Below, piece after piece: positions 1 to 44,677 of a stretch of DNA of 44,677 nt. Within the stretch, counting starts at the first letter, position 1, and every line of letters begins with the position of its first letter. Below the pieces are notes generated by a model. That model had not been told where the DNA came from. It searched no databases and worked only from the letters and a program-made list of their open reading frames with translations. The DNA is taken from the NCBI GenBank assembly GCA_937876245.1, contig CALEGP010000029.1:1-44677 (forward strand), written 5' to 3'. The stretch comes from an uncultured Actinomycetes bacterium. Its GTDB lineage: Bacteria; Actinomycetota; Actinomycetes; Nanopelagicales; Nanopelagicaceae. The position numbers and the translations under genes were made by a program.

Positions 1-396
1 TTAGTAAGCAACGCCTGATGCAACCATTACATTGCCCCATGCTAAGTAATCTCCTGTGCGAATGACGCCAACTGCACCATATGCCAATTTCTTAAACTCG
101 GCATGTGGAAGTGGAATGCACTCGGCCTTAGTCATGATAGCAGTGAGTTCAGCGGCTCGATCTTCAGCGCTAGGTTGAATCTCGCTAGCAAACCAGAATT
201 GTTCTATTGGTAGCTCAAGAGTCAGCATCTTTAAAACATCACTCACTTTAGGCAGGTTTGGCCCCATTGAAAGGTCAATACATGGAACACCAGCTGGGAC
301 TGGAAAGCCAGCATCAGATATAACTATGCGATCAAAGTGGCCAGTCCTGGCAACCATTGCAGAGATATCTCGGTTGATAATTCCAGTGTATTTCAT
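1..396 (-). CDS. rbsD: D-ribose pyranase RbsD
   Basis: Complete 131-residue protein, the usual RbsD length. The family interconverts the pyranose and furanose forms of D-ribose (and other sugars), supplying the form used by ribokinase in the cytoplasm. His20 in the motif GHFD matches the conserved catalytic histidine of RbsD. DAGFPVP follows it, and the C-terminus ends with VIRTGD and ASGVAY, which resemble the family's terminal region. It lies 21 nt downstream of rbsK on the same strand and is the last gene of the operon visible here. The stop codon occupies the first three bases, so the operon may continue outside the window. Confidence 0.93.
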   Translation of the reverse strand: MKYTGIINRDISAMVARTGHFDRIVISDAGFPVPAGVPCIDLSMGPNLPKVSDVLKMLTLELPIEQFWFASEIQPSAEDRAAELTAIMTKAECIPLPHAEFKKLAYGAVGVIRTGDYLAWGNVMVASGVAY

Positions 397-417
397 TTCT
401 TCTCCTTGGTTTTTGAA

Positions 418-1347
418 TTACGCATTTTCATGGATAAATTTCTCTACTTCTTCAGGAGTTGGTGATGCCATCGCCGAGCCCTTGCGAGTCACTTTAAGGG
501 TTGCAGCATAAACGCCAAAGCGGGCTGCAGCAAAGATGTCATCTCCTGCTCCGAGTCGTGTCGCAAGATTTGCGCACATAGTGTCACCGGCGCCGATAGT
601 GTCGATAGCCGTAACTTTTGGTGCCAAGATTGTTTCTGATCTTTCGCCATCGGTTACGAATGCGCCCTTTGGCCCAAGTGTTATCACAACGTTTTTGCAA
701 CCAAGCAACTTACAAAGAGCTTGGGCCTGCTTTTCAACATCGCCTTCAATTCCAGTTAACTCTGCGGCTTCGCCCTCATTTGGAACTATGACATCGACTA
801 AGCCTTCCCAGCCAATTAACGGTGCAACTGGTGCGGGCGTTAATACAACGGTGACGCCATTATCTTTTGCTAACTTTGCCGCAGCCAAATTTCCATCTGT
901 TGGAAGTTCGAGTTGAAGTAGCAATACATCAGATTCGATAATAGTTTTTGCATGCCGCGAAATGTATTTAGCATCGCCTAAATCATTTGACTGCGGAATG
1001 ATAATGATGGAGTTATCGCCATCTGAGGTTTGAACCGAAATGTGACCGACGCCAGTACCGAGATCGGCACTTCGTTCAATGTCACCCGAATTAACACCCT
1101 CGTCGCCAAAAGCTTTCATGAAGTCATCACCGAAACTATCGGTGCCAAGATTTCCAAGCATCGCACTTTGTGCGCCAGCGCGTCCGGCGGATATTGCTTG
1201 ATTAAATCCCTTGCCACCAAGTGCGATTGCAAAACTTTCACCGCGAAGAGTCTCGCCACTTTTTGGACGCCTCGGTGTGTAAGCAACCAGATCCATCATG
1301 AAACTTCCGAGCGTTGTTACGCGTGGATTTTTTGAATTATCCGACAT
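418..1347 (-). CDS. rbsK: Ribokinase (PfkB family)
   Basis: PfkB-type sugar kinase of about 309 residues, expected to phosphorylate ribose to ribose 5-phosphate with ATP. The N-terminal GGKGFNQA motif and the C-terminal GAGDTM motif (around residue 255, with the catalytic Asp) are both clear. NEGEAAELTG is typical of ribokinases. A GTG codon at 1350 overlaps the last base of the upstream stop codon, and an ATG follows directly at 1347; I chose the ATG because the protein then begins MSDNSK, but either could be used. Placement next to rbsD supports ribose as substrate. Some ribokinases also accept arabinose, which matters given the neighbouring isomerase. Confidence 0.9.
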   Translation of the reverse strand: MSDNSKNPRVTTLGSFMMDLVAYTPRRPKSGETLRGESFAIALGGKGFNQAISAGRAGAQSAMLGNLGTDSFGDDFMKAFGDEGVNSGDIERSADLGTGVGHISVQTSDGDNSIIIIPQSNDLGDAKYISRHAKTIIESDVLLLQLELPTDGNLAAAKLAKDNGVTVVLTPAPVAPLIGWEGLVDVIVPNEGEAAELTGIEGDVEKQAQALCKLLGCKNVVITLGPKGAFVTDGERSETILAPKVTAIDTIGAGDTMCANLATRLGAGDDIFAAARFGVYAATLKVTRKGSAMASPTPEEVEKFIHENA

Positions 1348-1349
1348 CA

Positions 1350-1946
1350 CTAATTTGTTGCCTTACCGAGCGCTCCACCAGGATGACGTTTCCCAAAATC
1401 TTGTGAGGTAAATCCACGATGCGCCATAAGTGCTGAAGCAAGTGCATCACCAACAGCAATTGTTAGCGTTGTTGAAGTTGTTGGTGCCAGGTTTAAGGGA
1501 TCTGCTTCTTCATCAAAGGCAATGCTGATTACCGCATCTGCGCTCTTAGCAAGGCTCGAATTAGAGCCTTTAGTAATGGCAATTACTGAATTTCCCCAGA
1601 TCTTGGCCATTTTTGTAATTGCATTTACTTCAGCAGTTTCGCCAGAGTTTGAAATCGCAATCAAAACATCGCCTGAAGTTAGGGCACCAGAATCACCGTG
1701 AAGGCAGTCAGCTGAATGCAAGAAGAAAGAAGGAGTTCCGGTGCTGGAAAGTGTTGCGGCAATCTTTGCGCCAACTAGCCCAGATTTTCCAAGTCCGGTT
1801 ACTACAACATGGCCTTTGCATTCAATAATTATTTCAAGCGCAGGAGTTAAGTTTTCTTCAAGTGTCTGTGAAAATATTGTCAGAGCCGCTATTTCAGTAG
1901 TTATTGCGCTCGTTGCAGCAGCAAGAGCTTTAGATAAATCACCCAT
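1350..1946 (-). CDS. SIS-domain sugar-phosphate isomerase, arabinose-5-phosphate isomerase-like, lacking CBS domains
   Basis: A 198-residue single SIS domain. It resembles the N-terminal part of KdsD/GutQ arabinose-5-phosphate isomerases: VVTGLGKSGLVGAKIA, the STGTPSFFLH stretch, HGDSGAL, AISNSGET and a C-terminal HPGGALG are all present. The usual C-terminal CBS pair is absent, so it is about 60 percent of KdsD length. The family interconverts ribulose 5-phosphate and arabinose 5-phosphate. KdsD normally feeds Kdo synthesis, which is not expected in an actinobacterium, so a catabolic role beside rbsK and rbsD is more likely. It overlaps the aldehyde dehydrogenase gene by 8 nt. A 6-phospho-3-hexuloisomerase role is a less likely alternative. 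Confidence 0.8.
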   Translation of the reverse strand: MGDLSKALAAATSAITTEIAALTIFSQTLEENLTPALEIIIECKGHVVVTGLGKSGLVGAKIAATLSSTGTPSFFLHSADCLHGDSGALTSGDVLIAISNSGETAEVNAITKMAKIWGNSVIAITKGSNSSLAKSADAVISIAFDEEADPLNLAPTTSTTLTIAVGDALASALMAHRGFTSQDFGKRHPGGALGKATN

Positions 1947-3444
1947 TGATCACTCGATTAATTCCTAGTGGATTTGCTTCCTGAAGCGCCAGTGGCAGCA
2001 ATTCATCATTGAAATTTTGGAAGGCAACAGGGCGCAAGAATCGATAAATTGAATCTAAGCCAACCGAAGTTGTGTGGCTAGATGATGCTGGCCACTGGCC
2101 ACCATGTTGCATTGCTGCGGTAACAGCAACGGCAGTTGGAAAACCATTCATGATTACTCGACCAGCAAGTTGAGTTAAGGAGCTAACCAATTTAGCTACA
2201 TCTTCGCCAGCAGCAACATGCAAACTTGCAGTTAATTGACCTTCAAGTTTTTCAGCAACATTCTGAAACTTTGCAAAATCTGCGCGAATAATTATGGTAG
2301 TCGGACCAAAATGCTCTTCTAATAGTTCTTTATTCTTAAAAGCATCAGCCCAATCAACAACGAAGACTGTTGGCGTAACACCAAATCCAGCTTCTGTTGC
2401 TTTTCCAGCAAATGTTTTTAGTGATGCGCTCTTTGCGAGGTCAGTAATTGCGGATACGAAGCGATCTGCTATCCCCTTATTTAGTAGCGGTGCAACTGCA
2501 ATTGTTGCCAAATAACTTTCGATTTCAGCAATAAATACATCGCCTTCAGCGCCCGTTGGAACAATTAAAATTCCTGGCTTTGTGCAGAACTGACCAGAAC
2601 CAAGGGTCGCCGAATCAATCGCTGCCTTCGCAAGTTCCTCGGCTTTCTCGGCTAGAACTTTCGACGAGAAGAAAACAGGATTTAAGCTTCCCATCTCCGC
2701 GAAAACTGGAATTGGAACTTGCCGCTGGGTCGAGATTTCCAAAAGTATCTTTCCCACTTTTCCTGATCCGGTAAATCCAATTGCATTTATATCTGGGTGG
2801 CTTGCAATCCAATGCGTAATTTCTGGATTAATTCCTTCAACTAATGCGAAGGCGTCTCCAGAGATGCCGACCTTGGCTAGGCCAGCTATGACTGCATCGC
2901 GCATGGCCCTGCAAGTATTTGGGTGTGAAGGATGGGCTTTAACAACAACAGGACATCCTGCCGCCAGCGCTGATGCACTATCCCCACCGATCACCGAAAA
3001 AGCGAATGGAAAATTGCTTGCTGCAAATATTCCCACAACACCCAGTCCTTGATTTGCTTTTCTAATATCTGGCCGAGGCGCCGGAATCCACTTTGCATCT
3101 GGCTTATCAATAATTGCTTGGTAATGCGCGCCAGTTTCGACCAACTTAGCAAATTGCTCAAGCTGAAAGACAGTTCGAGAAAGTTCTCCAGTTAGTCGGC
3201 CATTTGGCAGCGCAGTTTCGCGCATCGTTATCTCTATCAATTTCTCGCGCGAGTTTTCAATAGATTCAGCTATCGCTCTAAGCATTGCTGCACGTTGTAC
3301 CGGAGTTGTGTTAGCCATCGAGCTCGTTGTCGCAACAGCTCTGGAAATCAACCCCGCCACATCTGAAGCTGACGCCTCGGCAATTTGCTCACCAAATGCA
3401 GTTCCAGTGGTGGGATCGACGGCTTGGAAGGTAGATGAAGTCAT
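1939..3444 (-). CDS. Aldehyde dehydrogenase, 2-oxoglutarate semialdehyde (2,5-dioxovalerate) dehydrogenase type
   Basis: Full-length ALDH of 501 residues. Visible catalytic residues are Asn144 in SNFPFAF, Glu250 in FAEMGS and Cys287 in GSGQFCTKPG. The stretches GGDSASALAAGCPVVVKAHP and GQFCTKPG are characteristic of the NADP-linked ketoglutarate semialdehyde dehydrogenase group that ends oxidative (Weimberg-type) pentose and sugar-acid pathways. It is the first gene of the pentose operon. The start is supported by a TAGAGT -10-like box exactly 6 nt upstream of the ATG, with no Shine-Dalgarno, implying a leaderless mRNA. The substrate is inferred from family resemblance only; no pentonate dehydratase lies beside it. 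Confidence 0.8.
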   Translation of the reverse strand: MTSSTFQAVDPTTGTAFGEQIAEASASDVAGLISRAVATTSSMANTTPVQRAAMLRAIAESIENSREKLIEITMRETALPNGRLTGELSRTVFQLEQFAKLVETGAHYQAIIDKPDAKWIPAPRPDIRKANQGLGVVGIFAASNFPFAFSVIGGDSASALAAGCPVVVKAHPSHPNTCRAMRDAVIAGLAKVGISGDAFALVEGINPEITHWIASHPDINAIGFTGSGKVGKILLEISTQRQVPIPVFAEMGSLNPVFFSSKVLAEKAEELAKAAIDSATLGSGQFCTKPGILIVPTGAEGDVFIAEIESYLATIAVAPLLNKGIADRFVSAITDLAKSASLKTFAGKATEAGFGVTPTVFVVDWADAFKNKELLEEHFGPTTIIIRADFAKFQNVAEKLEGQLTASLHVAAGEDVAKLVSSLTQLAGRVIMNGFPTAVAVTAAMQHGGQWPASSSHTTSVGLDSIYRFLRPVAFQNFNDELLPLALQEANPLGINRVING

Positions 3445-3450
3445 GTACGA

Positions 3451-3456
3451 ACTCTA
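3451..3456 (-). promoter_or_regulatory. -10 box of leaderless promoter for the pentose operon
   Basis: Read on the minus strand, TAGAGT is followed by six bases and then the ATG of the aldehyde dehydrogenase gene. No Shine-Dalgarno precedes this ATG. The geometry matches five other starts in the window and is typical of actinobacterial leaderless transcripts, in which transcription begins at the start codon. I see no convincing -35. Confidence 0.55.
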
Positions 3457-3550
3457 GCGTTTTCACTCCCTTTTTCGCGAGTAATGAGATAAATAGGAAT
3501 GTATACGTCTGGCTATCTCCAGTCTTAGAAAGGAAGAAATCCCAAATTAT

Positions 3551-4396
3551 TTATTTTCGTCGCGCAGTTGTAAAGCGCGGACGTTCGGTCAAGTCATTGT
3601 GAAGCGCGATTGCTTCAAAATCGTTACTTAGCTCGACAGCTATTAGCGGACCCTGTAATTCATTATGCTCGATCGCAAATAGCCCGCCAGATTTCAACAA
3701 CCTGGCTGCCGCTGCAATAAATATAGCCGGAACGCTCATCCCGTTGCTCGGACCACCAAAGAGAGCCTCTGGCGGTTCAAAATTTAACTCCTGAGCAACC
3801 CGTGCGCCATCTGGAAGATAAGGAGGATTTGCGACAACTACATCACACTTTATTCCTTCCAGCGCCGTCGCAGCATCACCTTGGACTACCCGTATGTTGA
3901 CATCATGCTTTGCGATATTTTTTTGTAACCAGTGAATTGCTGCCTCTGATTTTTCAACCGCGACAATATTTACTAATTTCTTACCAGCAGTCTCAGAGGC
4001 AATCGATATCGCGATTGCGCCCGTACCAGACCCCAGATCCACCAGACTCACTGGATCAGCAAAGGTATTTAATTGATGCAAAACTTCATCCACCAGAATT
4101 TCGGTTTCTGGGCGAGGAATTAAAACACCAGATCCAACTTCATATTCTAAATAACGAAATGGTGCGCTACCGATAATGTACTGAGCTGGCTTTCCACTCA
4201 GGCGCTCGGCAATCGCTTGACTGTAAATCTCTCTTGTTTCGATTGCTTGTTCATTGGTTAATTCAATAACTCGGCCATGCAGCTCCATGCGCTCTATTCC
4301 AAGTACATGCGCTAAGAGAAGTTCGGCTTCTACTGAGCCAATATTTTTAGTCGCAAGCTGGTCTTTGCCCAACTTCAATAGTTGCTTAACGATCAC
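3551..4396 (-). CDS. prmC: Peptide chain release factor N5-glutamine methyltransferase PrmC (HemK)
   Basis: 281-residue SAM-dependent methyltransferase that modifies the GGQ glutamine of release factors. The SAM loop LGSGTGA (residues 121-127) and the catalytic NPPY (190-193) are present, and IPRPETE near residue 94 is a classical PrmC signature. The N-terminal helical release-factor-binding region is complete. Its start lies inside the 3' end of prfA, with an 11-nt overlap, the conserved prfA-prmC arrangement, so translation of enzyme and substrate is probably coupled. Confidence 0.96.
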
Positions 4397-5483
4397 CTGA
4401 TGCCAATTTCGCTGTCTTATCCGCTTCTAGTAGCGCCTCAATAACTGGATCTAGGTCACCATTGAGAACGGCATCCAAGTTATTGGATTTGAAGTTAACT
4501 CTGTGGTCGCTCAATCGGTTTTCAGGAAAGTTGTAAGTGCGAATACGTTCAGATCTATCAACAGTGCGCACTTGAGACTTACGCTCTGCCATAGCTTGTG
4601 CATCAGCTTCTTCCTGGACATGAGCCAAAAGTCTGGCTCGCAAAATTCGAAGAGCGGACTCTTTATTCTGGAGTTGAGATTTTTCATTCTGGCAAGAGAC
4701 AACAACACCGGTTGGAATATGGGTGATACGGACTGCAGAGTCGGTTGTATTTACTGATTGGCCGCCAGGTCCAGAGGAGCGAAAAACATCAATGCGCAGG
4801 TCTTGTTGGCGAATTTCGATATCGACTTCATCTGCTTCTGCCAAGATTAAAACGCCAGCGGCTGACGTATGGATACGCCCCTGTGACTCAGTTTCTGGAA
4901 CCCGTTGAACCCTGTGCACTCCGCCCTCAAACTTTAATTTTGCATATGGTGACTTGCCTGGTTCAGCGATTCCCTTTGATTTTATCGCCATGGATATTTC
5001 TTTGTAGCCACCCATCTCGGAATCGGCATAGTCAATAATTTCGGTTTTCCAGCCCTGGCGCTCGGCATATCTTTGATACATGCGTAATAAGTCGCCGGCA
5101 AAGAGCGCAGATTCATCGCCGCCTGCTCCCGCCTTGATTTCCAAAATTACATCTCTATCATCATTAGGATCGCGAGGTAAAAGCAATTCCTCAAGGGCGC
5201 TCTCGGTTTCTTCTAATTTCATTTGCAGAGCCGGAATCTCAGAGGCAAAATCCGGATCATCTGCAGCCATTTCTTTTCCTGCTGCTAAATCATCAGTTGC
5301 TGATTTCCAAGCACGGTAGCCAGCAATAATCGGGCCAAGTGCAGCATAACGCTTTCCGAGTTTGCGGGCTTTGCCTTGATCTGAATGAATCGATGGATCA
5401 GCCATTTCTTTTTCTAAAACATCGTATTCACTCAAGAGCGCATGAACCGAGGCAAAACGATCAGGCTTCATTTCCGCCGCCAT
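4386..5483 (-). CDS. prfA: Peptide chain release factor 1
   Basis: 365-residue RF1, which reads UAA and UAG stop codons and triggers hydrolysis of peptidyl-tRNA. The GGQ motif is at residues 240-242. The stop-codon recognition motif is PET at 196-198, fitting the RF1 PxT pattern rather than the SPF of RF2. The start ATG has a strong AGGAGG at 5491-5496. The gene is followed by overlapping prmC and preceded by the rpmE terminator, so it probably has its own promoter in the roughly 50-nt gap. Confidence 0.97.
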
Positions 5484-5535
5484 TTTGTATCCTCCTAATT
5501 CTTAGCTCGCGCAATAAATTGCAATCCTAATTAAA

Positions 5536-5590
5536 ATAAAAAAGACCGCAGGTATTCACGCGAGGTGAACACATTGCGGTCTCTTAAAAA
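5536..5590 (-). terminator. Rho-independent terminator of rpmE
   Basis: On the minus strand an 8-bp stem AGACCGCA/TGCGGTCT (arms at 5575-5582 and 5543-5550) encloses a second 5-bp stem GTGAA/TTCAC. It is followed by a run of T residues at 5536-5542. It begins a few bases after the rpmE stop codon and lies upstream of prfA, so it separates the two transcripts. The complement is also flanked by A residues. Confidence 0.85.
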
Positions 5591-5591
5591 G

Positions 5592-5807
5592 CTAGTTGGT
5601 TGTGGCAGCTCCGAAACGCTTTTCGAACTTGGCCACGCGACCACCAGTATCGAGAATACGTTGCTTTCCGGTGTAGAACGGATGGCAAGCTGAACAAACT
5701 TCAACGTAGATGCTTCCGGATTCCTTTGTGCTGTTAGTCGTGAATACTTCGCCACAACCGCACGTCACGGTGGTCTCTACATAATTTGGGTGAATCTCGT
5801 TCTTCAT
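5592..5807 (-). CDS. rpmE: 50S ribosomal protein bL31
   Basis: 71-residue bL31 of the large ribosomal subunit. Four cysteines (CGCG at about 16-18 and CSAC at about 37-40) mark the zinc-binding C+ form rather than the zinc-free paralogue used under zinc limitation. The end [12 protein letters not shown] is typical. Shine-Dalgarno AGGAG lies at 5814-5818. The gene has a structured 5' leader and a strong terminator, so it appears to be monocistronic. Confidence 0.97.
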
Positions 5808-5811
5808 TTAA

Positions 5812-5900
5812 ATCTCCTAGGTTTTGACTGGATCGGTGGTGAACCGGGAACCAGTACGAGGTTGAAGGATAGCCCTTTGGGACTGGATTCTGGAAATCCA
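5812..5900 (-). promoter_or_regulatory. Structured 5' leader of rpmE, candidate bL31 autoregulatory leader
   Basis: Between the divergent ABC operon and rpmE the minus strand can fold several hairpins. A two-part stem has outer arms ACTGG/CCAGT (5851-5855 and 5827-5831) and an inner CGGT/ACCG helix, just upstream of the Shine-Dalgarno. A second 6-bp hairpin TGGATT/AATCCA lies at 5884-5900. Leader RNAs that let L31 repress its own synthesis are known in several bacterial groups. Assignment to such a leader here is inference from position and folding, without covariation data. Confidence 0.4.
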
Positions 5901-5998
5901 CCCTAGGGCCGGCCTCAAATCATGAGCAAATGATTGGTCAAATAGATCTGGCCCCGACCGCTACCACTCATATTCTCGATGCCCAATGCTGCGAGGAT

Positions 5999-6004
5999 TA
6001 CACT
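5999..6004 (+). promoter_or_regulatory. -10 box of probable leaderless promoter for ABC transporter operon
   Basis: TACACT is followed by six bases and then GTG at 6011. This is the same spacing as at the other leaderless starts in the window. It supports GTG 6011 over the upstream ATG at 5930 as the start of the ATPase. Confidence 0.4.
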
Positions 6005-6010
6005 GAAGAG

Positions 6011-6913
6011 GTGGGTAATAAACCAGCGATTATTTTAGAAAATCTCACTAAGAGATACGGTTCCAGTCGTGGCATTGAGAATATTTCACTCACTATTAAT
6101 CCATGTGAAGTTTTTGGTTTTCTCGGACCAAATGGGGCAGGAAAGACAACTGCGATTAGAACTCTTGTCGGATTAATCAAGGCTTCGAGCGGTTCGGCTC
6201 AGATACTAGGAATTAATGCTCTGGAAAATAACCTTGAGTTACGATCAAAAATTGGTTATCTGCCTGGAGCACTCTCAATTTATAAGGGCTACACGCCATG
6301 GGAATATTTGAAATTTCTCGGGAAATTACGTGGAATCAACTGTGATACCAAAATTAGAGAGTATGCCGATCGGCTAAATCTTGATTTGCATCGCCATATT
6401 TCCGAGCTCTCGAAAGGCAACCGACAAAAAGTCGGAGTGATTCAAGCCTTTATGCACGAACCTGCTGCACTATTTCTCGATGAACCAACCAGCGGCTTAG
6501 ACCCCATAGTACAACGTGAGTTTGAAGATATTCTTGATGAAACTAAGGCGCGAGGGGCGGCAGTGATGCTGTCATCTCACGTCATCAGTGAAGTTGAGCA
6601 TCTAGCAGACCGCGTAGCAATCATAAATGAAGGAAAGCTGCTTGTTGTAGAAAAAATTTCAGTGCTCAAGGAGCGGGCAGTTAGAACAATTGACCTCTAT
6701 TTCGACAAGCCAATCTCTCTTCGTGATTTCGAAGGCGTCTCTGGAGTCAAAGACATCATGGTGAAAACTCAGCGTTTACGGTGCACCGTACTCGGGTCAG
6801 AGAAAGAATTGCTTACTGTTGCCCTTGCTCATGGCCTGCAAAGTGTCCGAACGCACGAGCCATCACTCGATGAGATTTTTCTACAACTAGTTGGCGCACA
6901 GGTGTCAAAATGA
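6011..6913 (+). CDS. ABC transporter ATP-binding protein (ABC-2 exporter type)
   Basis: ATPase subunit of an ABC-2-type exporter, 300 residues from GTG 6011. Walker A GPNGAGKT is at residues 39-46, with a variant signature LSKGNRQK, Walker B ALFLDEPTSGLD and an H-loop SSHVIS. A C-terminal extension of about 80 residues is typical of drug or antibiotic exporters. An ATG at 5930 would add 27 residues with no family resemblance and no ribosome-binding site, whereas GTG 6011 has a -10 box at leaderless spacing. It overlaps the permease gene by ATGA. Substrate unknown. Confidence 0.9.
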   Translation: MGNKPAIILENLTKRYGSSRGIENISLTINPCEVFGFLGPNGAGKTTAIRTLVGLIKASSGSAQILGINALENNLELRSKIGYLPGALSIYKGYTPWEYLKFLGKLRGINCDTKIREYADRLNLDLHRHISELSKGNRQKVGVIQAFMHEPAALFLDEPTSGLDPIVQREFEDILDETKARGAAVMLSSHVISEVEHLADRVAIINEGKLLVVEKISVLKERAVRTIDLYFDKPISLRDFEGVSGVKDIMVKTQRLRCTVLGSEKELLTVALAHGLQSVRTHEPSLDEIFLQLVGAQVSK

Positions 6914-7707
6914 TGCTGACCTTATTTCTCAAAACCTGGCGAGATCACTGGAAGTCTTTGATTTCTTGGGCTGGTGTCTTGGTCACCATGACGACCATTG
7001 AGCTATCGGTCTATCCGACCATTTCCAAGTCTGGTCAAGTGTTCCAAAAATTCATAGATAGCTACCCAGATGCCATAAAGAAAATATTTCGAATGGAGGA
7101 TTACACCTCCGGTCCTGGATTCTTAAGTACCGAGTTATATAGCATGATGCTTCCTCTTGTATTGATCGCCGTTGGGGTGACTTTTGGCGCAAGTGCAACT
7201 GCAGATGAGGAAGAAAAAGGCACGGCAGATCTGCTTTTTACAATGCCTGTTAGTAGAAGCAAAATTATGGCGAGCAAAATGGCAGCCACCGTCTCCGTAC
7301 TTTTCATTTTAGGCTTTGTCACTTATCTCAATATCTATATCGGGTCCGGCCTGGTTGATATGGAAATCAATTTGAGTTTCTTGGCTTGGGGAACGATTTC
7401 TTGTGCCCTTATTGGACTCTTCTTCTCTGGAGTCGGCTATATTTTTGGCGCGTTGACCGGCAAGAAAGGCGTCTCTCTTGGCGCAAGTTCAGCAATTGGC
7501 TTACTTTTCTTCGTTTTCTATTCCATCGCTCCATTAGTAAATGATTTTGAATTTCTCACACCAATTAACCCATTTCACTGGGCCTTAGGCGGAAATGTTC
7601 TTTTTAGCGGCCCGGACTGGCCAGGCATGGCAAAACTATTATCCGGAACCATAATTCTCTACTGCTTCAGTTTCGTTATTTTCAATCGAAAAGATATTCG
7701 TACCTGA
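6910..7707 (+). CDS. ABC transporter permease, ABC-2 family
   Basis: 265-residue integral membrane protein with about six hydrophobic segments: around residues 15-35, 80-95, 120-145, 155-180, 195-215 and 240-257. A cytoplasmic loop reads TADEEEKGTADLLFTMPVSRS, a pattern typical of ABC-2 permeases, where GT..LL..PVSR precedes a membrane helix. It overlaps the ATPase stop by four bases, so the two form one exporter. The downstream neighbour rho is convergent, with a gap of only 5 bp and no visible terminator. The exported compound cannot be told from sequence. Confidence 0.88.
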   Translation: MMLTLFLKTWRDHWKSLISWAGVLVTMTTIELSVYPTISKSGQVFQKFIDSYPDAIKKIFRMEDYTSGPGFLSTELYSMMLPLVLIAVGVTFGASATADEEEKGTADLLFTMPVSRSKIMASKMAATVSVLFILGFVTYLNIYIGSGLVDMEINLSFLAWGTISCALIGLFFSGVGYIFGALTGKKGVSLGASSAIGLLFFVFYSIAPLVNDFEFLTPINPFHWALGGNVLFSGPDWPGMAKLLSGTIILYCFSFVIFNRKDIRT

Positions 7708-7712
7708 TTGAA

Positions 7713-9353
7713 TTAGGAGCCGTTTGCTGAAGTGCCACTCTCTTGGGTTGTGGTCTTCTGGATTTGCATCAAGAATTCGACGTTCGACTTTGTGCCCTTC
7801 ATTTTCTCAAGGAGCAACTCAAGAGCTTGTTGCGGTTCAAGGGCATGAAGCACTCGGCGCAAACGCCATACAATATTGAGTTCCTCGGTTCCCATCAGGA
7901 TTTCTTCCTTACGAGTTCCAGATGCCACGACATCTACGGCTGGGAAGATACGCTTATCGGCAAACTTTCGGTTCAAAATAAGTTCCATGTTGCCAGTTCC
8001 CTTGAACTCTTCGAAAATAACTTCGTCCATTTTCGAGCCAGTATCTACGAGAGCTGTTGCAAGAATTGTGAGCGATCCACCATTTTCAACATTACGGGCA
8101 GCACCAAAAAATTTCTTAGGTGGATATAGCGCTGCAGAGTCGACACCACCGGACAAAATACGTCCTGATGCTGGAGCCGCGATGTTATAGGCACGGCCAA
8201 GGCGAGTAATCGAGTCCAGGAGAACAACCACATCATGGCCAAGTTCTACCAAACGCTTGGCTCGTTCAATTGCTAGTTCAGCCACCGAAGTGTGATCATC
8301 TGCGGGGCGATCGAAAGTTGAAGCTATCACTTCACCCTTGATCGAACGCTGCATATCAGTAACTTCTTCAGGGCGCTCGTCAACAAGAACAACCATTAAG
8401 TGGCACTCAGGATTATTAGTAGTAATCGCATTTGCAATAGCTTGCAGCACCATAGTTTTACCAGCCTTTGGTGGTGAAACAATTAATCCACGCTGACCTT
8501 TACCGATAGGTGAAATCAAATCGATTACCCGAGTAGTCAAAATATTAGGTTCAGTCTCTAAACGCAGACGCTCCTGCGGATAAAGCGGAACTAGTTTTGA
8601 GAATTCAACTCGGCCCTTTGAACTTTCAGGATCCGCACCATTAACAGTCTCGACCCGAACAAGGGCATTGAACTTTTCCTTGCGCTCACCTTCATGTGGT
8701 TGGCGAACTGATCCTGTCAGTACATCACCTTTGCGAAGTCCATAGCGTCTAACTTGTTGCAATGAAACATAAACGTCATTTGAACTAGCCAAGTAGCCAC
8801 CTGTGCGGATAAAAGCATAATTTTCGAGAATATCTAGGAGTCCGCCAACCGGCAGCAGAACATCATCTTCAGAAATAACAATTTCACGTTCTTCGCGATT
8901 TCCGCGATCCCGGAAGCGATTATTGCGGTCGTTTCGGTCTCCTCTATCGCGACGATTGTTCTGGCGATCATTGCGATTATTGCTTCCGCCACCAGTCCAT
9001 TCCTTCTTGTTAACATCAGCATCTGATGCATCATTTGGATTTGACCCTTGGTTTTCACCATCATCAGCATCATTTTTATTGTTGCTCGAGGCATTGCTGG
9101 TCGAAGGGTTATTATTTGAATTTTTATTTCCGCTCTTGCGGCGGGAATCGCGTTCGGCGCGACGTGCTTCGCGTTCTGCTTTTGCGGACTCACGATTTGA
9201 AGCTTGCAAGTCACCAATCGCTTGAACTAAATCCGACTTCTTCATTGTTGTCGCTTCTTCGATACCAAGTTGGCTCGCAACTTTCTTAAGCTCAGGAAGG
9301 AGCATTGCTGAAAGTTCGCCAGATTCTTTTGCGCTAGCTTTTGTAGTTGCCAT
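7713..9353 (-). CDS. rho: Transcription termination factor Rho
   Basis: 546-residue hexameric RNA helicase that ends transcription. The N-terminal SAP-like Rho-N region spans about residues 10-50. Residues 55-155 form a low-complexity insert rich in Asn, Arg, Asp and Ser, as seen in actinobacterial Rho proteins. The RNA-binding domain follows from about residue 160 (VLLPVGGLLDILENYAFIR). Walker A is SPPKAGKT at 293-300, with VVLVDERPEEV and LLDSITRLGRAYN downstream. No strong Shine-Dalgarno precedes the ATG; the upstream region is A-rich on the coding strand. Confidence 0.97.
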   Translation of the reverse strand: MATTKASAKESGELSAMLLPELKKVASQLGIEEATTMKKSDLVQAIGDLQASNRESAKAEREARRAERDSRRKSGNKNSNNNPSTSNASSNNKNDADDGENQGSNPNDASDADVNKKEWTGGGSNNRNDRQNNRRDRGDRNDRNNRFRDRGNREEREIVISEDDVLLPVGGLLDILENYAFIRTGGYLASSNDVYVSLQQVRRYGLRKGDVLTGSVRQPHEGERKEKFNALVRVETVNGADPESSKGRVEFSKLVPLYPQERLRLETEPNILTTRVIDLISPIGKGQRGLIVSPPKAGKTMVLQAIANAITTNNPECHLMVVLVDERPEEVTDMQRSIKGEVIASTFDRPADDHTSVAELAIERAKRLVELGHDVVVLLDSITRLGRAYNIAAPASGRILSGGVDSAALYPPKKFFGAARNVENGGSLTILATALVDTGSKMDEVIFEEFKGTGNMELILNRKFADKRIFPAVDVVASGTRKEEILMGTEELNIVWRLRRVLHALEPQQALELLLEKMKGTKSNVEFLMQIQKTTTQESGTSANGS

Positions 9354-9515
9354 ATATTTTTTTCTTTTTCATTTCTGTTTATACGCTAAAAGAATTATTT
9401 TAATTTAGCGAAATTGTGGTTATCTAGATTTATGCGCCTAAGATTTCTCGGCTACCAGATAGCGTAAAACTTAGCACAGAGCCCTAGGCAACTCCAAAAT
9501 ATGGCGAAAATTGAA
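9354..9515. other. Intergenic region between thrB and rho
   Basis: 162 bp, AT-rich near rho. It contains an inverted repeat CGCTAAA/TTTAGCG (9384-9390 and 9404-9410) with an AT-rich loop and no T-run on the rho strand. It could be part of the rho promoter or leader, or a weak end signal for the thr operon. I see no gene in it. Confidence 0.35.
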
Positions 9516-10433
9516 CTATTGAACCCCGTGTGTCGAAATAGCCATTTCTTGAGCCAGAAATGAGCCCGCGCCAGCCTTTATCACCTCTTCGACTTCTAGG
9601 GCATCGAGAGTATGTAGCACCATAACCGAAGGCCCAGCGCCCGAGATTACGGCTGGAACACCAGCGGAACGGAGCTTTGTTACAAGAGCCATTGATTTAG
9701 GCATCGCCTCGGCTCGATAATTTTGGTGTATTAAATCTTCAGTCGCTTCCAGAAGTAAATCTGGTCGAGATTGAATCGCATGAACGAGCAGAGCGGCTCT
9801 GGAAGCATTTAAAACTCCATCATGGTGTGGAATTGTTTCGGGCAATAATTTGCGAGCTTTGGAAGTTGCCAGTTGTGCCTCTGGAATAAATAACAGAGCT
9901 TTAATCCTGGGATCAACTTTAATTCCAACGGCTCTTCCCGCGCCATCTTGCATCCAGGCAATTGTTGCTCCACCTAAAACAGCTGCTGCAATGTTATCGG
10001 GGTGTCCTTCAAGTTCGGTGCCAAGTCTTATCATTTCTTCGTCTGTAAGAAGTTGATCCCCTCCGAGTACAAGTTCTCGAGCAAGTGCAAGCCCGCCGAC
10101 AATGGCCGCTGCAGATGATCCCAGTCCCCGACCATGGGAAATTAAATTCAGCTGGCGCAGCGCGATTCCTTTAGGTTTTTGCCCCATGTGTTCGAACCCA
10201 TGCATCATTGCCTTGATGACTAAATTGTTTTTATCCTTTTTAATTTCATCGCTACCTTCGCCTGTTACATCAATATCGAAAGTTGCATCGTCTAGAACTT
10301 GTGCTGCGTATCTGTCGCGTAGTTCCAGAGCGAGGCCCAGTGTGTCAAAACCTGATCCAAGATTTGCGCTTGTCGCAGGCACGCTTACCTGCACCATTGT
10401 CGCCTTGAAAGTCAGATGGTTTCGTGTCGCCAT
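9516..10433 (-). CDS. thrB: Homoserine kinase
   Basis: 305-residue GHMP kinase that phosphorylates L-homoserine with ATP, the fourth step of threonine synthesis. The ATP loop GRGLGSSAAA is at residues 101-110. The N-terminal PATSANLGSGFDTLG is diagnostic, and the C-terminal VISGAGPSVMVL is the third GHMP motif. The ATG follows the thrC stop directly. An internal ATG at residue 13 would also fit the family's usual start. It is the last gene of hom-thrC-thrB. Confidence 0.96.
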   Translation of the reverse strand: MATRNHLTFKATMVQVSVPATSANLGSGFDTLGLALELRDRYAAQVLDDATFDIDVTGEGSDEIKKDKNNLVIKAMMHGFEHMGQKPKGIALRQLNLISHGRGLGSSAAAIVGGLALARELVLGGDQLLTDEEMIRLGTELEGHPDNIAAAVLGGATIAWMQDGAGRAVGIKVDPRIKALLFIPEAQLATSKARKLLPETIPHHDGVLNASRAALLVHAIQSRPDLLLEATEDLIHQNYRAEAMPKSMALVTKLRSAGVPAVISGAGPSVMVLHTLDALEVEEVIKAGAGSFLAQEMAISTHGVQ

Positions 10434-11513
10434 TTATGCAAGTCCAATCACTTCGGCTGCGCGTTTTACATCAACCGGAATTACAATTGGGGCTTCGGCT
10501 TCATCCAGTACCCAGCCAACATCTTTTAAGCCATTTCCAGTAACGGTAATTACAATTCTCTTATCTTTTGGAAGTTTGCCCTCTGAGTGCTTCTTAATCA
10601 ATCCAGCAATTCCTGCTGCGCTTGATGGCTCAACAAAGACTCCCTCTTTAGCGGCTACTAGTCGATAAGCAGCCAGGATCTCTTCATCAGTTACTGAGTC
10701 AATTAGGCCACCAGATGAATCTCGCGCATCGATTGCCTGTTTCCAAGATGCTGGGTTTCCAATGCGAATTGCCGTTGCAATGGTGTCAGGATTCATAACA
10801 ATCTCTCCTAAAACAATTGGTGCCGATCCAGCTGCCTGAAATCCCCACATTTTTGGCAATTTCTTAGCAATTCCATCGTCGTAATATTCCTGATAACCCT
10901 TCCAGTATGCGGTTATGTTTCCCGCATTACCGACCGGAAGAACGTGTAGATCAGGGGCCTCACCCAGTAAGTCTATAATTTCAAAACTTGCAGTCTTCTG
11001 TCCCTCAATACGAAATGGATTTACCGAATTGACTAGCGCTACCGGATAATTATCAGCAAGTTCGCGAGCCAGAGTTAAACAATCATCAAAGTTTCCATCG
11101 ACTTGAAGAAGCGTTGCACCATGTGCGATTGCCTGAGCAAGTTTTCCCATGGCAATTTTGCCCTCTGGTACAAGAACTACTGAGGTCATGCCAGCTTTTG
11201 TAGCATAAGCCGCCGCGCTCGCAGAAGTATTTCCAGTTGAAGCACAAATAACAGCCTTCGCGCCATCCTCGGCAGCTTTTGAAATCGCCATCGTCATTCC
11301 ACGATCTTTGAATGACCCCGTTGGATTTGCCCCTTCAACTTTTAGCCAAACATCGTTATCTAACATGGCCGAGAGAACGCAGGCTGATACCAAAGGAGTT
11401 CCACCTTCACGAAGTGAAATTATTGGAGTGTTATTTGAAATTGGTAAGCGATTGCGATACTCCTCAATTACACCGCGCCACTGGGGTGCCCCTTTTTTCT
11501 TTAAAATACTCAC
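10434..11513 (-). CDS. thrC: Threonine synthase
   Basis: 359-residue PLP enzyme converting O-phosphohomoserine to threonine. The PLP lysine is Lys69 in [21 protein letters not shown] supplies the phosphate-binding region, and the glycine-rich PVGNAGN loop is present near residue 193. The length matches the short (class II, actinobacterial) threonine synthases. It overlaps hom by four bases and abuts thrB, so translation of the operon is tightly coupled. Confidence 0.96.
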
Positions 11514-12808
11514 GTGCTCATTCCTTCAACGCGGATAACACTTGCAACACGCTTGACGGCATCTAAACTCTTCAAGTCTGCAACTGTAGCGGCCAGAGCA
11601 GCATCACTGGCTTTATGGGTCATAATAATTAGCTCGGCTTCATCTTCAAGCCCAGTTTGTCGCACAGTTTGAATCGAGACGTCATGCTTTGAAAATGTTT
11701 GCGCTACTGACGCCAGGACCCCTGGTCGATCAGCAACATCTAGTCTTATTAAATATTGGGTCCGAGTTGATCCCATCGGAGCAATTATGCGCTCGGCATA
11801 ATCACTTTCACGAGGCCCGACCCCGCCGCTTACGCGATGGCGAGCGACAGCGACTAAATCGCCAAGTATTGCTGAAGCAGTTGGCGTACCACCAGCTCCT
11901 CTTCCGAAAAACATCATCGCGCCGGCCGATTCGGCTTCAACGAATACCGCATTAAAAGATTCACGGACCGAGGCCAGTGGGTGTGTCCGAGAAATTAAAG
12001 TCGGGTGAACGCGAACGCTGATCGCACCATCTTTTGTAAGCTCGGCAATTGCCAATAACTTAATTACCAAATCAAGTGATTTTGCTACAGCAACATCCGT
12101 GTCAGTAACTTGGGTTATGCCTTCTCGAAATACATCAGCATCTGTAACTCGCGAGTGAAAGGCTAAGCTTGCCAAAATTGCAGCTTTAGCTGCAGCATCG
12201 AAACCTTCGACATCGGCTGTTGGATCTGCCTCAGCAAAGCCAAGTGATTGCGCCTCAGCAAGGGCATCAGCGAATGGCGCGCCTTTTTCATCCATCTTAG
12301 TAAGAATAAAATTTGTAGTTCCATTGACGATTCCCATAATTCGCTGGACGTGGTCGCCAACAAGAGATTCGCGAAGAGGACGCAAGATTGGGATAGCCCC
12401 GGCGACCGATGCTTCGTAATACAAATCAACGCCGTTCTTATCGGCTGCGGCAAATAGTTCGCCACCATGTTTAGCAAGTAGCGCTTTATTTGCGGTAACA
12501 ACAGATTTTTTATTTTCCAGGGCGCTGAGAATTAGTGCTCTGGCAGGTTCAATGCCGCCGATCACTTCAATTACTAAATCTATTTCTGGATCAGAAACAA
12601 TAGATTCCAGATCTGTTGTTAGTAATTCCTGAGAAATATTGGCCCGGGATGGCACGGCAAGATTTCGGATGCCAATTTTTACGAGTTCAAGCCTGGCGCC
12701 AGAGCGCTGGGCCAGGTCCGATTGATTTACAGCGATTAGGCGCGCGACTTCACTGCCGACAGCGCCACAACCAAGCATCCCGACGCGAAGAGTTTTACCC
12801 GAATTCAT
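11510..12808 (-). CDS. hom: Homoserine dehydrogenase
   Basis: 432-residue NAD(P)-dependent enzyme reducing aspartate semialdehyde to homoserine, the branch point to threonine and methionine. It has an N-terminal Rossmann motif GMLGCGAVG (from residue 10), a catalytic region around [14 protein letters not shown], and a C-terminal ACT domain from about residue 350 ([15 protein letters not shown]) that in relatives mediates threonine feedback. A GGGGAG ribosome-binding site lies about 9 nt upstream of the ATG. The gene sits 43 nt downstream of ribM and may be partly co-transcribed with it. Confidence 0.96.
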
Positions 12809-12851
12809 TGGGCTATTCTCCCCTATTTTGCCTCGCCTTGAACGCCATTTA

Positions 12852-13526
12852 CTAGGACAAATCCTTCTCTTTCGCTGAAATCTTTAACCATGAGATAAAA
12901 CCCCAGATAACAAATGGAAGATATATCGCATAGAGCGTGCCAGTTGGGTAATACCCATTCTTAAACGCGAATGGAACGCCAACAGCATCTACCGCTACCC
13001 ATACCAGCCAGAACTCTACATAGCCTCGACTCATGCCATAAGTTGCGAGCGCAGTTCCGGTAAAGATCCAGGTATCTACAGTTAGCCAAGTGCCTGATTC
13101 CCCAAGAGCTTTAAATAGTTGATATGCAACGAAATAGAAAAGTACTATCACGGGAATTAAATATTGCTTCTCTTTCGTGGTTGTCCAACGTGGGGTTACA
13201 GGCGGCTTATCTCCGCCACCAGCACGTTGATGTTGGGACCAACGAATCCAGCCATAAATACTGACGACTATAAGCAATAGATTTCGTCCGGCTTGGCCAT
13301 AAAAATTTTTGGCTTGATCTTCTGCGCCAAAAGAAAAAACTGCACCGAGAAAAACAGTGAAGAGCAAGCCATCACCCACAATTCCAACTGGCCAGGCAAT
13401 CACTTTTCGCTTTAGACCAAGAACAGCGCTGGTTAAGCCGAGAATTCCGCCGATAACTTCCCGCCAGGCTATTGATTTACTTCCGAACTGAATCTGGGCT
13501 TCAAAAAGCCATTTTAAAATAGACAT
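12852..13526 (-). CDS. ribM: PnuC-family riboflavin transporter RibM (PnuX)
   Basis: 224-residue membrane protein of the PnuC family with about seven hydrophobic segments and the family-type motif WPVGIVGDGLLF near residue 45. PnuC proteins usually import nicotinamide riboside, but the gene sits directly behind an FMN riboswitch. This marks the actinobacterial riboflavin-importing subgroup (PnuX/RibM). The Shine-Dalgarno AAGGAG (13534-13539) immediately follows the riboswitch 3' strand, so FMN should block translation. The substrate assignment rests on the riboswitch more than on protein motifs. Confidence 0.9.
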   Translation of the reverse strand: MSILKWLFEAQIQFGSKSIAWREVIGGILGLTSAVLGLKRKVIAWPVGIVGDGLLFTVFLGAVFSFGAEDQAKNFYGQAGRNLLLIVVSIYGWIRWSQHQRAGGGDKPPVTPRWTTTKEKQYLIPVIVLFYFVAYQLFKALGESGTWLTVDTWIFTGTALATYGMSRGYVEFWLVWVAVDAVGVPFAFKNGYYPTGTLYAIYLPFVIWGFISWLKISAKEKDLS

Positions 13527-13537
13527 TACTTATCTCC

Positions 13538-13662
13538 TTGCGAACCTTTATCCAGACTGTAACTGTCGGTTTTGGAATTTCACCAAATCAGCCGATTGAG
13601 ACTTTCAATCAGGTCGCGGACTTTAACCGCCGGTTCGGAATTGCACCGACCCCCGGAACGCT
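13538..13662 (-). promoter_or_regulatory. FMN riboswitch (RFN element) controlling ribM
   Basis: On the minus strand the conserved RFN blocks appear in order: GGGGUCGGUG, AAUUCCGAACCGGCGGU, AAAGUCCGCGACC, then a variable arm, UUUGGUGAAAUUCC, AAAACCGACAGU and UACAGUCUGGAU. The 3' strand of the closing helix ends where the ribM Shine-Dalgarno begins. There is no terminator hairpin with a T-run before the ATG, so control is probably translational. The outer boundaries are approximate because the closing stem is weakly paired. Confidence 0.93.
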
Positions 13663-13698
13663 TGCGAATTATGGCACGCATCGGTAAAAAAATCTTCT

Positions 13699-13959
13699 CT
13701 AAATATCCTTCTTCTTGCGCCAATTAATTTTGCGCGGGTCAACTTTCCGTGCTGAATCCTTCGCCTTGCGCAGAAGAGACTCAGCCCAGGCGAATTCTGC
13801 TGCCAAGATAACCAGGCCTCCTATTACCAATGGCAAGGTAAATGGCCCAGGAAGAACAATTAGGACCCCTCCGATGGCAATGAGCGTAAAACCAATTACG
13901 AAGACAATTGTCCTTCGAACTGGACGGGGCACGCCAAACCAGATTTTTCGATAATTCAC
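13699..13959 (-). CDS. Small membrane protein, PGPGW-type (TIGR02611-like)
   Basis: 86-residue protein with two close hydrophobic segments (about 15-35 and 40-55) separated by LPGPFTLPL, a variant of the PGPGW motif of a small actinobacterial membrane family. The C-terminus is strongly basic (RKINWRKKKDI). The start is a GTG preceded by TAGAAT at exactly 6 nt, implying a leaderless transcript. It is divergent from trhO, with only 37 bp between the start codons. Function unknown. Confidence 0.8.
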   Translation of the reverse strand: MNYRKIWFGVPRPVRRTIVFVIGFTLIAIGGVLIVLPGPFTLPLVIGGLVILAAEFAWAESLLRKAKDSARKVDPRKINWRKKKDI

Positions 13960-13965
13960 GTTTCA

Positions 13966-13971
13966 ATTCTA
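13966..13971 (-). promoter_or_regulatory. -10 box of leaderless promoter for the PGPGW protein
   Basis: On the minus strand TAGAAT is followed by six bases and the GTG start at 13959. It mirrors the opposing trhO promoter; the two -10 boxes are separated by 13 bp. Confidence 0.55.
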
Positions 13972-13984
13972 ACGGCTGGCTCGT

Positions 13985-13990
13985 TAGGAT
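13985..13990 (+). promoter_or_regulatory. -10 box of leaderless promoter for trhO
   Basis: TAGGAT is followed by six bases and then GTG at 13997. No Shine-Dalgarno precedes the start. Spacing is identical to that of the divergent gene. Confidence 0.55.
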
Positions 13991-13996
13991 TGCACT

Positions 13997-14905
13997 GTGG
14001 AAATCCAAAAGATACTTCTTTATTATAGCTTCACGCCGGTAGCTGATCCTGAGGCTGTCCAGCTGTGGCAGCAAGCGCTCTGTGAATCCCTAGAAATCAA
14101 GGGCCGCATTCTTCTTTCCAAGGATGGTATTAACGGCACAGTCGGTGGCAGTATTTCTGCGCTCAAGAAATATGTGAAAACTACAAAGAAATATCCTGGA
14201 TTTAAGAAGATTGATTTCAAGTGGTCCCAGGGAACAGGAAATGATTTTCCTCGCCTTAATGTCCGAGTCAAAAGCGAGCTAGTGGCATTTGGCAGTCCAG
14301 CTGAAATTGTCGTTGATCAAAATGGCGTCATAAACGGTGGCAAACATCTAAAACCATATGAAGTCGATAAATTAGTGGCAGAGCGCGGCGATGACGTGGT
14401 CTTCTTTGATGGTCGAAATGCTTTCGAAGCCAAAATTGGGAAATTTAAGAATGCAATTGTTCCTGATGTTGAGACTAGCCGTGATTTTATTAAAGAAATC
14501 GAGAGCGGCAAATATGATCACATTAAAGATAGGCCGATAATCACCTATTGCACTGGGGGCATCCGTTGTGAAATTCTTTCAACGGTAATGGTCAAACGCG
14601 GCTTTAAAGAGGTATATCAGATTGAAGGCGGCATTGTCCGTTACGGAAATAAATTTGGCGATGACTCCCTTTGGGAAGGTTCGCTCTTCACTTTTGATGC
14701 ACGAATGGCAATCGACTTTTCGACTAAAACTAAGGTGATCGGTGAGTGCGAGCGTTGCAGTAGCGCCACAAAGAATTTCTATAACTGCGCTACTAAAACC
14801 TGCCATGAGTTAATTTTGCTCTGCGATCCATGTTCGCAATTGGATTCCAATCTTAGTTGCGTTCACTCTGGTTCCAATGCTCGCGATGCAGAAATGATTG
14901 GCTGA
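13997..14905 (+). CDS. trhO: Oxygen-dependent tRNA uridine-34 hydroxylase TrhO (YceA, rhodanese family)
   Basis: 302-residue protein with an N-terminal acylphosphatase-like region ([14 protein letters not shown] near residue 40) and a rhodanese domain. Cys185 in TYCTGGIRC is the catalytic-position cysteine, and Cys191 follows six residues later, the spacing seen in E. coli TrhO. The C-terminus carries several cysteines (CERC, CATKTC, CDPC) typical of the family. TrhO makes 5-hydroxyuridine at the tRNA wobble position. The GTG start is supported by a leaderless-spaced -10 box. The following oxidoreductase starts one base after the stop, so the two are likely co-transcribed. Confidence 0.93.
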
Positions 14906-14906
14906 G

Positions 14907-15917
14907 ATGTCCGACCTCCGTGTTTGTGTAATTGGAACGGGTGCCATGGGCACCGACCATATAATTCGTATTAACGAACGCATGTCTGGAGCCATTGTTA
15001 CTGCAATTGTGGAACCAGATAGCACCCGAGCCACGGCGGCGCTGGCACATGCACCGGGGGCAAAACAATTCGCAAATATTTTAGAGGCGTTAGCAAGTGG
15101 ACTTGTTGATGCTGCGCTTGTTGCAACACCTGGAGCTTTTCACGAAGAGGTTCTCTCGCCAATTATCGCAGCTGGACTTCCAGTTTTATGCGAGAAACCG
15201 ATGACTCCTGATGTCGCATCCGCCCTACGGGTCGTCGAATCTGAAGTTAAATCGGGAAAGAAAGTTATCCAAGTTGGCTTCATGCGCCGATTTGATGAGG
15301 GTTATCTTCAGCTTCAAGAGCAAATTGCTAGCGCCCGCCTGGGTGAACTACTGGCTCTTCATTGTGCCCACCGAAACCCATCAGTTCCTGACTGGTATGG
15401 CAACGATATGTTGATTGCAGATTCGGTATCACATGAAATCGATATCGTGCGTTTCTTAACCAATTCACCAATCATCTCCGCTGAAGTGAAGCAGTTAAGG
15501 CGAAATAAACTTGCCCCAGAGCGGTTAAATGAACCCATTCTTGTCTTACTAGAAACCCAATCCGGTGTAATTGCCACCGTTGAAATGAATGTTTCTGTCC
15601 AATTCGGCTATCAAGTGATCACTGAAGCTGTCTTCCAAAAAGGGGTCTCTGAAATTGGTCGCTCTACGGGAATGACCACTTGGGAAGCTGGGCGCTCTAG
15701 TAATGCAGAACATGTTTCCTACCTCACGAGATTTGCCAGGGCTTATGACAATGAAATTCAATCATGGATTAACGCCGCGAAAATTGGAGAACTGGGTGGT
15801 CCAAATGCCTGGGATGGTTACATGTCGGTTGCGGTTGTCGAAGCGGGTTTAAAGTCACTTCATAGTGGCGCAAAAGAAGTTACAACATACGCCGCAAAGC
15901 CAGAGTTCTATAACTAG
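14907..15917 (+). CDS. Gfo/Idh/MocA-family oxidoreductase, inositol 2-dehydrogenase-like
   Basis: NAD-dependent oxidoreductase of 336 residues. The Rossmann motif GTGAMG is near the N-terminus. The catalytic CEKP lysine is near residue 96, and a DSVSH motif near residue 172 supplies the Asp and His of the IolG-type active site. An in-frame TTG at 14898 would overlap trhO, but ATG 14907 directly after the trhO stop is a better start. It lies 29 bp before a clear iolG, so it probably oxidises an inositol isomer or related cyclitol or sugar; the exact substrate is not visible. Confidence 0.87.
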   Translation: MSDLRVCVIGTGAMGTDHIIRINERMSGAIVTAIVEPDSTRATAALAHAPGAKQFANILEALASGLVDAALVATPGAFHEEVLSPIIAAGLPVLCEKPMTPDVASALRVVESEVKSGKKVIQVGFMRRFDEGYLQLQEQIASARLGELLALHCAHRNPSVPDWYGNDMLIADSVSHEIDIVRFLTNSPIISAEVKQLRRNKLAPERLNEPILVLLETQSGVIATVEMNVSVQFGYQVITEAVFQKGVSEIGRSTGMTTWEAGRSSNAEHVSYLTRFARAYDNEIQSWINAAKIGELGGPNAWDGYMSVAVVEAGLKSLHSGAKEVTTYAAKPEFYN

Positions 15918-15946
15918 AATTACCCCAACTTCTACAGGGGGCAAAA

Positions 15947-16951
15947 ATGAGTTCTAAGAATTTGCGCATCGGGATAATTGGCGCCGGTCGAATCGGTATC
16001 GTTCATTCGGGAAGTGTTGCAGATACTTCTGGAGCAGAAATTGCAATCATCGTTGATGCGATTGAGGAAAGCGCTGCCAAACTTGCAAGCCAATATGACG
16101 CGAAATATTCCACCAATGTCGATGATATTTTCACTAAGGGCGATGTAGATGCAATAATCGTTGGCTCCCCTACTCCAACTCATGTGGATTTAATCAGCAG
16201 AGCCATTGATGCCGGGATTCATGTACTTTGCGAAAAGCCTGTTGACCTTGATATCAATCGTGCCAACAGCATTAAGGAAAAGGCGGCGAACTCCAAGACC
16301 AATGTTTCCATAGGTTTTAACCGCAGATTTGATCCAAATTTCGCTGCAGCGCACGCCCGATATAAGGCCGGAGAGATAGGAAATCTTGAGCAACTCATCC
16401 TCACGAGTCGCGATCCAGCGCCACCACCACAGGCATATGTTGCGGTGTCTGGGGGAATATTTCGCGATCAAGTAATCCATGATTTTGATATTGCAAGATT
16501 TTTTGTTGGTGAAATTGTTGAAGTAAGCACTTTTGCGACGAATGCCTTTAGTTCTGAAATTAAAGCTGAAGGTGATTTTGATACGGCACTGACAAATATG
16601 CGAAGCGCTGATGGTAAGTTGATTTCAATTGTCACTTCTCGTCATTCGGCATATGGGTATGACCAGCGCCTGGAAGCCTTTGGTGAAAAAGGAATGATTC
16701 AAGTGGGCAATGTGTCGCCAACGACCGTGAGAAGTTATAAGGCAGAGCACAGCGAACAGCTAGACCCATACCTAAATTTCTTCCTAGAAAGATATGCAAC
16801 TTCATACCGTAAGGAACTCGCGCTGTTTATCGAGAGTATCGAGACTGGAAAACAACTTAACCCTACTTATGAAGACGGTTGCAAAGCCTTGATTCTTGCC
16901 GATGCTGCAACTGAATCTGCTAAGAGCGGTAAAGCTATTTCAATTGCCTAG
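15947..16951 (+). CDS. iolG: myo-Inositol 2-dehydrogenase
   Basis: 334-residue Gfo/Idh/MocA protein. Features are GAGRIG at the N-terminus, LCEKP around residue 95, GFNRRFDP near residue 122, and GGIFRDQVIHDFDIARF near residue 168 with the catalytic Asp and His. The last stretch is strongly IolG-like. It oxidises myo-inositol to 2-keto-myo-inositol (scyllo-inosose) with NAD, the first catabolic step. An AGGGGGC ribosome-binding site precedes the ATG. Its stop abuts the stop of the convergent iolE-like gene with no spacer, so there is no room for a terminator outside coding sequence. Confidence 0.9.
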   Translation: MSSKNLRIGIIGAGRIGIVHSGSVADTSGAEIAIIVDAIEESAAKLASQYDAKYSTNVDDIFTKGDVDAIIVGSPTPTHVDLISRAIDAGIHVLCEKPVDLDINRANSIKEKAANSKTNVSIGFNRRFDPNFAAAHARYKAGEIGNLEQLILTSRDPAPPPQAYVAVSGGIFRDQVIHDFDIARFFVGEIVEVSTFATNAFSSEIKAEGDFDTALTNMRSADGKLISIVTSRHSAYGYDQRLEAFGEKGMIQVGNVSPTTVRSYKAEHSEQLDPYLNFFLERYATSYRKELALFIESIETGKQLNPTYEDGCKALILADAATESAKSGKAISIA

Positions 16952-17854
16952 CTAAAAGCCTTCCAAATCCAATTCGGCAAGCACGCCACGCAAGAATTCG
17001 ACGCTGGCCTTTGCTTCGGCAAATGGCCCTGCTCCTGTAATCGGTTCACTTGAAACAACATTGTCCTGTTCGAGAACGAACCATCCGTCGTATCCAGCCA
17101 TAACCAAGTTGCGAACAATGGATCTGATATCGGCATCGCCTTGCCCTAGAGGCGTATAAAGGCCTTTGGTTACGCCGTCGTAATAAGTAACTTCATGGTT
17201 TCGAACTTTGGCGGCCATCGAGTTATTCACATCCTTTAGATGTGAGTGAGCTACACGAGAGGCATGATCTTTTGAAAATGCTACAACGTCAGTCCCGCCA
17301 ATCATCATGTGACCGGTATCCAAGCAGAACGGAATTGTCGATCCATTAATCACTCGCATTACCTGCTCTGCGGTTTCGACCATAGTTCCTACATGTGGAT
17401 GCAATACTGATTGCACACCAATTTTGGCAGCTTCGGCCTGAATTCGATTTAAATTGTTGAATAAAATATCCCATTCACTCTCTGAGAGAACTGGGAGTTT
17501 TTCATCATATCCGGTGATACCAGAATTTGCCGCTAGGACTAAAGTCTTAGCACCAGCTGCGGCATAACCTTCTAATTCTTTTTGTACGCCAGGAATCGGA
17601 TCGTGATCAGCGCGATGCAAAATTACAGGAACAAAGCCGCCAACAGCAGTCATGTTATGTTCCTTAAGAATTGTTGCCTTAAGCTCCGGTTCCATCGGCA
17701 AGAAACCTTCTGGACCAAATTCAGTCGCGCTGAAACCTAATTCAGCCATCTCTTGCAGAACTCGAGCAGGAGACATTTGATGTCCCCAGCCGGGAACTTC
17801 ACAGACTCCCCACGAAATAGGTGCGGCTGCGATTTTTGCGCTTTTTGCGCTCAT
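16952..17854 (-). CDS. iolE: Inosose dehydratase-like TIM-barrel protein (IolE family)
   Basis: 300-residue xylose-isomerase-like TIM barrel. APISWGVCEVPGW at the N-terminus, LGFSATEFGPEGF, LHPHVGT, FCLDTGHMMIGG and AHSHLKDV carry the Glu, His and Asp residues expected for metal binding in IolE/IolI proteins. IolE dehydrates 2-keto-myo-inositol to 3D-(3,5/4)-trihydroxycyclohexane-1,2-dione, the substrate of IolD encoded in the same operon. IolI-type inosose isomerase is the main alternative because the two families share this fold. It overlaps the upstream gene by four bases and is last in an eight-gene operon. Confidence 0.82.
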   Translation of the reverse strand: MSAKSAKIAAAPISWGVCEVPGWGHQMSPARVLQEMAELGFSATEFGPEGFLPMEPELKATILKEHNMTAVGGFVPVILHRADHDPIPGVQKELEGYAAAGAKTLVLAANSGITGYDEKLPVLSESEWDILFNNLNRIQAEAAKIGVQSVLHPHVGTMVETAEQVMRVINGSTIPFCLDTGHMMIGGTDVVAFSKDHASRVAHSHLKDVNNSMAAKVRNHEVTYYDGVTKGLYTPLGQGDADIRSIVRNLVMAGYDGWFVLEQDNVVSSEPITGAGPFAEAKASVEFLRGVLAELDLEGF

Positions 17855-18825
17855 TTATTGCTCCTGTCATTTTGGATTTTTATGTTCTTCGGATTTGGAA
17901 TTGCTTCAAAGCTCTTTTCAATATTGAGGGTCAAAAGATCACGCACTCCTTGCGCCGCCATAGTAAGAGTTGCAAATGTCGCTTGCTTGCTAAGTCCCAT
18001 TACATGCGGAGTGAGAACAACATTTTCGTGATCAAAAAGCACATGGTGCTCTGGTGGTTCAGGATCAAAAACATCAAGCCCAACACCGCCAATTTTTCCA
18101 GAAACGAGCGCCGCAAAGGCCGCATCTAAATCGATTAAGGCGCCTCTCGAACAGTTAACCAGAATCACACCATCTTTCATTTGAGAAATTTGCTCTTCCC
18201 CAATCATTCCTCGCGTTTCTTCGCTCAGAGGCAAATGAAGAGTAATGACATTGGCTTTCGAGAGTAAATCTGTAAGTGAGCTCGCTTTAATTTCAGGCAC
18301 AATATTGGCATAGGGGTCAAAAGCTATAACTTTCATCCCGAAGCTTGTTGCGATCGCAGAGACTCGCACACCTATTCGGCCATACCCGATGATTCCCAAA
18401 GTTTGTTCTGCCAAATCTCCAACGGGATAACTTGTGCGCTCATTCCAATTACCATTGGCGACTAACTTAGTAAGGGGTCCGAGGCGCTTTGTTAGGTGCA
18501 AAATATGTGCGAACGCTCCCTCTGCCACCGCCATTGAATTACTGCCCGGCGTAGTTACTACCGGAATACCTCTCTCACTAGCGGCATCCAAATCAACCAA
18601 TTCAGTGCCGACTCCAGTGCGAGCGATAACTTTGAGATTTGGCATCGAATCAAAAACTGATTTATCAAATTTAAATGCTGCCCGAACAATCGCGCCCTGG
18701 GCAACCAATAAATCATCAGAGGTCGGATTCTCGATATAAATTAATTGGTCACCTAGAACTGGTGCCACGATTTCGCTGGAAACCGGACCTAAGCCAACAA
18801 CTTTTGGCAGTGCATTAGAATTCAT
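17851..18825 (-). CDS. D-isomer-specific 2-hydroxyacid dehydrogenase
   Basis: 324-residue NAD-dependent dehydrogenase of the phosphoglycerate/hydroxypyruvate/glyoxylate reductase superfamily. The nucleotide motif GYGRIGVRV is in the centre. The catalytic Arg is in NCSRGALI, the Glu in DVFDPEPPEHH and the His in TPHVMG. A longer reading frame exists upstream, but ATG 18825 overlaps the previous gene's stop as TAATG and gives the normal family start. In this operon it may reduce the 2-oxoacid product of the neighbouring aldolase or tartronate-type intermediates; that is inference. Confidence 0.88.
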   Translation of the reverse strand: MNSNALPKVVGLGPVSSEIVAPVLGDQLIYIENPTSDDLLVAQGAIVRAAFKFDKSVFDSMPNLKVIARTGVGTELVDLDAASERGIPVVTTPGSNSMAVAEGAFAHILHLTKRLGPLTKLVANGNWNERTSYPVGDLAEQTLGIIGYGRIGVRVSAIATSFGMKVIAFDPYANIVPEIKASSLTDLLSKANVITLHLPLSEETRGMIGEEQISQMKDGVILVNCSRGALIDLDAAFAALVSGKIGGVGLDVFDPEPPEHHVLFDHENVVLTPHVMGLSKQATFATLTMAAQGVRDLLTLNIEKSFEAIPNPKNIKIQNDRSNK

Positions 18826-20045
18826 TATTTTGAGATCGCCGCTGTTGTTCCAATTACCGGGCTTATTGCAACCCACTTCTTAGATTCTGCCGACTGCTCA
18901 ATGGCTGATACAACCCTTGCCGCAGAAACTGCGTCATGAATATTTGAGTTCTTTGCAGCTCCACCAAAGTATGCTTCCAAGAATTTTCGCGCCTCCACAA
19001 TTTTCAAATCGTCATAACCCATCGAGGTTCCGGCACCAGGCTGAAAACTTCCGAAATCTCCAAAACTTGGCGAGGCCATAACCCTTTGGTATCCGATGTG
19101 CTCACCTTTGCGCCCGATGGCAATTTCAATTTCGTTCATTCGTTCAAAATCCCATTTAAGCGAGCCTTCAGTACCGTAAATTTCGAAGGTGTAACTTGCC
19201 CGAGGTCCGACCGCAACTCTCGAAGCTTCTATTGTTCCAACCGCACCGGCAGCAATTGCGCTATCTGCAAAGCGAATTAGGGCTCCGGCATAGTCCTCGT
19301 TCTCGACAGGTTCTAATTTTCCGCCTTCAATGACTGCGAAGTGAGTGCCTGTGCCCATCTCAAGAACTGGACGTTCGGTAATAATAGTTTTGGTTATGCC
19401 GCTGACCTCTTCTATCGGTCCAACCAAATATTGAACTAGATCAGCAAGGTGACCCATTAAATCTCCGAGTACGCCGCTTCCCGCAAATTTACGAATAAAC
19501 CGCCACGAGAGTGCACCATTTGGCTCGGCCGAATAATCTGCAAAAAAAGTTCCGCGAATATTAGTTATGCGGCCCAGCGCGCCACTTTCAATCAGCTCCT
19601 TGGCATGCTCAACCGCTGGTGCATTTCGATAGTTAAATCCAATGGTCGTAGTCACTCCGGCAGCAATCGCTGCAGCTTCAACCGCCTCAGTTTCACTAGC
19701 GCCTCGCCCAACTGGTTTCTCAATCCAAAACGATTTGCCAGCTTTAGCAGCTGCGATTCCGATTTCGGCGTGCAAAAAATTTGGCGCACAAATAGACACA
19801 ACATCAACATCTGGATGTGCCAATACTTCTCGGTAATCCAGCGTTGAACTTTCAAAACCTAGAACGTCCACCGCATAATCCGCCCGCTCTTGCACATTAT
19901 CTGCCGCAATTATCAAACGCGGCTTTATTCCTAATTCTGGGTAGACAATTGGAAGAGATTGATAGGCACGAGAATGAACTTTGCCCATCCAGCCAACACT
20001 AATCAGGCCGATGCCCACCGTACGATTCGGAATAGCTGTAGACAT
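18825..20045 (-). CDS. Gfo/Idh/MocA-family oxidoreductase
   Basis: 406-residue member, longer than IolG. VGWMGKVHSRAY marks the N-terminal Rossmann fold, WIEKP the catalytic lysine, and GDLMGHLADL the Asp-x3-His active-site motif. The region GTIEASRVAVGPR is common in a subgroup of myo-inositol or sugar oxidoreductases of about 390 residues. It lies between the aldolase (11-nt gap) and the 2-hydroxyacid dehydrogenase (1-nt overlap) in the minus-strand inositol operon. It could oxidise another inositol isomer or a glycoside; the substrate is unknown. Confidence 0.86.
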   Translation of the reverse strand: MSTAIPNRTVGIGLISVGWMGKVHSRAYQSLPIVYPELGIKPRLIIAADNVQERADYAVDVLGFESSTLDYREVLAHPDVDVVSICAPNFLHAEIGIAAAKAGKSFWIEKPVGRGASETEAVEAAAIAAGVTTTIGFNYRNAPAVEHAKELIESGALGRITNIRGTFFADYSAEPNGALSWRFIRKFAGSGVLGDLMGHLADLVQYLVGPIEEVSGITKTIITERPVLEMGTGTHFAVIEGGKLEPVENEDYAGALIRFADSAIAAGAVGTIEASRVAVGPRASYTFEIYGTEGSLKWDFERMNEIEIAIGRKGEHIGYQRVMASPSFGDFGSFQPGAGTSMGYDDLKIVEARKFLEAYFGGAAKNSNIHDAVSAARVVSAIEQSAESKKWVAISPVIGTTAAISK

Positions 20046-20056
20046 TCTTCACTTCC

Positions 20057-20797
20057 TCATTTCTTAAGTTGGTTCATGGTGCTAGTTATAGCGCCAGCAA
20101 GTAGCGTGGAATCAGATCCGATCGCAATAAATCTAAAACCCTGTTCTATGAATATTTCTGCCGCACTTGCATCGGCAGCGAGAATTCCAGCGACTTTATT
20201 ATTTGCCTGGGCAGCCGCAACCACTTTTCCTGTTGCCGCTAAGAATTTTGGGCTCTTAAAGTCACGTGGCACACCAAGAGCGAAACTTAAATCCAAGGGA
20301 CCAACAAACAGTAGGTCCACGCCTTGAATTTCAGCGATCTCATCCACGCTCTCCAGCGCTGTTAGCGTCTCTATCTGAATGATGCACGCTGCCTGAGATT
20401 TCTTGCCTAGGGCAGATAAGTCCCGCCCCCATTTCGCCGATCTGTTGTACGTTGCAACTCCGCGATCACCCATTGGCGGATAGCTCATATGTTTGATGAC
20501 TTCATGGACTTGCGCCACATTTTCAATTCTTGGAACCATTACGCCCGATACCCCGGCGTCAAGCGCCCTGCCGATGCGAATGCGTTCGCCAGATTCAACT
20601 CGAACGAGCGTTGGAATTTTATAGGCCATGCCAGCAACAACTGTTGGACCGATCAAATCTTCACCGACCCCGCCATGTTCAAGGTCAAGCAAGACCCAAT
20701 CAGCTCCAGCTACGGCAGCAATTTCGGCAGCCATAACAGAGCCCATTCCAAGAAAAGTCCCAATAGTTAATTTGTTTGGATCGATAAAGTCATTCAT
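20057..20797 (-). CDS. HpcH/HpaI-family aldolase
   Basis: 246-residue class II pyruvate aldolase of the HpaI/GarL type. LLDLEHGG carries the active-site His, VRVESGERIRIGRALDAG the phosphate/pyruvate-side Arg, IIQIET the metal Glu, and FVGPLDLSFALG the metal Asp. These enzymes cleave 2-keto-3-deoxy sugar acids or 4-hydroxy-2-oxo acids to pyruvate plus an aldehyde. ATG 20797 overlaps the iolD stop as TAATG and is preferred to an upstream in-frame ATG at 20809. It probably serves a sugar-acid branch co-regulated with inositol use. It is not the usual IolJ aldolase. Confidence 0.85.
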   Translation of the reverse strand: MNDFIDPNKLTIGTFLGMGSVMAAEIAAVAGADWVLLDLEHGGVGEDLIGPTVVAGMAYKIPTLVRVESGERIRIGRALDAGVSGVMVPRIENVAQVHEVIKHMSYPPMGDRGVATYNRSAKWGRDLSALGKKSQAACIIQIETLTALESVDEIAEIQGVDLLFVGPLDLSFALGVPRDFKSPKFLAATGKVVAAAQANNKVAGILAADASAAEIFIEQGFRFIAIGSDSTLLAGAITSTMNQLKK

Positions 20798-22761
20798 TAA
20801 GCATGCCACCTCTGCGCAGCTAAGCCCTCTTCATATTCTTTCCGAATAGCAGCAACCCAAGGTTGGGTAGAAACTTCCGCTGGTGCAACATCCCACCAAA
20901 CATTTGAAGCTGGCAAGTTAGCGTGTTGAATTGTCGGTACAACGATTACTACTGGTCCGCTCATTTTGCGGGCCCCAGCAAGTGCACTTCGAATTTCCGA
21001 TGGGGTAGTGGCATAAAATGCTTTAGCTCCCATTCCCTCCGCCATCTTGATTAAATCAATATCCAAATATTCGCCTTCAAGCCTTGGCGCTCTACCTTCG
21101 ACTTCGCCTGCTTCAACTACAGAAGGACCATCTTGGCGATACCTAAATTCATTTCCGAAATCATGGCCAACCCGCCACATCTGAAGTCGACGAATGACCT
21201 GATAGCCATGGTTTTCTGAAACCACCACTGTCATATTTATTGCTTCTTGAGCTGCTGTTACTAATTCCGTCGGCGCCATCAGGAAGGTTCCATCCCCTAT
21301 GAAAACTAGTACGCGCTTTGATTGATCTGGTGTCGCAAGGCGGACTCCGATGCCAGCAGGAATTTCATAGCCCATGCAGGAAAATCCGAATTCTAGGTGG
21401 GCAAACTTTCCCTGCGTTGCATCCCATGCTTTTTGAATATCTCCCGGTGCGCCTCCGGCTGCGGCAATAATCACATCACCAGATTTTGCACTTTCATTCA
21501 TAAGCCCAATTAGTTGGCCTTGAGTTATTACCGCATTTGTATCTGGTGAGTCAGGCAGTGTTTTCTTATCAAATACTGTGTCGGGATTAATTGCCTCAGC
21601 AAGTTGTTTTGCCCAAGTATTGACCCCACTCTTAATCTTCCCCGCCCATTGCGATGAAATCTTGTAACCGCTTACGGCTTGGGCAAGGGCAATTAGCGAA
21701 AGTCGTGCATCACCAAGAATTGCCACCGCTCCTTGCTTAATTGCATCGTGCTCGGCAATATTTATCGATGCGAATTTAACATCTGGATTTTGAAACATGG
21801 ATTGGGACCCTGTCGCAAAATCAGTCAATCGAGTACCAATTGCCAGAATTAGGTCAGCTTCTGCGACTAATTTATTGGTTTCAGGTGAGCCCTCGAGCCC
21901 AAGGCCCATTAGGTGCCATTCACCAGCGCTCTGTATTGCACCCTTGCCGCCAAATGTTTCGGCAACCGGAATACCTGTTGCATTAGCAAACGCTTCAAGT
22001 TGCACGGTTGCTTGCGAATAAATAACACCGCCGCCAGCAATTATTACTGGCTTTTTGGCCTCCTTGATTAAAGTTGCAACCTGGCCAATATCTTCTCGGT
22101 CAGGAATTGGGCGCCTGATCTTCCAAACTCGCTCAGCGAAAAACTCTTTTGGGAAATCAAATGCATGCGATTGAATATCCTGAGGCAACGCTAAAACAAC
22201 TGCACCAGTTTCAACCGGGTTAGCCAAGACACGGAATGCACTTGGCAGAGAATAAAGCAATTGTTCTGGTCTAGTTATTCGATCGAAGAATTTTGCCATC
22301 GGACGAAAAGCATCATTAACTGAAATGTCAGGACCAAGTGGATGTTCTAATTGTTGTAGCACAGGTCCTTGGCGGCGAGTTGTGTATGAGTCACCAGGGA
22401 TCAATAAAACTGGAAGATGATTTACTGTCGCCAATCCAGCTGGTGTCACCATATTGAGTGCACCGGGCCCGATAGAAGCGGTAACAGCGAAGGTTTGTGT
22501 TCGATTAGTTGCTTTCGCAAAACCGATCGCGGCATGAGTTAATCCTTGTTCATTTCTGCCCTGGACAAAGGGAAGTATGTCGTTGTATTGATCTAGGGCT
22601 TGTCCAAGTCCAGCTACATTTCCATGACCAAAGATTCCCATAGCAGCTGGAATAAAGCGACGCTTAACTCCATCCGCGAGCGTGTATTGCGCAGCGATGA
22701 AACGCACGACTGCTTGACCAACTGTTAAACGTTCAGTCGCTCCATAATTTGGCTTTGTCAT
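20797..22761 (-). CDS. iolD: 3D-(3,5/4)-trihydroxycyclohexane-1,2-dione hydrolase
   Basis: 654-residue thiamine-diphosphate enzyme that opens the inositol ring to 5-deoxy-glucuronate. The N-terminal pyrimidine-binding domain has GIFGHGNVAGLGQAL, an IolD hallmark, a central nucleotide-like domain follows, and the C-terminal ThDP motif is GDGTFLMAPTE to ENHGYQ near residue 490-515. Length matches IolD, which is longer than acetolactate synthases. A 18-nt gap with a GGAAAAGGAATAGGAAAA purine-rich stretch lies before its ATG. Its presence makes inositol catabolism the firm core function of this region. Confidence 0.95.
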   Translation of the reverse strand: MTKPNYGATERLTVGQAVVRFIAAQYTLADGVKRRFIPAAMGIFGHGNVAGLGQALDQYNDILPFVQGRNEQGLTHAAIGFAKATNRTQTFAVTASIGPGALNMVTPAGLATVNHLPVLLIPGDSYTTRRQGPVLQQLEHPLGPDISVNDAFRPMAKFFDRITRPEQLLYSLPSAFRVLANPVETGAVVLALPQDIQSHAFDFPKEFFAERVWKIRRPIPDREDIGQVATLIKEAKKPVIIAGGGVIYSQATVQLEAFANATGIPVAETFGGKGAIQSAGEWHLMGLGLEGSPETNKLVAEADLILAIGTRLTDFATGSQSMFQNPDVKFASINIAEHDAIKQGAVAILGDARLSLIALAQAVSGYKISSQWAGKIKSGVNTWAKQLAEAINPDTVFDKKTLPDSPDTNAVITQGQLIGLMNESAKSGDVIIAAAGGAPGDIQKAWDATQGKFAHLEFGFSCMGYEIPAGIGVRLATPDQSKRVLVFIGDGTFLMAPTELVTAAQEAINMTVVVSENHGYQVIRRLQMWRVGHDFGNEFRYRQDGPSVVEAGEVEGRAPRLEGEYLDIDLIKMAEGMGAKAFYATTPSEIRSALAGARKMSGPVVIVVPTIQHANLPASNVWWDVAPAEVSTQPWVAAIRKEYEEGLAAQRWHA

Positions 22762-22779
22762 TTTCCTATTCCTTTTCCC

Positions 22780-24168
22780 TTACCAGCTTCGTCCGTGAAG
22801 GATGATGGTTTTCTCTTCAGTCATTTCAGCTACCGTTGAACGAACTCCCTCTTTGCCCACGCCACTTGATTTAAGTCCACCATATGGCATCAAATCCGCG
22901 CGCCAAAGGGGCGTCCAGTTGATATGAATTATTCCGGCATCAATCTCCCGTGCTGACTGAATTGCCAGATCTACATTCTTTGTAAATACGCCCGCACCAA
23001 GCCCATAGATAGTGCTATTTGCCAGTTTTATGGCCTCCTTGATCCCACTTGCAGAACTCACTGCGATCGCCGGGCCAAATAATTCATCCTGAGCAAAAGC
23101 CGACGCTGGATCGACGCCGCAAACTATTGCCGGTTGGATTACCGCGCCATCTCGCGAACCACCCGTTAGGAGAGTTGCTCCATCACTAACAGCTTGCGAG
23201 ATCGATTTTTCTACTCGAATCGCCTCGTTCTCGCTAATTAAAGTTCCTACTTTATTCTCTAAATCTTTTGGATTGCCTACTTTGATTGCTTCCACTTTTG
23301 GCTTGAGCGCATCTAAAAAGTTTCCCATGATGCTCTCGTCGACTATTACCCGTTGAACCGAAATGCAAACCTGACCAGCATTGATATAGCCTCCCAGCGC
23401 AATCGCATCAGTTGCATATTCAATATCGGCATCATTCATAACAATGACGGGACAAGATGATCCAAGCTCTAAAGACAATTTTTTTATACCTGCAACGCCC
23501 GAAATGTGGGTTCCTGTTTTAGTTGATCCAGTAAATGAGATTTTTCGAACTCTCGAATCTTTAACGAGCGCATCACCCAAAGTTGCACCAGAGCCCGTGA
23601 TTACTTGTAATACTCCTTCCGGCAGCCCGGCATCAGAAAAACACTTCGCAAGCGCAATTGCCGTTAGTGGCGTTGATTGGGCTGGTTTCAATATAACGGA
23701 ATTTCCAACCGCTAAAGCGGGGGCGATTTTATGGAGAACTAATAGCGCTGGATAATTAAATGGACTTATCGCTACAACCACACCAACTGGCTGGCGAAGT
23801 GTGAAGCCAATTTTTTCAAGACCAGTACCTTTATTGGCATCTAGCGGCAAAGTTGCGCCATAGAGTTGCGATCCCTCAAAAGCTGCCAGGCGAATTATTT
23901 CGCCACTTCGTGATGCCTCACCACGCGCCTCCAACAAACTCTTGCCATTCTCGCCCGAAATAATATGTGCAATCTCCTCACTTCTTTCATCGGCCAATTC
24001 AGCAGCCTTAAGGAGGATGGCGCAACGAATATGTGCTGGCGTATGCCGCCAAAGGTCGGCGCCCAATTCTGACTGTGTGATGGCCCTGTCCACATCTGGG
24101 ACTGTTGAAACTGGCGCTTGCCCAACAATGGCGCCATCAAATGGCGACTTAATGTCCTCTAGTTTCAT
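22780..24168 (-). CDS. NAD(P)-dependent aldehyde dehydrogenase
   Basis: 462-residue ALDH. Catalytic residues are visible: Asn138 in SPFNYP, Lys161 in LKPAQST, Glu234 in LELGSS and Cys268 in NAGQVCISVQR. GQVCISVQR is seen in glyceraldehyde, lactaldehyde and phosphonoacetaldehyde dehydrogenase groups. It is not the GQRCMA pattern of CoA-acylating methylmalonate semialdehyde dehydrogenase (IolA). The gene overlaps the LacI regulator by four bases. It may oxidise malonate semialdehyde from inositol or the aldehyde released by the HpcH-type aldolase. I cannot choose between these. Confidence 0.85.
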   Translation of the reverse strand: MKLEDIKSPFDGAIVGQAPVSTVPDVDRAITQSELGADLWRHTPAHIRCAILLKAAELADERSEEIAHIISGENGKSLLEARGEASRSGEIIRLAAFEGSQLYGATLPLDANKGTGLEKIGFTLRQPVGVVVAISPFNYPALLVLHKIAPALAVGNSVILKPAQSTPLTAIALAKCFSDAGLPEGVLQVITGSGATLGDALVKDSRVRKISFTGSTKTGTHISGVAGIKKLSLELGSSCPVIVMNDADIEYATDAIALGGYINAGQVCISVQRVIVDESIMGNFLDALKPKVEAIKVGNPKDLENKVGTLISENEAIRVEKSISQAVSDGATLLTGGSRDGAVIQPAIVCGVDPASAFAQDELFGPAIAVSSASGIKEAIKLANSTIYGLGAGVFTKNVDLAIQSAREIDAGIIHINWTPLWRADLMPYGGLKSSGVGKEGVRSTVAEMTEEKTIILHGRSW

Positions 24169-25199
24169 TTCTTTGTTTTCTCCTTAACTAAAGCTTTTGA
24201 TGAATTCCTAATTACCAATTTTGGCTCAAGCAAAAATGTTCTCCCTTTATTAGCCATATCCGTTGATTTATCAACTAACAGCTTTGCGGATTTCAGGGCA
24301 ATTTCAGTATTTCCTGGGTCAATTGAAGTCAGTGAAATCTGCTTAAGATCGGCGAGGAAAGTATTGTCATATCCAACTATCGCGACATCGTTGCCTGCTG
24401 CTCCCTGCGCCCCAATCGCAAGAAGATCATTGAAGGCAGTGATCGCCGTTGGCGCACCCTTCGGTCTCAATATTTGTGTCGCCATTTCGAAACCTGCGCT
24501 TTCAGTCGCATTCTCCACGAATTCAATTTGAATATTCTTCGCTAGGCCATTTTCTTTCATAGCTAATTCGTAAGCTTCGCGTCTGCTCTTCGCAACTAGT
24601 CCCTCGCTGACAGATATATGTGCAATTTTGTGATGACCCTTCGCCACTAGATGATCAATGAGCAATCTCATTCCGATATCATCGTTAGAGCGAACCGTCG
24701 TTGCTCTTGGCAGGCCATCTGGGATTGCGCTTGCCACAACGATGGGAACACTTTCTGGCAGCGCCGATAGCTGATGAATTTCAGGTATGGACCCCACTAC
24801 AAGAAGACTTTTTGGCCGAAGATCAATCAGAGCGCTTACTGTTCTAGAGTCGAGAATTTGTTCTCCAGCAGCATTGGGTAACATGGCTGAAGTCATAAAA
24901 CTATATTGCCCGGCAGCCTCAAGAGCGGACCGAACTTGATCAACAATTTGAGCGAAGAGCGGGTTGTGCAAATCCGCAACTAAGATCCCAATAAAGGTTC
25001 CAGAGTCTGCTGCCAAAGATCTGGCTATAAAATTCGGCGAAAATCCCAACTCACCAGCTGCCTTTAGGACCAATTCTTTTCGATGTTCACTAACCGAGTG
25101 CGGCGCAGAATAGACCAAAGAAACCAAGGATTTTGAGACTCCAGCCTTGGCTGCGACATCGCGGATAGTTGGACGTTTGACTGTTGAAGTATTTCTCAT
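24165..25199 (-). CDS. LacI-family transcriptional regulator
   Basis: 344-residue repressor-type protein. The N-terminal helix-turn-helix (about residues 8-55) reads TIRDVAAKAGVSKSLVSLVY, with a hinge helix region ending NFIARSLA. A periplasmic-binding-like ligand domain follows. It is embedded in the inositol operon (4-nt overlaps on both sides), so it is probably its own regulator. A palindrome TTGGA-CCGC-TCCAA upstream of the operon has the central CG typical of LacI-family operators. The inducer is presumably inositol or an early intermediate; this is inference. Confidence 0.93.
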   Translation of the reverse strand: MRNTSTVKRPTIRDVAAKAGVSKSLVSLVYSAPHSVSEHRKELVLKAAGELGFSPNFIARSLAADSGTFIGILVADLHNPLFAQIVDQVRSALEAAGQYSFMTSAMLPNAAGEQILDSRTVSALIDLRPKSLLVVGSIPEIHQLSALPESVPIVVASAIPDGLPRATTVRSNDDIGMRLLIDHLVAKGHHKIAHISVSEGLVAKSRREAYELAMKENGLAKNIQIEFVENATESAGFEMATQILRPKGAPTAITAFNDLLAIGAQGAAGNDVAIVGYDNTFLADLKQISLTSIDPGNTEIALKSAKLLVDKSTDMANKGRTFLLEPKLVIRNSSKALVKEKTKK

Positions 25200-26167
25200 G
25201 CAACTGCCTCGGGCGTGGTAATCGCGGTAATTTTCCCAGTATCTATTTCCCTCTTTAGCGCCAGCAATAAATCACGCAATGAAGTTGACCCAATGCCCAG
25301 TCTCTCCTTAGTCGCTAGATTAGAAAGCGAAGTGTCGCTTGGTACCTGACCAGGAAATTGATCAGCTAAAGGTGGCTCGGCTTCACGCAATAAAGTTTCA
25401 TCCAATTCAAATATTTTACAAATCAACCGCGCATAATCCATCCGACTGATTGCATCATCACCGACCAGATGAAATGTGCCCTGTGCTTTTCTGGAAATAA
25501 TACGCTCGATTTGCGCGCCAATTTCTGAAGCAAGTGAGGGCGCCGTAATTTTATTTACTAGATCACCACCAAATACGGTAAAAGTTTTATCGGCCTTTAG
25601 GTCAGCCACAAGAGCTGAAGCAAAATAACCGAAGCCCACATCTTGGGTTCTGGGACCAACTTCCAAAGTTTGATGAATTCCCATAACGCCATCAACTCGC
25701 GCAATAGTTCCAGTTTCTGGTGCAAGATCGCGAATAACCTGTTCGCCTAGTGATTTTAGAACTCCATAAAAATTTACCGGGTTTCCTGTATCAGTTTCTA
25801 GGACTAAATGACCCGTGCCATCCATAACCCATCCGGTTGAGATGTAAATTATCTGTGCGCCATTCTGATTTGCGGCATGTGTCACGCGTTGGGTAAGTCC
25901 CACAAATGAGTCATATGCAAATTGACGATTTTCCTGAAGCTTATTGAAATCATTTGCAATAGCTGCGTGCACGATGGCAGTACATCCCTTGGTCGCTTGC
26001 GAAATTGAGGAAGTACTAGAAAGATCCGTGATCGTGGTTTTCCAGGGTAGTGATTGGCGTGGCTCACTTCTGACTAACCCGATAACTTCATGTCCCGCAG
26101 CAAGCAACATATTGGCGATATTTCCGCCTACGAATCCATTGGATCCGGTTACTGCAACTCTGGACAT
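25196..26167 (-). CDS. NAD(P)-dependent epimerase/dehydratase-type SDR protein
   Basis: 323-residue extended short-chain dehydrogenase. The N-terminal TGSNGFVGGN is the glycine-rich cofactor motif, and YGVLKSLGEQ supplies the Tyr-x3-Lys catalytic pair near residue 134. The overall pattern resembles RmlD/GalE-like sugar-nucleotide reductases and epimerases, but no specific substrate motif is recognised. It is the first gene of the minus-strand inositol operon, with AGGAG upstream of its ATG, and overlaps the LacI gene by four bases. Possibly a sugar or sugar-lactone dehydrogenase in the same pathway. Confidence 0.82.
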   Translation of the reverse strand: MSRVAVTGSNGFVGGNIANMLLAAGHEVIGLVRSEPRQSLPWKTTITDLSSTSSISQATKGCTAIVHAAIANDFNKLQENRQFAYDSFVGLTQRVTHAANQNGAQIIYISTGWVMDGTGHLVLETDTGNPVNFYGVLKSLGEQVIRDLAPETGTIARVDGVMGIHQTLEVGPRTQDVGFGYFASALVADLKADKTFTVFGGDLVNKITAPSLASEIGAQIERIISRKAQGTFHLVGDDAISRMDYARLICKIFELDETLLREAEPPLADQFPGQVPSDTSLSNLATKERLGIGSTSLRDLLLALKREIDTGKITAITTPEAVA

Positions 26168-26210
26168 TTAAATAAACTCCTCTGGCTCCTATTGCCCTCC
26201 CCTGCTAAGG

Positions 26211-26224
26211 TTGGACCGCTCCAA
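26211..26224. promoter_or_regulatory. Candidate LacI-family operator in the divergent iol promoter region
   Basis: TTGGA-CCGC-TCCAA: two perfect 5-bp inverted arms around a four-base centre containing CG. It sits between the divergently transcribed SDR-LacI-iolD operon and iolC operon. It could allow the LacI protein encoded in the operon to control both directions. Confidence 0.5.
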
Positions 26225-26282
26225 AACAATAGTGCTTATTCCCAATTCGTTCAATACCGCAAAATGATAGAAAGATAGGTCC

Positions 26283-27254
26283 ATGAGCAACTCCTCCGAC
26301 TTTGATCTCATCACCATTGGCCGCGTCAGCGTAGATATTTATCCCTTGCAATATGGCGTCGGACTGGAAGATGTAAAGACCTTTCAAAAATTCTTAGGGG
26401 GCAGCGCCACAAATGTTGCTTGTGCTGGAGCGAAATATGGACTCAAATCCGCGATCATAACCAGAACTGGCAATGATCCATTCGGAAATTACATCCACCA
26501 GGAGTTAGAACGTCTAGGCGTCAGCGATGAATTTGTATCAAGTGTCCCAAGCCTTCCAACTCCAGTCGTCTTCTGCGAGATTTTTCCACCAGATGATTTC
26601 CCTCTCTATTTTTATCGCGAACCTAAGGCTCCTGACTTAGTTATCAATTCCGACGAACTAGATCTTGAGGCAATTAAGAGTGCCAAGATTTACTGGTCTA
26701 CGGTCACCGGTTTATCACAAGAACCAAGTCGATCTGCCCATCACAAAGCCTGGGAGGCACGTGCTCGGAAAACCCACACGATTTTAGATTTAGATTACCG
26801 GCCAATGTTTTGGTCATCGGCTCAAGATGCAACTGGGGAGATTGAGAAAGCGCTCAGCAAAGTAACTATCGCTCTTGGCAACAAAGAAGAATGTGAAGTT
26901 GCTGTTGGAGAGTCTGATCCAATTCGCGCCGCAGATGCCCTGCTAGAGCGCGGGCTGGAACTTGCGATTGTTAAGCAGGGACCAAAAGGTGTACTGGCAA
27001 AAACTAAAACTGAGGTTGTTGAAGTTCCACCATATCTGGTTGATGTAGTAAATGGTCTTGGTGCTGGTGATGGTTTTGGTGGCGCACTTTGCTATGGTCT
27101 GTTGCAAGGATGGCCACTTCGTAAAATTCTTGAATTTGCGAATATTGCTGGGGCTCTGGTTGCAACCAAGCTGGAATGTTCAACTGCTATGCCAACCCTT
27201 GAAGAGGTCGAAGAAGTTCTTGCGAAAATTAACAAAAACGGTGGCCTTATCTGA
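26283..27254 (+). CDS. iolC: 5-Dehydro-2-deoxygluconokinase
   Basis: 323-residue PfkB kinase that phosphorylates 2-deoxy-5-keto-gluconate with ATP. The N-terminus DLITIGRVSVDIYP, then GGSATNVACAGAKYGL, is strongly IolC-like. The C-terminal GLGAGDGFGGAL contains the catalytic Asp. Its product is cleaved by an aldolase, and the next gene encodes a plausible one, overlapping by one base (TGATG). No clear Shine-Dalgarno precedes the ATG; an AAAGAT hexamer sits at leaderless spacing but is a poor -10. The upstream palindrome probably controls the gene. Confidence 0.93.
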   Translation: MSNSSDFDLITIGRVSVDIYPLQYGVGLEDVKTFQKFLGGSATNVACAGAKYGLKSAIITRTGNDPFGNYIHQELERLGVSDEFVSSVPSLPTPVVFCEIFPPDDFPLYFYREPKAPDLVINSDELDLEAIKSAKIYWSTVTGLSQEPSRSAHHKAWEARARKTHTILDLDYRPMFWSSAQDATGEIEKALSKVTIALGNKEECEVAVGESDPIRAADALLERGLELAIVKQGPKGVLAKTKTEVVEVPPYLVDVVNGLGAGDGFGGALCYGLLQGWPLRKILEFANIAGALVATKLECSTAMPTLEEVEEVLAKINKNGGLI

Positions 27255-28129
27255 TGGCAATAGATTTCACCGAACTGCGAAGGATCCGAGCGACGAGCCC
27301 AGAGAAGATTGCTTTAGCACTTACAAATCGCAAGAAGCGCCCACTCCTGCAAGGAGATGGCAAGCTCCTGCTTGTTGCAGCTGATCACCCTGCTCGCGGC
27401 GCAATTGCGGTTGGCGATAATCCGATTGCAATGGCTGATAGATATGACTTACTAGAGCGTTTAGTCCTCGCTCTTAGTCGCCCCGGCGTTGATGGAGTTC
27501 TTGGAACACCAGACATAATCGAAGATCTGGCGCTGCTTGGGGTTCTAGATGAGAAAATTGTCGCGGGCTCGATGAATCGTGGTGGTTTGCGCGGCGCAAT
27601 ATTTGAAATGGATGATCGATATACCGCCTATGACATTGCAGGCATAGTTGACTCTGGGTTGGATTTTGCTAAAAATCTAATTCGAATTAATCTCGAGGAT
27701 TCTGGAAGTTTGGAAACAATTGAAGCTAGTGCTCATGCAGTAAATGAAGCTACTGCCGCAAAAATTCCCATCATGCTTGAACCATTCATGTCTGACTGGC
27801 AGGATGACAAAATAAAAAATGATCTCTCGACCGACGCAGTAATTCTTTCAATTGCAATTGCCTCCGGTCTTGGTCGTTCAAGTGCATACAGTTGGTTGAA
27901 ACTTCCAGTCGTTGAAAATATGGAGCGCGTAATGGCTTCCACTACTCTTCCTACTCTTCTGCTCGGCGGCGATACCGACAAAGACCAGGCCAAAATTTTT
28001 GCTAGTTGGAAAGCGGCACTTAAACTTCCTGGAGTGCATGGATTAGTTGTAGGTCGCTCACTTCTCTATCCAACGGATGGAAATGTGCAGAGTGCGGTTG
28101 ATGCCGCCGCAGAGTTGGTGCACGGTTAA
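27254..28129 (+). CDS. Cgl0158-type (beta/alpha)8-barrel aldolase of inositol catabolism
   Basis: 291-residue barrel protein resembling the Cgl0158 family found in actinobacterial inositol clusters. LLLVAADHPARGAIAVGDNP near residue 37 and MNRGGLRGAIFEMDDRYT near residue 117 are distinctive; a lysine in DFAKNLIRINL may be the Schiff-base residue. The family is related to class I DeoC/LacD aldolases. Position between iolC and iolB suggests that it cleaves 2-deoxy-5-keto-gluconate 6-phosphate to dihydroxyacetone phosphate and malonate semialdehyde, replacing the class II aldolase IolJ. This reaction is inferred from context. Confidence 0.8.
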   Translation: MAIDFTELRRIRATSPEKIALALTNRKKRPLLQGDGKLLLVAADHPARGAIAVGDNPIAMADRYDLLERLVLALSRPGVDGVLGTPDIIEDLALLGVLDEKIVAGSMNRGGLRGAIFEMDDRYTAYDIAGIVDSGLDFAKNLIRINLEDSGSLETIEASAHAVNEATAAKIPIMLEPFMSDWQDDKIKNDLSTDAVILSIAIASGLGRSSAYSWLKLPVVENMERVMASTTLPTLLLGGDTDKDQAKIFASWKAALKLPGVHGLVVGRSLLYPTDGNVQSAVDAAAELVHG

Positions 28130-28132
28130 ATT

Positions 28133-29026
28133 ATGAATAAATTTTTTTATGCTAAAGGCGAGCTCGCCAAAGATGGTTGGGATGTAATTGTTGATCAACA
28201 ACTGCCGGGATGGAAACACACTGGAACTCGTGTTGCAACGCTCTCTTCCGGCCAAATATTTGAAATAAGTGCCGACAAGGTAGAGCGCTTAATCTGGCCA
28301 CTTGAAGGCGATGGGATCACTATTGATTACGCCATTAACGGTGCAGCTAACTCGCAACATTTAACTGGGCGCAAGAGCGTGTTTCATGGTCCGGCCGATA
28401 TCCTTTATCTTTCAATTAATACTTCGATAAAGATTTCTGGCTCTGGTCGATTTATCATTGCCGAAGCTCCCGCAAGTAATTCTTTTCCAGTTAAGTACAT
28501 TCCTGCTAGCAGTGTCCCCGTATTTAGTCGTGGTGCGGGACCTGCATCTCGCCAAGTTCACAATTTTGGTGATCCTTCCGAGCTTGCAGCAGATCGCTTC
28601 ATAGTTGTTGAAATTATTGTTCCAGCCGGAAATTGGTCGGGTTCTCCTGCGCACAAACATGACACTTACATTCCTGGAGTTGAGTCGAACTTAGAAGAGA
28701 TTTATTACTTTGAATCTGCCGTCAGTAAGAATCTGCCGGCTCAGCACAATATCGATCCCACGGGCTTTATACGTGGTCGCGCATCTGATGAACGAGAATT
28801 TGAGCTGATGGCAGAAGTCAGAAGTGGCGATGTAGTCCTAGTCCCCCATGGCTGGCATGGACCTGCGATGGCGCAACCTGGTTATGACCTTTACTTCATG
28901 AATGTAATGGCTGGGCCAGATCCCGACCGATCATGGAAGATAACAGATGATCCAAGTCAGGCATGGATTCGTAAAACTTGGGATGAAAAAGATATTGATG
29001 CCCGCCTGCCCTATACCGCCAAATAA
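28133..29026 (+). CDS. iolB: 5-Deoxy-glucuronate isomerase
   Basis: 297-residue bicupin isomerase converting 5-deoxy-glucuronate to 2-deoxy-5-keto-gluconate, between IolD and IolC in the pathway. The metal-site cluster is clear near residues 175-200: GSPAHKHDTY followed by NLEEIYYF. PHGWHGPAMAQPGYDLYFMN near residue 240 provides the third His region. Length is normal. The ATG comes 3 nt after the preceding stop, so it is translationally linked to iolC and the aldolase gene. Confidence 0.94.
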   Translation: MNKFFYAKGELAKDGWDVIVDQQLPGWKHTGTRVATLSSGQIFEISADKVERLIWPLEGDGITIDYAINGAANSQHLTGRKSVFHGPADILYLSINTSIKISGSGRFIIAEAPASNSFPVKYIPASSVPVFSRGAGPASRQVHNFGDPSELAADRFIVVEIIVPAGNWSGSPAHKHDTYIPGVESNLEEIYYFESAVSKNLPAQHNIDPTGFIRGRASDEREFELMAEVRSGDVVLVPHGWHGPAMAQPGYDLYFMNVMAGPDPDRSWKITDDPSQAWIRKTWDEKDIDARLPYTAK

Positions 29027-29104
29027 AATTTGCTGGATAACTACAAGTCACTAGAGTTAATTCATTGGTACCCAAATTGAAGTGCAATAAGTGCCAAGAA
29101 TTAA

Positions 29105-31276
<2,172 letters not shown>

Positions 31277-31301
31277 ATCTGAGAAATATTCATTAAGACA
31301 T

Positions 31302-31332
31302 AATGGGCCGAAATTAGGGACGGCCCATTTTC
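31302..31332 (+). terminator. Convergent terminator after katG
   Basis: Perfect 9-bp stem AATGGGCCG/CGGCCCATT (31302-31310 and 31321-31329) with a 10-nt loop, followed on plus by TTTT. The stop codon of the convergent oxidoreductase gene lies within the loop, so the hairpin overlaps the end of that gene and may work in both directions. The T-run is better on the katG strand. Confidence 0.8.
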
Positions 31333-32279
31333 GCGAATATCGCATCAAAGAATTTTGCGAACTTGAGGGACTGTTCCATTGGCATAAGCCAGTCATTTCC
31401 GCCACGGACAACTCGAGCAAAAGCATCTGACATTAATTGGTATGGATCACACGCTTCAAATTTTTCTATGCGTAAATTGCCATCTGTGGTGATCTCTAAA
31501 GTGCTTGGGCTATTGTGAGAATTGAAGGAATCATTTCCACCTGTGCGTAGTTCTCCCTTTGTGCCTTCAATTATGAACCAATGTGTTAATTGAATGTTGT
31601 CTGATGCAAGCGTCTCAACAACCGTATCGCCTAGATTGTAATTAACGCGGGTTGTTTCATCAGTGCCCGCCTTGTGCCAAATTACTTGTACATCAATATC
31701 TGAAATCTCAGGGAAATCCAGCGCCCACAGTGGCGCAACAGTTGAATATGGTCCAAGGTCATAGAGAATTCCGCCGCCAAGCTTTGGATCGAGGCGAATA
31801 TTTTCTTGATCAAGTCCATCATAGGTAAAACAAGATCGGATTCGGGTTATTTTTCCCAATTCACCGGACGCGATAATTTCTCTGATGCGCTGACTCCTTG
31901 GATGCCAACGGTTCCAACTGGCTTCAACAAATACTCGATCAGTCTCCTTTGACACCGCAATAGCTTCTTCAACTTCTTGTGCGTTCATGCCCAGTGGCTT
32001 TTCACAGAGCACATGCTTGCCCGCCTGCATCGCCTTGATTGCCCAAGGTAGGTGAAGTGAATTGGGAAGGGAGATATAAACTGCTTCTACTTTAGGGTCA
32101 GCAAGTAATTCTTCGTAGCTCGTATAAACAAGCCCTGTTGGCGAGATTGTTAGCGCTTTGGTCTCATCGCGAGATGCAACGGCATAAACTTCGCCCACAT
32201 TTGATTTAGATATCGCGGGAAATAAAGCTCTCTTTGCAATACCACCGGCACCAATAAATCCCCAACGTAATTTTTCCAT
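31314..32279 (-). CDS. Gfo/Idh/MocA-family oxidoreductase, GFOR/dihydrodiol-dehydrogenase-like
   Basis: 321-residue oxidoreductase. GFIGAGGIAKRALFPAI marks the Rossmann fold and LCEKPLG the catalytic lysine. The active-site motif reads YDLGPYS: a tyrosine replaces the histidine of IolG-type proteins, as in the glucose-fructose oxidoreductase and dimeric dihydrodiol dehydrogenase subgroup. It probably reduces or oxidises an aldose or deoxy-sugar. The ATG has TAGTAT at 6-nt spacing and no Shine-Dalgarno, so it seems to have its own leaderless promoter although it lies only 25 bp after the zinc dehydrogenase gene. Confidence 0.85.
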   Translation of the reverse strand: MEKLRWGFIGAGGIAKRALFPAISKSNVGEVYAVASRDETKALTISPTGLVYTSYEELLADPKVEAVYISLPNSLHLPWAIKAMQAGKHVLCEKPLGMNAQEVEEAIAVSKETDRVFVEASWNRWHPRSQRIREIIASGELGKITRIRSCFTYDGLDQENIRLDPKLGGGILYDLGPYSTVAPLWALDFPEISDIDVQVIWHKAGTDETTRVNYNLGDTVVETLASDNIQLTHWFIIEGTKGELRTGGNDSFNSHNSPSTLEITTDGNLRIEKFEACDPYQLMSDAFARVVRGGNDWLMPMEQSLKFAKFFDAIFAKMGRP

Positions 32280-32285
32280 ACCGGG

Positions 32286-32291
32286 ATACTA
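32286..32291 (-). promoter_or_regulatory. -10 box of leaderless promoter for the Gfo/Idh/MocA gene
   Basis: On the minus strand TAGTAT is followed by six bases and then the ATG. It is located in the 25-bp gap after the zinc dehydrogenase stop and suggests an internal start within the minus-strand cluster. Confidence 0.55.
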
Positions 32292-32304
32292 GTCCAGGAA
32301 TTTC

Positions 32305-33297
32305 CTAGGGACAAACTATATATTTAATGTCGCCTTCTGCTGGAGGCGCATCCAGGATGGTTTGCACACCTGATAAATCAACAACCTTTGAAATAAGAAT
32401 ATCTAGTTTCAAATCTCCGCTGCCGACAAGTTCCGCAGCTCTGGCTTGAGTTAATGGATTCAAATAAGACCCTTGTATTCTAAGTTCGTTGACCACGATG
32501 CTAAATGGCTTAATTTCAAGCTCGACATCCGCCGGAGTAAGACCTAGAACAATTACTGAACCGCCTCGCCTCGTTATCACTTGAGCATCCTTAAAGGTCT
32601 CTATCGCTCCAGCGCATTCAAAAGTCACATCCATATTTTTGACAACATCTGCCAACTTCTCTGAAATCGGATCGACAACCTTTGTTGCACCGATCTGAAG
32701 AGCGACATCTCTCCGAAATTTTTGTCTGGTTATTAGAACGATCTCTGAAGCACCCGCGAGTTTCGCGAGTTGGACTACAAGCAATCCGATTACGCCCCCG
32801 CCGAGAACCGCGACCTTCTCGCCGCCCTTAAGCTCAGCCAGATCCATGCCGCGAATTGAGCAGGCGAGTGGTTCGATAAAAGCAAGGTGAAGTGGATTCA
32901 AATCGGTACGCACTGGATAAATTTGGGAATCTGGAGTTAAAACAAATTCCGCGAGCCCGCCATTAATATTTACACCAAGAGCTGTTAAGTCTGGACAGAA
33001 AGCGGTTCGACCAGCGATGCAATCATCACATTTTCCGCAAACAATATTAGGATCGACGCTTACTAATTGGCCTACGCTAAATTTAGATCCCGCTCCAACC
33101 TCTTCAATAAGACCACCGAATTCATGACCTAAAATAACTGGCTTAGCAGATGGATATTCACCTTTGTAGATATGGCGATCGGTTCCGCAAATACCACAAG
33201 CCAAAACCCTAATTAGACTTTCGCCAGCTTCTGGCCTGGGTCTAGAAACCTGAGTAGCCACAAGTTCATTTACTGCGTTTAGAAATACTGCTCTCAT
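32305..33297 (-). CDS. Zinc-dependent medium-chain alcohol/polyol dehydrogenase
   Basis: 330-residue MDR protein of the sorbitol/threonine dehydrogenase type. The catalytic zinc region has CGICGTDRHIYKGE and GHEFGG. The structural zinc is marked by four cysteines in CGKCDDCIAGRTAFC. The cofactor motif is VLGGGVIGLL near residue 165. It starts as TAATG on the stop of a paralogous dehydrogenase gene, so the two are translationally coupled. The likely substrate is a sugar, polyol or cyclitol; nothing in the sequence fixes it. Confidence 0.88.
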   Translation of the reverse strand: MRAVFLNAVNELVATQVSRPRPEAGESLIRVLACGICGTDRHIYKGEYPSAKPVILGHEFGGLIEEVGAGSKFSVGQLVSVDPNIVCGKCDDCIAGRTAFCPDLTALGVNINGGLAEFVLTPDSQIYPVRTDLNPLHLAFIEPLACSIRGMDLAELKGGEKVAVLGGGVIGLLVVQLAKLAGASEIVLITRQKFRRDVALQIGATKVVDPISEKLADVVKNMDVTFECAGAIETFKDAQVITRRGGSVIVLGLTPADVELEIKPFSIVVNELRIQGSYLNPLTQARAAELVGSGDLKLDILISKVVDLSGVQTILDAPPAEGDIKYIVCP

Positions 33298-34301
33298 TAA
33301 ATGGCATCCCCATTTGGGGTAATTATTATTTTCCGCCCTTTCCCAGCTTTAAAAGCGCGCAGGGCTGCCTCGTAATCTTCGAGCGCAAAACGATCACTAA
33401 TCATAACTTTGGGATTTAAGACTCCAGCTTTAAAGAGATCAACAGCTCGATCAAATGTGTGCAGAACCGCCATTGAACCCGCGATCGTTATCTCCTTGTT
33501 GTATATCCAAAATGGCTCAATTTCGACTTTTGCTTTCTCGTTTGCAACGCCAAATTGCAAAAAGGTTCCACCGGGCATTACGTGGCTGAGAGCCTCTTGA
33601 ATTGCTTTTGCAACGCCTGTACAGTCGATTACAACATCCCACCCCCGTGGTTGTTCTAAAGTCGTAACATCTGAAGTTACGCGATCTATTCCAAGAGTAC
33701 GCGCGGTTTCCAGTTTAGATTCATTTATATCGATAATTGAAACACTTGCGGCACCGTTGCGCTTTGCCAATTCGGCCATCATTAAACCCATGGTTCCAGA
33801 ACCATAAATTAAATAGTGTGACCCAGGAATGCGTGGCAGCACGTCATAGCCGCGAATGGCACAAGAAAGGGGTTCGATAAGTGCGGCTTCGAAAACATCA
33901 ACCCCTTTGGGCAAGAGATGACAATTCTTGACGGGTGCTTTTAGAAATTCGGCTGCTGCCCCAGGAGATGAAACGCCAAGTGCATTCCAGTTTTCACATA
34001 AGTTACCACGAGCTCTGCGACAGTAAAAACATTCGCCACAGTGAAGTGAAGGATCTACTGCGACCAAATCACCGATTTTTAATTCAGTTACATCACTTCC
34101 CATGGCTACAACTTTCCCTGCCATTTCATGACCTGGAATTATTGGGAGCGTTGGAGCGAACTCGCCCTCGAGAATATGAAGGTCAGTTCCACAGATACCG
34201 ACGCTCGCAACTTTAATAATTACATCGCGCGGCCCCGGCGTGGGATCTGGGACGCTTTCAATCGAAACCTGATTTATGCCAGTTATAACTGCAGCTCTCA
34301 T
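33297..34301 (-). CDS. Zinc-dependent medium-chain alcohol/polyol dehydrogenase
   Basis: 334-residue MDR dehydrogenase, paralogous to the next gene downstream. CGICGTDLHILEGE and PGHEMAG give the catalytic zinc ligands; CGECFYCRRARGNLC gives the four structural zinc cysteines. YGSGTMGLMMAELA near residue 166 is the nucleotide loop, and SIIDINESK suggests NAD preference through the Asp. It lies 23 bp downstream of the LldD-type gene on the same strand. A TTAAAT hexamer sits at leaderless spacing but is a weaker match than others. Probably a polyol or sugar-acid dehydrogenase. Confidence 0.87.
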   Translation of the reverse strand: MRAAVITGINQVSIESVPDPTPGPRDVIIKVASVGICGTDLHILEGEFAPTLPIIPGHEMAGKVVAMGSDVTELKIGDLVAVDPSLHCGECFYCRRARGNLCENWNALGVSSPGAAAEFLKAPVKNCHLLPKGVDVFEAALIEPLSCAIRGYDVLPRIPGSHYLIYGSGTMGLMMAELAKRNGAASVSIIDINESKLETARTLGIDRVTSDVTTLEQPRGWDVVIDCTGVAKAIQEALSHVMPGGTFLQFGVANEKAKVEIEPFWIYNKEITIAGSMAVLHTFDRAVDLFKAGVLNPKVMISDRFALEDYEAALRAFKAGKGRKIIITPNGDAI

Positions 34302-34324
34302 GTCGCTATTTAATCACTAACTAT

Positions 34325-35554
34325 TCATTTAGTAATTAGTTTGACATGGCCGGGTTTTAACTCATCTAGAGAACGAACGCCCAATAATTTCATTGTTCGA
34401 ACCATCTGCGTCTGTAAAATTTCGAGACTGCGGTCTACGCCTTCCTTTCCGCCCGCCATAAGGCCATATAAATAGGCCCGCCCAATCCAAGTGAAATTTG
34501 CACCGGCCGCTATTGCCGCTACTACATCGGAACCGTGCATAATTCCGGTATCCATGTGGATTTCAAATTTCTTTCCAACTACTTTTCTAATCTCTGGGAT
34601 AAGTAGATAAGGAACAGGAGCTCTATCTAATTGACGCCCGCCATGATTTGAAAGTGTGATCGCATCTGCACCAGCTTTTTGTGCCAAAAGTGCATCCTCA
34701 GAATTTTGTATTCCTTTGACTACTAAATTTCCGCCCCATTGCTTTCGAATCCACTTGAGATCATCGAAGGTAACGGTTGGATCGAACATTGAGTCCAAAA
34801 GTTCAGCAACCGTTCCCTTCCAACTATCAAGAGAGGCAAATTTCAGCGGATCAGTTGTAAGAAAATTCAGCCACCAAGCGGGACGCGGAATTGCATTGAC
34901 AATTGTTTTTGAAGTAAGTGAAGGTGGAATCGTCATTCCATTTCTTACATCGCGAAGTCTCGCCCCGGCCACTGGAACATCAACCGTTAAAACTAAGGTA
35001 TCAAAACCCGCTTCCTTCGCCCGATCGACAAGGGCCATAGAGCGATCGCGGTCTTTCCACATATAGAGTTGAAACCAATTTCGTCCATCAGGTGCGATTC
35101 TGGCGACATCCTCGATCGAACGAGTTCCCATTGTTGAAAGAGTGTAAGGAATCCCGGCATCTCGAGCTGCTGTTGCTCCGGCATATTCGCCTTCGGTCTG
35201 CATCATCCGAGTAAATCCGGTCGGAGCGATTCCAATTGGCATCGCCGATGTTTTACCCAGCATCGTTACCGACGTATCAACACTTGAGACATCCCTAAGG
35301 ATTCGAGGTTGGAACTCAATTTTTTCGAAAGTTTGGCGGGCTCGAGTCAAACTGGACTCGCTATCGGCGCCGCCATCGGTGTAATCAAATGGCGCTGTAG
35401 GTGTGCGACGTTTTGCGATATCGCGCAAGTCATAAATTGTCAGGGCTCTTGATAAACGTCGTTGGCGAGCATTAAAAATTGGTTTACGAAATCTCAGTAA
35501 TCCAGCTAACTCTTTGATCCCTGGGAAGCGTCGTTTAATCTTTAATTGGCCCAT
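34325..35554 (-). CDS. lldD: FMN-dependent alpha-hydroxyacid (L-lactate) dehydrogenase, LldD type
   Basis: 409-residue FMN-dependent hydroxyacid dehydrogenase. [16 protein letters not shown] near residue 52, [13 protein letters not shown] near residue 106 and the active-site [14 protein letters not shown] (catalytic His, substrate-binding Arg) near residue 308 are clear. The N-terminal extension and length resemble mycobacterial LldD2. It would oxidise L-lactate to pyruvate at the membrane surface. Glycolate or another 2-hydroxyacid is possible, especially given the sugar-acid context. A TAGTAT box 6 nt before the ATG implies a leaderless mRNA. It is divergent from the dehydratase operon, with 55 bp between the starts. 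Confidence 0.87.
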
Positions 35555-35560
35555 AGCAAA

Positions 35561-35566
35561 ATACTA
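35561..35566 (-). promoter_or_regulatory. -10 box of leaderless promoter for lldD
   Basis: On the minus strand TAGTAT is followed by six bases and the ATG of the LldD-type gene. The hexamer is identical to that before the gene at 32279. Confidence 0.6.
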
Positions 35567-35609
35567 CACTTCCAATTTAGCAATTTGGCAGAGTATGCTT
35601 CCATCTATT

Positions 35610-35888
35610 ATGCGCAAGGTTCTGGTTCTTAATTCAGAAGACAATATTGCAGTCTGTCTACAAGACCTAGAAATTGGCGAAGTCATCGGACAAGATGGTC
35701 TAAATCTCACGATTCAACATCACATTCCTCGAGGCCACAAAGTCGCCACGAAAAAAATCACAATAGGCGCAGGAATCATTAAGTATGGTGAGCGCATGGG
35801 TCATGCAACTTCAAATATTGAAGTAGGTCAGCATGTCCATACCCATAACGTCCTAGGTGATCGACTTTCGACAGAGCAGACCAAATGA
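35610..35888 (+). CDS. SAF-domain subunit of UxaA/SuyA-type dehydratase
   Basis: 92-residue SAF domain. It resembles the N-terminal domain of altronate dehydratase UxaA and the small subunit of two-subunit relatives such as sulfolactate sulfo-lyase (SuyA). Conserved patterns are DNIAVCL, IPRGHKVA, GAGIIKYGERMG and GQHVHTHN. The reading frame is open further upstream, but the family start fits ATG 35610; an ATG at 35595 is a less likely alternative. A TATGCT hexamer lies 10 nt upstream. It overlaps the next gene by ATGA, so all three dehydratase genes form one translationally coupled operon. Confidence 0.88.
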   Translation: MRKVLVLNSEDNIAVCLQDLEIGEVIGQDGLNLTIQHHIPRGHKVATKKITIGAGIIKYGERMGHATSNIEVGQHVHTHNVLGDRLSTEQTK

Positions 35889-36697
35889 GTATGCAGGGTT
35901 TTGATCACGGAAACCGCGGCATTGGGGTGCGAGATCACCAACTAATTTTGCCTTCAGTGGTCTGCTCTACCAGGGTTTCAAATCGGATTGCAAAAGAAAC
36001 TGGAGCGATCACTTTTGCTCACCAACATGGCTGTGGAATTATTGGAAATGATGTCGGAGGTATCACCGAATTTTTTGCTGCGCTGGCGAACCATCCAAAT
36101 GTAGGATCAACACTCATCGTAGGACTTGGCTGTGAAACTCTTCAAGGTAATGAATTAGCTGAAATATTATTGGCTAAAAATCGCTCGACTAACTATCTCG
36201 TAACTCAAGAAAGCGGCGGGGTTCAGGGAACCGTCAACTCTGGTGTTAAAGCTGCCCAAGAACTGCGCAATAAATATCAAACCTTTGCCGCTCCACTTTC
36301 CCGCCTTCACCTAGGAATTGATCTTTCAAGTGAAAATTCAAACCTCAGCGAAGTTGTTGCCACTCTTACCGAAGTAGGCGTAGCTGTGACGGTATCGAAT
36401 TCACATAAGAATTCAGGGCTCAATTTCTCAGAGCTTATGGAAGCCGGTGTTCATGTGATTCTCTCTTTCCCAGATGAAAGCCAACCGGCCTCAGGATTTC
36501 CTTTGATTCCAACAATAAATGTGGCAAGTAAGTCAGCACTTCATACCGCGTTATCCGGTGACTTCGATTTAGTATCAGATGCAACAGTCGAGGCGATCGT
36601 CGCAAAGATTTACTCAGTATTTAATGGTGAACTCACTAAGGTCGAAGCGATTGGTGCTGGAGAAATTATCGCGAATCGCGAGGTGAGAAGTGTCTGA
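35885..36697 (+). CDS. UxaA-like dehydratase subunit, short paralogue with intact N-terminal cysteine motifs
   Basis: 270-residue protein related to the main body of UxaA/galactarate dehydratases. It keeps GVRDHQLILPSVVC (Cys27), AHQHGCGIIGND (Cys50) and GLGCET (Cys83), all matching conserved UxaA positions. It lacks the central CGGSDxxSGxxANP block; the corresponding part reads LGIDLSSENSNLS. The C-terminal GFPLIPTINVASKSALH is recognisable but shortened. The following gene has the reverse pattern. I infer that this is a non-redundant partner subunit. The substrate is unknown, probably a sugar acid or hydroxyacid. It overlaps the next gene by 8 nt. Confidence 0.78.
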   Translation: MSMQGFDHGNRGIGVRDHQLILPSVVCSTRVSNRIAKETGAITFAHQHGCGIIGNDVGGITEFFAALANHPNVGSTLIVGLGCETLQGNELAEILLAKNRSTNYLVTQESGGVQGTVNSGVKAAQELRNKYQTFAAPLSRLHLGIDLSSENSNLSEVVATLTEVGVAVTVSNSHKNSGLNFSELMEAGVHVILSFPDESQPASGFPLIPTINVASKSALHTALSGDFDLVSDATVEAIVAKIYSVFNGELTKVEAIGAGEIIANREVRSV

Positions 36698-37853
36698 GGT
36701 ATTGAAGGCTTTTGAAAGGAGCGATGGCCGGTGGGGGCTTCGCAACCACGTTTTAGTTCTGCCTTTGCATTCAGCGCTCTCGGCAACCGCACGTAAAATT
36801 GCTGATGACTCACTTGGCGCTGTCGCAGTAAGTCATGATTGGTCAGGTGAGGTCGATGGAGATTTCGACCGGATTGTAAAAACATTTTCTGGTTTTGCTG
36901 CAAATCCAAATAACTACGCAACCTTATTCATAACAATCGGGACACCGAATGAATTGGGAATCATTGAATTAGCAAAAACTCTCGGTCTTTCTAAATTTGA
37001 AGTATTAAATGTTGCTGAGTTAGGTTCTATGGGGAAGGTTTACGAAGTTGGGCTAGCCCTTGCCAATTCCCTCGTGAAACAAGCTCGCCTAGCTTCTCGA
37101 GTCAACGCGCCATGGAGTGCAATAAAACTTGGTCAGGAATGTGGTGGATCAGATGCGCTTTCTGGGATTACTGCGAATCCGGCCCTAGGTGTGGCAAGTG
37201 ATCGTTTAGTGGATCTAGGTGCCTCCTCTGTTCTTGGCGAAACTACAGAAATTTTAGGCGCTGAACATCTACTCGCTGCGCGAGCAATTACACCGGAAAT
37301 TGGTTCCCAAATTATTGAAACTGTCGCACGCTATGAGCGTTCCATTAACTACGAAGGAATCGACATGCGGGGCGCGCAACCTTCGCGGGGAAATATTGAG
37401 GGTGGCCTGACAACTCTTGAAGAAAAATCTTTAGGCGCAGCAAAGAAAGCTGGCAACGCAATGTTCTCTGGCGTACTTGAATATGCTGACCAGGTTTCAA
37501 GCCCTGGCCTCTATTTTATGGATACACCCGGACATGATATTGAACAGCTAACTGGTTATGGAGCGGCTGGAATAAATATTGTAGTTTTCACAACGGGACG
37601 TGGAACGCCAACTGGATCGGCGATAATTCCAACTATTAAAGTGGCAACTAATACCACAATGGCAGATGCGATCCCTGATCTAATTGATCTAAATGCTGGA
37701 ACAATTGCGGATGGCCTAAATATGCTAGCTGATGTGGGGAGCGATCTTTTCGACTTAATTTTGGCTGTGGCAAATGGGGGCGAAACTAAAGCCGAAAAAG
37801 GGCTACATCACGAATTTTCTTTATCTCGTATGTACAACACCGTTATTCGCTAG
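36690..37853 (+). CDS. UxaA/SuyB-type dehydratase large subunit
   Basis: 387-residue protein resembling UxaA without its SAF domain and SuyB of sulfolactate sulfo-lyase. The core is intact: GQECGGSDALSGITANP (residues 149-165), GGLTTLEEKSLG, TPGHDIEQLTGYGAAG, VVFTTGRGTPTGSAIIPTIK and VANGGETKAE. At the N-terminus three conserved cysteine positions are lost: LPLHSA replaces LPxxxC, SHDWSGE replaces SHxxGC and ITIGTPNE replaces GLGCEN. The GTG start follows a GAGGTGAG ribosome-binding site inside the previous gene. It is the catalytic-core subunit of a three-part lyase whose substrate I cannot name. Confidence 0.83.
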   Translation: MSEVLKAFERSDGRWGLRNHVLVLPLHSALSATARKIADDSLGAVAVSHDWSGEVDGDFDRIVKTFSGFAANPNNYATLFITIGTPNELGIIELAKTLGLSKFEVLNVAELGSMGKVYEVGLALANSLVKQARLASRVNAPWSAIKLGQECGGSDALSGITANPALGVASDRLVDLGASSVLGETTEILGAEHLLAARAITPEIGSQIIETVARYERSINYEGIDMRGAQPSRGNIEGGLTTLEEKSLGAAKKAGNAMFSGVLEYADQVSSPGLYFMDTPGHDIEQLTGYGAAGINIVVFTTGRGTPTGSAIIPTIKVATNTTMADAIPDLIDLNAGTIADGLNMLADVGSDLFDLILAVANGGETKAEKGLHHEFSLSRMYNTVIR

Positions 37854-38701
37854 GCAAATATTTCTTCCAAAGCCGTTCTCATTACAGATGGCTCAGCCTC
37901 TACGCCAGTCCAGTACTTTATTCCGATAACGCCTTGATTTACTAGCATTCCAAGACCATCCAAAGTAATGCAACCGCGGCTTTCTGCCTCACGTAATAGA
38001 TTTGTTTTGGGAGGATTGGGAATAACATCTGCGACAATGATTCCGGCTCGCAATGAATCAAAATCAATATTTAATTTTGCATCAATAGCTGGAAACAAGC
38101 CGATGGAAGTTGAATTAATTACAATTTCAACATCATCTGGAATTGTATATTTGGAGTCCCACTTAATAAATTCAGCAATCACTTTTGTTTTTGAATTTAA
38201 GAGATCTACTAAAGTTTCACCTCGATTTTTATCACGGTTTACAACTAGAATTTTTGTAGCTCCAGCCAACGCGAGTTCAACACCTATCGCGCGAGCTGCG
38301 CCACCTGCGCCAAATAAAACTATGCTCTTGTTAACTGGAGAGACCACGGTTTCTAAAGACTTCAGAAATCCTTTTCCATCAGTATTTTCACCAATGAATT
38401 GCCCATCCCGAAGTACAACACAATTTACGGCGCCGATCAGGTCAGCAGATATACCGATGCCATCTAGATGTTCGATTACTGCTACCTTATTTGGAATTGA
38501 ACAATTGAATCCGATCCACCCCATCGCTCGGGCTCCAGCAACAACCTCACCAAGTTTCTCGGGTCCTGCCTCTATATTGATGTAACGGATATTTAGGCTA
38601 TGGTGCCGGTAGGCGGCTTCCATCATTACTACGGAGGGATTCTCGTCGACTGGCTCAGCAAAACATCCCGTTAGTTGGCTCAAGAAGTGTAATTCGCTCA
38701 T
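37850..38701 (-). CDS. Shikimate dehydrogenase (AroE) family protein, atypical substrate site
   Basis: 283-residue AroE-fold oxidoreductase. The catalytic Lys72 is in CSIPNK and Asp108 in GENTDGKGF; GAGGAARA (around residue 135) and NRDKNR are the cofactor motifs, and MLVNQGVIGIKYWTG is the usual C-terminal signature. The substrate-binding SxS near the N-terminus is instead NPS (residues 21-23) within PVDENPSVVMMEAA. This, and its place beside a sugar-acid dehydratase rather than other aro genes, suggests a substrate other than shikimate, perhaps quinate or a related polyhydroxy acid. The 3' end overlaps the dehydratase stop by four bases (convergent). Confidence 0.8.
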   Translation of the reverse strand: MSELHFLSQLTGCFAEPVDENPSVVMMEAAYRHHSLNIRYINIEAGPEKLGEVVAGARAMGWIGFNCSIPNKVAVIEHLDGIGISADLIGAVNCVVLRDGQFIGENTDGKGFLKSLETVVSPVNKSIVLFGAGGAARAIGVELALAGATKILVVNRDKNRGETLVDLLNSKTKVIAEFIKWDSKYTIPDDVEIVINSTSIGLFPAIDAKLNIDFDSLRAGIIVADVIPNPPKTNLLREAESRGCITLDGLGMLVNQGVIGIKYWTGVEAEPSVMRTALEEIFA

Positions 38702-38773
38702 TTTTCTTCCGTTCTATTGAAATCTGACTCTAATGGGTCAATTATGCTCTTAATACTTCGACGAGAGGCACAA

Positions 38774-39205
38774 ATGCAAATTTCGAGTTTATTGTCGGGC
38801 AAGCAAGTTCATACGATCAAGCCCGAGGCGACAATCAAGGAGTTGAGTCAAAAGCTCTCTGAGCTAAATATCGGTGCGCTTGTCGTATCTCCTGATGGTA
38901 AAAAAATTAATGGGATTGTTTCGGAGCGAGATATTGTCCATGCTCTGCCATTGCATATGCATGAGCTTGGAGATATACATGTTCGAGACATTATGACCGT
39001 AACTGTTATGAGCTGCAAAAAAGATACGACGGTGGCACAGTTAATGGCTTTAATGACTGATCAGAGAATTCGCCATGTGCCAGTCGTTGATGAGGCTGGT
39101 GAACTACTTTCGATAATCTCAATTGGTGATGTTGTAAAATCTTATGTTTCTGAAATTGACGTCGAGCGGATTGCTTTACTTGATTATGTTAAGTCTGCTG
39201 GCTAA
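38774..39205 (+). CDS. CBS-domain-pair protein
   Basis: 143-residue protein made of two CBS domains (about residues 5-60 and 75-135), a module that binds adenine nucleotides. SPDGKKINGIVSERDIVHAL and EAGELLSIISIGDVVK are typical ends of each repeat. ATG 38774 is chosen because GAGAGG precedes it and the CBS domain starts soon after; the frame is open to 38717. Stand-alone proteins of this kind are common and usually of unknown target. Its 3' end overlaps the convergent methyltransferase gene by 30 nt. Confidence 0.87.
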   Translation: MQISSLLSGKQVHTIKPEATIKELSQKLSELNIGALVVSPDGKKINGIVSERDIVHALPLHMHELGDIHVRDIMTVTVMSCKKDTTVAQLMALMTDQRIRHVPVVDEAGELLSIISIGDVVKSYVSEIDVERIALLDYVKSAG

Positions 39206-40363
39206 GGCCGGCGTTACATTCCAATAATTTAGCATGTCCTGGTAATTGGCAAAATCTTTAGGTTCTGCTTTGGCGCCGGTAAAGACTGCCCTGATCATTA
39301 AATTCTTTGGAGTGTGTTCTCCGCCGATAAATTCAATAACCTCACTTCGAAAACCAACCAATTTCAAAATTTGAGCACGCAGCGCATCGGTCATTAGGTC
39401 ACCGAGCCGCTCCTTCATCAAGCCGTGCTTAGTCAAGATACTCCATGGTTCAGGAACGTGGTTCATTTGAGTTTGTAGCTCATGTTGACAGCAAGGAGCA
39501 ATTAACAATAACTTTGCACCGCTATTTACTGCCCAAGCAATGGCATCGTCGGTGGCAGTGTCGCATGCATGCAGGGCAATCGCAATATCAGTCGTCGTCA
39601 ACGGAGTCTGGTCAATGGCCTCGGCTCTAAATTCGATCGAATCCTCAATATTCAATTTCCTTGCAATCTCCGTATTGCGCTTGAAAGATTCTTCTCTGAG
39701 GTCAATCCCGACCACGCGAACCGGCATTCCAATATTCTTTAAATACTGGTGCGCAGCAAATGTTAGATAGGCGTTTCCGCAACCAAGATCGGTTATAACA
39801 AGTGGGTTTTCTGGTGTTGGTTGATGGATCTGCTTGGCCTCAATTGCCGAGTTAAGAGTAGGCACAAGTAGCCTCAAGAACTCTTCGACCTGCAGATACT
39901 TATCGCTGCGTGTTGGCTTTACTCTCCCGGCAGAATCTGAGATTCCGACTTCTATCAAGAAGGGATCCGAAGCATCTAGTAAGCGGAGTTTTTTGCGATC
40001 ATGCTCCAAATTCTGTTCCCGCTTGACGCTCTCCCTATGAATCTGAGCATCGCCTTTTTTAGTAACTCTGATGGAGAGCGCCCCTCGCGTATGTTCAACT
40101 AAAATATTTGCATAACCCATTTCTAAATACTTTCGAATATCGAAATTACTAGGCAAAATATTGTTTGTGGTCATTTGTCGACCATCATTTTCCATAATCT
40201 GTAAGGTCAAAGCTTCCTTAATCATTACGGGACGAATATCAATTCTCTCAAAAGGTACGCTCATATTGCGCCTTCTGCCCGATAAAACAACCCTTATCAG
40301 CTCTTGGGTATTTGCAATCAGATTGCTTGCCTCATCAAATGCAATCTCAAGCGCCAGAGCCAT
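39176..40363 (-). CDS. SAM-dependent methyltransferase, Methyltransf_32-like
   Basis: 395-residue protein with an N-terminal region of about 170 residues and a C-terminal Rossmann methyltransferase domain. TDLGCGNAYLTFAAHQYL near residue 188 binds SAM. ALHACDTATDDAI and LIAPCCQHEL near residues 258-290 match a family of predicted methyltransferases often linked to RNA modification. SD AAAGGG precedes the ATG, which lies one base after the dapC stop. The target is unknown. The last 30 nt are antisense to the CBS gene's end. Confidence 0.83.
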   Translation of the reverse strand: MALALEIAFDEASNLIANTQELIRVVLSGRRRNMSVPFERIDIRPVMIKEALTLQIMENDGRQMTTNNILPSNFDIRKYLEMGYANILVEHTRGALSIRVTKKGDAQIHRESVKREQNLEHDRKKLRLLDASDPFLIEVGISDSAGRVKPTRSDKYLQVEEFLRLLVPTLNSAIEAKQIHQPTPENPLVITDLGCGNAYLTFAAHQYLKNIGMPVRVVGIDLREESFKRNTEIARKLNIEDSIEFRAEAIDQTPLTTTDIAIALHACDTATDDAIAWAVNSGAKLLLIAPCCQHELQTQMNHVPEPWSILTKHGLMKERLGDLMTDALRAQILKLVGFRSEVIEFIGGEHTPKNLMIRAVFTGAKAEPKDFANYQDMLNYWNVTPALASRLNIIK

Positions 40364-40364
40364 T

Positions 40365-41441
40365 TCAAGCCCTTTGCAAACTATTTAAGATTCGCTTTGT
40401 GGCATCTGCGATTTGCTCATCGGTTGCGGTTAGAGCAATTCGAATATAGTTAGTACCAGCTTCGCCATAAAAAATGCCTGGTGTTGCCAAAATTCCCAAT
40501 TCCGCCAGCCAAGAAACTGAGTCCCAAGATTTTTCGTGTCTAGTGCACCAAATGTAGAGTCCGGCGTCAGAGAACTCGATTTCAAACCCAGCTTGAATAA
40601 GTGCAGTGCTTAAAACTTCCCGCCGGCGTGAATATCGAACTGCCTGTTCTGAAACGTGTTTTTCATCGCCGAGAGCAGCTGTCATAGCGCTCTGAATTGG
40701 TAGTGGCACCATCATCCCGGCATGTTTTCTAACTTCCCGAATTTTTGAAATTATTTCAGGATCACCAATAATTAATCCTGCACGATAGCCGGCAAGGTTA
40801 GAGCGCTTGGACATGGAGTGCACTGCCAGCAGATTCTTATTATTGCCCTTCGCTACATTTAGAATCGAAATGGGCGCTTGGCCGGTGGCTGGAAAACTTA
40901 AATAACATTCATCGCTTACAACAAGAGAGTCATTTTTGCGCGCGTAATCTATTGCAGCTTGCATTTCCTTTTCGCTGTGTACTCGCCCGGTTGGATTTGA
41001 GGGTGAATTTATCCACGCAATCTCACTCTTGGGCCAAGTTTCTGCATCTAGTTCTACGGCAATTGCACTAGCTTCATAAATCATTGAGCCAACCAGATAG
41101 GTTGGATAAGCAATCTTGGGATATAGGACCGTTTTCGCACGAAGTATGGAGGGCAGCCAAGCGACCAATTCCTTAGAACCGATTGTCGGAAGTAGATCAA
41201 ATTCGCCACTCGCGCCTAAAATATTTGTTGCCCAATTTCGCATCGCCGCACGCAGTTCTGGTGTGCCGATTGTCACCGGGTAGCTCGGTGAATTTGAATA
41301 ATCTTTTAGCGCGGTCTGAATAAATTCTGGAGTTGCATCAATTGGCGTGCCTTGAGATAAATCAATTATTCCATTCTTGTGTTCGCGCGCATGCGCACCA
41401 AAGGGTGCCAAGGCATCCCAAGGGAAATCAGGAAGCTTCAG
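40365..41441 (-). CDS. dapC: N-succinyldiaminopimelate aminotransferase DapC
   Basis: About 358-residue class I/II PLP aminotransferase for the lysine/diaminopimelate pathway. IDLSQGTPIDATPEFIQ, NSPSNPTGRVH, SDECYLSF, SMSKRSNLAGYRAG (PLP Lys) and YIRIALT are present. The conserved N-terminal LPDFPWD lies upstream of the first TTG (41411). Between it and the in-frame stop only CTG (41441) or ATA (41447) could serve as start. I use CTG 41441 because the motif argues that translation begins before TTG. The fdxA stop is 8 bp upstream, as in other actinobacteria. Confidence 0.88.
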   Translation of the reverse strand: MKLPDFPWDALAPFGAHAREHKNGIIDLSQGTPIDATPEFIQTALKDYSNSPSYPVTIGTPELRAAMRNWATNILGASGEFDLLPTIGSKELVAWLPSILRAKTVLYPKIAYPTYLVGSMIYEASAIAVELDAETWPKSEIAWINSPSNPTGRVHSEKEMQAAIDYARKNDSLVVSDECYLSFPATGQAPISILNVAKGNNKNLLAVHSMSKRSNLAGYRAGLIIGDPEIISKIREVRKHAGMMVPLPIQSAMTAALGDEKHVSEQAVRYSRRREVLSTALIQAGFEIEFSDAGLYIWCTRHEKSWDSVSWLAELGILATPGIFYGEAGTNYIRIALTATDEQIADATKRILNSLQRA

Positions 41442-41449
41442 TTTTATCG

Positions 41450-41770
41450 CTACTTAGCTTTGGGCGGAAGCGCTATTACAGATTCGTGATCTGTTCCTGT
41501 TGCGCCAACTTTACTCGCACCACCAGGTGAACCAATTTCTACGAAGAATTCGCCGTTTATCCCGCCAAACTCTTTCCACTGTGAGGGAACATCATCTTCA
41601 TAATAAATTGCCTCTACCGGACATACTGGCTCGCAGGCGCCACAATCAACACATTCATCAGGCTGGATATAGAGCATGCGCCCGCCCTCATAGATGCAAT
41701 CAACAGGACATTCTTCGATACAAGATTTATCCTTAACATCCACACAAGGTTCTGCGATTATGTAGGTCAC
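41450..41770 (-). CDS. fdxA: 7Fe ferredoxin FdxA
   Basis: 106-residue ferredoxin. Cysteines at 9, 17, 21 and 25 and at 40, 43, 46 and 50 fit the [3Fe-4S][4Fe-4S] actinobacterial type. MTYIIAEPCVDVKDKSC, YEGGRMLYI, EPVCPVEAIYYEDDVP and GSPGGASKVG are near-diagnostic. It carries electrons for oxidoreductases such as cytochromes P450. The start is GTG at 41768-41770, with AAAGG about 8 nt upstream. The pairing with downstream dapC is conserved in the phylum. Confidence 0.96.
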   Translation of the reverse strand: MTYIIAEPCVDVKDKSCIEECPVDCIYEGGRMLYIQPDECVDCGACEPVCPVEAIYYEDDVPSQWKEFGGINGEFFVEIGSPGGASKVGATGTDHESVIALPPKAK

Positions 41771-41870
41771 TTAACAGCCTTTCTACCAAATGGTCGGTTC
41801 AATGAGCCTAGGATAGCGAATACTTTGTAATAGCGTCAGCCAGTAGAGGCGAATTGGAGGAGCATAGAGT

Positions 41871-42062
41871 ATGGGAAATCCCACTCCTTCAGAGAATGAG
41901 ATTGGCAAAAGGGTTTCAATACGCCTTCACGACCCGGAGGGAGGCTTCCGAGATTTACTCGGCACTTTGGAAGCACTGGACTTGGTTCGCAAGAAGGATG
42001 GCAGCCTTAAAAAATTTGATCCTGAAGCCATCGCGCTATGGAAGGTGGTGCCGCAAAAATGA
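41871..42062 (+). CDS. Small SH3-like protein resembling the N-terminal domain of an actinobacterial GNAT family
   Basis: 63-residue acidic/basic protein with a strong GGAGG at 41856-41860. IGKRVSIRLHDPEGGFRDLLGTLEAL followed by DPEAIALWKVVP resembles, from memory, the small beta-rich N-terminal domain that precedes the acetyltransferase in Rv0428c-type proteins. Here no acetyltransferase follows: the frame stops and cysS starts by ATGA overlap. It may be a reduced stand-alone version, and it is co-translated with cysS. Function unknown; the resemblance is moderate. Confidence 0.7.
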   Translation: MGNPTPSENEIGKRVSIRLHDPEGGFRDLLGTLEALDLVRKKDGSLKKFDPEAIALWKVVPQK

Positions 42063-43468
42063 ATAGTGGCCTATTTCTCTTCGACACAAAAGATCGAGAG
42101 TTAAAAGAAGTCTGTGCAAATAATGGCTTTGAGGTTCGGATTTATTGTTGTGGCCCAACAGTTTATCGAGATGCTCACGTCGGCAACCTTCGGACTTTCC
42201 TGCTTGGCGATTTAATTTCCCGCACCTTGGCCTTTACGGGAATCGATTCAAAACTAATTCAGAATATAACTGATGTTGGACATATGGGCGAAGACTTCGA
42301 GGGCAATGAAGTTGGCGAGGACAAAATTTTAGCGCAATCTAAATCCCAAGCGCGGGAACCATTTGAAATCGCTCGCGAATACGAGGCCCACTTTCATAGC
42401 GACCTTGCGGCGTTAAACATTATTCCTGCCGCCGCTTATCCAAGAGCCAGCGAAACCATTGAGCTCATGCAAAACTTAATTGCAGAACTAATTGCAACTG
42501 ATCATGCCTACGTGGGCGGTGACGGATCTCTCTATTTTTCCGCTAAGAGCTTCCCAGAATATGGCGAATTATCAGGTAATCGACTCGATTCCCTCGTGCC
42601 AGGCCATCGCTATGACTATGTTGATGATGGGGCCAAGAGGTTCCACGCCGATTGGGCTCTTTGGAAAGCGGCAGGAGATCGAACTGAGATGGTTTGGCAG
42701 TCTCCTTGGGGTTTGGGTTTCCCTGGATGGCATATCGAATGTTCAGCAATGTCTCTTCATTTTCTAGAGGGACACGTCGATCTGCATTTAGGCGGAATAG
42801 ATTTGCGATTCCCTCACCACGAAAATGAACGTGCACAGTCAAATGCTGGCGTTGGTTACGAAGCAGTCGATAGTTGGGTCCATGGGGAGCATCTGCTCTT
42901 TGAAGGTAGAAAAATGTCTAAGAGCGCGGGCAACGTAATTTTATTGAGTGATGTAGTTGCCAAAGGGCTAGACCCAATGGCACTGCGCCTGTGCTTCTTA
43001 GAAAATCGATATCGAAGTCAGATGGATTTAACTTGGGACTCATTGAAAGCTGCAGATTCGACGCTCAGTAGATGGCGCCAAAGAATTAGAGAATGGAGCA
43101 GTCAGGGCGAAATTGATGAAAGTTTTATTTCGGATTTTTCCTTAGGCTCTGTTACAGATATTCAAAAGGATTTGGATATACCTCGGGCTTTGCAGCAATT
43201 GCGAAAATTGGAGAAAGACCCTTATTTTACTGGTGCGACCAAGGCTGCCTGTTTTACCAAACTGGATGAAATTTATGGCCTTGAACTAGGTAGGCCGAAG
43301 GAAACCAAAAAAGAGCTCTCTTCTGAATTAATTGAGCTACTGGGCGAACGAAGTACGGCGAGGGCCGCCAAAGATTTTGCCCGCAGTGACAAACTTCGAA
43401 ACCAGTTAAGTACTCTTGGAATTAGCGTTAAAGATTCACCGACAGGACAAAACTGGGAATGGCGCTAA
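42059..43468 (+). CDS. cysS: Cysteinyl-tRNA synthetase
   Basis: 469-residue class I synthetase that charges tRNA-Cys. CGPTVYRDAHVGNLRTF holds a zinc Cys (Cys31) and the HIGH-like motif HVGN (40-43). GWHIECSAM and HHENERAQS carry the other zinc ligands, and GRKMSKSAGNV the KMSKS loop. It is not MshC, the mycothiol ligase, whose motif is different. HVGN rather than HIGH marks a divergent CysRS group. ATG 42059 is chosen since it overlaps the previous stop and matches family length; an in-frame ATG at 42038 would add seven residues. Confidence 0.93.
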   Translation: MNSGLFLFDTKDRELKEVCANNGFEVRIYCCGPTVYRDAHVGNLRTFLLGDLISRTLAFTGIDSKLIQNITDVGHMGEDFEGNEVGEDKILAQSKSQAREPFEIAREYEAHFHSDLAALNIIPAAAYPRASETIELMQNLIAELIATDHAYVGGDGSLYFSAKSFPEYGELSGNRLDSLVPGHRYDYVDDGAKRFHADWALWKAAGDRTEMVWQSPWGLGFPGWHIECSAMSLHFLEGHVDLHLGGIDLRFPHHENERAQSNAGVGYEAVDSWVHGEHLLFEGRKMSKSAGNVILLSDVVAKGLDPMALRLCFLENRYRSQMDLTWDSLKAADSTLSRWRQRIREWSSQGEIDESFISDFSLGSVTDIQKDLDIPRALQQLRKLEKDPYFTGATKAACFTKLDEIYGLELGRPKETKKELSSELIELLGERSTARAAKDFARSDKLRNQLSTLGISVKDSPTGQNWEWR

Positions 43469-43788
43469 TTCTTACGAATTGCGGCAAAAGCGCCGACAAG
43501 TAAGCCAGTAAGCAGAAAGATATTTCCATAAGAATTGGAAATTATAAGAATTTCATGGCTCAAACCATACGAACCGGCGCGCAGGGCAACAGCTAACCAG
43601 GCAAGCGCGGCTATCACCTTGAAACTTCTTCCGCCAAATAGTTGCCCGGCGAAGGATATTCCCACTCCAGTAGTCAGTAGCGCAATAACAATCCCAAAAG
43701 GTTGAAAAGCATTGTGCAACATAACTCCAATAAATCCAATTACGGCACCAAAAAAAGCAGCTCCGATTATGCCAACACTCCTAGCCAA
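43465..43788 (-). CDS. Small membrane protein, DUF6113-like
   Basis: 107-residue protein with four hydrophobic segments (about 5-25, 30-50, 57-73 and 85-104). It overlaps mshB by 8 nt on the same strand and the convergent cysS stop by 4 nt. Small membrane proteins of this kind commonly follow mshB in actinobacteria. No catalytic motif is visible. Function unknown, though the conserved neighbourhood hints at a link to mycothiol or the cell envelope. Confidence 0.75.
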   Translation of the reverse strand: MARSVGIIGAAFFGAVIGFIGVMLHNAFQPFGIVIALLTTGVGISFAGQLFGGRSFKVIAALAWLAVALRAGSYGLSHEILIISNSYGNIFLLTGLLVGAFAAIRKN

Positions 43789-44677
43789 AAAGATCTACCT
43801 CACGGCCCATTGAATCTAACTGCTCGCCCTTCTCGCCTTTAACTAATGTGTAGTACTCATTTCCCCAAACTTGATTTCCCAAATTATTCGATAGCGCAAA
43901 GAAGGGACCATCCAATTCAATTTGTGTTGGATGCGCTGCCATGGCCGCCATTTTTGCATCAATAAATTTAGTGCCATCGATAAGAGTGGTTACTAGCTCG
44001 TCAGGCTTAGCAAAAGGTAGATCATCTGCGCTTTCAGCGCCAAAAAAATCTAAGCCGAGCTCTTTCATTTTATCGATGCCCTCTTGAATTACCGATTTCG
44101 GCATAGTGTTCCAATAGACTCTCGAAATTTCCCAGGGAGCATCTTCGCCGAATGTCTCGTCACCAGCTAATTCCACCGCTCGCATTGCAACTCGGTGGGC
44201 TTGAATGTGGTCCGGATGACCATATCCGCCAAATTCGTCATAGGTAACCAAAACTTGTGGTTTTGTTTCTCGAATTATTTTAACTAAATAGCCTGCGGCG
44301 TCATCTAATACTGCCTGCCAAAAAACATCGCTGCGATTATTTGGCTCGGTTCCCATCATCCCACTGTCTCGCCATAATCGATCAGGAGCCCCTAAAAATC
44401 GAAAATCTTTAACTCCCAGCGCTGCCATCGCATTCGCGAGTTCACCTTCACGATGTTTCCCAAGTTGATCATTTACTCCACTTGCAAGATCAGAGAATTC
44501 GGAAACTAGAACTTCACCTTCTTCGCCTCTTGTACAAGTAACAAGAGTCACCTGGACGCCCTCATCGACATACTTGGCCATTGTCGCGCCATTATTAATA
44601 GTCTCATCATCGGGATGCGCGTGAACGAGCAACAGCGATCGAGCAGAACCAGTTGCCCCGGATGGTTCAGATGACAT
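43781..44677 (-). CDS. mshB: Mycothiol biosynthesis deacetylase MshB
   Basis: 298-residue LmbE-family zinc hydrolase. HAHPDDETINNGATMA (zinc ligands His21 and Asp24) and YGHPDHIQAH near residue 155 (third His) are clear. MshB removes acetate from N-acetylglucosaminyl-inositol on the way to mycothiol, the thiol buffer of actinobacteria. The ATG is the last three bases of the window, so the promoter is not visible and an upstream start cannot be excluded. The C-terminal GNEYYTLVKG is typical. It is followed by a small membrane protein gene. Confidence 0.94.
   Translation of the reverse strand: MSSEPSGATGSARSLLLVHAHPDDETINNGATMAKYVDEGVQVTLVTCTRGEEGEVLVSEFSDLASGVNDQLGKHREGELANAMAALGVKDFRFLGAPDRLWRDSGMMGTEPNNRSDVFWQAVLDDAAGYLVKIIRETKPQVLVTYDEFGGYGHPDHIQAHRVAMRAVELAGDETFGEDAPWEISRVYWNTMPKSVIQEGIDKMKELGLDFFGAESADDLPFAKPDELVTTLIDGTKFIDAKMAAMAAHPTQIELDGPFFALSNNLGNQVWGNEYYTLVKGEKGEQLDSMGREVDLFG

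Follow-up and report, generated by a model that had tools for sequence, protein, structure and literature searches.

The window (the whole 44,677-nucleotide stretch analysed here, from an uncultured, probably freshwater actinobacterium of the Nanopelagicaceae) opens contig C29 in a 1.52 Mb genome of 39 contigs, 99.99% complete. Four genes lie on the minus strand at its beginning: an NADP-type, KGSADH-like aldehyde dehydrogenase (ALDH; 1939-3444, 501 aa), a CBS-less isomerase of the KdsD/GutQ/KpsF type (SIS; 1350-1946, 198 aa), a ribokinase-like PfkB kinase with a GTG start which we propose to be a D-arabinokinase (RbsK; 418-1350, 310 aa), and an RbsD pyranase (1-396, 131 aa), complete with its TAA stop at 1-3. 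The ALDH and SIS genes have 8 nt in common, the stop of SIS overlaps the start of RbsK, and a ribosome-binding-like AAGGAGAAG precedes RbsD after a short gap. The overlaps, together with the short gap and its putative ribosome-binding site, suggest a single transcript, and thus the four genes are probably co-transcribed in the window genome. As the same order recurs in relatives of the same genus, the arrangement is not a matter of chance, and the four linked genes described in the first-pass annotation proved to be real, being minus-strand reading frames with matched families and a conserved order.

The four genes are preceded by prfA and prmC (both names were read from the sequence rather than from a family search). 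The gap between prmC and the ALDH gene is 20-22 nt in 9 of the 11 relatives in which both genes were read, and 106 nt in the window. Relatives G150 and G027 carry a 408-aa gene on the opposite strand between prmC and ALDH (CoA-transferase-like in G150), and the same arrangement was seen in G050 and G547. Further into the window, a pair of genes for an ABC-type ATPase and a membrane protein, as read from the sequence (5930-7707), lies between prfA and a 546-aa reading frame (7713-9353); a pair of equal lengths occupies the same place in G108, whereas other relatives that were read, among them G039, G096 and G015, lack it. An additional PfkB-family kinase is encoded at 26304-27197.

The SIS protein matched the SIS family (PF01380, 93 bits), and KpsF/KdsD/GutQ models scored best, at 193 bits. 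Its 193 bits against TIGR00393 are under the 203.7 of that model, with positions 1-151 of 268 matched; no CBS domain match was found in the protein, whose chain stops at residue 198. The c3406 chain (5uqi) is also 198 residues long, and this entry, titled 'E. coli CFT073 c3406 in complex with A5P' (A5P being arabinose 5-phosphate), was both the top solved sequence match (157 bits) and the top Foldseek match of the structural model (E 1e-17, model pLDDT 88.9). It was followed by 2xhz, the E. coli A5P-isomerase domain, while the HxlAB entry 9lj9 ranked 22. In a tree with some long branches, from which we took the window clade and its broad placement and nothing finer, this clade (96/99) lies among KdsD-type domains. 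Residues K54, H83, E106, E147 and H188 correspond to K59, H88, E111, E152 and H193, the active-site set of E. coli KdsD, and are invariant in all 11 aligned members (residue numbers were shifted by 5 according to the 2xhz alignment, which ends before H193, and H188 comes from the 5uqi alignment). Judged by sequence, tree and predicted fold, the protein is nearest to the A5P-isomerase subfamily, in agreement with its first description as a CBS-less enzyme of this type.

A KdsD-like isomerase had been called unexpected in a lineage without lipopolysaccharide, and Kdo synthesis genes had been named as evidence that would speak against a salvage route. The KdsA model gave no match in the genome (of KdsA, KdsB, KdsC and WaaA, this search covered KdsA), while in the same run it matched 9 of the 14 control genomes, 4 of them over the cut-off. 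A Kdo role for the SIS protein was rejected on this ground. The absence of a KdsA match is in line with the original surprise, which is nevertheless weakened by a precedent, as an A5P isomerase was reportedly published by Cech in 2017 from Clostridium tetani, a Gram-positive organism without lipopolysaccharide. RpiB is present in the genome, so that the SIS enzyme is not needed as a ribose-5-phosphate isomerase, and this role was set aside as well. The equilibrium of A5P isomerases favours A5P (excerpt of PMC11591822), and flux toward D-ribulose 5-phosphate (Ru5P) must therefore be pulled.

The kinase belongs to the PfkB family and scored best with the ribokinase model TIGR02152, at 269.2 bits under a cut-off of 299.65. 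We mapped the ribose contacts named in an excerpt of PMC9604405 onto E. coli RbsK (1rkd) and found D16, G42, K43, N46, E143 and D255 kept in the window kinase. Asn14, a ribose contact, is replaced by Met18 (codon 1297-1299, minus strand), Ala45, which adjoins the contact Asn46, by Phe49 (1204-1206, minus strand), and position 98 is Gly102 (1045-1047, minus strand). Met14, Phe45 and Gly98 are present in 14 of 14 SIS-linked kinases of the main alignment and also in G629 and G546, and thus all 16 SIS-linked kinases readable at position 98 have Gly there. (The two latter sequences were added later and are neither in the 14/14 count nor in the column scan described below; the partial L050 was counted in the 14 and left out of the scan; a G090 fragment without the position-98 region and a G547 contig without the kinase were left out of the counts.)

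Of 89 other actinobacterial ribokinases, 87 have Ala at position 98 and two have Gly, both of the latter being devoid of Asp16; none of the 86 background kinases with Asp16 has Gly98. Met at position 14 occurs in 4 of the 89. This background is a part of the ribokinase match list (the first 30 sequences and 59 hand-chosen down the list, after removal of L288, which repeats the L243 gene and would have made 90), so that it leans to high-scoring ribokinases. A scan of the 45 columns with at least 90% conservation in the background gave A98G as the sole uniform replacement in SIS-linked kinases; with the limit set at 80%, three of 67 columns were uniformly replaced (N14M, A45F and A98G). Five printed ribokinase alignments have Ala at position 98 in all five. 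The SIS-linked kinases form one clade on a long stem, and Gly98 should thus be counted as one origin, not as 16 independent ones; P values that treat these sequences as independent are for this reason too favourable.

The replacement at position 98 coincides with a designed one. According to an excerpt of PMC9604405, A98G in E. coli RbsK raises kcat for D-arabinose from 1.9 to 29 per second (15-fold), lowers KM from 470 to 310 mM (1.5-fold) and impairs the use of ribose. As KM is still 310 mM, an effective arabinokinase would need more than Gly98. D-arabinose has been converted to A5P with human ribokinase (excerpt of PMC11430244), and that enzyme has Met at position 14 in our alignment. The window genome also encodes a second kinase, on contig C33, with 345 bits, over the TIGR02152 cut-off of 299.65, and with Ala at position 98; CUT2-type periplasmic-binding, permease and ATPase genes lie near it, with GMC and Gfo/Idh oxidoreductase genes between. 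Ribose thus has another kinase in this genome, and given this second kinase, RpiB and the single RbsD, the window kinase is available for a different pentose.

RbsD scored 108 bits against the ribose pyranase model PRK11797, over its cut-off of 93, and is the sole match to the RbsD/FucU family in the genome. It had initially been described as a simple ring opener, which does not agree with what is known of the family, whose members convert the pyranose and furanose forms of a sugar into each other. The fourth gene product belongs to the Aldedh family, its nearest solved structures are the NADP-type 3v4c and 1eyy, and Cys287 and Glu250 (the catalytic Cys and Glu) are in place. The label 'KGSADH-type' can be kept as far as this similarity goes, but the protein is over the cut-off of neither curated KGSADH model (105 vs 750 bits for NF052305, 83 vs 770 for NF042993).

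Contig C2 ends in 55 bases identical with window positions 1-55, and on this basis it adjoins the start of the window. Past 227 bp, C2 carries a 451-aa gene with no match to Pfam or NCBIfam models, two MalF/MalG-like permease genes, a class V aminotransferase-like gene and a 790-aa TPP-enzyme-like gene. The first-pass annotation had advised a look beyond position 1 for a pentose transporter; the genes there include the two permeases just mentioned, and no D-arabinose transporter was identified among those inspected. Further on C2 lie FAH hydrolase, L-arabinonate-dehydratase-like IlvD/Edd, SMP-30, SDR, DHDPS, KDG-kinase and KDPG-aldolase-like genes. At L064:14415-17944 (C2), the 790-aa TPP-enzyme-like, class V aminotransferase-like and MalF/G-type permease genes separate FAH from RbsD. 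The FAH gene and RbsD converge directly on each other in relatives, G039 among them, so that the ABC/TPP set appears particular to the window genome among those read. The FAH protein scored 204 bits with an L-2,4-diketo-3-deoxyrhamnonate hydrolase (8gsr) vs 37 bits with a KDA dehydratase (2q18). Routes of the Route III type end in pyruvate and a short acid (excerpt of PMC6336799), and the similarity of the FAH protein fits this type better than a route ending in KGSADH. Inside the sugar-acid cluster, at L046:4893-6161, there is also an enolase-like gene, which scored 412 bits against a cut-off of 300.

We found SIS orthologues (E <=1e-40) in 17 of the 296 genomes of the order, namely in 15 of the window genus and in G003 and G629. 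In a 151-genome sample of the family, the window genus is listed with 21 genomes, 13 of which have SIS. Across the 151, both a close RbsD and SIS are present in 13 genomes, SIS alone in one and RbsD alone in two, and two of these three mismatches (G066, G090) are contigs ending inside RbsK. The trio of SIS, RbsK and RbsD is met in three contexts. It stands alone, without ALDH, in G629, of a second genus, where SIS, RbsK and RbsD are 78, 85 and 92% identical to their window counterparts and are flanked by glycine-transporter and alpha-amylase genes on one side and by a small reading frame and then an ammonium transporter on the other; ALDH orthologues in the genus of G629 are about 54-57% identical to the window ALDH. 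In G003, of a third genus, the trio, again without ALDH, accompanies a ribose-type ABC transporter: SIS-RbsK is followed by a 158-aa gene, a metallo-beta-lactamase-fold gene, RbsD and then RbsB/A/C/R-like genes, the regulator being an RbsR-like LacI protein. Flanks made up of ALDH and a sugar-acid cluster are found in the window genus alone. Conversely, G001, from another genus, has a cluster of SDR, enolase-like, IlvD, FAH and ALDH genes without the trio. The contexts in G001, G003 and G629 mark SIS-RbsK-RbsD as a unit and the link to ALDH as local, and on their basis ALDH is a member of an older sugar-acid cluster, not of the trio. It is likely that the trio was transferred between genera.

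In the phylum outside the family such SIS genes are rare (17 of 396 genomes at E 1e-20, the window's included), and several of them sit in operons of other types. A scan of named genomes gave at least 80 loci, and three among those listed belong to relatives of the window genus. At the other listed loci with a called SIS gene the protein is of KdsD length (285-425 aa) and no RbsD neighbour was found; 10 of the listed 80 were without a called SIS reading frame and were excluded from this judgement. Four of the listed loci, from Nitrospira/Nitrospirae, have an RbsK-like protein (26-37% identity) 3-4 kb from SIS. Some other SIS neighbourhoods are worth recording. In L164, L165 and L166 (G445, G372, G500), inositol-3-phosphate-synthase-like, PfkB, Gfo/Idh/MocA and SIS genes follow one another, their families having been read in L164, and some of these loci also have LacI-type and sugar ABC genes close by. 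They may represent another phosphosugar or inositol route that employs this type of isomerase. In L059, L060 and L061, another SIS (about 42% identical) lies beside xylulokinase-like genes (families read in L059), a gene of 820 aa whose single chain resembles both the alpha and the beta subunit of PDH E1, a gene for a lipoyl protein and sugar ABC genes. In L170, L171 and L173, SIS adjoins DHDPS- and KDPG-aldolase-like genes, and L170 has an ascorbate-type PTS IIC gene. Finally, the RbsD of G100 (L229, G100:C35:5289-5678), 83% identical to that of the window, has neither RbsK nor SIS nearby.

We propose, with fair but by no means full confidence, that SIS-RbsK-RbsD is a three-gene module for using D-arabinose by phosphorylating it first. 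In such a route, RbsD would speed the exchange between the pyranose and furanose forms of D-arabinose, the divergent ribokinase would phosphorylate D-arabinofuranose at O5 to A5P, and the CBS-less isomerase would convert A5P to D-ribulose 5-phosphate, which would enter the pentose phosphate pathway. The upstream ALDH may serve the neighbouring sugar-acid route and would share the transcript because in the window genus the trio lies downstream of it. While gene order, families, residues, pocket changes and contexts are observed, the substrate and the direction of this route are what we infer from them. The arabinose salvage route suggested by the first-pass annotation is thus supported in its phosphorylating half, through A5P, which the kinase pocket favours, with D-arabinose as the best-supported substrate; it is not supported for the dehydrogenase, which is not part of the module.

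Several facts count against this reading, namely that RbsD matches a ribose pyranase model, that the RbsA/C-like ABC genes and RbsR-like regulator of G003 suit ribose too, and that the G100 RbsD occurs away from both partners. To these must be added the single origin of Gly98, the high KM that E. coli A98G retains for D-arabinose, an isomerase equilibrium on the side of A5P, and the failure to identify a D-arabinose transporter. An ordinary ribose operon, in which D-ribose would be turned into ribose 5-phosphate by RbsD and RbsK while SIS makes A5P from Ru5P for some other product or balances pentose phosphates, would account for the RbsD score and the rbs-type set of G003, as well as for the conserved equivalents of Asp16, Gly42, Lys43, Asn46, Glu143 and Asp255. 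We nevertheless regard it as unlikely: the kinase is below the ribokinase cut-off and has lost the equivalents of Asn14 and Ala98, the second kinase of the genome is over that cut-off, and no KdsA match was found that could use A5P. It is rather improbable that SIS has another sugar phosphate as its substrate (for example hexulose 6-phosphate, or allose or allulose phosphates), with the kinase acting on the corresponding free sugar. HxlB-type models do match SIS, and Met14 and Phe45 could suit another sugar, but the 64 bits of these models are about threefold below the 193 bits of KpsF/KdsD, and the top fold match is an A5P complex.

That all four genes form one pathway, with the KGSADH-like enzyme finishing an oxidative branch for the same pentose, has in its favour that the overlapping genes suggest one transcript and that relatives carry, on the far side of RbsD, an IlvD/Edd sugar-acid dehydratase, an FAH hydrolase, an SMP-30 lactonase and SDRs. 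However, ALDH occurs with the sugar-acid cluster and without the trio in G001, while G003 and G629 have the trio without ALDH, which makes this explanation quite improbable and goes against the original proposal that oxidative and phosphorylating routes share this operon. Least of all do we expect that A5P is formed from glycolaldehyde and glyceraldehyde 3-phosphate and assimilated by SIS, the kinase being incidental. A synthetic pathway of this kind that employs KdsD is functional in E. coli (excerpt of PMC9947464), and contig C2 encodes a DHDPS-family protein, possibly an aldolase; on the other hand, the trio with its kinase and pyranase occurs as a unit in G629.

Returning to the D-arabinose module, its components are known families and their combination is apparently undescribed; a natural pathway of a ribokinase and an A5P isomerase was not found in the open-access papers searched, with most subscription papers outside that search. 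We lean, if only slightly, toward a portable, previously undescribed pathway from D-arabinose through A5P to Ru5P, with a natural D-arabinokinase whose Ala98-to-Gly change matches the designed one and with an A5P isomerase serving catabolism, not Kdo synthesis. If this is true, A5P isomerases gain a catabolic role, which would explain some of those found in organisms without Kdo, D-arabinose has an added route needing neither an isomerase nor a dehydrogenase for this sugar, and there is a natural candidate for the arabinokinase step missing from synthetic arabinoside cascades. The reading also gives a prediction at one residue, accessible to enzyme assay.

The known bacterial routes for D-arabinose either isomerise first, via D-ribulose, or are the oxidative Routes I-III (excerpt of PMC6336799). 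The trio would share with them its substrate, and with the E. coli B type the product Ru5P, whereas phosphorylation would come before isomerisation and the module has no D-arabinose isomerase or dehydrogenase. Like E. coli RbsK (1rkd), the window kinase has the PfkB fold and equivalents of Asp16, GGKG, Asn46, Glu143 and the catalytic Asp255; unlike it, it has Gly98, Met14 and Phe45 and falls below the TIGR02152 cut-off. The window SIS resembles the reported C. tetani enzyme in being of the A5P-isomerase type in an organism without lipopolysaccharide. With KdsD, GutQ, KpsF and c3406 it has in common the SIS fold and active-site residues, and with c3406 its single-domain length; it differs from all four in its linkage to RbsD and a kinase of ribokinase type, in a genome where KdsA gave no match, and in the direction proposed for it, toward Ru5P.
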